Positions 1 through 35,410 of a DNA stretch of 35,410 nucleotides are shown here, piece after piece (position 1 is the stretch's first letter; the number at the start of each line of letters is the position of its first letter). The position numbers were made by a program, and so were the translations under genes. Origin of the DNA: Gammaproteobacteria bacterium (GTDB taxonomy: Bacteria; Pseudomonadota; Gammaproteobacteria; Thiohalospirales; Thiohalospiraceae); contig WFXP01000132.1 in NCBI GenBank assembly GCA_015490535.1, forward strand, positions 1 to 35,410. Reading direction: 5' to 3'. Below the pieces are notes generated by a model. The model ran no database searches, was not told the origin of the DNA, and was given only the letters and a program-made list of their open reading frames with translations.

Positions 1-66
1 ATTAAGGAGTATCTGGAGCATCATTTTGAGCCCAGGGTGGATGACAACTTCCGGACTGAAGCTTGA
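1..66 (+). CDS. C-terminal end of a probable IS200/IS605-type transposase (partial)
   Basis: The window opens inside an open frame that ends in TGA at 64-66; the visible tail is 21 residues, rich in His, Glu and Asp, and ends FRTEA. The fragment alone does not identify a family. The call rests on what follows: three perfect short hairpins within 70 bp, the last of the type found at the right end of IS200/IS605 elements. The rest of the gene lies outside the window. An unrelated gene ending here is possible. Confidence 0.45.
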   Translation: MKEYLEHHFEPRVDDNFRTEA

Positions 67-140
67 ACGGGTCTTTTGACCCGTATCCGGACTTTCAGTC
101 CATAAAACGAACCCACCAGCTTTAGCTGGTGGTTGTTGAG
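67..140 (+). mobile_element. Probable IS200/IS605-type right end with three hairpins
   Basis: Three perfect stem-loops follow the stop codon: CGGGTC/GACCCG at 68-83, GGACT/AGTCC at 89-101, and CCACCAGC/GCTGGTGG with loop TTTA at 113-132. IS200/IS605 elements lack inverted termini and use subterminal imperfect or perfect hairpins as recognition sites for a single-strand transposase, which fits the last hairpin and the following TTGTTGA. The hairpins could also act as a terminator. The element boundary near 139 is inferred from the switch to sequence of another repeat at 141. Confidence 0.5.
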
Positions 141-155
141 TACCTTGAAAGAGTA
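141..155. repeat. Fragment of the outer CTAG-type terminal repeat
   Basis: The 15 bases TACCTTGAAAGAGTA are identical to the terminal repeat seen intact at 23907-23921 and, as reverse complement, at 23660-23674 and 35234-35248. The fragment starts directly after the presumed IS200-type right end, so the insertion sequence may have landed in an older copy of the repeat. From 156 to the mutL stop at 254 I see no gene or clear signal. Confidence 0.6.
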
Positions 156-253
156 GCACGGCGGAGAGGCAGCCTTGCTGGACATCACCCAGCGATGGCC
201 CGTCTCGGCAATGGGCAGCTATCCCCGTGGAACGCTCCGCAGTTGAAGCCACG

Positions 254-2029
254 CTACCTGTCCGGCTCGGTGGGATGGCGAGACCGGTCCGCGCTCGGGA
301 ACATGCCTTGCAGATCCTCGGAGCGCAGCTCGACAACCATGTGTCGCTCTTCTCCCCCTTGGACCAGGGGGTGAACCTCCCGCAGCAGCTGCTGCAGCTG
401 ATCGCGGCTCGACCAGGTGGCAGAGGCCGCTCCGTGGCGGGCCAGCAGAGCACACAGATCCGGCGTCTCCCCCTCCCACCGCACCAGCTCGGCGAGAAGG
501 GACGGCACCAGCCGATTCACCTCGCACTCCCCCAACAGAGCAGGAAGCCGTCGCACCACCGCGCTGCCGGGAGAGGTGGATGTGACCTCCAGACCCAGCT
601 CCAGAAGCCGCTCTCCAAAACTATCCAGGGCCGCAGCGGAAGCGGGCTCCAGCTCTATCTGCTGCGGCAGCAGCAGAGGCTGAGACTCCACCCCGCTCCT
701 CTCTCTGGCCGCGTTGAGGCGCTCCCTAAGCACTCTCTCCCTGGCCACCCGGAGATCCACCAGCAGAAGCCGCCCTTCCTGCCGCACCAGGGCGTAGCGC
801 CCGAACAGCTCCTCCACCAGCTTCCAGGGAGAAACAGGGCTATCGGCAGCCACCCGCTCCCCCGCGCCCTCTCCCCCGCCCTCATGCAACCTCTTGTAGG
901 AGGCGATCTGCTCCCTCACCGTTGCGGTCCCGCCCTGCTCCGGGCGCCTCCTTTCCGAGGCTCTCGCGAGGGAGCATGAGGCCGCATCCTCCGCCTCCCT
1001 ATGGGTCCATCCCCCCCCTTCTCCCTGCGCCAACGCCTGTTGCAAACAGCTCAGCAGGAAATCGTGGACCAGGCGCCCCTCCCTGAACCGGACCTCATGC
1101 TTGGTAGGATGCACATTCACATCCACCTGCTCCGGCGCCATCTCCAGAAACAGCAGGTAAGCGGGGTGCCGCCCCTGGTAGATCCGCTCCTGATAGGCCT
1201 GGCGGACAGCGTGGTTCACCAGCCGATCACGGATGGAGCGCCCATTGAGATAGAAATACTGCATATCGGTCTGGCTGCGCGCAAAATCCGGTGTCGCTAT
1301 CCAGCCGTGCAGACGCATCCCCGAGGCCTCGAACCTGACATGGAGGGCATGTTGGAGAAACCCCTTGCCGCACAGTTGGGCCAGCCGCCTCTCCCGCTGC
1401 CGCCGGTCGGCGCAGGCATGCAAGCGATATACGCAGCGCTGCGCATTGTGGAGCGTGAAATCGATCTCGAAGCGGCTCAGCGCCATCCGCCGAAAAATAT
1501 CCTCCAGGTGACCCCGCTCGGTGCGCTCGCTGCGCAGGAAGCGGCGTCGCACCGGTGTGTTGAAGAACAGATCCCGCACCTCCACCGTGGTTCCCACCGG
1601 GTGCGGCCGGGGAACAGGCTCACCCTCCACCACGCTGCCGGCCACCTCCATGGCCCAGCCACACTCCATGTCCGCACTCCGCGAAACGATGCGGCAGCGG
1701 GAAACCGAGGCGATGCTGGCCAGGGCCTCGCCCCGGAATCCCATGCTGGAGATATGCTCCAGATCCCTCAGATCCTCTATCTTGCTGGTGGCGTGGCGGC
1801 TCACCGCCAGCATCAGATCGTCGCGATGGATACCGCAGCCATCATCCTGCACCCGAATCAGACCCACCCCGCCCCGCTCGATATCGACACGTATGGTGCC
1901 GGCTCCGGAGTCGAGGCTGTTCTCCAGCAGCTCCTTGAGTACGGAGGCGGGCCGCTCCACCACCTCTCCGGCAGCGATCTGGTTGGCCACCCGGGGAGGC
2001 AGGAGATGCACGCGGGGGGTGGCGCTCAT
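254..2029 (-). CDS. mutL: DNA mismatch repair protein MutL
   Basis: MutL is an ATP-driven dimer that links mismatch recognition by MutS to strand incision and unwinding. The N-terminal GHKL ATPase domain is textbook: NQIAAGEVVERPASV at about residues 16-30, ATP-site Glu33 and Asn37 in KELLENS, DDGCGI near 63 and GFRGEALASI near 97. The C-terminal dimerisation domain is of the E. coli kind; I see no endonuclease-type metal motif, which fits a methyl-directed system. At 591 aa it has normal length. In many gammaproteobacteria mutL directly follows amiB and precedes miaA-hfq. Here an extra gene separates it from amiB, and an IS-like end, not miaA, lies downstream. Confidence 0.97.
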   Translation of the reverse strand: MSATPRVHLLPPRVANQIAAGEVVERPASVLKELLENSLDSGAGTIRVDIERGGVGLIRVQDDGCGIHRDDLMLAVSRHATSKIEDLRDLEHISSMGFRGEALASIASVSRCRIVSRSADMECGWAMEVAGSVVEGEPVPRPHPVGTTVEVRDLFFNTPVRRRFLRSERTERGHLEDIFRRMALSRFEIDFTLHNAQRCVYRLHACADRRQRERRLAQLCGKGFLQHALHVRFEASGMRLHGWIATPDFARSQTDMQYFYLNGRSIRDRLVNHAVRQAYQERIYQGRHPAYLLFLEMAPEQVDVNVHPTKHEVRFREGRLVHDFLLSCLQQALAQGEGGGWTHREAEDAASCSLARASERRRPEQGGTATVREQIASYKRLHEGGGEGAGERVAADSPVSPWKLVEELFGRYALVRQEGRLLLVDLRVARERVLRERLNAARERSGVESQPLLLPQQIELEPASAAALDSFGERLLELGLEVTSTSPGSAVVRRLPALLGECEVNRLVPSLLAELVRWEGETPDLCALLARHGAASATWSSRDQLQQLLREVHPLVQGGEERHMVVELRSEDLQGMFPSADRSRHPTEPDR

Positions 2030-2145
2030 GGCGCTGTCGCACCCCGCCGTTCAGGGAGGCAGGCCTTACCGGAGGGAGAAATCATCGGCGGCGAAGAACA
2101 AAGCGGGGACCGAGCGACGCCCTTTGCCGGCCGAGTGCGCTCCTG

Positions 2146-3264
2146 TTACGCAATCTGTTCATTGAGCCTCTTCATGGCCACGGAAATTGCATTGAACACC
2201 AACATATCCGGTTTGACATAATGTTGATAGTAGACAGAATTGTTCAACATCAGCTCTGTTCTCAACTGCTGATCGGACAACAGTTTCATTGACTGCTCTA
2301 CGCACTCCTCTGGTGAGGAAAACTCCAGATAGTTGTGCCCCGGCTGAAAAAATCCCGGCACATCATAATTCAGCTTCTCTGAAACGATAGCTTTTGAGAA
2401 AGAGACATACTCCGCGAGCTTCCACCCTATGGAACCATGTAATCCCGTTGTAGCGACGCATATGGGAAACTCCTTCAGGATTTGAAGGTAGTTTTGCTTC
2501 TTCGCGCTTTGAGGATCGCCTAACAGCACATCCTTGTAATGCTCTCTTGTATATTCGTTGTGGACAAATCCACCAAAAAATTTCGGACCAAGCTCTTTGC
2601 GCAGCGCGCGGACACAATCTGCTCTAAACTCATTGATATGTATCCGTTCTTCGATTTTTTCCCTGGGACGTTCGGACCAATCATACGGATCATATGCGGT
2701 AACCATAAACAATACCTTGGGTTCGTGAGACACCGCAGGCAGGGAGTGAAGATCCCGCACTCTTGGGTAAAACTGGGTTCTGTTTTTTGTATCGATGGAC
2801 GATATTACACCGCCAAGTTTTCCTCGAACCGAATCGGGCAGCGATACGTTACGATGTAACGTCGTCATGCTGAAGCTGTTGGGAAGAACCCAGTAATTTA
2901 GTCCCAGAGGATAAATTTTGTCTTTGTACTCGGAACGCTGTTCACTGATGTAGTTTGGTGAAAAGGAGCGCTTGAAATAGATGTCGCAATTTTGCAGATC
3001 GTGCTCGTCTATTTCCCGGGAATCAAGGTTATCAAAGTAAAGGATCAATTTCTGTTTATTGCCAGATAGTAGCTCCACTGCCAAATGTGCATGTGCAGCA
3101 CTCTTTGGATACCTGTTGTGGAGCGCACCGTTTTTACCACAATTTACGAACTCTTGACCGAGTTTGACTATTCCATTTTCGGCGAGTATGTCGAAGCCCG
3201 TATAAAGTTGCTGTATATGCAGGCTACGAGAGTGACAGTAGAGGGTACACTTTATTTGAGCCAT
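2146..3264 (-). CDS. Putative glycosyltransferase-like protein, probably acquired
   Basis: This 372-aa soluble protein has no signal peptide. Its second half resembles the nucleotide-sugar-binding half of GT-B or exostosin-like transferases: a strand-rich stretch (PKVLFMVTAYDPYDW) leads to GLHGSIGWKLAEYVSFSKAIV and then PGFFQPGHNYLEFSSPEECV. That resembles the pattern in which a transferase binds donor sugar and 'blames' a late loop. I cannot name a substrate or acceptor. The gene is visibly richer in A and T than its neighbours and sits between amiB and mutL, which normally adjoin, suggesting lateral acquisition. An AGGGA lies 10 bases before the ATG. The leader 3265-3371 holds only short CTGCAG-containing repeats. 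Confidence 0.6.
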   Translation of the reverse strand: MAQIKCTLYCHSRSLHIQQLYTGFDILAENGIVKLGQEFVNCGKNGALHNRYPKSAAHAHLAVELLSGNKQKLILYFDNLDSREIDEHDLQNCDIYFKRSFSPNYISEQRSEYKDKIYPLGLNYWVLPNSFSMTTLHRNVSLPDSVRGKLGGVISSIDTKNRTQFYPRVRDLHSLPAVSHEPKVLFMVTAYDPYDWSERPREKIEERIHINEFRADCVRALRKELGPKFFGGFVHNEYTREHYKDVLLGDPQSAKKQNYLQILKEFPICVATTGLHGSIGWKLAEYVSFSKAIVSEKLNYDVPGFFQPGHNYLEFSSPEECVEQSMKLLSDQQLRTELMLNNSVYYQHYVKPDMLVFNAISVAMKRLNEQIA

Positions 3265-3371
3265 AAGGATCTTTCCCTGTAACCGTTCAGCTCACCCACC
3301 ATCCGCTCCCTGCAGGCGATAGTGCAGGAAAAACTGCAGCGCACGGGGAAAAGTCACGGATAAGGGATCTG

Positions 3372-4751
3372 TCAGCCACCCAGGGTGGCGGGAATCAGCA
3401 ACACCTCACCCGCCTTGAGCAGATCTCCCCGCAGGCCATTGCTGCGCCGCAGCTCCTCCACCCGCACCCGGTGACGGCGCGCTATGGTGGAGATGGTGTC
3501 ACCCGGCTGGATCACATATTTTTTTCCCTCCGAGCGCAGCGCAAGAGTCGTGCCTGGCGGTGGATACTTCATGAAATAGCTGCGTATCCCGCCCAGTATC
3601 GCACCGGCCAGCCTGCGCTGATGCCTGGCGCTGTTGAGCTTGCGCTCCTCGACCGGATTGGAGATAAAAGCGGTCTCTACCAGAATGGATGGTATGTCGG
3701 GCGATTTCAGCACCGCGAACCCGGCCTGCTCCACATGGTCCTTGTGCAACCGGTTCACCTTGCCAAGCTGCTCAAGGACCGTGGCGGCCACCATGTTGCT
3801 GGCCTCGATGGTAGCGGTCTGGGAGAGATCCAGCAGCACCGAGGCCAGTACCTCGTCCTTGTCATCAAGGCTCACCCCGCCGATCAGATCGGCGGCATTC
3901 TCTCTCTCCGCCAGCCAGCGGGCGGCTTCACTGCTGGCGCCGTGCTCCGACAGGGTAAACACCGACGATCCGCGCGCCCTGCGGTTCTTGAACGAATCGG
4001 CATGGATGGAGACGAACAGATCGGCCTTGTGCTCGCGGGCCCTCCTGATCCGATCCCGCAGCCCCAGGTAGTAGTCACCGTCCCGGATCATGACGGCGCG
4101 CATGCCAGGCTCCCTGTTTACCAATGCCTCCAACCTGCGCGCGATGGCCAGCACCACATCCTTTTCCCGCGTACGGTTCTGGCCGATTGCCCCCGGATCT
4201 TCACCGCCATGCCCCGCATCAATGGCTATCACCACGTCCCGACCCCGGCGTGGAGCCGGAGGATGGGCGGGTTTGGCCCTGCCGGCGGCCGCTCCCCCGC
4301 CGCCGCTCGCGGCCACAAGATCCACCACCAGCCGATGGCCATACCTGCGGTCGGGCTTCAGGATGAAACTGCTGGCGGTGACTGACCGGTTCATGTCCAG
4401 CACCAGCCGAAGATCCCGGCCATTGCGTGGCGCGCTGCGAATCTGTTTCAGCCACCCTCCGGAGGCAACCGCCATCGGGCGGCGTGCCCAGTCAACCCGT
4501 GCGTTGGAGAGATCCAGCACCACCCGCTCGGGGGCGGAAAGCCGGAACAGGTTGTGCCGTACCGGAGAGCTCAAATCGAACACCAGGCGCAGCTTCTCCG
4601 CCGAATGCCACAGGCGCACCCCCTGGATCTGCACCGGCTCCGCCCAGGCGGCGCAAGCGAGCAGCGCCAGGCAGGCTGCAGCGAATACCCTGCTTGCACC
4701 CCCTTTTGTCATCCGCAATATCATGGCCACCTGACGGGAATCGCTCCGCAC
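3372..4751 (-). CDS. amiB: N-acetylmuramoyl-L-alanine amidase, AmiB/AmiC type, with LysM
   Basis: This periplasmic zinc amidase cleaves the bond between MurNAc and L-Ala in the septal wall during cell separation. After a signal peptide (about residues 18-37, ending AWA) come an AMIN domain at roughly 40-150, a Pro/Gly-rich linker, and an Amidase_3 domain starting VIAIDAGHGGEDPGA. The expected zinc and catalytic residues are visible: His in AGHGG, Glu in TREKD, His in SIHADS and Glu in LVETAF. A LysM domain (YVIQPGDTISTIARRH) ends the protein and should bind peptidoglycan. Starts at residues 10 or 14 are also possible. It lies 59 bp after mlaB and may be read with the mla operon. Confidence 0.95.
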   Translation of the reverse strand: MRSDSRQVAMILRMTKGGASRVFAAACLALLACAAWAEPVQIQGVRLWHSAEKLRLVFDLSSPVRHNLFRLSAPERVVLDLSNARVDWARRPMAVASGGWLKQIRSAPRNGRDLRLVLDMNRSVTASSFILKPDRRYGHRLVVDLVAASGGGGAAAGRAKPAHPPAPRRGRDVVIAIDAGHGGEDPGAIGQNRTREKDVVLAIARRLEALVNREPGMRAVMIRDGDYYLGLRDRIRRAREHKADLFVSIHADSFKNRRARGSSVFTLSEHGASSEAARWLAERENAADLIGGVSLDDKDEVLASVLLDLSQTATIEASNMVAATVLEQLGKVNRLHKDHVEQAGFAVLKSPDIPSILVETAFISNPVEERKLNSARHQRRLAGAILGGIRSYFMKYPPPGTTLALRSEGKKYVIQPGDTISTIARRHRVRVEELRRSNGLRGDLLKAGEVLLIPATLGG

Positions 4752-4810
4752 CCCACGTCTTGAAACGGAAATTGCTATTATTTTAGATGGCTATGCATCC
4801 TATTTACAGT

Positions 4811-5110
4811 CTATTCTATATCCTTTCCAAAAGGAAGGACAGTATCAAGACCGCTGACCCGGGCTATCCTCAGCAGCTGCTCGGGAACCCCGCAGAACAG
4901 AATCCGGATCCCCCGCCTCCGCGCCCGCCGCAGCCAGCATACGAGCAGTGCCAGCCCGGCACTATCGGCGTGCGATACACCTCCCAGATCGATCTGCAGC
5001 CGCTTCCCCGCGGCGCCAGGCTCCATGCTGATGCTTTCCACCAGCTCCGGAACGGTGGTAAAGGTAAGCTCACCCGACATCCGCCACACCCCGCCGGGCA
5101 ACTTCTCCAT
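4811..5110 (-). CDS. mlaB: MlaB, STAS-domain subunit of the Mla phospholipid transporter
   Basis: MlaB is a small cytoplasmic STAS protein that binds the MlaF ATPase and stabilises the MlaFEDB inner-membrane complex. The 99-aa protein has the STAS core, with DLGGVSHADSAGLALLVCW containing the usual Asp-Ser-Ala-Gly turn. I chose the ATG at 5110 because GGGGAGG lies 5 bases upstream; longer starts at 5128 or 5158 would overlap or crowd mlaC. It is the last gene of mlaFEDCB. In E. coli ibaG and murA follow; here amiB does. Confidence 0.9.
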   Translation of the reverse strand: MEKLPGGVWRMSGELTFTTVPELVESISMEPGAAGKRLQIDLGGVSHADSAGLALLVCWLRRARRRGIRILFCGVPEQLLRIARVSGLDTVLPFGKDIE

Positions 5111-5138
5111 GCGCGCCTCCCCGCCCATCCGCCGCCAA

Positions 5139-5741
5139 TCAGCTGTTGTGCTCCGCAAGCCGGGTGATCAGGCTGTCCAGACCCTCTCGCCGGATCTCCT
5201 GGGCAAACGAGCTGCGGTAGTTGGCCACCAGACTGACCCCCTCCACCAGCACATCGTAGGCCTTCCAGCCATCCTTGCCCCTGAACAGGCGATACTCGAT
5301 CCGCACCGGCGTCGCGCCGCGGCGCAGCACTTCGGTGCGTACCGTGGCCTTTTTGGCCCCCTTCGCCAGCCGCGGCTGCTGATATCTGAACTCATCGTCC
5401 AAGAACTCCAGCAACGATGAGGCGTAGCTCTTCACCAGCAGTGTGCGGAACTCCTGCCTGAAACGGCGCCGCTGCTCCCGGGTGGCGGTGCGCCAGTATT
5501 TGCCCAGCACCCAGCGCGACATGCGGGTGAAATCGAAGTGCGGCAGGACGATCTCCTCCACCAGTTCATAGATTAGCCCCGGTTCATCCTGCAGCTGCGC
5601 ACGGCGCTCACGCAGAACCTTCAGCAAGCGTTCCGAGGTCTCCTGTACCAGAACGGCGGGATCGCTACCGGAGTCGGTCCAGCCGCTTCCCGGACACAAC
5701 AGAAGGACAAGTATGCCGATAAGCGCCAGACGGGGTCTCAT
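5139..5741 (-). CDS. mlaC: MlaC, periplasmic phospholipid-binding protein
   Basis: MlaC carries phospholipid across the periplasm between the outer-membrane MlaA complex and the inner-membrane MlaFEDB complex. A signal peptide spans about residues 1-22 (LALIGILVLLLCPGSGW). The mature part has family features: LVEEIVLPHFDFTRMSRWVLGKYWR, then RFRQEFRTLLVKSYASSLLEF, and KAYDVLVEGVSLVANYRSSFAQ near the end. At 200 aa it is of usual size. It starts directly after mlaD with no gap, consistent with one transcript. Confidence 0.95.
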   Translation of the reverse strand: MRPRLALIGILVLLLCPGSGWTDSGSDPAVLVQETSERLLKVLRERRAQLQDEPGLIYELVEEIVLPHFDFTRMSRWVLGKYWRTATREQRRRFRQEFRTLLVKSYASSLLEFLDDEFRYQQPRLAKGAKKATVRTEVLRRGATPVRIEYRLFRGKDGWKAYDVLVEGVSLVANYRSSFAQEIRREGLDSLITRLAEHNS

Positions 5742-6212
5742 CTACTGGTCATCTCCCTGCGACCGACTGAACAGAAACTGGCCGATGAGCTTCTCCAGCA
5801 CCAATGCGGACTGGGTGATTTCGATCCGGTCACCGTCCCCAAGGGTCTCCTCCTCGCCACCCGGCTCCAACCCGATATAGTTCTCCCCCAGCAGCCCGTC
5901 GGTAAGGATGCTGGCCGAGGTATCGGCGGGCAGAAAGTCATACCGGCTGTCGATGCGCATGGTCACCACGGCCTGAAAGCTCTCGCTGTCGTACTGGATA
6001 TCGCTCACCCTTCCGATGCGGACTCCCGCGATGCGGACCGGCGCTCGAACCGTCAGGCCGCCGATGTTCTCGAACGCGGCACTGATCCGGTAACCATCAC
6101 CCTGCGCGTAGCTGGTTATGTTGCTCACCTTCATCGCCAGCATCAGCAGGGCCGCCAGGCCCGCGGCAACGAACGCCCCAACCCAGATCTCCAGGGCTCG
6201 CGACTGCCTCAT
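5742..6212 (-). CDS. mlaD: MlaD, MCE-domain subunit of the Mla transporter
   Basis: MlaD is the substrate-binding MCE protein, anchored in the inner membrane, whose hexamer forms a lipid channel above MlaE. It has one N-terminal membrane segment (about residues 9-27, [19 protein letters not shown]) followed by the MCE fold: [29 protein letters not shown] and later [19 protein letters not shown]. At 156 aa its length is typical. Its start overlaps the end of mlaE by four bases, showing translational coupling. Confidence 0.95.
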
Positions 6213-6997
6213 GTATCGTCTCCAAACATCAATGCGGTCAGTATGAAATCCAGACCCAGCACCGCCAGCGAACTGTTCACCACCGTACGGGTGGTGGCTC
6301 GGGCCACCCCCTCGGAGGTGGGAGCCGCATCATACCCCTCGAAAACCGCGATCCAGGTAACCACGACACCGAATACCACGCTCTTGATCACCCCGTTGGC
6401 CAGGTCGTCGAACAGATCCACATTGGCCCGCATCTGGGACCAGTAAGCGTTGCTGTCCACCCCCAGCAGACCGGTGGCCACCAGAAACCCCCCGCTGATC
6501 CCGACGGCGCTGAAGATGGCGCTCAACAGCGGCAGGGAGATAATCCCGCCGGCCAGGCGCGGTGCGACAATGCGCCGCAGCGGATCCACCGCCATCATCT
6601 CCATGCTGGAGAGCTGCTCGGTGGCCTTCATCAGACCGATCTCGGCCGCCAGCGCGGATCCCGCCCGCCCCGCGAACAGCAGCGCGGTCACCACCGGACC
6701 CAGCTCACGCACCAGGCTGAGCGCCACCACCGGACCCAGCGACTGCTCGGCGCCAAAATCCACCATGGTGTTATACAGCTGCAAGGCAAGAACCATACCA
6801 ACAAACAGGCCGGCCACCACCACGATGGGCAGCGACAGCACGCCGATGGCGAACGTCTGCTGCACCACCAGACCCGGCCGCGCCAGCAACCCCGGCAGCC
6901 CCGGCACCACATGGAGCAGGAACAGGTTGCTGCGCCCGAGCCGCTCCAGGCGTTCCAGCGCCCACCGCCCCATACGCTGCAGCGTGAGGGCGATCAT
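6209..6997 (-). CDS. mlaE: MlaE, permease subunit of the Mla transporter
   Basis: MlaE is the membrane permease of the phospholipid ABC transporter. The 262-aa protein has several hydrophobic segments, including [20 protein letters not shown] and [17 protein letters not shown]. It also carries family patterns such as [32 protein letters not shown] and [21 protein letters not shown], which face the ATPase. It overlaps mlaF by four bases upstream and mlaD by four downstream. An aromatic or toluene-tolerance (Ttg2) role sometimes assigned to homologues is the same system. Confidence 0.95.
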
Positions 6998-7809
6998 CTG
7001 CTGCTTCCCGGCTCCAGCAGCTCCACGCCGAACTCGGGAGCCGGGTAGTGAAACGGCACCGGTCCGTCCGGCAGGCCGTTGAGAAACTGCCGGGTCCAGC
7101 GCGAGCCGGCGCGCTGCAGCTCATCGGGGGTGCCATGCTCCACCACCCTGCCCTCCGACAACAGGTAGAGGTAGTCGGCGATGGCGGCGGTTTCGTGCAC
7201 ATCGTGGGAGACGATGATGGTGGTCATACCCAGGGCGTCGTTGATCTCCCGGATCAGCTTCACCAGCACCCCCATGGATATGGGGTCCTGGCCGGAGAAG
7301 GGCTCGTCATACATGATCACCATGGGGTCCAGCGCAATGGCGCGGGCCAGCGCCACCCGGCGCGCCATTCCACCGGAGAGCGCCGCCGGCATCAGATCGC
7401 GCGCCCCCCGCAGTCCTACCGCCTGCAGCTTGATAAGCACCAGATCGCGAATCATCTCCTCCGGCAGCCGGGTGTGCTCGCGGAGGGGAAAGGCGACGTT
7501 GTCAAACACGCTCAGATCGGTCAGCAGGGCCCCGCTCTGGAACAGCATCCCCATACGCTTGCGCAACTCGTACAGCTGCCTCCGGGAGAGCCTGGACACC
7601 TCCATCCCGTCCACCCGTACGCTGCCGGAGGCGGGCTGCTCCTGGCCGCCGATGAGGCGCAGCAGGGTGGTCTTGCCGGTGCCGCTGGGCCCCATGATGG
7701 CGGTCACCCCACCGCGCCGGATGTCGATGTCTATACCGTCGAAAATGGTCCTTCCGGAGTATGCGAAACGCAGTCCGCGAATCTCCACCAGGGACGACCC
7801 ATCAGCCAT
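6994..7809 (-). CDS. mlaF: MlaF, ATPase subunit of the Mla transporter
   Basis: MlaF hydrolyses ATP to drive phospholipid movement between the membranes, keeping the outer leaflet asymmetric. All ABC ATPase motifs are present: Walker [10 protein letters not shown], signature [15 protein letters not shown], Walker [14 protein letters not shown] and the H-loop [10 protein letters not shown] use the ATG at 7809 (MADGSS), with AGGTGG about 12 bases upstream; a GTG five codons earlier at 7824 is the alternative. It is the first gene of mlaFEDCB and is divergent from mlaA. Confidence 0.96.
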
Positions 7810-7824
7810 TCTCGCCAGAACCAC

Positions 7825-7946
7825 CTACAGCTGCCTGCCAGAAGCGGGCATTGTACGCAGATTCGCCGACGGTTCAAAATAACCACTGGCTTGCGACCGG
7901 CCCATTTGGATAGAATGCCCTCTTTTCACCGGCTTGGAACCCCAGA
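7825..7946. promoter_or_regulatory. Divergent intergenic region between mlaF and mlaA
   Basis: This 122-bp gap separates two divergent units of the same pathway, so it must hold promoters for both. On the plus strand TTGCGA (7891-7896) and TAGAAT (7911-7916) look like sigma-70 hexamers, but their 14-bp spacing is too short for a confident call. No operator is recognised. Confidence 0.4.
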
Positions 7947-8693
7947 TTGTTGCGTAAAGTACACAAACCCATCCTGCTGACCGTCGCGGCCCTGCTGCTC
8001 CACGGCTGCGCCAGCTCCCCGGGCGGGAAATCCGGCGTGGATCCACTGGAGCGCTACAACCGCGCCATCCACTCGTTCAACCAGAAGGTGGACAGATATG
8101 TGGCGAAACCGCTGGCCGAAGGTTATCAGGCTGTGACTCCCGGCTTCGTGGACAAGGGGGTAACCAACTTTTTCGGCAACCTCGACGACATCGCCACCCT
8201 GTTCAACAGCCTCCTGCAGCTCAAGGGGACCAAGGCCATGACCACCTTGGGACGCATCACCATAAACAGCTCCCTCGGGCTGTTCGGACTGGTGGACGTG
8301 GCCACCGCCTTCGGCCTCCCCAGGCAGGACGAGGACTTCGGCCAGACGCTGGGCTACTGGGGGGTCCCCTCCGGACCCTATCTGGTGCTGCCCTTCTGGG
8401 GACCCAGTACGGTGCGCGACAGTTTCGGGCTGGCGGGAGACTACTTTACCGAGCCCTACACCTATCTTCCCGAGCAATCCACCCGATGGGGCCTGTTTGC
8501 CCTGGAGGTGGTGGATACCCGCGCCGATCTGCTTTCCGCGGGACGCATCCTGGAGCGTTCCACCTTCGATCCCTACGCCTTCCTCCGTGACGCCTACCTG
8601 CAGCGGCGCAGAAGCCAGGTTTTCGACGGCAACCCGCCCGGGATGGAGGAGGAAGATGACGATCTCCTGTTCGACCTGGAAGAGGAGGAGTAA
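7947..8693 (+). CDS. mlaA: MlaA (VacJ), outer-membrane lipoprotein of the Mla pathway
   Basis: MlaA sits in the outer membrane, extracts misplaced phospholipids from the outer leaflet and hands them to MlaC. The 248-aa protein starts at TTG (7947), or TTG one codon later, and has a lipoprotein signal with LLLHGC before the lipidated Cys. VacJ-family patterns follow: DPLERYNRAIHSFNQKVDRY, VTNFFGNLDDIATLFNSLLQ, DEDFGQTLGYWGVPSGPYLVLP and GPSTVRDSFG. The C-terminus is strongly acidic. In E. coli mlaA is elsewhere on the chromosome; here it lies next to mlaFEDCB, so all six mla genes are together. Confidence 0.95.
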   Translation: MLRKVHKPILLTVAALLLHGCASSPGGKSGVDPLERYNRAIHSFNQKVDRYVAKPLAEGYQAVTPGFVDKGVTNFFGNLDDIATLFNSLLQLKGTKAMTTLGRITINSSLGLFGLVDVATAFGLPRQDEDFGQTLGYWGVPSGPYLVLPFWGPSTVRDSFGLAGDYFTEPYTYLPEQSTRWGLFALEVVDTRADLLSAGRILERSTFDPYAFLRDAYLQRRRSQVFDGNPPGMEEEDDDLLFDLEEEE

Positions 8694-8696
8694 CCG

Positions 8697-9668
8697 ATGC
8701 TGATATCTGCCATTGCGGTGGTGGCGGGGTTCACCCTGCTGGTGTGGGCCGCGGACCGCTTCGTAATAGGCGCCGCCGCCACGGCACGCAACCTGGGGAT
8801 ATCACCGCTGGTGATCGGGCTCACCATAGTGGGCTTCGGCACCTCCGCTCCCGAAATGCTGATCTCCGCCATATCCGCCTGGGATGGCAACCCCGGCGTC
8901 GCGGTAGGTAATGCACTGGGCTCCAATATCGCCAACATGGGACTGGTCCTGGGAGCCACCGCCCTGATCAAACCGCTGCAGATCCACTCCGCCACCCTGC
9001 AGCGTGAATACCCCATAATGTTCATCGCCATAATCTTTGCGCTGCTGCTGTTGCTGGACAACAAGCTGGGGCGCGGCGACGGCCTCCTCCTGATGGGCGG
9101 CCTGGCACTGGTGCTTTACTGGCTGGTGCGCATGGGACGGCGGGAACAGGACGGGCTGGATCCCATGGCGGCCGAGTTCGAGGCTGAGCTGCCTCCGGAA
9201 ATGTCCAGCGGCAGGGCCCTGCTGCTGCTGCTGGGTGGGCTGCTGCTGCTGTTGATCAGCTCGCGGATGGTGGTCTGGGGAGCGGTGGAGATCGCCCGCG
9301 CCCTCGGCGTCAGCGATCTGGTAATAGGCCTGACCATCATTGCCATAGGCACCAGCCTGCCGGAACTGGCGGCCTCCGTCATGAGCGCCCTGCGCGGCGA
9401 GCATGACATCGCCATCGGTAATGTTATCGGATCCAACATATTCAACATCCTGGGGGTCCTGGGGATCTCCGGCATCATCCTTCCCTACCACATGGATCCG
9501 GAGGTGCTGGGCCGGGATTTCCCCATCATGACCGGCTTCGCCATAGCCCTGTTCGCCCTGGCGTACGGCTTCCGCAAACCGGGCTCCCTGACCAGGAGAG
9601 GGGGTGGAATACTGCTGGCCGGCTACCTGGGCTATCTGGCGATGCTGGGAGCGGCCTCCATGCAGTGA
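8697..9668 (+). CDS. yrbG: Calcium/sodium antiporter, YrbG family
   Basis: This inner-membrane exchanger belongs to the CaCA superfamily and probably extrudes Ca2+ against Na+ or H+. The 323-aa protein has about ten hydrophobic segments in two inverted halves. Each half carries the alpha-repeat: VIGLTIVGFGTSAPEMLISA with GNALGSNIANMGLVLG, then VIGLTIIAIGTSLPELAASV with GNVIGSNIFNILGVLG. The acidic residues in GTSxPE are the ion ligands known from the family. Its place upstream of kdsD matches E. coli yrbG. It starts 3 bases after mlaA. Confidence 0.93.
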   Translation: MLISAIAVVAGFTLLVWAADRFVIGAAATARNLGISPLVIGLTIVGFGTSAPEMLISAISAWDGNPGVAVGNALGSNIANMGLVLGATALIKPLQIHSATLQREYPIMFIAIIFALLLLLDNKLGRGDGLLLMGGLALVLYWLVRMGRREQDGLDPMAAEFEAELPPEMSSGRALLLLLGGLLLLLISSRMVVWGAVEIARALGVSDLVIGLTIIAIGTSLPELAASVMSALRGEHDIAIGNVIGSNIFNILGVLGISGIILPYHMDPEVLGRDFPIMTGFAIALFALAYGFRKPGSLTRRGGGILLAGYLGYLAMLGAASMQ

Positions 9669-9721
9669 TATGCTTGTGGGCGGGAGTCATGACAGAACCA
9701 TAAAATCGGGGGTAACAAGCC

Positions 9722-9928
9722 ATGCAGAGCGAGACGTTCAAGATAGAAAACGTAAGGTGTTCCGGCTGTGTCAAGACCATAGTCGAGGGGGTTGGATCCC
9801 TTCCCGGGGTAGCCAGCGTGACGGTTACCGTGGAGGATGACGAGGTGACCATATTGGGAGATGGTCTCTCCCGGGCCAGTCTCGCGGCAAAACTGGCCGA
9901 ACTGGGGTACCCCGAAACCGGCGGCTGA
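9722..9928 (+). CDS. Small heavy-metal-associated (HMA) domain protein, CopZ-like
   Basis: The 68-aa protein is a single HMA fold: a beta strand, then the metal-binding loop RCSGCVKTI (the usual MxCxxC with Arg in place of Met), PGVASVTVTVEDDEVTI, and a C-terminal helix ending AELGYP. Such proteins carry Cu(I) or similar soft metals in the cytoplasm. A GGGGGT lies about 12 bases before the ATG. It is inserted between the exchanger gene and kdsD, which adjoin in E. coli, and overlaps the kdsD start by one base. No copper ATPase is in the window, so its partner is unknown. Confidence 0.85.
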   Translation: MQSETFKIENVRCSGCVKTIVEGVGSLPGVASVTVTVEDDEVTILGDGLSRASLAAKLAELGYPETGG

Positions 9929-10902
9929 TGGGTGACGCCAGACTGCAACAGCTAGGCCGCGCCGTGCTGGAGGTGGAGGCGCGGGCCGTCAGCGACCTCA
10001 TCCCGCGCATCGATGCGGGTTTTGCCCGCGCCTGCCAGCTGATGCTGCGGTGCGAGGGGCGGGTGGTGGTCACCGGCATGGGCAAGTCCGGACATATCGG
10101 CAGCAAGATCGCGGCCACCCTGGCCAGCACCGGCACCCCCGCCTTCTTCGTCCATCCCGGCGAGGCCAGCCACGGCGATCTGGGCATGCTTACCGCTGGC
10201 GACGTGGTTCTGGCGCTCTCCAACTCGGGAGAGACCAGCGAACTGCTCACCATCCTGCCCCTGATCAAGAGGCTGCATGTGCCGCTCATCACCCTGACAG
10301 GCAATCCCGAATCCCGCCTGGCGCGCGCCGCGGACATAAACATCGACGTAAGCGTGGCCCAGGAGGCGTGCCCCCTGGGGCTGGCCCCCACCTCCAGCAC
10401 TACCGCGTCGCTGGCCATGGGGGACGCCCTGGCCGTCTCCCTGCTCGAGGCGCGCGGCTTCACCGCCGACGACTTCGCGCGCACCCATCCCGGGGGGCGG
10501 CTGGGACGGCGCCTGCTGCTGCTCATCGGCGACATCATGCACACCGGCGAGGAGATCCCCCGGGTGCTGGCGGAGATGCCGCTCAGCGAGGCGCTGGTGG
10601 AGATGAGCAACAAGCGGCTCGGCTTCGTCACCATCGTCGACCGGCACGACACCGTGGAGGGGATCTTCACCGACGGCGACCTGCGCCGCGTCCTGCAGCA
10701 GAAACAGATCGAGCTGCGCAGCACCCCTGTCGGGGAGGTCATGAGCCGCGGCTGCACCACGGTCGGCCCCCGGATCCTGGCGGCGGAGGCGCTGCAGATC
10801 ATGGAGGCCAGAAAGATCAACGCCCTGCCGGTGGTGGACGACCACCAGCGGCTGATCGGCGCCTTCAACATGCATGACCTGCTGCAGGCAGGTGTGGTCT
10901 GA
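9928..10902 (+). CDS. kdsD: D-arabinose 5-phosphate isomerase KdsD
   Basis: KdsD interconverts D-ribulose 5-phosphate and D-arabinose 5-phosphate, the first committed step towards Kdo of the LPS core. A SIS domain (about residues 40-180) carries VVTGMGKSGHIGSKIAATLA and HPGEASHGDLGML, and LSNSGETSELL binds sugar phosphate. Two CBS domains follow (about 205-324), including LGFVTIVDRHDTVEGIFTDGDLRR. The 324-aa length is normal. It begins the kdsD-kdsC-lptC-lptA-lptB run, which couples Kdo supply to LPS export. Confidence 0.96.
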   Translation: MGDARLQQLGRAVLEVEARAVSDLIPRIDAGFARACQLMLRCEGRVVVTGMGKSGHIGSKIAATLASTGTPAFFVHPGEASHGDLGMLTAGDVVLALSNSGETSELLTILPLIKRLHVPLITLTGNPESRLARAADINIDVSVAQEACPLGLAPTSSTTASLAMGDALAVSLLEARGFTADDFARTHPGGRLGRRLLLLIGDIMHTGEEIPRVLAEMPLSEALVEMSNKRLGFVTIVDRHDTVEGIFTDGDLRRVLQQKQIELRSTPVGEVMSRGCTTVGPRILAAEALQIMEARKINALPVVDDHQRLIGAFNMHDLLQAGVV

Positions 10903-10917
10903 AAGGGGGAAAACGGC

Positions 10918-11442
10918 ATGCAGGATGTTCTGGAGCGGGCCGCCACCATCGAGCTGGTGGTGTTCGATGTGGACGGGGTATTGACCGACGGCAGCCTGTT
11001 TCTTGGTGACGACGGGCTGGAGTACAAGGCGTTCCACTCCCGGGACGGCCACGGCATGAAGATGCTGCAGGCCAGCGGGGTGGAGATCGCCATCATCACC
11101 GGCCGCACCTCCCAGGTGGTACGGCACCGCATGGACAACCTGGGGATACGCCACCTGTTTCAGGGTCAGCTGGACAAGCTGCCCGCCTTCGAGCAACTGC
11201 TGGAGAAGGTGCAGATTCCCCCCCGCCAGGTGGCCTACGTGGGGGACGACGTGGTGGACCTGCCGGTGATGCGCCGCGCGGGACTGGCCATAGCCGTCCA
11301 GGACGCCCATCCCCTGGTCAAGGAGCACGCCCACTGGTGCACCCCCCACGGAGGCGGCCGGGGGGCGGCGCGCGACACCTGTGAACTAATCATGCGCGCC
11401 CGCGGAACCCTTGATGAACAGCTGGCCAGATTCCTGCGCTGA
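10918..11442 (+). CDS. kdsC: Kdo-8-phosphate phosphatase KdsC
   Basis: KdsC removes the phosphate from Kdo 8-phosphate, giving free Kdo for activation by KdsB. This 174-aa HAD phosphatase has the nucleophile motif FDVDGVLTDG near residue 18, IITGRTSQVV, the Lys in GQLDKL and the acidic pair in YVGDDVVDLPVM. It lacks a large cap domain, as expected for the tetrameric C0 HAD group. AAGGGGG stands upstream of the ATG. It lies 15 bp after kdsD. Confidence 0.96.
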   Translation: MQDVLERAATIELVVFDVDGVLTDGSLFLGDDGLEYKAFHSRDGHGMKMLQASGVEIAIITGRTSQVVRHRMDNLGIRHLFQGQLDKLPAFEQLLEKVQIPPRQVAYVGDDVVDLPVMRRAGLAIAVQDAHPLVKEHAHWCTPHGGGRGAARDTCELIMRARGTLDEQLARFLR

Positions 11443-11445
11443 ACG

Positions 11446-12042
11446 GTGCCGGAAGCGATGAGAGCCATGCGCAACACCGCCACCCACAGGGGCATCCTGC
11501 CGCTCCTGCTGCTGGTTCTGGCCGCGCTGAGCGCATGGCTGAAATGGCAGAGCAGCCCCTCTCCCGTCCCGACGGCCGCCGGCGAGAGCGGGCCGGACTA
11601 CTATCTGAAAAACTTCACCATCACCGCCACCGGCGCCGACGGGGCGCCGCGTCACCTCATCGAGGCGGACTACATGGAGTACCTCTCCGGGCAGGAAACC
11701 CTGCAGTTCATCGCGCCACGGCTGCTGTTCCAGGAACGGGAGGAGTCATCCTGGAGCGTAACCGCCCGGCGGGCCAGCGTCAGCGACCGGGGCAAAAGGA
11801 TCCTGATGCAGGGTGACGTGACCATCAGGCGGCGCGGAACGGCCGCGAACGGGAACCTTGAGATGGAGACCGCGGATCTGCTGGTACTCCCGGACAGGAA
11901 GAGCGCAAGCAGCGATGCTCCGGTGCGCATAAGCATAGATGGCTCCACCCTGAAGGCCACCGGCCTGCGCCTCGACATGGCGCGGGAGCGGGTGGAGCTG
12001 ATGCACCGGATTCGGGGGAGATTCCATGCGCCGGCATCCTGA
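11446..12042 (+). CDS. lptC: LptC, LPS export bitopic membrane protein
   Basis: LptC is anchored in the inner membrane and passes LPS from the LptB2FG extractor to LptA. The 198-aa protein has one N-terminal membrane segment (ILPLLLLVLAALSAWL) and a periplasmic OstA-like beta-jellyroll domain with YYLKNFTITATGADGAPRHL, YLSGQETLQFIAPRLLF and ILMQGDVTIRR. GTG at 11446 or ATG at 11458 may be the start. The 3' end overlaps lptA by 17 bases. Confidence 0.92.
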   Translation: MPEAMRAMRNTATHRGILPLLLLVLAALSAWLKWQSSPSPVPTAAGESGPDYYLKNFTITATGADGAPRHLIEADYMEYLSGQETLQFIAPRLLFQEREESSWSVTARRASVSDRGKRILMQGDVTIRRRGTAANGNLEMETADLLVLPDRKSASSDAPVRISIDGSTLKATGLRLDMARERVELMHRIRGRFHAPAS

Positions 12043-12523
12043 TCCGACCCTGCTGGCGGGGCTGCTCCTGCTGCTGTGCTGCCTCGCGCCCGCAGCCGCC
12101 GCCCAACCCATCGACATAGAGGCGGATCACGCCGAGTTCAACAGCCCGAGCGGCACCACCCTGTTCCGGGGCAACGTGGTGCTGCGCCGTGGCGCGCTCA
12201 CCATCACCGCCGACAGCATCACCCTCTACCGTAGTGATGGCCGGGTAACCAGGACGGTGGCGGAGGGCGCGCCGGCGCGCTACTCCCAAACCCTGCCCGA
12301 CGGGGAGGAGATCACCGCCGAGGCGCGCAGGATAGAGTACCTCGCCAGCGGCGAACAGCTGCTGCTGAGCGGCCAGGCACGTTTGCGGCACGGCAGGAAC
12401 CGTTTCAGCGGAGAGCAGATAACCTACGACATCCGCAGCAAAAAGGTGCGGGCGGAGGGAGGCGAGGACAGCAAACAGCGGGTGCGCGCCGTCATCCACC
12501 CCGACCGGCCCGAGACACAATGA
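12026..12523 (+). CDS. lptA: LptA, periplasmic LPS bridge protein
   Basis: LptA molecules join head to tail to bridge LptC and the outer-membrane LptDE, forming a path for LPS. The 165-aa protein has a signal peptide ([18 protein letters not shown]) followed by the OstA fold: [40 protein letters not shown] and [19 protein letters not shown]. It overlaps lptC upstream, and its stop overlaps the lptB start by four bases, so all three are translationally coupled. Confidence 0.95.
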
Positions 12524-13257
12524 ACCGGTCCCGACACTCGCTGGCCGCCCGCGAGCTGGTCAAGCAGTACCGTGACCGGATGGTGGTGGATGGCTTCTCC
12601 ATGGAACTGTACAGCGGAGAGATCGTGGGCCTGCTGGGCCCCAACGGGGCCGGCAAAACCACCAGCTTCTACATGATCGTGGGCCTGATCCCCTGCGATG
12701 CCGGAAGCATCACCCTGGACGGCAGGGAGATCACCAGCCACCCCATGCATATCCGCGCCCGCCTGGGGATAGGATACCTGCCCCAGGAGGCCTCGGTATT
12801 CCGCAAGCTGTCGGTGGAGGAGAACATAATGGCGATCCTGGAGACCCGCGGCGAGCTGAGCCGCGCCCAGCGCCAGCAGAAGCTGGAGCTGCTGCTGCAG
12901 GAGTTCCACATCGGACACCTGCGCACCACCGCCGGCATCAGCCTCTCCGGAGGGGAGCGGCGGCGCGTGGAGATCGCCCGGGCCCTGGCCACCGAGCCGC
13001 GCTTCATCCTGCTGGACGAACCGTTTGCGGGGGTGGATCCCATCTCGGTGCTGGACATCCAGAACATCATCCGGCAGCTGCGCGATCGGGGGATAGGCGT
13101 GCTGATCACCGACCACAACGTGCGCGAGACGCTGGGGATCTGCGAACGCGCCTACATCCTGAGCGCCGGCCGGGTCATCGCCGAGGGGCCGCCCGACACC
13201 GTTCTGCAGAACCGGCAGGTGCGCGAGGTCTATCTCGGCGAAAAGTTTACCCTTTAG
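12520..13257 (+). CDS. lptB: LptB, ATPase of the LPS exporter
   Basis: LptB powers LPS extraction by the LptB2FG ABC transporter. The 245-aa protein has Walker [10 protein letters not shown], the family-specific [19 protein letters not shown], signature [15 protein letters not shown], Walker [13 protein letters not shown] and [10 protein letters not shown]. The C-terminal tail ending [10 protein letters not shown] is typical of LptB. lptF and lptG are not in the window, as usual for gammaproteobacteria where they lie apart. Its end is followed by a MITE at 13291. Confidence 0.97.
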
Positions 13258-13290
13258 GACGGCGCCTCGGGGAGGCGTGGCTGCGAAATG

Positions 13291-13544
13291 GGGTCTTCCC
13301 CAAATCGTGTGGGCAAAATGGTAAATCATCCTTGACAGGCGGAATGCGCGCCGGAAGATGGTCGGCATAAGGGGATTGGGGAGACTTTGGGATAGCCGGA
13401 GCAGTTGCTATTGGCGCAGGTGGTGGATATCCGCCACTCCCCAGCCAGAGAGCCCCAATCCCCTTCTGGTTACCGAGTATGTGGCGTGCATTCTGCCTGT
13501 CAAGGATGATTTACCATTTTGCCCACACGATTTGGGGAAGACCC
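13291..13544. mobile_element. MITE of the GGGTCTTCC family, copy 1 (complete, inverted)
   Basis: A 254-bp non-coding element lies between lptB and rpoN. Its outer 62 bases (13291-13352 and 13483-13544) are inverted repeats differing at only two positions. The ends are GGGTCTTCC and GGAAGACCC. The flanks are GCGAAATG (13283-13290) and ACGAAATG (13545-13552), an 8-bp target duplication with one mismatch. The central part is asymmetric and shows that this copy runs opposite to the copies at 21287 and 35260. It lacks the 16-bp segment that those copies carry in one arm. End sequence and 8-bp duplication recall the ISL3 family; that link is inferred. Confidence 0.85.
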
Positions 13545-13653
13545 ACGAAATGCGCAACGGTTCACAAAACCGCACCACGGCCGAGAGGTGCAAGGGTACA
13601 CCGCCACCCTGTAATTGAGTAAAATAGCGCTGCATCGATCTGGTTGGTATCAG

Positions 13654-15129
13654 ATGAAACAGACCCTACAGTTACGCCTCGGCCAGCAACTCACCATGAC
13701 CCCGCAGCTGCAGCAGGCCATCCGCCTGCTGCAGCTGTCGTCCGTCGAGTTGCAGCAGGAGATCCAGCAGGCGCTGGAGTCCAACCTGATGCTGGAGCGG
13801 CAGGACGAGAACGGCGAGGCGCTGATGGAGGGCAAGGAGGAATCCGCCGATCCAGCGGTGGCGGAGACCCCCGCTGACGGGGATATGCAGGCGCTGGAGG
13901 TGGGGCAGCAGGGGGAGGAGATCCCCGCCGAGCTGCCGGTGGATACCCGCTGGGAGGATGTGTACGAACCCGGCCCGGTCTCCGCTGGTGGAGCGGCATC
14001 CGACGATGATCGCGACTACGAGCCGCAGGGCAGCACCACGGAGGATCTGGGCAGCCATCTGCTCTGGCAGGTGGAGATGAGCAACTTTACCCCCGTGGAC
14101 CGGGCCGCCGCGGAGGCGATCATCGACGCCATCGACGGAGACGGCTATCTGAAGACCCCCCTGGAGGAGATCCACCAGCTGCTCCTGGAGCAGTTTCCCG
14201 AACTGGAGCTGGAGGAGGTGGCGGCGGTGCTGCGCCGCATCCAGAGCTTCGATCCCCCGGGGGTGGCGGCCCGCGACCTGCAGGAGAGCCTGCTGCTGCA
14301 GCTGGAGCAGCTCCCGCTGGATGTTCCATGGCTCGAGCAGGCCAGGGCGGTGGTGCGGCACCACTTCAACCTCCTGGCGAAACGGGACTATAATCAGCTC
14401 ATGAAGCGCAGCCTGCTCGGCGAGGAGGAGCTGCGGCAGGTCATCGCCCTGATCCAGTCGCTCAACCCGCGTCCCGGCGGTCACATCTCCAGCAGCAGCC
14501 CCGAGTACATCGTCCCGGACGTGTTCGTCACCAAGGTAAACGGCCGGTGGCGCGTGGAGCTCAATCCGGAGAACACCCCGCGCCTCGGCATCAACCGGCA
14601 CTATGCCGCCATGATCCGGCGCGGCGACAGCACCGCCGACAACCTCTGCCTGAAAAACCACCTGCAGGAGGCGCGCTGGTTCCTGAAGAGCCTGCAGAGC
14701 CGCAGCGAAACGCTGCTCAAGGTGGCCAGCACCATCGTGGAGCGGCAGCGGGAGTTCCTGGAGCATGGCGAGACCGCCATGAAACCGATGGTGCTGCACG
14801 ACATAGCCGAGGCGGTGGACATGCACGAATCCACCATCTCCCGGGTTACCACCCGCAAGTACATCCACACGCCGCGCGGCATCTTCGAGCTCAAATACTT
14901 CTTCTCCAGCCATGTGAAGACCAGCAGCGGCGGCGAGGCCTCCTCCACCGCCATCCAGGCCCATATAAGAAAGCTCATCCTCGAGGAGCAGCCGCGCAAG
15001 CCCCTCAGCGACAGCAAGATCGCCGAGATCCTCTCATCCCGCGGAATCAAGGTGGCGCGCCGCACGGTGGCCAAGTACCGGGAGATAATGAACATACCGC
15101 CATCCAACGAACGCAAGCGTTTGGCATAA
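13654..15129 (+). CDS. rpoN: RNA polymerase sigma-54 factor RpoN
   Basis: RpoN directs RNA polymerase to -24/-12 promoters that need an AAA+ activator. The 491-aa protein has the Gln/Leu-rich activator-responsive region I ([19 protein letters not shown]), an acidic region II near residues 60-125, the core-binding domain, and the DNA-binding domain. That last part includes [20 protein letters not shown] and the RpoN box [10 protein letters not shown] near the C-terminus. The ATG at 13654 is chosen because region I starts there; an upstream TTG adds 13 unrelated residues. It leads the rpoN-hpf-ptsN-hprK-rapZ-EIIA-ptsH group. Confidence 0.97.
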
Positions 15130-15163
15130 CACTTTGACAAATCAACACTCTGGAGTAACCATC

Positions 15164-15451
15164 ATGCAACTCAACCTGACCGGACACCACATGGACCTGA
15201 CAGATGCCCTGCGCAACTACGTAAACGAGAAACTTGGCAGACTGGAGCGCTACTTCGACAAGGTGGGCAATGTGCATGTGGTGCTCAGCGTGGAGAAGAA
15301 CCGGCAGAGGGCCGAAGCCACCATGCATGTAAACGGCGCCGACCTGTTCGCCAACTCCGAGGGGGACGACATGTACGCCGCCATCGACGCCCTCAGCGAC
15401 AAGCTCCACCGGCAGCTGAAGAAACACAAGGAGAAGCTCAGCAGCCACTGA
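15164..15451 (+). CDS. hpf: Ribosome hibernation promoting factor HPF (short form)
   Basis: HPF binds the 30S decoding region and helps form inactive 100S ribosome dimers in slow growth. The 95-aa protein carries the family fold: MQLNLTGHHMDLTDALRNYVNEKLGRL, then VLSVEKNRQRAEATMHVNGADL and DDMYAAIDALSDKLHRQLKKHKEK. It lacks the long C-terminal dimerisation domain of Gram-positive HPF. The ATG at 15164 is preceded by TGGAG at a good distance. It follows rpoN by 34 bp, the standard proteobacterial order. Confidence 0.95.
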   Translation: MQLNLTGHHMDLTDALRNYVNEKLGRLERYFDKVGNVHVVLSVEKNRQRAEATMHVNGADLFANSEGDDMYAAIDALSDKLHRQLKKHKEKLSSH

Positions 15452-15463
15452 TCCCCGGCGGGG

Positions 15464-15979
15464 ATGGAAAGACCGATGAACATCGCACGGATCCTGACGC
15501 CGGAACGCGTCGGTTTCGATATCGAGGCCACCAGCAAGAAGCGCGCCCTGGAGCTGTTGAGCGCCAAGCTGGCGGAGCATCAGGAAAACCTCACCACATG
15601 CCAGGTGTTCGACAGCCTGCTGGCGCGGGAGAGGCTGAGCAGCACCGGTCTGGGCCGGGGCGTGGGGCTGCCCCACGGCCGGCTGAAGGATCTGGATCGC
15701 AGCCTGTGCGCCTTCGTCAAACTGCGCGAGGGGATCGATTTTGACAGCAATGACGGGCAGCCTGTGGACCTGCTGTGCGCCTTGCTGGTTCCGGAGCAGT
15801 CCACCGACGAACATCTGCAGCTGCTGGCCATGCTGGCCGAGATGTTCCGCGACCAGGAGCTGTGCCGCAGGCTGCGCGCGGCCTCCTCCCGTGAGGATCT
15901 CTACCGGATCCTGATCCACTGGCACCCTTCCGGCCGCTCCACCCCGGAGCCGGACCCGGGCCACCGGGCGGCGAGCTGA
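15464..15979 (+). CDS. ptsN: PTS IIA-like nitrogen regulatory protein PtsN
   Basis: PtsN (EIIA-Ntr) is the terminal phosphate acceptor of the nitrogen PTS and regulates potassium and stress functions by protein contact. The EIIA-fructose-type domain spans the protein, with phospho-accepting His71 in GVGLPHGRL, followed by VDLLCALLVPEQSTDEHLQLLAMLAEMFRD. Starts at 15464 or 15476 (MNIARIL) are both possible. The C-terminal tail is Pro-rich and poorly conserved. Confidence 0.95.
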   Translation: MERPMNIARILTPERVGFDIEATSKKRALELLSAKLAEHQENLTTCQVFDSLLARERLSSTGLGRGVGLPHGRLKDLDRSLCAFVKLREGIDFDSNDGQPVDLLCALLVPEQSTDEHLQLLAMLAEMFRDQELCRRLRAASSREDLYRILIHWHPSGRSTPEPDPGHRAAS

Positions 15980-15985
15980 GCGGAG

Positions 15986-16531
15986 ATGTCGCGCCGGACG
16001 CAGCATCTTCACGGCGTGTTTCTCGAGGTGCTGGAAATCGGGGTGCTGCTGGAGGGCCCGGCGGGGATCGGCAAGAGCGCCCTGGCCCTGGAGCTGATCA
16101 ACCGCGGCCACCGCCTGGTTGCCGACGATGCGCCACTCTTCGCGCGCAGTGGCGGCTCCGCAACAGTGACCGGCAGCTGCCCCCCCGAGCTGCGCAATCT
16201 CCTTGAGGTGTATGGCCTGGGTGTGTTAAATATCGCGGCCATGTTTGGCGACCATGCAACAAGGGAGAGCTGCCCGCTGCAGCTGGTGGTCTCTATGGTG
16301 CCGGGGGAGCACTACCGGCCCGCGGGGGAGGAGCGGCTGCGCGGCGGCTGGCAGACCCGCAACGTGCTGGGGGTGGAGATCCCGCTGTTCAGACTGCCGG
16401 TGATCGCCCAGCGCAACCAGGCGGTGATGCTGGAGGGGGTGGTGCGCAACCACCTCCTGCGCCTCCGCGGCGAGGATACCGCCGGACGGTTCATCGCCGC
16501 CCGGCAGGCCGCCCTGGGGGAGGAGAGATGA
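15986..16531 (+). CDS. hprK: HPr kinase/phosphorylase, single catalytic domain
   Basis: HprK phosphorylates and dephosphorylates the regulatory serine of HPr. The 181-aa protein is only the catalytic half; full-length HprK is about 310 aa with an extra N-terminal domain. Walker A is GPAGIGKSALALELINRGH, the DD in LVADDAP is kept, the family signature appears as EVYGLGVLN, and LPVIAQRNQAVMLEGVVRNHLL ends the fold. A GCGGAG precedes the ATG. Short forms are known in alphaproteobacteria, where they work in PTS-Ntr signalling; a similar role here is inferred from ptsN and ptsH nearby. Confidence 0.9.
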   Translation: MSRRTQHLHGVFLEVLEIGVLLEGPAGIGKSALALELINRGHRLVADDAPLFARSGGSATVTGSCPPELRNLLEVYGLGVLNIAAMFGDHATRESCPLQLVVSMVPGEHYRPAGEERLRGGWQTRNVLGVEIPLFRLPVIAQRNQAVMLEGVVRNHLLRLRGEDTAGRFIAARQAALGEER

Positions 16532-17388
16532 AACTGCTGATCGTGAGCGGCATGTCCGGCTCCGGCAAGAGCGTGGCCCTCAACGTACTGGAGGATCTGG
16601 GCTACTACTGTCTGGACAACCTGCCGGTCTCGCTGCTGCCGGAGTTTGCCGAACGGGTACTGATCAACAAACAGTCCCGGGTGGACCGGGCGGCCGTGGG
16701 GATCGATGCACGCAACCTCACCGGCGATCTGGGGTCGTTCCCGGAGATCATAGCGAAACTGCGGGAGCGGGGCATCGAGTGCGAGACCTTCTTTCTCACC
16801 GCCGACGAGAACACGCTCCTGAAACGCTTCAGCGAAACCCGCCGGCGCCACCCCCTGACCTCCCGGAACGTCACCCTGGCGGACGCCATCAAGCGCGAAG
16901 GGTTGTTGCTGGAGCCCATCTCCGCCAATGCGGACCTGCGTATCGAGACCAGCCTTACCAACGTCCACCAGCTGCGCGATCTGATCGTGAAGCGGCTGCA
17001 GAACGACCACCCGCGCGCCATGTCCATCCTGTTCGAATCGTTCGGTTTCAAGAACGGCGTGCCCGCCAACGCTGACTTCGTGTTCGACGTGCGCTGCCTG
17101 CCAAATCCCCACTGGGAGCCCTCCCTGCGCCCCTTCAGCGGGCTGGACCAGCCGGTGATGGAGTTTCTGGAAGCGGAGCCATCCGTGAACCGGATGCTGG
17201 AGCAGATGTACCGCTTTCTGCACGACTGGATCCCCCAGTTCGAGGCGGACAACCGCAGCTACATGACCATCGCCATCGGCTGTACCGGCGGGCAGCACCG
17301 CTCGGTATATCTGGCCGAACAGCTGGCACGACGCTTCCAGCGCATCCGCGTCAACATACAGGTACGCCACCGCGAGCTGCTGTCGTGA
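16528..17388 (+). CDS. rapZ: RNase adapter / nucleotide-binding protein RapZ
   Basis: In E. coli RapZ delivers the small RNA GlmZ to RNase E and senses glucosamine 6-phosphate, controlling cell-wall precursor supply. This 286-aa homologue has Walker A GMSGSGKS at residues 8-15, LEDLGYYCLDNLPVSLLPEF, and the C-terminal domain with FDVRCLPNPHWEPSLRPFSGLD and IGCTGGQHRSVYLAE. Overlap of four bases with both hprK and the next gene indicates coupling. Whether GlmZ and GlmY exist here is not visible. Confidence 0.95.
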   Translation: MKLLIVSGMSGSGKSVALNVLEDLGYYCLDNLPVSLLPEFAERVLINKQSRVDRAAVGIDARNLTGDLGSFPEIIAKLRERGIECETFFLTADENTLLKRFSETRRRHPLTSRNVTLADAIKREGLLLEPISANADLRIETSLTNVHQLRDLIVKRLQNDHPRAMSILFESFGFKNGVPANADFVFDVRCLPNPHWEPSLRPFSGLDQPVMEFLEAEPSVNRMLEQMYRFLHDWIPQFEADNRSYMTIAIGCTGGQHRSVYLAEQLARRFQRIRVNIQVRHRELLS

Positions 17389-17786
17389 GCACCGGCCTGC
17401 TCATCATCACCCACGACCAGATTGGCGACGCACTGCTCGCCACCGCCGTTGCCATGATCGGCTCCTCACCCATGACCTCCAGAACCATGGCGGTCTCCCT
17501 GGACACCGATCTGGAGCAGCTTACCGGAGAGGCGCGCAGCCTGGCCCGGGAGCTGGACCAGGGTGACGGTGTGCTGATCCTGACCGACATGTTCGGCTCC
17601 ACTCCGAGCAATGTGGCCGCCCTGCTGCTGGATCAGCCCGGGGTCGCGGTGGTGTCCGGAGTCAACCTGCCGATGCTGATCCGGGTGCTCAACTACGCCC
17701 ACCTGGGCCTCCCAGAGCTGGCCCACAAGGCCACCAGCGGGGGACAGGACGGCATAATCTGGAGCAGCTCCACCGCACGCCGGTGA
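17385..17786 (+). CDS. PTS EIIA component, mannose family
   Basis: This 133-aa cytoplasmic protein is a stand-alone mannose-type EIIA with phospho-His10 in LLIITHDQIGDALL and family patterns GVLILTDMFGSTPSNVA and VVSGVNLPMLIRVLNY. No EIIB, EIIC or EIID genes are nearby, so sugar transport is unlikely; it more likely relays phosphate for regulation with the HPr gene that overlaps its end. The start is GTG. Such EIIA-HPr pairs after rapZ are common in beta- and gammaproteobacteria. Confidence 0.93.
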   Translation: MSTGLLIITHDQIGDALLATAVAMIGSSPMTSRTMAVSLDTDLEQLTGEARSLARELDQGDGVLILTDMFGSTPSNVAALLLDQPGVAVVSGVNLPMLIRVLNYAHLGLPELAHKATSGGQDGIIWSSSTARR

Positions 17787-18052
17787 TCAGCAAGGAGATC
17801 ACCATCGTCAACAAGCTGGGCCTGCACGCCCGCGCCGCGGTGAAGTTCGTCAACCTGGCCTCCCGCTTCCGCTCGGATATCCGGCTGATGGCCAACTACC
17901 GTCGGGTAAACGGCAAGAGCATCATGGGGCTCATGATGCTGGCCGCCTCCCGGGGAACCGGAGTCACTCTGGAGATCGACGGCCCCGACGAGGAAGAGGC
18001 CCTGGCCCAGCTGGAGAGTCTGATCCTGGAGCGGTTCGGGGAGCCCGAGTAA
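17783..18052 (+). CDS. ptsH: HPr-family phosphocarrier protein (NPr/PtsH-like)
   Basis: HPr accepts phosphate from EI on His15 and passes it to EIIA proteins. The 89-aa protein has KLGLHARAAVKFV with His15. The regulatory serine region GKSIMGLMMLAA is intact, so it can also be a substrate of the HprK encoded upstream. It starts at GTG and overlaps the EIIA gene by four bases. No EI gene (ptsI or ptsP) follows within the window; the next gene is convergent. Confidence 0.93.
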   Translation: MISKEITIVNKLGLHARAAVKFVNLASRFRSDIRLMANYRRVNGKSIMGLMMLAASRGTGVTLEIDGPDEEEALAQLESLILERFGEPE

Positions 18053-18105
18053 CGCACAGCAGCGGCTGGCACCTCCGCGCCCCCCTTCTCCCGAGTGGCG
18101 GCCGG

Positions 18106-18606
18106 TCAGCCAGGCCCCCTGTGCGGCTCGCGGAGCTCCACCGCCACATGCTCCAGCAGCCCCCGGCAGGCGTTCTCCACCAGATCCAGCACCCGCTCAA
18201 ACCCCTTTCTGCCCCCGAAATAGGGATCGGGCACCTCGCGCAGGGTCACATCGCTGGCAAAATCCAGCAGTAGCCGCGGCTTGTGCCGGTGGTCCGGCGG
18301 ACACAGCTCCCGCAACAGGCGCAGGTTCTCCTCATCCATCGCCAGCAGATAGTCGAACCGTTCGCAATCCTCCACAGTCACCCGCCGCGCACGCAGATCG
18401 GAGAGATCGTACCCCCGCGCATGGGCGCTCTGCATGGCCCGCTGGTCCGGCACCTTACCAACATGGTAGGAGTGGGTCCCGGCGGAGTCCACCTCGATGC
18501 GGGACTCCAGCCCCGCCTCCTCCACCAGCCGGCGGAACACACCCTGGGCGGTGGGAGAGCGGCAGATATTCCCCATGCAGACGAACAGGACCCGGACCAC
18601 GCTCAC
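18106..18606 (-). CDS. Low-molecular-weight protein-tyrosine phosphatase
   Basis: The 166-aa cytoplasmic enzyme has the P-loop VCMGNICRSPTAQG with nucleophile Cys10 and Arg16, and the general-acid Asp in DPYFGGRKGFERVLDLVE. Such enzymes remove phosphate from tyrosine kinases of polysaccharide export or from other proteins; no kinase gene is near, so the substrate is unknown. The start is GTG, overlapping the stop of the upstream molybdenum hydroxylase gene, which suggests one transcript although a functional link is not obvious. Confidence 0.93.
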   Translation of the reverse strand: MSVVRVLFVCMGNICRSPTAQGVFRRLVEEAGLESRIEVDSAGTHSYHVGKVPDQRAMQSAHARGYDLSDLRARRVTVEDCERFDYLLAMDEENLRLLRELCPPDHRHKPRLLLDFASDVTLREVPDPYFGGRKGFERVLDLVENACRGLLEHVAVELREPHRGPG

Positions 18607-20717
18607 TGGAACAGCTCCTCCGGTTTCACGGGCAGCTCGCGGATCCGCTTGCCGGTGGCGGCGTAGAGTGCATTCACCACCGCCGGCGCGACGGGCGGCA
18701 CGCCTGGCTCGCCCACCCCGCCTGGCGGCGCGCTGCTGGGAACGATGTACACATCGATGGGAGGAACTTCGCCCATGCGCAGCAGGGGAAAATCATGCAG
18801 ATTGCTCTGCTCCACCCTCCCGTTGCGGATGGTGATGGCGCCGGCCAGGGTAGCGGTGAGGCCGAAGATGATCCCTCCCTCCATCTGCGCCTTCACGGTA
18901 TCCGGATTGACCACCCGCCCGCAATCTACGACACACACGATGCGATGGAGGCGGATCCCCCTCTCGCGATCCGCGGAGAGCTCCACTACCTGGGCCACCA
19001 GGCTGCCAAAGCTGGGATGCGCCGCCAGACCCAGATGGTGCCCCTCGGGCAGCCTGCCGCCCCACCCGGCCCTCTCGGCCGCCTGCTCGATCACGGCGCG
19101 GAACCGGGGCTCATCCTCGAGCAGGGCCAGCCGGTAGTCGAGGGGATCCCGCCCCGCCGCAGCAGCCAGCTCATCCACGAATCCCTCGATCACGAAGGCG
19201 TTGTAGGAGTGGCCCACCGAGCGCCACGGACCGGTGGGAACACCGCTCTCCAGCTTCAGCGTATCTCCCCCCCTGGCCGGGATGGAGTAGTAGGGGGATC
19301 TGAACCCGCCGGCGCCCACCGCCAGCTGGTGCCACGCCAGCGGCATCCCCTGCCGGTCCAGCCCGGCGCGCATGCGGTGCAGGCTGGCAGGTCGGTAGTA
19401 ACCGTACCGAATCTCCTCCTCGCGCGGCCAGAGCAGCCTGACCGGCGCCTGCGCCAGCTTTGCTATCTTCACGGCCTCCACCACGTAGTCCACCGCCAGG
19501 CGCCGCCCGAACCCTCCCCCCAGCCGCATGGTGTGGATCCGCACCGTGTCGAAGGGGCGGCCCAGAAGCTTGCCCTTCAACCTCTGCAACAGATAGCCGG
19601 GGCGGGAGAGGGAGAGACGCGCCGCCACCTCCTGGGCATCGCTGGGGGACTGGGTGGGCACCCACACCTCGCAGATCCCGTCATGGATATGAACCGTGCA
19701 ACATATGGACTCCGGCACGGCATGGGCCTGGAAGGGTATGTGATAGTCCGCCTCCAGGCGGCGCGGCGCACTCTCCAGAGCGCGGGCCAGCTCCTGATCG
19801 ATGGAGTCGAAGCGGTCCGCATGGCTCTGGAACAGCCTCCTGATCCCGGCCGAATCGAGCCCTGCGGCGGCCCCGTAGTCCCACTCTATGCGCAGCGCCC
19901 TGGCACCCTGCTGCGCCGCCCAGAAATGCTCGGCGAGCACCACAACCCCCTCCTCGATCTCCAGCACACGGCGCACCCCCGCCACCCGCAGCGCCGCCTC
20001 GCTGGCGACGCTGCGCACCCCGCCGCCGAACACCGGACAGTGCACCACTACGGCGGTCAGCATGCCGGGCAACTTGAGATCGCTGGCGTAACGGAGCCGA
20101 CCGGTGACCACCGGTACCGCCTCCACCTCTCCAGTGGCACGGCCGATGATCCGGAAGCTGGCCGGATCCTTGAGAGAAACCTGGGAGGGAGGATCCAGCT
20201 GTGCTGCGGCGCTGGCCAGCTCACCATAAGTGGCCCGTTTGCCGCTCGCGGGGTGCTCCACCACCCCCAGGCGGGCGCGGCACTCTCCTGGCGGCACCTG
20301 CCAGCGGCGCGCCGCGGCCTCGACCAGCATCTGACGCGCCGTGGCCCCGGCGCGGCGCATGGGCTCCCACCCCTCGCGGATGGAGGTGCTGCCTCCGGTG
20401 GACTGCCAGCCGTACAGTCTGTTGTCCACCGAGGCCTGTTCCACCTCCACCTGCTCCATGCCGACCTCCAGCTCCTCCGCCACCAGCATTGCCAGCGACG
20501 TGTGCACCCCCTGCCCCATCTCGGCCTCGGCTACGGTGATGATGATGCGACCTCCGGGAGTAATCCGCAGCCAGCCGTTGGGACGAAACCCGCTTCTCCC
20601 GTTCGCGGAGGAAACCGCTCCGCAGGAGCCCAGCGCAAACGCGAGCAGCAGCCCGCTGCCTGCCGCCACGGTGGTGACCATGAAGCTGCGCCGGCCGGGG
20701 TTTTGCAGGGCGCTCAT
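18603..20717 (-). CDS. Molybdenum hydroxylase large subunit, isoquinoline 1-oxidoreductase beta type
   Basis: This 704-aa protein belongs to the xanthine dehydrogenase family that binds a molybdopterin cytosine dinucleotide cofactor and hydroxylates aldehydes or N-heterocycles. It starts with a Tat-type leader ([20 protein letters not shown]) ending LGSC, so it may be an exported lipoprotein. Family motifs include [61 protein letters not shown] and [17 protein letters not shown] with VEQSNLHDF. The ATG at 20717 overlaps the iron-sulfur subunit by four bases. No cytochrome subunit or XdhC-type maturation gene is adjacent. The substrate is not predictable. Confidence 0.93.
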
Positions 20718-21187
20718 GCCCCCACCTTGCCGGCGGCACGATGAATGGCGCGCCGGATGCGTGGATAGCTGCCGCAGCGGCACAGGGTTCCCCCCATCAC
20801 CTCGTCTATGGCGGCATCATCCGGCGTCGGATTCCTGCGCAACAGGGCGATGGCCGCCATGATCTGCCCCGGCTGGCAGTATCCACACTGGGAGACCCGC
20901 TCCTCCAGCCAGGCCTGCTGCACCGGATGGGAACCGTCCGGCGATATCCCCTCGATGGTGGTCACCTCCCTGCCGCTGGCGGCCGCCACCGGGACAGAGC
21001 AGGAGGGGGTCAGCTCGCCATCCAGATGGACGTTGCACATACCGCATACCCCTATCCCGCAGCTGTATTTGGTTCCGGTCAGATCCAGCAGATCGCGCAG
21101 CACCCACAGCAGGGGCATATCCGGCTCCGCCTCCACCTCGCGCCGTTCGCCGTTGACCGTCAACACAAAGCGCGCCATCTTGCTCAT
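20714..21187 (-). CDS. (2Fe-2S) subunit of the molybdenum hydroxylase, IorA type
   Basis: This 157-aa subunit passes electrons from the molybdenum centre through two [2Fe-2S] clusters. The plant-ferredoxin-type cluster site is [17 protein letters not shown] with a later Cys in TPSCSV; the second cluster site is [10 protein letters not shown] with [16 protein letters not shown]. The ATG at 21187 has GGAG eight bases upstream; MARFVL three codons later is an alternative. There is no signal peptide, so it would be carried out with its Tat-bearing partner. The gene starts about 70 bp from the composite repeat at 21258. Confidence 0.93.
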
Positions 21188-21257
21188 CTCAAGACTCCGC
21201 CTTCTGCGGTTGCCGATTATCCCGGATTTTTCCCGCCGCTGCCAGCGTATCCTCCGC

Positions 21258-21610
21258 CAGCACTCCGTCAAGGTGATAAATCAGGAAAGTCTTCCTCGAA
21301 TCGTGTGGGTAAAATGGTAAATCACCGCGTAGCGGCTCCGTCCTTGACAGGCGGAATGCACGCCACATACTCGGTAACCAGAAGGGGATTGGGGCTGTCT
21401 GGCTGGGGACAAGCGGATGTCCACCGCCTGCGCAAATTGCAACTGGTCCGGCTATCCCAAAGTGCCCCCAATCCCCTTCTGCCGACCATCCTCCGGCGTG
21501 CATTCCGCCTGTCAAGGATGATTTACCATTTTACCCACACGATTCGAGGAAGACCCAATCAGGATTCAGCATCCCTCCAATCCTGATTTATTGCCTTGAA
21601 AGAGCACTAG
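21258..21610. mobile_element. Composite element: outer CTAG-type repeat with a nested MITE
   Basis: The left end (CAGCACTCCGTCAAGG, 21258 on) is a decayed form and the right end (CTTGAAAGAGCACTAG, to 21610) a good form of the outer terminal repeat. Inside it, AATCAGGA occurs at 21279-21286 and again at 21557-21564, exactly flanking the GGGTCTTCC-type MITE. Without the insert the outer element would be about 75 bp. The right terminal repeat supplies the last codons and stop of phoR. Confidence 0.8.
21287..21556. mobile_element. MITE of the GGGTCTTCC family, copy 2 (nested)
   Basis: This 270-bp element has long inverted arms, the right end GGAAGACCC and a left end changed to AAGTCTTCC. It is flanked by a perfect 8-bp duplication, AATCAGGA. 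Its left arm carries 16 extra bases (CCGCGTAGCGGCTCCG) between the GTAAATCA and TCCTTGACAGG parts, which accounts exactly for its length difference from copy 1. Small frames inside it on both strands look spurious. Confidence 0.85.
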
Positions 21611-22855
21611 CACCTCACCGGGAAAATAGCAGCTGAACAGACTCCCCTTCCCGACCTCACTCTCGATCTCCAGCCGCCCTCCGTAGCGGCTCATCACATG
21701 CTTGACGATGGCCAGCCCCAGCCCGGTCCCACCCTTGGCGCGGGAACGGCCCACGTCGATGCGGTAGAAGCGCTCCGTGAGACGCGGGATGTGATGGGCG
21801 GCGATCCCCGGACCGTCGTCCCGCACCTCGAAGCGCGCCCCCTGCCCGGCACGGTACCAGCGGATGGCGATCTTCCCCCCGGCCGGGGTGTACTGCACCG
21901 CGTTGAAGATCAGGTTGGAGAACAGGCTGCGCAGTTCGTCGCGGCGCCCCTTCACGAACAGGCTTGCGTCCGCCTCCAGGGTGAGGGAGTGTCCCCCGCC
22001 ACTCAGGGTAAACGCCTCCTCCCTGATGGCTGTCAGCAGCTCCATCACGTCCACCGGCTCTTCACCACCGCTCTGCCGGCCGTTTTCCATGCGCGCCAGA
22101 AACAGCAGATCGTCCACGATCTGCTGCATGCGCCGGGTCTGCTGCTCCATGAGGATTACGGAGCGGCGCCACTGCGCGGGGAGCTCATCGGCGCTGTCCG
22201 ACACGGCCTCGAGATAACCGGCGATCACCGTCAACGGCGTGCGCAGCTCGTGGGAGACGTCGGCCACGAAGTCGCGGCGCAGCTGCTCCAGGCGGTAGAG
22301 GCGGGTCACGTCGCGGGCGGTGAGCAGGCGGCGGTTCCTGCCGTAGGAGACCAGATGCACCGACAGCATCCTGTCCGCATCTGCGGGGGAAGGGATCTCT
22401 ATGGGCTCGTCGCCACCGCCCCGGGCCAGGTACTCCCTGAAGTCCGGGTGCCGCAGCAGGTTGCCGATGTTCTGTCCCACGTCACCGGAAGGCTGCAGCC
22501 CGAGCAGCCGCTGCGCCGGCCGGTTGTACCACTCTATGATGTCATGCTCGCCCAGCATGACGGTGGCGTCGGGCAGCGCCGCGGCCAGCTTGTAGAACCG
22601 CTTCAGCAGCCGGTTGAGACGCTTGCGGCGCCGCAGGCTGCCGGCGCGCAGCCGGTGGATGCCGTCGAACACGCTGCCCCAGATCCCGCTGGACACCGGC
22701 AGACTGCCGAGCTCCGCCTGCCGCAGCCAGCGCCGCAGGCGCAGCAGGTTGTAGAGGTGCCAGGCCAGATAGCCAAGCACCGCCAGCAGCAGGAACAGCA
22801 GCGGCCGCCCGGTCAACCACCCCAGCAGCAGGGCCAGCAGGGTGGCTGCGATCAC
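21566..22855 (-). CDS. phoR: Phosphate regulon sensor histidine kinase PhoR
   Basis: PhoR senses phosphate sufficiency through the Pst/PhoU complex and phosphorylates PhoB. The 429-aa protein has N-terminal membrane segments (LLALLLGWLTG, LLFLLLAVLGYLAW), a PAS domain (about 90-190), an H-box FVADVSHELRTPLTVIAGYL, and an HATPase domain with NLIFNAVQYTPAGG, VRDDGPGIAAHH and KGGTGLGLAIVKHVMSRYGG. The start is GTG at 22855. The last 14 residues (LVLFQGNKSGLEGC) are encoded by the outer repeat terminus, so the native tail has been replaced. It lies 37 bp after phoB; no pst or phoU genes are visible. Confidence 0.95.
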   Translation of the reverse strand: MIAATLLALLLGWLTGRPLLFLLLAVLGYLAWHLYNLLRLRRWLRQAELGSLPVSSGIWGSVFDGIHRLRAGSLRRRKRLNRLLKRFYKLAAALPDATVMLGEHDIIEWYNRPAQRLLGLQPSGDVGQNIGNLLRHPDFREYLARGGGDEPIEIPSPADADRMLSVHLVSYGRNRRLLTARDVTRLYRLEQLRRDFVADVSHELRTPLTVIAGYLEAVSDSADELPAQWRRSVILMEQQTRRMQQIVDDLLFLARMENGRQSGGEEPVDVMELLTAIREEAFTLSGGGHSLTLEADASLFVKGRRDELRSLFSNLIFNAVQYTPAGGKIAIRWYRAGQGARFEVRDDGPGIAAHHIPRLTERFYRIDVGRSRAKGGTGLGLAIVKHVMSRYGGRLEIESEVGKGSLFSCYFPGEVLVLFQGNKSGLEGC

Positions 22856-22892
22856 GCGGATATACTCTATCCTGGCAATGGCGACGCTCCTC

Positions 22893-23579
22893 TCAACCTT
22901 TTTCGGAGAACCGGTATCCCGCCCCCCTCACGGTCTGGATGAGTCCGTCGCAGCGGTGCGGTTCCAGCGCCTTGCGCAGGCGGCGGATGTGAACATCCAC
23001 GGTGCGCTCCTCGATATATGTGGTGCCTCCCCACACCTGATCGATCAGCTGGTCACGGCTGTAGACCCGCTCCGGGTGGCTCATGAAAAAGCGCAGCAGG
23101 CGATACTCCGTGGGTCCGATCTCGAGCGGCGCGCCGTGGCAGGTGACCCGGTGGCTGGCCTGCTCGAGCCGTAATCCGCCCGCCTCCAGCACATCGTCCT
23201 CCACCGGCGCGACGCGGCGCAGCACGGCCCGGATACGCGCCACCAGTTCGCGGGGTGAGAAGGGCTTGGTCACGTAGTCGTCGGCCCCCACCTCGAGGCC
23301 GCGGATCTTGTCCTCCTCTTCACCCCTGGCGGTCAGCATGATGATGGGCAGATCGCTGGTGGCCGTCTCGCGCCGGAGACGCCGCGCCAGATCCACGCCG
23401 CTCACGTCCGGCAACATCCAGTCCAGCAGCAGCAGATCCGGCCTCTGCTCGAAGATCCGCCTCCTCGCCCCGGCCGCGTCGGCCGCCTCATCCACCTGGA
23501 AGCCCGCGCGGGTGAGGGCGAATCCTATCATCTCCCGGATCGCCGCCTCATCCTCCACCACCAATATCCTGCTGGTCAC
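22893..23579 (-). CDS. phoB: Phosphate regulon response regulator PhoB
   Basis: PhoB activates phosphate-starvation genes when phosphorylated by PhoR. The 228-aa protein has a receiver domain with acidic pocket VVEDE and phospho-Asp53 in [11 protein letters not shown], Thr in MLTARGEE and Lys in [11 protein letters not shown] winged-helix DNA-binding domain (about 130-226) includes [33 protein letters not shown] and [13 protein letters not shown] see no clear Pho box in the short leader before the repeat at 23656. Confidence 0.96.
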
Positions 23580-23655
23580 ACCGGCCTCCCTCCGCTCATT
23601 GGCCCTTCGCCCGAAGTGTGGACCGGTTCGGGTTACAGCGCAACATCAACCTCCA

Positions 23656-23925
23656 CTAGTACTCTTTCAAGGTAATAAATTAGGATTCAGTTGGTCTGTC
23701 AACGTTCAGGGCAAGGCGCTCCTCGCAGCGAATGGCCGTCGCCCTTCGCAAGAGGAGCAACGCCGCCATGGACGTTGACAGACCAACCCTTCGGGCGTCC
23801 CTGTGGTGTCCCGCTGCGGCGTTGCAGTGCTTGACAAGGGAACAACCCTTGCCTGCGCACTGCGCCTTGCCGCGAAACACCACAGGGACGCTGAATCATA
23901 ATTTATTACCTTGAAAGAGTACTAG
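23656..23925. mobile_element. Outer CTAG-type element with two internal hairpins
   Basis: This 270-bp element lies between phoB and folK. Its ends are inverted repeats of about 34 bp, beginning CTAGTACTCTTTCAAGGTAA and ending in the complement at 23925. Inside are two large stem-loops. Stem I pairs 23691-23705 with 23772-23786 (15 bp perfect) and continues inward with GCTCCTC/GAGGAGC. Stem II pairs 23796-23809 with 23877-23890 (14 bp perfect) and continues with GCAGTGC/GCACTGC and CAAGGG/CCCTTG. A small CCC-TTC-GGG hairpin lies between them. There is no credible coding frame. The right end encodes the last nine codons of folK. Confidence 0.85.
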
Positions 23926-24387
23926 GCGCTGCCCGGCATGCCTGAACTCCTGCCACAGCTCCCCCAGAGGGCGTCCCTCCAGGGGGTGCAGCCGGGTCGG
24001 GTCGATCTCCGCCAGAGGGCGCAGGATGAAGGCGTAAGCGGTGATCTCCTCCCGCGGGATGCGGATCCCCTCCTCCTCCAGGACCAGATCGTCATACAGC
24101 AGCAGATCCAGATCCAGGGTGCGTGGACCGAAGCGCGTCCCGCCCCTCCTGCGACCGTGGCGCGCCTCGATACCGCGCAGGATGGCCACCACCTCCCGCA
24201 CCGTCCTGCGGCTGTCAAACCCCACCACCAGGTTCAGGAAATTGGCCCCCCGGAAGCCAACCGCGGCGCTGTCGTAGATACGGGAGAGCAGCAGATCCCC
24301 GAACTCCGCCCGCAGGGAGGAGATTCCGCTGCGGATATTGTGGAGACGATCCAGGTTGCTCCCTACCCCGACGTAGATCCGGGCCAT
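23896..24387 (-). CDS. folK: 2-amino-4-hydroxy-6-hydroxymethyldihydropteridine diphosphokinase FolK
   Basis: FolK transfers pyrophosphate from ATP to the pterin in folate synthesis. The 163-aa protein has MARIYVGVGSNL, GFRGANFLNLVVGFD, the ATP and Mg site FGPRTLDLDLLLYDD and IPREEITAYAFILRPLAEIDP. I use the ATG at 24387, with AGGGAG five bases upstream, just after the folB stop. The last nine residues (LVLFQGNKL) are encoded by the terminal repeat of the neighbouring element, so the original C-terminus is lost or extended; the catalytic part is intact. Confidence 0.94.
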   Translation of the reverse strand: MARIYVGVGSNLDRLHNIRSGISSLRAEFGDLLLSRIYDSAAVGFRGANFLNLVVGFDSRRTVREVVAILRGIEARHGRRRGGTRFGPRTLDLDLLLYDDLVLEEEGIRIPREEITAYAFILRPLAEIDPTRLHPLEGRPLGELWQEFRHAGQRLVLFQGNKL

Positions 24388-24388
24388 G

Positions 24389-24745
24389 CTACTCCCTATG
24401 GCCACGCTCTATGACTACCCCCACCTCCCGGCAGTCACGCAACGCACCTCTCTTGTCGATGCGCAGCCGCAGCCAGCGCACGCCAAACTCCTCCCGTACC
24501 AGCTCCGCCACCCGCTCCGCAAGGGTCTCCACCAGCTGAAACTCGCTGGAGCCCACGAACTCGATCAACCGCTTGGCTACCGCCTTGTAGTCCAGGGTCT
24601 CCCCGATGCGATCGGCCGCCGCCGCCCTGCGGATGTCGGCCGCCATCTCCAGATCCAGGCTGACCACCTGCTTGATACGGCGCTCCCAGTCGAAGATGCC
24701 TATTACCGTTTCTATACGCAGATCACGCAGATAGATGATATCCAT
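24389..24745 (-). CDS. folB: Dihydroneopterin aldolase FolB
   Basis: FolB cleaves or epimerises 7,8-dihydroneopterin to give the substrate of FolK. The 118-aa protein starts MDIIYLRDLRIETVIGIFDWERR and continues with VSLDLEMAAD, a conserved core DYKAVAKRLIEFVGSSEFQLVETLAERVA and a closing RLRIDKRGALRDCREVGVVIER. folB and folK are adjacent and co-directional, two successive steps of the pathway. Confidence 0.94.
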   Translation of the reverse strand: MDIIYLRDLRIETVIGIFDWERRIKQVVSLDLEMAADIRRAAAADRIGETLDYKAVAKRLIEFVGSSEFQLVETLAERVAELVREEFGVRWLRLRIDKRGALRDCREVGVVIERGHRE

Positions 24746-24819
24746 GTGGCAAATATCCCATCAATTGGGTACGCTGTCCACATGATATTGCGTAACCATT
24801 TCCGGGACGGGGGACAGGG

Positions 24820-25413
24820 ATGCTGAACGGTGCGCTGATCGTGGCCGCCTACCTGCTCGGCTCCCTCTCCACCGCCGTGGTGGCCAGCAGGGCGCTGGGA
24901 CTGCCCGATCCGCGCACCCGGGGTTCCGGCAATCCGGGCGCCACCAACGTGCTGCGCATCGGCGGCAGGGGAGCAGCCGCCATCACCCTTCTGGGAGACA
25001 TGCTGAAAGGGCTCGTCGCGGTGCTCGCCGGGCGGCTCGCGGGAGTTGGGGACGGGGTGGTCGCCGCCATGGGGATGGCGGCCTTCCTGGGCCACCTCTA
25101 TCCGCTGTTCTTCGGTTTCAGGGGAGGCAAGGGGGTGGCCACCGGCCTTGGGGTGCTGCTGGGAATCTCCTGGCCGGCAGGGTTGGCGGCGCTGCTCACC
25201 TGGCTGGTGGTGGCGGCCATCAGCCGCTACTCCTCCCTCGCGGCCCTGTGCGCCGCGCTCCTGGCACCCGGCTGGGTCGCCCTGTTCAGCCCCTCTACCC
25301 CCTTCCTGGTCATGACCATCCTGCTCTGCGCACTACTGATCTGGCGCCACCGCGGCAATATCCGCAACCTGCTCGACGGCTCCGAAAGCAGGTTCGGAGG
25401 CGGAGGAGCCTGA
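24820..25413 (+). CDS. plsY: Acyl-phosphate:glycerol-3-phosphate acyltransferase PlsY
   Basis: PlsY makes lysophosphatidic acid from acyl phosphate and glycerol 3-phosphate in the inner membrane. The 197-aa protein has about five membrane segments and the three family motifs: GSGNPGATNVLRIGG, FGFRGGKGVATGLGVLLG and the late IWRHRGNIRNLLDGSE. It is divergent from folB, the common gammaproteobacterial arrangement. The 74-bp gap to folB must hold both promoters. Confidence 0.95.
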   Translation: MLNGALIVAAYLLGSLSTAVVASRALGLPDPRTRGSGNPGATNVLRIGGRGAAAITLLGDMLKGLVAVLAGRLAGVGDGVVAAMGMAAFLGHLYPLFFGFRGGKGVATGLGVLLGISWPAGLAALLTWLVVAAISRYSSLAALCAALLAPGWVALFSPSTPFLVMTILLCALLIWRHRGNIRNLLDGSESRFGGGGA

Positions 25414-25463
25414 CCGGGGCAAGCCATGGTAGCCGGTCCGGGGTAGCGGCGAAAGGAGGGACG

Positions 25464-26297
25464 CTATTTTCTTGCGGTCAGCTCCGCGAGCATTCTCTCC
25501 ATCCGCTCCAGTCTCCGCTCGATGGTTTCGGTATGCTCCCGAATCCAGTGCACCTCTCCGGCCTCCCCCTCGCCATGCTCCCGATCGAACTTCTCATGCT
25601 CCTTCTGCATGACATCGATCACCACGCCGATCATCATGTTGAGAAAAACGAAGGCGGTGAGGAATATGAAACTGATATAGAATATCCAGCTGAGAGGATA
25701 CAGCTCCATGGTTTCATACATCACGTCGGTCCAGTCCTCAAAGGTGACCACCCGGAACAGGGTAAGCATGGCGATGGTGATATCGCCCCAGAGCACCGGA
25801 TTTATCTGCTCGAAAAAGAGGCTGCCAAAGGCGGCATAGACATAGAAGATGATAAACATCAACAGCGCCACATAGCCGATTCGGGGCACCGCCTTGACCA
25901 GGGCGCTCATGAGGATGCGCAGCTCGGGGATTATGGAGACCAGACGCAATACCCGGAAGATCCGCAGCAACCGGGCCAGCAACACCATCTGGCTCTCGTC
26001 AACAGGGATCAGGCTGCTCACCACGATCACAAAATCAAATACATTCCAACCACTCCTGAAAAAGTTGCGCAACCTCTCCTCGGCCGCCATCCGGATCAGG
26101 ATCTCCGCCAGAAAAAACAGCGTAACAGCGATATCGAATACGCCCAGCACCTCGAGCCAGAAGGGGCTGATGTCATAGGTGGTGGCGCCGATCAGCATCG
26201 CCGAAAGGATGATGATGACGATGACCGTCGTTTCGAATATCTTGTTACTGCGTATGGTTACGAACCACTCCCGTAACTCCAAAGAGGGCAGACTCAT
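25464..26297 (-). CDS. Single-domain voltage-gated cation channel (NaChBac/Cav-like)
   Basis: The 277-aa membrane protein has six segments of one voltage-gated channel domain and should act as a tetramer. S4 carries regularly spaced Arg (LLARLLRIFRVLRLVSI, near residue 112). The pore loop ends in the filter TFEDWTDVMY near residue 192. The last helix is followed by a Glu/Arg-rich coiled coil (TIERRLERMERMLAEL), as in NaChBac. Bacterial sodium channels have TLESWS-type filters; the extra acidic residues here suggest Ca2+ or mixed permeation, which is inference. It converges with plsY. Confidence 0.9.
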   Translation of the reverse strand: MSLPSLELREWFVTIRSNKIFETTVIVIIILSAMLIGATTYDISPFWLEVLGVFDIAVTLFFLAEILIRMAAEERLRNFFRSGWNVFDFVIVVSSLIPVDESQMVLLARLLRIFRVLRLVSIIPELRILMSALVKAVPRIGYVALLMFIIFYVYAAFGSLFFEQINPVLWGDITIAMLTLFRVVTFEDWTDVMYETMELYPLSWIFYISFIFLTAFVFLNMMIGVVIDVMQKEHEKFDREHGEGEAGEVHWIREHTETIERRLERMERMLAELTARK

Positions 26298-26583
26298 CTT
26301 GAAAACTCCACAACAAAACCAACCGCTGTCTCAAAACTCCCGTCGTGGCGGGCAGAATCGCCCGATCACGGAAAAATTCCCTGCTGCTCCCGACGAACCG
26401 GCCGGCAAAGGACGGAACATCACCGCCTGGCACCGCCCCTGGGAGGCACGGTGCCCGCTGCAGGCCCGGGGGTCGGAAACGCTTCAACTGCAGGCCGGCG
26501 CAACAGTAGAGCGCGGATTCTATACCGAGTTGCGCCCCGAAATCTAACCCGGACCGCAGGCGCCGGCATACCCGCGCAGATAC
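26298..26583. other. Non-coding stretch upstream of the channel gene
   Basis: No supported gene is seen in these 286 bases. On the minus strand TATAGAAT followed by CCGCGCTCT (around 26515-26526) looks like a sigma-70 -10 region that would give the channel gene a leader of more than 200 nt. The matching -35 is poor. Several GC-rich inverted segments are present around 26430-26480, but I recognise no known RNA family. Confidence 0.3.
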
Positions 26584-26800
26584 CGGTCTTGGCCAAATCG
26601 TGTGGGTAAAATGGCGAATCACCGCATGGCGGCTTCCTCCTTGCCAGGCGGAAGGCACGCCACTTACCCGGTAGCCGGAAGAGAATTGGGGCTGTATGGC
26701 TGGAGACCACCGGATATCCACCATCTGCGTGAATTGCCAGTGGCCCGGCCGCGCCAAAGCGTCCCCCAATCCCCTTGCGCCGACCATCTTCCGGAGCGCA
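26584..26800. repeat. MITE of the GGGTCTTCC family, copy 3 (decayed, right arm missing)
   Basis: The left end GGTCTTGGCCAAATCGTGTG, the arm with the 16-bp segment in changed form, and the centre AATTGGGGCTG...GTCCCCCAATCCCCTTG line up with copy 2. Similarity stops near 26795-26800, just after CCGACCATCTTCCGG. The right arm is replaced by unrelated sequence leading into the cytochrome gene. No outer CTAG-type terminus flanks it. Many substitutions show it is older than copies 1, 2 and 4. Confidence 0.75.
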
Positions 26801-26882
26801 CCAACCGGGGAAAATATGCTATATAAGGGGTATGGAGCCCGGAAACAGACGGTACGACCACTTCCGTAATTTAAGGAGCATA

Positions 26883-27995
26883 GTGGCATTGATCTGGCAA
26901 CGACATACCAAGACGCTCGATGGCAGAGCACTCTTCAAAAGGTCCTGTATCGTTGCCGGGATAACGGTGGCTATCCTCTCCACCACGTGGTGGAACAGCG
27001 CCCGTGGAGAGCCGGATGGCGGCAGGCTGTATGCCATACACTGCGCCGCATGTCACGGCGACAGGGGTGGCGGCGGAATCGGAGTTCCCCTCTCGCTACC
27101 GGACTTTCTCTCCAGCGTCACGGACGAGTATCTGTTCCTGACCATCCGCCACGGCCGACCGGGACGGATCATGCCGGCCTTCCGGCACCTCAGCGAGCAG
27201 CAGACATGGGCCATCGTTGGGCACATCCGCGCCTGGGCCAGCGGGGAAACAAGGCTCGCACCGGAGGGGACGCCCGGGGATCCCCAAAGGGGGCGCGACA
27301 TATTCGCCAGACACTGCGCCCGCTGCCACGGACCACTGGGCAAGGGCGGCACCGGCACCGGGGTGAACTTTACCCGGCTGCATGACCAGCCTGTCGTCGC
27401 CCCGGGTTTGAACAACCCGGGTTTCCTCGCCGCGGCTTCGGACCGGATCATAAGAACGACGCTGCTCAAGGGCAGACGCGGCACCCCCATGCAGTCTGCC
27501 GCAAAAATGGGGCTCAGCGAACAGGATGTGGACGATGTGGTCAGCTTTATACGCAGCTTTGAAAAATCTTTTGAGAACAGTGCAGTAGACCCCGAAGCGG
27601 ACGCAGATCCTGCGCTGATGGTCACCTCCCCCCTGCCCTTTGCCGAAACGGTGAAGAGGCTCAAGCAGGCCATATCCGCACGTCGGCAACGCATTATACG
27701 GGAACATCCGCTGGACGACGGGCTGACCGGTGCCAGAGAGAGCGGGCGCAGCAGACACCTGGCCATATATTTTGGCAACATCCGGCACCTAAACACCCTG
27801 CTGGCCATAGACCCGCGCATCGGGATCTTCCTTCCCAGCCGCATCACCGTCATGGAGGGGGAGGATGGCAAGGTAACGGTGACTGCCGTAAATCCACTCC
27901 GCTTCCGCAACCTGTTCAACAACGCCCGCCTGGAGCACACCTCCAGGGAGATGCATGAGCTCTACGTGGCGATTCTGGGGGAGATTTCGGAATGA
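26883..27995 (+). CDS. Diheme c-type cytochrome fused to a DUF302 domain
   Basis: The protein (about 370 aa) has one hydrophobic N-terminal segment (SCIVAGITVAILSTTWW), then two class-I cytochrome c domains with heme sites CAACH and CARCH and plausible distal Met in IMPAFRHL and TPMQSA. The C-terminal third matches DUF302: PLPFAETVKRLKQAI, HLAIYFGNIRHLNTLL and LPSRITVMEGEDGKVTVTAVNP. I chose GTG at 26883 because AAGGAG lies five bases before it; ATG at 26832 (after AGGGG) is an alternative. It probably sits in the periplasm as an electron carrier. The cytochrome-DUF302 fusion is unusual, and the following gene is a second DUF302 protein. Confidence 0.88.
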   Translation: MALIWQRHTKTLDGRALFKRSCIVAGITVAILSTTWWNSARGEPDGGRLYAIHCAACHGDRGGGGIGVPLSLPDFLSSVTDEYLFLTIRHGRPGRIMPAFRHLSEQQTWAIVGHIRAWASGETRLAPEGTPGDPQRGRDIFARHCARCHGPLGKGGTGTGVNFTRLHDQPVVAPGLNNPGFLAAASDRIIRTTLLKGRRGTPMQSAAKMGLSEQDVDDVVSFIRSFEKSFENSAVDPEADADPALMVTSPLPFAETVKRLKQAISARRQRIIREHPLDDGLTGARESGRSRHLAIYFGNIRHLNTLLAIDPRIGIFLPSRITVMEGEDGKVTVTAVNPLRFRNLFNNARLEHTSREMHELYVAILGEISE

Positions 27996-28474
27996 AACGG
28001 AGCGGACAACGCACCCTGCTGCGGCTCTCTCTCTTCCTTGCCTCCATCCTGGCGGTGCAGTCCCTGCAGGCAGACAGCCTGATCATGGTGCGCACCCACC
28101 ACCCTCTTGCAACCACGCTGGAGAAGCTGAAACAGGCCATCAGGGAGCAGGGCTACAGTGTGGCGCGTGTGGACATGGTCAACATAGGCCTGCTCGGCAT
28201 GGGCTACACCAGCAGCAGCTACCGCGCCGTCTTTTTCGGCAAGGGCGACGAGATCAACCGGCTCGCCGGCAAGTATCCGCAGCTGGTCCCCTATCTTCCC
28301 CCTCGTATCGCCGTCTTTTCCGAGGGGAACAGCACCCTGCTGGTAACTATCGAGCCCTCCACATACTATCGGGAGCTGCTCCCCGATGCGGAGGAGACCG
28401 GCATATTCCGTAATTGGGAAAGGGACATTGTGGCAATCCTCTCCCGCATGACGCAGTGGGCTGGGAAACCTTAG
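27992..28474 (+). CDS. Exported DUF302 protein
   Basis: The 160-aa protein has a signal peptide (LLRLSLFLASILAVQSLQA) and one DUF302 domain: HPLATTLEKLKQAIREQGYSV, YRAVFFGKGDEINRL and LPPRIAVFSEGNSTLLVTIEP. Function of this fold is not established; homologues occur beside redox and sulfur-metabolism genes. The start overlaps the end of the diheme cytochrome gene by four bases, so both are co-translated and may interact. There is no heme motif. Confidence 0.85.
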   Translation: MKRSGQRTLLRLSLFLASILAVQSLQADSLIMVRTHHPLATTLEKLKQAIREQGYSVARVDMVNIGLLGMGYTSSSYRAVFFGKGDEINRLAGKYPQLVPYLPPRIAVFSEGNSTLLVTIEPSTYYRELLPDAEETGIFRNWERDIVAILSRMTQWAGKP

Positions 28475-28510
28475 ATAGGGTGTCGTTCCACAGCTGTCGG
28501 CCTCCTTGCA

Positions 28511-28891
28511 ATGGAGCCCGCCTGCCGGTCTGGCGGTGGTGCTGGTGGCGCTGGCGCTCTGGGGGCTTTCACCGATATGGCGGGAAAAGGGTATGAGGAT
28601 ATGTGGTATCAGCTGTTCGGTATCTTCGTGGTGATAGTCTCATCGGTAGTGATGATCGAGCGTTACGGAACTCCTCCGCCGGGGCAATCAGTGGCCTATC
28701 TGTCGTTCGGGGCGCTGTTCGTCCTGTTCGGGGTGATGGTGGGCAAGATGCAGGACGCAGATGTATGGAGTCTGCTGTCGCTGCGGGAGTGGGGCATCAA
28801 CCTGTCGCTGATGGGGATCGGCTACGCAGCGATGGTGGCCGGCCTGGTTGGCCTGTCGGCACCGCTGATTGGGCGGATCCGACGAAGATAG
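28511..28891 (+). CDS. Small membrane protein, probably frameshifted at its N-terminal part
   Basis: From residue 31 the frame encodes three clear membrane segments (WYQLFGIFVVIVSSVVMIE, VAYLSFGALFVLFGVMVG, NLSLMGIGYAAMVAGLVGL). The first 26 residues are an odd Gly/Ala-rich run. In the frame starting at 28506 (TTG) the same DNA reads PAGLAVVLVALALWGLSPIW followed by REKG, a convincing first membrane helix. One added base, or a -1 slip, within 28582-28591 (GGGAAAAGGG) would join both parts in a four-helix protein. So the gene is either broken, misread or frameshifted in translation. I do not recognise the family; its position suggests a quinol- or cytochrome-linked membrane partner. Confidence 0.55.
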   Translation: MEPACRSGGGAGGAGALGAFTDMAGKGYEDMWYQLFGIFVVIVSSVVMIERYGTPPPGQSVAYLSFGALFVLFGVMVGKMQDADVWSLLSLREWGINLSLMGIGYAAMVAGLVGLSAPLIGRIRRR

Positions 28892-29138
28892 CCCCACTGC
28901 GGAATCAACCCGTAGCGGCGCCTTCCCCGGCAAGGGCCCCTCGGCTCTCTCTTCCTTCTTGATCAACTTTCCAGGATTCCCATCAATCTGCAGCCACGCC
29001 GCGTTCAAAGGGGTTGAAGACTGGACGAATTCGGGGAGACCCACAAAAACAGACGAATCCTGATTATAATCAGGATTCAACCCTACAATTTCTGGGTAAA
29101 TTGAGGTAGGATGCAGGTAGCAACGAGGCCTGAGAGAC
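28892..29138. other. Intergenic region before the four-gene cytochrome operon
   Basis: No gene is seen in these 247 bases. It contains GAATTCGGGGAGACCC near 29028-29043, which resembles the right end of the GGGTCTTCC-type MITE with small changes, and a perfect 24-bp palindrome at 29055-29078. The operon promoter must lie here, but no good sigma-70 pair is evident. Confidence 0.4.
29055..29078. promoter_or_regulatory. Perfect 24-bp palindrome upstream of the cytochrome operon
   Basis: GAATCCTGATTA and its exact complement meet without a spacer, 60 bases before the GTG of the propeller gene. The half AATCAGGATTC also occurs in the outer CTAG-type repeat (21557-21567), so it may be a relic of that element. 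A position just upstream of an operon would also suit a dimeric regulator. Neither reading is proven. Confidence 0.4.
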
Positions 29139-30284
29139 GTGCAAAGCTCTAGACTCCATCGAAAACTGCTGCTGGTGGCGCTGTTGCTGTCAGGTACCCT
29201 GCCGGGTTTCGCGGCGGCGTCCGGCTGGCCCATGTTCCTGGGCAATCCTTCCCACACGGCGGTTTCGCAAACCGCCATCTCTCCACCCCTCGAACAACGG
29301 TGGCGATTTGATACCGGGGGCGCCATCTACTCCTCCGCGGCAGTGGACGGCGAGCGCCTCTATTTCGCGTCTCTCCCGGGACGCGTCTATGCGCTCGCCA
29401 TAACCACCGGACAGCCGGTCTGGACGTTCGAGACCGATACCGAAATCAGCGCTTCTCCCGCTCTCTTCGAGGGGAGGATCTACATAGGCGCCAAAGGCGG
29501 ACAGTTCTACTGCCTGGACAGCGGCAACGGCGAGCCGGTCTGGACCATCGAAACCAAGGGCAAAATCACCGCATCGGCGGCGATCGACGACGGGGTGGTC
29601 TATTTTGCGTCTCACGACATGACGCTCTACGCCGCCCGCGCGAAGGATGGCAAGTTGCTCTGGAAGACCAGGCTGCCGGGCCATGCCGCGGCCAACGGCA
29701 TCTACTCCACCCCGGCCGTGGCGGACGGCATGGTGTACGTCGCGGAAAAATCCCACAACCTGTATGCGCTGGACGCGAGCAACGGCCAGATCATGTGGAA
29801 ATACCGTACCGACTCCGCCGTTTACTCCTCCCCCTCCGTCAGGAACGGGATGGTATTCATAGGAGGATATGATCGCCAGGTCCGCGCGCTGGACGCCAGG
29901 AGCGGCAAGCTGATCTGGAAGGCCCAGCTGGATGAGTGGATCTATGCAACCCCGGTTCCCTTCGGCGGCAACCTCTATGTGGGCAGCAAGGATGGCATGT
30001 TGAGCGCTTTCAACGCTCGTGACGGGGAGCTCGTATGGTCCCTCGACCTGCGCGGCACCATAAGTTCGACCATGGCGGTGGCGCGGGGTGGGATCGGCTA
30101 CGTGGGCAACGAGGACGGCGAGATATTCGCCATAAACCTGGAGAAGGGCCGGATCATCTGGAAAGAGATCCTGGCAGAGGATGGCTTCCACGCATCACCC
30201 GCGCTGGCCGGTGGAAAACTCTATATAGGCACCCTGAACGGATACCTCATCTCCTGGGGGAAGAATGGCGCAGAGAACAGATAA
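29139..30284 (+). CDS. Exported PQQ-type beta-propeller repeat protein
   Basis: The 381-aa protein has a signal peptide (LLLVALLLSGTLPGFAAA) and about seven tandem propeller blades of the pattern SSPAVADGMVYVAEKSHNLYALDASNGQIMWK, each with an Asp/Asn-Gly turn and a Trp near the blade end. It resembles BamB but lacks a lipobox Cys, and the operon context is cytochromes, so a scaffold or cofactor-free propeller in the periplasm or outside is more likely than outer-membrane assembly. I see no PQQ dehydrogenase active-site set. The start is GTG; the 3' end overlaps the next gene by 20 bases. Confidence 0.85.
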   Translation: MQSSRLHRKLLLVALLLSGTLPGFAAASGWPMFLGNPSHTAVSQTAISPPLEQRWRFDTGGAIYSSAAVDGERLYFASLPGRVYALAITTGQPVWTFETDTEISASPALFEGRIYIGAKGGQFYCLDSGNGEPVWTIETKGKITASAAIDDGVVYFASHDMTLYAARAKDGKLLWKTRLPGHAAANGIYSTPAVADGMVYVAEKSHNLYALDASNGQIMWKYRTDSAVYSSPSVRNGMVFIGGYDRQVRALDARSGKLIWKAQLDEWIYATPVPFGGNLYVGSKDGMLSAFNARDGELVWSLDLRGTISSTMAVARGGIGYVGNEDGEIFAINLEKGRIIWKEILAEDGFHASPALAGGKLYIGTLNGYLISWGKNGAENR

Positions 30285-31245
30285 CCGGTCCCTGGTATGG
30301 ATAGCTGCCCTGGCAGCGGTGCTCCTTGCACCGCTGCCGGCGGCCGACGACCAGTCACCCTCCTACCCGAACCCTCACTGGTCGGACTCGCCGGATGCCT
30401 GCCTGGAGTGTCACGACAAGGTCCCCAAACAGGGTGATCCCCTCTACCTGCGTTTCGGCGGCGACATCATGGAGCTGTGCAACCGCTGCCACGCAACCAT
30501 CTCCAAGGACAAATATATCCACGCCGCCGGAATGGTGCCGCCGACGCAGATGGTGGAGCGAATGCCCCGGGAGTTTCAGGAGGCGCTGGAGAGGGATCCG
30601 GAGGGGAGGATAACCTGCCGCGTCTGCCATGAGATCAAGTATCAGTGCCTGAGCAAGGAGTTCTACCGCCGCGCCGACAATCCCCTGTTCCACCGCGGCG
30701 CTCCCTACAGGAAACGAACCGATCTCTGCTACAACTGCCACAACAAGTCGGAGTACAAGGGCAAGCACAACCCTCACGACCAGATCAATGACGAGGGTGA
30801 GCTGATGACCGACGTCTGCACATATTGCCATGCCAAGCTTCCGGACCGCAGAAAGGCGCGGAGCATCGCGGACGTGAGTTTCGAATACGAGAAGCTGGAC
30901 ATGCTCTGCCTGCGCTGTCATACCGATGATGCCTACGCATACGGTTGTGCCACCGGTTACGAGGAGGATGGCCGCCCCATCTATCACGGAGACCGGCCGG
31001 ACGAGGAGATGCTGGCCAGGATCGATCAGCACACCAAGGAGAATATCCTGCCCCTGGAGCTGATTACCGGCAACATCTTCTGCGGCACCTGTCACAACCC
31101 GCACGAACTGGGTGTGCAGCGCCAGCACAAGGCGGACGTGGGAGCGGATGCCCACAAACGCCTCAGAATCAGCAAGAAGGATTCCCATCTCTGCCTTGGC
31201 TGTCATGACGAAAAGGACATCCGGAAATTCCAGCTTGGAGAGTAG
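30265..31245 (+). CDS. Octaheme c-type cytochrome
   Basis: After a signal peptide (VWIAALAAVLLAPLPAA) this 326-aa protein has eight CXXCH sites: CLECH (Cys46), CNRCH, CRVCH, CYNCH, CTYCH, CLRCH, CGTCH and CLGCH. Many His elsewhere can serve as distal ligands. There is no catalytic CXXCK site, so it does not look like a nitrite reductase, and the spacing does not match hydroxylamine oxidoreductase as far as I can judge. Two extra Cys lie in YQCLSKEF and YGCATGY. Between a propeller and an NHL gene and three bases before the latter, it probably moves electrons with the 24-heme protein. Confidence 0.92.
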   Translation: MAQRTDNRSLVWIAALAAVLLAPLPAADDQSPSYPNPHWSDSPDACLECHDKVPKQGDPLYLRFGGDIMELCNRCHATISKDKYIHAAGMVPPTQMVERMPREFQEALERDPEGRITCRVCHEIKYQCLSKEFYRRADNPLFHRGAPYRKRTDLCYNCHNKSEYKGKHNPHDQINDEGELMTDVCTYCHAKLPDRRKARSIADVSFEYEKLDMLCLRCHTDDAYAYGCATGYEEDGRPIYHGDRPDEEMLARIDQHTKENILPLELITGNIFCGTCHNPHELGVQRQHKADVGADAHKRLRISKKDSHLCLGCHDEKDIRKFQLGE

Positions 31246-31248
31246 CAG

Positions 31249-32250
31249 TTGAGCGTAGCCCCCAGCTTCCGGAACCGGCTGTTCCCCATCCAGAACAGGC
31301 CGAGACCGGGCTACCGAACCAACCTCCTCCTTCTTTTTCTGCTGCTGGTGGCCGCCGTACCGTTGCGGCCCGCGCTCGCCTTCTCCGGCAGCGAGCTTCT
31401 GCCCATCGAGCTACTGGCCACCATCGGAGGCAAGGGGGGTGACTCCAGGCTGCGCCAGCCGAGCGCGGTTCTGACGGCGAGAAACGGAAACATATTCGTG
31501 CTGGACGGGGCCGTCAACCGGGTCGCAGTGTTCTCGCCACGGGGCAGGTTCCTCTACGATTTCGGACAGGATCACCTGAACATGCCCCTGGGAATGGCCA
31601 TGGACGCCAGGGGACGGCTCTACGTCACCGATACCCGAAAGGGGCGCATCCAGCTGTTCACGTCCCAGGGCGAACACCTGAAGCAGATCGAACTTCCCGA
31701 AAGCAGCAAGGGGATCCCCACCGAACCGGTCGACCTGGCGCTGGACGAGCGACGCAGGCTCCTCTACGTCGTGGACAACCGGAACCACCGCCTTCTCATC
31801 CACGACCTGCGCAAGGGCACCGTAGTCAGGACGGTGGGCAAGATGGGCATGGAGGAGGGAGAATTCAGATGGCCCTTCTCCCTGACACTGGACGGGGACG
31901 GAGTGATCTATCTGGTGGACGTGATAAACACCACGGTCAGGACCATCGATCCCGCACACGACTGGGCGTTCCTGGACAATATTGGAAGCTGGGGGATCCA
32001 GAAAGGCGAGCTGTTCCGTCCCAAGGGTATCGCCATCGACTCGAAGGGGAGATTGCTGGTTTCCGACTCCTACCTTGGGGTGGTACAGATGTTCGACCGC
32101 CAGGGCAACTTCCTGTCCGTTCTGAGCGACAAGGACGGAACCATCCACCGCTTCACCACGCCCGTCCGGCTGTTCGTGGACCGCAGGGATCGGCTCTACG
32201 TGGTGGAGATGTTTGCCAACCGGATAAGCATATTCAGGATGGGCAGATGA
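31249..32250 (+). CDS. Exported NHL-repeat beta-propeller protein
   Basis: The 333-aa protein has an N-terminal hydrophobic leader (NLLLLFLLLVAAVPLRPALA) and about six NHL repeats: LRQPSAVLTARNGNIFVLDGAVNRVAVFS, MPLGMAMDARGRLYVTDTRKGRIQLF, LFRPKGIAIDSKGRLLVSDSYLGVVQMF and similar. NHL propellers usually bind proteins or polymers. The start is TTG with GGAGAG upstream. Its stop overlaps the start of the 24-heme cytochrome (ATGA), so the two are made together; a role in docking or assembling the big cytochrome is inferred. Confidence 0.88.
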   Translation: MSVAPSFRNRLFPIQNRPRPGYRTNLLLLFLLLVAAVPLRPALAFSGSELLPIELLATIGGKGGDSRLRQPSAVLTARNGNIFVLDGAVNRVAVFSPRGRFLYDFGQDHLNMPLGMAMDARGRLYVTDTRKGRIQLFTSQGEHLKQIELPESSKGIPTEPVDLALDERRRLLYVVDNRNHRLLIHDLRKGTVVRTVGKMGMEEGEFRWPFSLTLDGDGVIYLVDVINTTVRTIDPAHDWAFLDNIGSWGIQKGELFRPKGIAIDSKGRLLVSDSYLGVVQMFDRQGNFLSVLSDKDGTIHRFTTPVRLFVDRRDRLYVVEMFANRISIFRMGR

Positions 32251-35249
32251 GAAACGGCAGGGGTTGGTTCCGGTCCGTTCTGCCACTGCTGGCGATACTG
32301 CTGCTGCCGTTCCTGTCCGGCCTGGCCCAGGCCGCCGCCGACAGGCTGGAACGAAACTCGGCGCGGGAGTGCTCGATGTGCCACATACGCTGGGTGGACG
32401 AGTTCAAGACCGAGGGAACCCCGGATCTGCTCATCGACTATCCCCCCACCCGCCAGGTGGCCAACGAGATGATGTGCTACAGCTGCCATGACGGTTCGGT
32501 GGTGGACTCCCGCTGGAGGGTCTGGGAGACATCACGCCACAAGACGGGGGAAAAACCTTCCCACAAGATCACCGTGCCCGAAAACTATCCGCTGGACAGC
32601 AACGGCAACGTACAGTGCTATACCTGTCACTCGGCCCACGGCGTGGAGGGTGGTACGGACATGGCCACCGCCATATTCCTGCGCGAACCCAACGTCAACT
32701 CTTCCATGTGCCGCAAATGCCACCAGGGCAAGGACCGGGGCCCGGATGAAGGATCCCATCCTGTCGACGTGGAGTTCCCGAAGTTCCCCGAAAAGATCCT
32801 CCGCGCCGGAGGCAAGGCGGGAACCGGGAAAACCGTCATCTGTGAATCCTGTCATACCCCGCACGGCAGCACTGCGGAACATTTTCTGGTGGTTCCCAAC
32901 GAAGGCGAGGGCAGCCTGACCCACTCCATGCTGTGCGAAACCTGTCATACCGTATCGCCGGACATCAACAGCGAACAGGTACTGCGGCGCTTCTCACATC
33001 CGGTGGCCGTAAAACTGCCCCGGGAGGCGGAGCTTCCCGAGAGGTGGGACAACGGGGAAAAACCCTATCTCGGCAAGGGCGACACGGTGAACTGCCGCAC
33101 CTGCCACTCGCCCCACAACGGCACGCCAAAGAACCACCTGCTCACCACCAAAAAGAGGGGAGACGAGCTCTGCCTCACCTGCCATACGTCCAAGAAAAGA
33201 ATCTACGGGACCAGGCACGACATCGCCAAAAAGTTTCCGGAGAGCGAGAACGCGGACGGCGAGAAGGCCGCAGCGAAGGGCACCTGCAGAAGCTGTCACT
33301 TCATGCACAAGGGCTACGGGCCCAAGATGTGGGCGAGAAGGGGCGCCGCGGCGACGATGGAGGGGGTTTGCCTCTCCTGTCACTCGGAGGGCGGGATGGC
33401 CGAGGAGAAAACCACGGGCAGATACAGCCATCCGGTGGGAGTCAAGCCGCAGCGGATCAAGCAGGAAGGCGCGGCGCTCCCGCTCTTTACCGACAAGGGG
33501 AGAAGGGACCCGGAGGGGAAGATCTCCTGTGCCTCCTGTCACGACCCGCACCGCTGGGCGCCGGACAGTGACGATCGCGGCGCGGACAGCAAGGAGGGGG
33601 ACGTCAACAACAGTTTCCTGCGCAAGGCCGGCACTCCGGACGGAAAACTTTGCAAGAGCTGTCACGCGAGCAAGTGGTCGGTAATCGGCAGCAAGCACGA
33701 CATGGGCCTCATGGAACCGCACTCGAAGAACGCCAAGGGACAGACCATCGAGGAGTCCGGAGTTTGTGGAGCCTGCCACACGCCGCACAATGCCAAGGCG
33801 GAAAAACTGTGGGCGAGAAGCCCCAAGCATGGCGAGGACAGCATCGAACGGCTATGCACCTCGTGCCACTCCAAGGGACGCGAAGCGGAGCGCAAAACCA
33901 CCGGCGAAAACAGCCATCCATTGGGAGTCAGGCCGGACGGAAGGACCGCCAGAAAGAGCGGCCTGCCCTATTTCACCGAAAGCGGTGAGCGAGACCCGAA
34001 CGGCAACGTCAGCTGCGCCACCTGTCACGATGTCCACCGCTGGGAGCCCGGGGTGGCCGAGGGGCCAGGCAAGCGCAAGATCGAGGGAAACAGGTTCAAC
34101 AGCTTCCTGCGCAAGCCCTACGATGATACGGCAACGCTGTGCGCCTCCTGTCACCGGGAAAACGCCCTTGTTGTCGGCACCGATCATGACATGAACGTAA
34201 CCGGCCCCGGGAGCAGGAACCTGAACGGTGAAACGGTGGAGCAGTCAGGCGTATGCGGTGCATGTCACGCGGTGCACAACGCCTTCGGCAGCCTGCTCTG
34301 GGTGCGCGGCGTGGGATCCGGCGAAAACCGCAACGAGGCGCTGTGCAAGGGGTGTCATGCGCGCCGCAAGGTGGGATCCAAGAAGATCATCAGGGAACCA
34401 AGTCATCCCATGAACAAGGCGGTCTCCGATGCCCGTCCCACCCTGAGACGCGAAACCAGCGCGTTCTACGAACATGCCAGAAAGGATGGCAAGAGCACCG
34501 AACTGCCCCTGTTCAAACCGGATGGGAAGCGCTCCCGGGACGGGGACATCACCTGCCCCACCTGTCATAACGTCCACCGCTGGGATCCCGACAAATGGGC
34601 GAGGGGAAGCGGCCGGAAAATCGAAGGTGACGGCGGCAACAGCTTCCTGCGCAAATCCAATCTTCCCGATTCGGGGCTGTGTGCCACCTGCCACACCCGT
34701 AAGAGATTTGTGGCAGGGACGGATCATGACATGTCGGTTACCGCGCCGCAACAGAAGAACAGCCTGGGACAGACCGTGGCACAGAGCGGCGTGTGCAGCG
34801 CCTGCCACGAGCCCCACGGCTCAACCGCCGGTGGATACCTGCTCTGGGCCAGAAAACTGGGAGCGGGCAGTGACCTGCCCCAGGAGCAGGTGTGCCTGAG
34901 CTGCCACTCGCGCGGGGGGATCGCCGGCGACAAGGTGGTGACGGAGTTCGAACACCCCCGCAATGTAACCATCACGGAGCAGAACCATCCGGGACAGAAC
35001 TTCTACGCCCCTGTCTACAACAAAAAGGGCCGTAAGGTGGATGCGGGCCTGCTCTCCTGCCCCACCTGCCACAATCCACACATCTGGTCAGCCGCCAGAC
35101 CCGGGCCCGGCAAGGGCAAACCCGTGGAGGGCAACGTCAGAAACAGCTTTCTGCGGTTCAGAAGCCGAAACAACATCTGCCGCAACTGCCATGGACTGGA
35201 CAGCCTGGTCAGATACAAGTATTTCCACTCTAGTACTCTTTCAAGGTAA
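32247..35249 (+). CDS. 24-heme c-type cytochrome with four tandem tetraheme modules
   Basis: The 1000-aa protein has a signal peptide (VLPLLAILLLPFLSGLAQA) and 24 CXXCH sites from Cys42 to Cys978, many as CXXCHxxH (doubled-CXXCH type). Hemes 1-7 precede four homologous modules beginning at about residues 309, 469, 632 and 812, each with four hemes and shared marks such as HDM, SGVCGACH, SHPxGV, CHDVHRW and NSFLRK. Heme 24 ends the chain (ICRNCHGLD). Such size and regularity suit long-range electron transfer in the outer envelope or outside it. The ATG at 32247 is chosen since the leader begins there. The last residues and stop (STLSR) come from the outer CTAG-type repeat. Confidence 0.93.
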   Translation: MRNGRGWFRSVLPLLAILLLPFLSGLAQAAADRLERNSARECSMCHIRWVDEFKTEGTPDLLIDYPPTRQVANEMMCYSCHDGSVVDSRWRVWETSRHKTGEKPSHKITVPENYPLDSNGNVQCYTCHSAHGVEGGTDMATAIFLREPNVNSSMCRKCHQGKDRGPDEGSHPVDVEFPKFPEKILRAGGKAGTGKTVICESCHTPHGSTAEHFLVVPNEGEGSLTHSMLCETCHTVSPDINSEQVLRRFSHPVAVKLPREAELPERWDNGEKPYLGKGDTVNCRTCHSPHNGTPKNHLLTTKKRGDELCLTCHTSKKRIYGTRHDIAKKFPESENADGEKAAAKGTCRSCHFMHKGYGPKMWARRGAAATMEGVCLSCHSEGGMAEEKTTGRYSHPVGVKPQRIKQEGAALPLFTDKGRRDPEGKISCASCHDPHRWAPDSDDRGADSKEGDVNNSFLRKAGTPDGKLCKSCHASKWSVIGSKHDMGLMEPHSKNAKGQTIEESGVCGACHTPHNAKAEKLWARSPKHGEDSIERLCTSCHSKGREAERKTTGENSHPLGVRPDGRTARKSGLPYFTESGERDPNGNVSCATCHDVHRWEPGVAEGPGKRKIEGNRFNSFLRKPYDDTATLCASCHRENALVVGTDHDMNVTGPGSRNLNGETVEQSGVCGACHAVHNAFGSLLWVRGVGSGENRNEALCKGCHARRKVGSKKIIREPSHPMNKAVSDARPTLRRETSAFYEHARKDGKSTELPLFKPDGKRSRDGDITCPTCHNVHRWDPDKWARGSGRKIEGDGGNSFLRKSNLPDSGLCATCHTRKRFVAGTDHDMSVTAPQQKNSLGQTVAQSGVCSACHEPHGSTAGGYLLWARKLGAGSDLPQEQVCLSCHSRGGIAGDKVVTEFEHPRNVTITEQNHPGQNFYAPVYNKKGRKVDAGLLSCPTCHNPHIWSAARPGPGKGKPVEGNVRNSFLRFRSRNNICRNCHGLDSLVRYKYFHSSTLSR

Positions 35250-35259
35250 TAAATCAGGA
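35230..35259. repeat. Outer CTAG-type terminal repeat at the end of the 24-heme gene
   Basis: It begins CTAGTACTCTTTCAAGGTAA and continues to AATCAGGA (35252-35259), matching 23656 onwards and the complement of the right end at 21610. The cytochrome frame enters it and stops at TAA (35247-35249). Its partner terminus would lie beyond the window. Confidence 0.85.
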
Positions 35260-35410
35260 GGGTCTTCCTCAAATCGTGTGGGTAAAATGGCAAATCACCG
35301 CGTAGCGGCTCCGTCCTTGACAGGCAGAATGCACGCCACATAATCGGTAGCCAGAAGGGGATTGGGGCTGTCTGGGATGGGGAGTGGCGGATATCCACCA
35401 CCTGCGTCAA
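35260..35410. mobile_element. MITE of the GGGTCTTCC family, copy 4 (cut by window end)
   Basis: Starting GGGTCTTCC directly after AATCAGGA, it repeats the left arm of copy 2 including the 16-bp CCGCGTAGCGGCTCCG segment and the AAGGGGATTGGGG core. It has the same orientation and the same insertion site in the outer repeat as copy 2. The right half is outside the window. Confidence 0.85.

Follow-up and report, generated by a model that had tools for sequence, protein, structure and literature searches.

A discrete 270-nt element lies at the 3′ end of the folK gene in the window (the whole 35,410-nt stretch of DNA that was analysed), defined by two hairpins and by 27-bp perfect ends tipped with CTAG. 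The reading that we favour, with modest confidence, is that of an IS630-type MITE mobilised in trans, whose interior is a pair of facing hairpins that is under selection and acts in cis. At the level of sequence comparison, the analysis shows the insertion, the kinship of the ends, a recurring architecture, covarying stems and a bias towards one strand; the hairpins probably function as RNA structures acting in cis on read-through transcripts. As a MITE family the element is new but of a familiar type; what exceeds this type is the conserved two-hairpin interior. The interior of a MITE is commonly regarded as a leftover, whereas in this case its shape is conserved in several classes of Proteobacteria, frequently at high copy number. 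Very different bacteria share the shape of the hairpins and not their sequence, which points to a structural function not described so far.

An element with two facing hairpins inserted in folK

The element starts with CTAGTACTCTTTCAAGGTAATAAATTA, the exact reverse complement of which forms its other end (Table 1). Inward of the perfect ends come one mismatch and then GATTCAG, that is seven more matches (34/35), in agreement with the inverted ends of about 34 bp described in the original prediction. The perfect outer stems of 15 and 14 bp which it had drawn were also recovered, with 15 pairs in hairpin 1 and 14–15 in hairpin 2, as was the mini-hairpin said to separate the two stem-loops (CCCTTCGGG at 23787–23795). 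The latter corresponds to the linker CCCTTCGGGCG, and linkers resembling CCCTTCGGGCG are found in many other hairpin pairs. Both hairpins contain, in addition to the core letters CAAGGCG and CAACGCC, an inner stem and a terminal hairpin. Nearly every base had been expected to be paired, and 226 of the 270 bases were so in the RNA fold (−176.3 kcal/mol; none of 200 shuffles was as good). Folding of both strands had been proposed as a check: both proved far more stable than shuffles, with z-scores of −16.6 for the plus strand and −19.5 for the minus strand (−183.3 kcal/mol). Folded as single-stranded DNA, the element gave a z-score of −16.8. Since full-length and near-full-length copies recur in its own and in sister genomes, this structure is not due to chance.

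Table 1. Coordinates of the element, its parts and the adjacent genes in the window
Feature	Positions	Strand	Basis
Whole element, CTAG tips included	23656–23925		Empty site in G002
Left terminal inverted repeat, 27 bp perfect (34/35 to 23690)	23656–23682	+	
Right terminal inverted repeat	23899–23925	-	
Presumed TA duplication, left copy, within CTAG	23657–23658		
Presumed TA duplication, right copy	23923–23924		
Hairpin 1, core-first on the plus strand	23690–23787	+	
Hairpin 1 core CAAGGCG	23712–23718	+	
Hairpin 1 core CAACGCC	23758–23764	+	
Linker between the hairpins	23787–23797		
Hairpin 2, core-first on the minus strand	23795–23891	-	
Hairpin 2 core CAAGGCG, read on the minus strand	23863–23869	-	
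Hairpin 2 core CAACGCC, read on the minus strand	23818–23824	-	
folK (HPPK) reading frame, last codons and stop from the element	23896–24405	-	Pfam, comparison with G002
PhoB-type response regulator, downstream neighbour	22893–23579	-	Pfam

Pfam names around the element are HPPK, FolB, response regulator and PhoR. A near-identical genome, G002, carries the same place without the element. Its empty site reads CAACCTCCA-CCAG-GCGCTGCC and the window reads CTCCA-CTAG-(262 nt)-CTAG-GCGCTG, with flanks identical at 397/403 and 198/203 bases (98–99%). The net gain is 266 bp, which fits a TA or a CTAG duplication, and one C/T difference separates CCAG of the empty site from CTAG. The end of the folK product in the window, RLVLFQGNKL*, is altered compared to G002, its stop being supplied by the element. 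Judged by this comparison, the element is an insertion into the 3′ end of folK with a clean empty site. In another genome (G274), an element with related ends, of the second hairpin-element family described below, interrupts an IS630 transposase gene, and the other copy shows a TA or TTA duplication. A preference of IS630 for TA in CTAG appears as a title in the reference list of PMC2170065. Mirror-image flanks were observed outside the element in L050 (1501–1822) and L195 (780–937), probably assembly fold-backs at the palindrome, and both loci were excluded from the target-site analysis.

The ends are related to those of IS630 transposons

One end of L256 (1227 bp, IS630-family, DDE_3), CTAGTAGTCCTTCAATAAGATAAATTAGGAT, matches the window end at 25/31 positions and its other end does so at 23/31, compared to a mean of 12.3 and a maximum of 23 in 20000 shuffles keeping CTAG. 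Because of this match at 25/31, the element is best read as a non-autonomous IS630-type (Tc1/mariner-like) MITE, which would have inserted at TA within CTAG and would be moved in trans by a transposase of the IS630 family that recognises its ends. The L256 transposase is 58% identical to that of L243 (1248 bp), whose 33-bp perfect ends match those of the hairpin elements L215, L217 and L227 (carrying one, one and two hairpins) at 27, 25 and 27 of 33 positions, respectively, and the window end at only 18/31. In addition, TTATTAACCCGGCAA is common to L233 (1097 bp, same genus) and a second hairpin-element family, represented by L147 and L216, with two hairpins, and L164, with one. The IS630 transposase of L243 (1367–2614) is split between two overlapping frames, and a homopolymer run close to where they join may point to a programmed frameshift.

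No autonomous copy with exactly the ends of the window element was found, either as a recurring frame inside the unpaired ends of the loci examined, via DDE_3 in 16 genomes (9 with a match) or via a fragment of the L243 transposase in 274 genomes (10 with a match). The hairpin module was absent from 8/8 IS630-bearing loci. A candidate for a cargo-bearing two-hairpin element, contig C338 of G218, was rejected; it looks like two separate short elements.

Copies of the element and of its ends

The 20-nt end, with at most three mismatches, occurs 85 times in forward and 88 times in reverse orientation in the 2.13-Mb genome of the host, a bacterium related to deep-sea vent species; the reversed control gave none. 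With at most two mismatches it was detected in 7 of 37 genomes, all of one genus, the host genome included. Among the matches listed, the exact end was found mostly in metagenome-assembled Gammaproteobacteria (HyVt-486, HyVt-540, S140_32, S012_118, Dive96_bin10.247 and others) and also in one contig filed as Zetaproteobacteria. Two further full-length copies with 96% identity are present in the own genome (C24, C2), and near-full-length copies with 79–99% identity occur among the matches listed for sister genomes of the genus. The element thus has the characteristics of a MITE: 270 nt, non-coding, with terminal inverted repeats and many copies.

The paired ends in the loci examined (59 distinct pairs) define size classes of 46, 157–158, 239, 260–263, 333–337 and 346–348 nt, among others. 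Two 46-nt elements consist of the ends alone, and a different large-hairpin interior was found in at least 40 places of the own genome, many of them between the same ends. Since other interiors share these ends and the 46-nt elements have nothing else, the hairpin module is dispensable for movement and can be lost from individual copies. In the 239-nt copies L113, L119 and L176, one hairpin core is replaced by a shorter sequence and the outer stem is still paired. Two of the six single-hairpin copies of 157–158 nt (L183 and L193; L195 is also among the six) are chimeric, and their outer stems are broken. The original prediction had named, as evidence against itself, copies lacking compensating changes that preserve the stems: the stems are mostly preserved, these two chimeras being exceptions.

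The persistence of chimeric and core-less copies, like the movement of other interiors with the same ends, is in line with a plain IS630 MITE, in which the hairpins would be passive, functionless palindromes with arms kept complementary by hairpin-templated repair or gene conversion. Long palindromes can indeed be homogenised without selection. We return to this explanation with the strand bias.

Other arrangements were observed. A nested insert of about 70 nt lies within hairpin 1 in L004 (1334–1666) and L205. Elements of a third family, sometimes nested in other elements, have the ends GTAACTATTCAG and a single hairpin with the same type of core (L041 1497–1640, L036, L021). The window itself carries, at 21257–21610, a second element with related ends and a different single large-hairpin interior; the end of this element encodes LVLFQGNKSGLEGC, with which the PhoR-like reading frame terminates.

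A hairpin family with a fixed core and facing arrangement

The hairpin family keeps the letters CAAGGCG...CAACGC, and its stems change yet stay complementary. In loci of the vent genus and its relatives, the core pattern occurred 70 times, compared to 0 to 4 times for six control patterns, and a stem scan in the correct inner register gave 120 occurrences, compared to 3 to 14 in five controls. The same picture, core letters kept and stems exchanged, was obtained with aligned hairpins, the rows of which were filtered for stems.

A covariance model (R1) was built from 25 aligned hairpins; its E-values are rough. At E ≤ 1e-4, matches were obtained in 96 of 274 Gammaproteobacteria (15 candidates per genome scored). 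Across the phylum, 67 of 249 genomes matched at E ≤ 1e-5, namely the own genome, 26 of its class and 40 of other classes, these 40 belonging mostly to one family. The module is found again in elements whose ends are unrelated. The carriers that could be named are plasmids of Azotobacter chroococcum (in the cultured strain NCIMB 8003, plasmid pAcX50f at about 19.1–19.4 kb), Pseudomonas aeruginosa PA83 and Halomonas sp. PA16-9, where the ends are like CTAGGGTCTGTTGACG; in the P. aeruginosa plasmid, the element lies between two co-directional annotated genes. A search of plasmids gave one matching record, covering 21% of the element, and no match was found in E. coli genomes and phages.

Neighbouring hairpins point towards each other in 62/62 pairs (overlapping loci included, not de-duplicated) and, with a looser core, in 45 of 46 distinct pairs, the remaining pair being in the same direction. 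An outer repeat scoring at least 15 was present in 21 of the 31 loci examined. Sixteen of these span 261–273 nt despite unrelated ends, and the other five span 183, 208, 255, 283 and 355 nt; in the other 10 loci a convincing outer repeat, or a core matching the pattern, was lacking.

Rfam 15 gave no match above the gathering threshold in 13 sources, only sub-threshold matches near the element. No description of the two-hairpin module was found in open-access full text, although the stem-loop families of PMC2267715 could overlap with it. There is a fair, slightly less than even chance that the module is an undescribed structured nucleic acid spread across the phylum, made of two facing folds with fixed bulge letters, whose one-strand structure was kept while stems and transposon ends were replaced many times, and which would act alike in either landing direction.

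Stems covary and the fold of one strand is kept

The alignment A1 was drawn from stem-filtered hairpins, and its covariation score (0.699 versus 0.24 when shuffled) is partly circular because of this filtering, a circularity that R1 inherits. The unfiltered core counts, stem-pairing tests and G-U counts are independent of A1, but the loci of the G-U counts include R1-derived ones. The unfiltered pattern CAAGGCGN{38,39}CAACGCCG had 349 matches in 65 of 274 genomes, and its reversed control 8.

Stem pairing was analysed in 31 unfiltered places from 30 loci. Outer stems paired at 14/20 or more in 19 of them (permuted mean 4.1, maximum 8 in 200), and inner stems at 6/7 or more in only 9 (permuted mean 2.2, maximum 7). 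In the fixed register, 370 of 558 outer positions paired, compared to a permuted mean of 222.5 and a maximum of 278 in 1000, and sliding the register by 1 to 3 left 37 to 44% of the outer positions paired. Sixteen rows had at least 13/18 pairs; their 5′ arms are on average 29.8% alike, near chance, yet most columns show a base pair in almost every row, and more than one type of pair is used. The total of 370/558 also includes the remaining 15 rows, of which many resemble chance matches within coding DNA. Covariance across copies, the second check proposed, came out mostly on the side of preserved outer stems.

If a DNA palindrome alone were kept, G-T and A-C mismatches would be equally common in the core-first orientation. 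The test set, 133 of 166 distinct places, was chosen by Watson-Crick pairs alone, with one hairpin per arm family. Over 33 arm families, G-U outnumbered A-C by 43 to 15 (p 1.5e-4), and by 15 to 3 in the inner stem. In 27 of the 33 families the core-first strand gives the more stable fold, an energy difference to which the constant core may contribute. With a relaxed core, the counts were 54 to 17 over 41 families. Later-fetched loci, excluding known families, gave 15 to 7 over 15 families (p 0.067), the core-first strand being more stable in 13; these loci came via R1, a model that allows G-U. Where both hairpins were present (14 element families), G-U to A-C was 19:6 for the left and 19:3 for the right hairpin, each in its own sense. 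This excess of G-U over A-C in the core-first orientation means that a single strand's fold is being kept, and not merely a DNA palindrome. Since the hairpins face each other, a bias linked to neighbouring genes or to replication could not favour G-U in both.

These counts bear on the plain MITE described above: the repair which it invokes treats both strands alike, yet both facing hairpins show the excess of G-U in their core-first strand, and the asymmetric letters of the core are retained as stems change. We therefore consider it unlikely that the hairpins are passive. The module recurs across the phylum with unrelated ends, covarying stems and strand-asymmetric mismatches, which upholds the view that the element has more structure than a plain MITE needs. 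The accompanying proposal of a transcribed RNA or a single-strand DNA substrate fits the strand asymmetry, which by itself does not tell RNA from single-stranded DNA.

The bias would accord equally well with folded single-stranded DNA, a recombinase or an HUH-type nuclease recognising on either strand the 5′-proximal hairpin, as with attC or REP. In integron attC sites, stems vary around unpaired letters that are fixed in one strand, a logic which the fixed bulge letters and free stems of the module resemble. However, attC boxes (RYYYAAC / GTTRRRY at the hairpin base) were unmatched in hairpins 1 and 2 when read by eye, the base of hairpin 1, GTTGGTC/GACCAAC, being one letter off and that of hairpin 2 unlike. 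REP and BIME are shorter and tied to a Y1-type transposase, whereas the window element has IS630-type ends, and its ends and target fit IS630 cut-and-paste. The likeness to REP/BIME lies in hairpins of alternating orientation, as given in the accessible part of PMC2817692. On balance, a role as single-stranded DNA substrate appears quite improbable.

Possible action on transcripts

We favour instead a selected molecule that would be RNA in read-through transcripts. Transcription from a neighbouring gene, on either strand, would bring out first the hairpin with the evolutionarily kept fold. The conserved fold is the 5′-proximal hairpin on either strand, in keeping with a structure that polymerase or nucleases have to encounter first, whichever side they come from. 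The hairpin may act in cis on transcripts, for example by protecting message ends or by offering an RNase III site. Such an action would make insertions beside genes tolerable in either orientation, and would help to explain how so many of them are tolerated.

Two GC-rich hairpins between co-directional genes also recall a paired intrinsic terminator, as had been suggested. This part of the original prediction was not supported: a consensus scan of 23500–24100 gave no terminator-like site (GC-rich stem followed by a T run), leaving it a very slim chance. In the same interval, no sigma-70-like promoter was found by consensus scan, and this, together with stems that diverge freely, unlike those of a base-pairing regulator, makes it rather implausible that the element encodes a trans-acting small RNA, for all its high copy number and stable single-strand fold. 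At 44 sites (two overlapping), a heuristic gene call gave 23 tandem, 11 divergent and 10 convergent contexts; by this rough count there is no clear preference for gene 3′ ends.

Comparison with known elements

The accessible text of PMC2229807 describes RUP of Streptococcus pneumoniae as a short non-autonomous element with ends like IS630-Spn1 and TA targets. The window element resembles it in these IS630-like ends and in a presumed TA target; RUP differs by its 107 bp, and facing hairpins with a CAAGGCG/CAACGC core are not described in that text. Transcripts of the Correia / NEMIS elements of Neisseria, also MITEs, fold and are cut by RNase III (PMC2229807, PMC10969869). By analogy, and as far as the accessible portions of these sources go, Correia elements would be the nearest precedent for RNA action of the window element; they differ in being cut at the terminal repeats, and no two-hairpin core is described there. 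According to the available part of PMC3189936, MITEPsy1 of Pseudomonas syringae also inserts at CTAG (or YTAA), but is 100 nt long, with a 4-nt duplication and ends tied to ISPsy2 (IS5 family). Candidatus Thiomargarita nelsonii, a sulfur-oxidising gammaproteobacterium, likewise harbours high-copy hairpin MITEs, set apart, by their description in the accessible text of PMC4853749, by ends of TATAG or 10-bp direct repeats.

Elsewhere in the window, further copies of the end lie near both contig ends (136–155 and 35234–35253), as if the assembly broke there. A large multihaem cytochrome-like protein with paired CXXCH motifs is encoded at 31869–35249, downstream of a PQQ-propeller protein.

Follow-up and report, generated by a model that had tools for sequence, protein, structure and literature searches.

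A 24-heme cytochrome from a Thiohalospiraceae bacterium, probably a single-chain wire of six fused OmcE-family tetraheme units

This locus raises the question of how a cytochrome with 24 CXXCH sites in a single chain is put together, and whether its tandem repeats could form one continuous heme wire. The gene lies at the end of the window, by which we mean the whole stretch of 35,410 nucleotides that was analysed (contig WFXP01000132.1), and the features that bear on the question are collected in Table 1. It likely starts at the ATG at 32247 rather than at the listed open reading frame start, 31869, as the former yields a signal peptide and a few-base overlap with the stop codon of the upstream NHL gene. 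All 24 CXXCH sites were counted in the 1000-residue translation, the number of residues per heme is 40.4, and inspection of the translation showed the signal peptide to lack a lipobox Cys. The contig ends 161 bases past the gene, within a copy of a dispersed repeat (35250-35410); further copies lie at approximately 13291-13544, 21277-21556 and 26585-26733, an inverted partner arm is found about 30 bases off, and at least 76 matches were listed in the 2.1 Mb genome, with 40 of 235 candidates scored.

Table 1. Features of the window around the 24-heme cytochrome gene.
Feature	Position	Strand	Evidence or remark
Diheme cytochrome c fused to DUF302 domain	26775..27995	+	Pfam; link to the system uncertain
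PQQ/BamB-like beta-propeller	29139..30284	+	Pfam
Multiheme (octaheme-family) cytochrome c	30265..31245	+	Pfam; 8 CXXCH in orthologues
NHL beta-propeller	31249..32250	+	Pfam NHL 1e-21; directly upstream, few-base overlap with 24-heme gene
24-heme cytochrome gene, 1000 aa	32247..35249	+	24 CXXCH; ATG 32247, stop 35249
Predicted signal peptide, aa 1-30	32247..32336	+	Read from translation; putative cleavage site
Unit 1, hemes 1-4, diverged	32340..32735	+	No leading His; Trp49 at heme 1 +7
Unit 2, hemes 5-8, diverged	32736..33197	+	hhalign vs units 3-6, E 1.3e-21
Unit 3, hemes 9-12	33198..33677	+	
Unit 4, hemes 13-16	33678..34166	+	
Unit 5, hemes 17-20	34167..34706	+	~18-aa insertion between the second and third hemes of the unit
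Unit 6, hemes 21-24	34707..35204	+	Last blocks of 18-, 20- and 24-heme relatives group in a single clade
His994 codon, conserved	35226..35228	+	At +16 of heme 24, which it likely caps as a ligand

An earlier note, made from the letters of the sequence, had described the hemes as 7 + 4x4 + 1, with four tandem tetraheme modules, and the first heme Cys codons that it gave for the modules (33171, 33651, 34140 and 34680) and for the terminal heme (35178) are all exact. Self-alignment confirmed that the four blocks resemble each other well beyond CXXCH; they are 33-44% identical with the C, C and H positions left out, and the global block-versus-block scores were 284-365 against means of 26-45 for shuffles in which the CXXCH positions were held fixed (z 14-20). 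Hemes 4-7 aligned weakly with the modules (25-28% identity, z 4-6). The marks said to recur in every module are less uniform: HDM and SGVCxACH are found only in modules 2-4, module 1 having HDI and KGTCRSCH; SHP holds for modules 1-3 but is EHP in module 4; and NSFLRK occurs three times, with NSFLRF once. At the DNA level the repeats are diverged and not recent.

The 7 + 4x4 + 1 layout itself proved to be an effect of register. When the chain was cut before each HD-type histidine (HDM, HDI or HP), six units of four hemes were obtained, of 132-180 aa, with hemes 1-4 and 5-8 also forming units of the same family (unit 1 against units 3-6, hhalign E 1.9e-15). In the nine-row orthologue alignment the 24 CXXCH sites are accompanied by exactly 24 other conserved histidines, the last of which is absent solely from one truncated row. 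From heme 2 on, there is one in-register His per heme, at +7, +15/16 or +20/21, in a fixed order (+21, +7, +16, +7, +21, +7, +15, +7, +20, +7 and so on), and the opening histidine of each unit falls 15-16 residues past the final heme Cys of the unit before it. Heme 1 has no dedicated distal His in any family, a Trp sitting at +7, and the mature chain has no His ahead of it; its ligand may be His297, invariant in the window's family only, or a residue supplied in trans, or the site may be an open one.

Among solved structures, OmcE 7tfs and 9yuq were the best matches of the unit profile. The order within the unit is shared with both: a leading HD or HN, CxxCHTPH followed by LW, CxxCH followed by (D/S)HP, CxxCHxxH followed by FLR, and LCxxCH. 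Two OmcE-like tetraheme genes are present in the bacterium's own genome (contigs C77 and C154), both stopping two residues past the last CXXCH, and the OmcE-like reference taken from this genome matched 7tfs (2.9e-32) and 9yuq (5e-25) over nearly its whole length. Against the OmcE-like family, the HD-first register gave an hhalign score of 116.5 (E 1.3e-18; the hhalign E-values are from direct comparisons of two profiles, and cytochromes with doubled CXXCH share a general relatedness) and aligned end to end, unit columns 1-163 against OmcE-like residues 28-224, the C-terminus. The a-, c- and d-first registers scored 97, 80 and 70, the maximum of 40 column shuffles with the heme residues kept was 41.5, and other multiheme cytochromes scored 67 (the operon octaheme), 43 (an 8-heme lipoprotein) and 39 (a hexaheme) against the OmcE-like profile. 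Unit 1 alone matched over part of its length only. Because the HD-first register aligns end to end, a unit corresponds to one filament subunit and a junction between units to the point at which subunits meet. In OmcS and OmcE filaments a histidine of the adjacent subunit ligates a heme (PMC9473688; PMC12954529) and, from this general statement and its position in the sequence, we infer that the HD histidine is an OmcE-type inter-subunit ligand, acting here within the chain.

OmcE-like segments also occur in other cytochromes. In the octaheme family (30265-31245 in the window, and orthologues) it is the C-terminal half that matches the OmcE-like profile (E 3.5e-9 for the score of 67), and two 11-heme cytochromes, L022 (own genome, G000, contig C78) and L069:16197-17948 (-), start with an OmcE-like KHNLS...CIFCH segment, and each would be an OmcE-type unit fused to further hemes.

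The reading we favour, and which we consider probable, is that the 24-heme protein consists of six OmcE-family tetraheme units joined covalently into a concatemer, forming a closed wire of fixed length that probably links a b561 module and an OmcE-type route. Unit homology, register, histidine pattern and conserved gene neighbours support it at the level of sequence; we infer the ligand assignments, the linear stacking of the hemes, the location and the direction of electron flow. An OmcE protein has one unit, ending just after heme 4, and a free N-terminal His that would ligate the neighbouring subunit, and its filament is built of separate subunits joined by a His of one that ligates a heme of its neighbour. 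In the 24-heme protein, by contrast, six such subunits would be fused head to tail, and each opening His could ligate the last heme of the previous unit in the same chain. The lack of a His before heme 1, together with His994 at heme 24, suggests a closed molecule: with ends that look capped, it should not polymerise but form one self-contained wire of 24 hemes. A continuous, wire-like heme chain is plausible by homology to OmcE filaments. The AlphaFold2 models (full length, 14 rows, pLDDT 41; two-block construct, 35 rows, pLDDT 44) were too poor for heme geometry or a fold search.

The neighbours of the gene point to extracellular electron transfer. In the window the order is PQQ/BamB-like propeller, octaheme-family cytochrome, NHL propeller and 24-heme cytochrome, and in two relatives (L015 and L016) genes for a hexaheme cytochrome, cytochrome b561 and a triheme cytochrome lie upstream of these conserved neighbours. 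The cluster of the one-contig genome G122 starts with an OmcE-like tetraheme gene, a propeller-like lipoprotein, a long ORF without hemes, barrel-like from its sequence, and an NHL-like lipoprotein, and continues with an 11-heme cytochrome that starts like OmcE, followed by octaheme, heptaheme, b561, triheme, NHL and 24-heme genes; Pfam gave nothing for a fragment of the barrel-like ORF that falls within the scanned stretch. A similar long ORF follows one OmcE-like gene in the own genome, and in L015 and L019 the large cytochrome gene has OmcE-like genes nearby. The window itself showed no barrel gene, the contig ending just past the 24-heme gene, and a dsrA search stayed below its cut-off. 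When the own genome was searched with a 60-aa piece of the L014 cytochrome b gene, a weak match (37%, contig C70) was all that turned up, so this partner may be missing from the assembly. Most probably, the quinone-linked b561 and the triheme or multiheme inner-membrane proteins exchange electrons with the 24-heme wire, which would bridge the way through, or out from, the periplasm to an outer-membrane route of the OmcE-filament type.

Several known systems resemble this one in part. The GSU1996/GSU0592-type dodecaheme cytochromes of Geobacter are single chains of repeated small triheme c7-type domains, whereas the repeat here is tetraheme, with His offsets of +7/+20/+7/+15, and no GSU1996 structure was recognised among the sequence matches. 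The decaheme wires MtrA and DmsE are distantly similar at the profile level (6r2q MtrA chain, E 1e-6; TIGR03508, E 3e-30), but they have 10 hemes and the TIGR03508 score of 105.5 bits lies below the cut-off of 192.2; the MtrB/PioB barrel (TIGR03509) had no match in the own genome, the control genomes being equally silent. An operon of SEEP-SRB1 encodes cytochromes of 16 and 26 hemes together with a six-bladed propeller and, as here, a large signal-peptide cytochrome adjoins a beta-propeller, although, compared by description rather than by sequence, the heme numbers differ and a PPIase is present (PMC5539420).

A further parallel is porin-cytochrome complex 3 (PCC3), with 21, 24 or 27 hemes in its periplasmic and 10-35 in its extracellular cytochromes (PMC10734462, PMC5566968). 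Like the 24-heme protein, PCC3 cytochromes are long and repeat-bearing and have a proposed wire role; they have been modelled as long and linear, with comparable heme numbers (PMC10734462, PMC5566968), and the 24-heme protein could be a generic repeat-rich wire of this type, in which length matters and kinship to OmcE does not. We regard this as unlikely: going by the published descriptions, PCC3 cytochromes have only 22-39 residues per heme (PMC5566968), the repeat found here is a specific unit of four hemes with end-to-end homology to OmcE-like proteins, and relatives have, as the partner in the membrane, a Pfam b561 beside NHL and triheme genes, not the reported porin and IMP set. None of the PCC3 partners (porin, extracellular and periplasmic cytochromes, five-helix IMP) was seen in the window up to the contig end. 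A periplasmic cytochrome that stores electrons as a capacitor, or serves as a redox enzyme, would accord with heme 1 having, in all families, no distal His of its own and so a possible open site, and storage has already been proposed for large multiheme cytochromes (PMC10734462), but the in-register His of all other hemes and the strong kinship to a filament subunit make such a role improbable. The protein's OmcE-family units, the OmcE-like genes in the own genome and near the gene in relatives, and a heme 1 that could be ligated in trans might suggest that it polymerises end to end, as an extracellular filament subunit in its own right. This is improbable, given that heme 1 has no His ahead of it, heme 24 comes with a +16 His and the operon in relatives sets the gene beside an inner-membrane module.

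Going by the titles of their records, the relatives of the 24-heme protein come mostly from marine and hydrothermal MAGs, and its full-length orthologues are 55-97% identical. The expectation that module number would vary between strains was not borne out: all seven other complete orthologues (L009-L012, L014, L015 and L017; seven MAGs, five in the window's genus) have 24 hemes at near-identical spacing, and an eighth (L013), cut at a contig end, has 23. In L016 (9977-12997) an in-frame stop splits the gene into two 12-heme halves, through either a real pseudogene or an assembly error. The record of L015 is labelled Candidatus Polarisedimenticolaceae (Acidobacteriota) and its 24-heme protein groups with Sedimenticola, reflecting transfer or mis-binning. 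Genome searches gave matches in 14 of 369 genomes of the class (E 1e-30) and in eight of the order's 12, each of them belonging to the window's genus, while the own genome was the only match among 398 in the phylum sample (E 1e-60); these searches partly re-find the orthologue MAGs, which were counted once. A plasmid search gave no match.

Heme number does differ across paralogues and deeper lineages, at 18, 20 and 24. A second 24-heme family is present in G094, G122 and G126, 18-heme forms also exist, all of those read in the genus having one layout, a Desulfobacteraceae contig carries 20- and 18-heme forms, and a Rokubacteria contig a 30-heme form. The own genome itself has an 18-heme paralogue on contig C113 (L021, 15934-18588, minus strand), with an NHL gene apparently adjoining.

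Growth by module duplication, as the earlier note had it, is upheld in that block alignments, unit profile matches and trees all support tandem duplication. In the block tree, each of the four repeat positions forms its own clade across the nine orthologues. In the unit tree, which is rough, with unsettled bootstrap and long branches, single clades spanning the families are formed by unit 1, by unit 2 and by the last unit (100/97, 100/99 and 96/86, respectively) and the middle units show no one-to-one pairing between families; length change therefore seems to be located in the middle. The 18-heme form reads 4+2+4+4+4 and, unit 2 being common to the other three groups, may most simply have arisen by deletion. 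For the two 24-heme families, separate origins are favoured, though not settled, by the trees of the N-terminus and of the modules. In topology tests using a fast LG+G4 search on 37 rows, the AU test rejected orthology of all four blocks, position by position, between these families (p 0.018; SH 0.067), but did not reject orthology of the first block alone.

No description of a concatemer of OmcE-type subunits was found in the open-access literature and, within that literature, it is the construction of a wire in this way that appears new, long wire cytochromes being already known. We suggest, more tentatively, that the protein may be an end-capped, single-chain nanowire in which the number of fused filament subunits serves as a molecular ruler spanning a gap of fixed width, for instance the periplasm, in a cell that also encodes a polymerising OmcE-like filament. 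The OmcE rise is 34 A per subunit (PMC12954529) and, if it is kept, this would be a natural nanowire of one defined length, of ~20 nm. If true, subunit fusion would be a single simple step linking periplasmic wire cytochromes to extracellular nanowires, and the natural 18-, 20- and 24-heme relatives would make the question of conduction against length a testable one.
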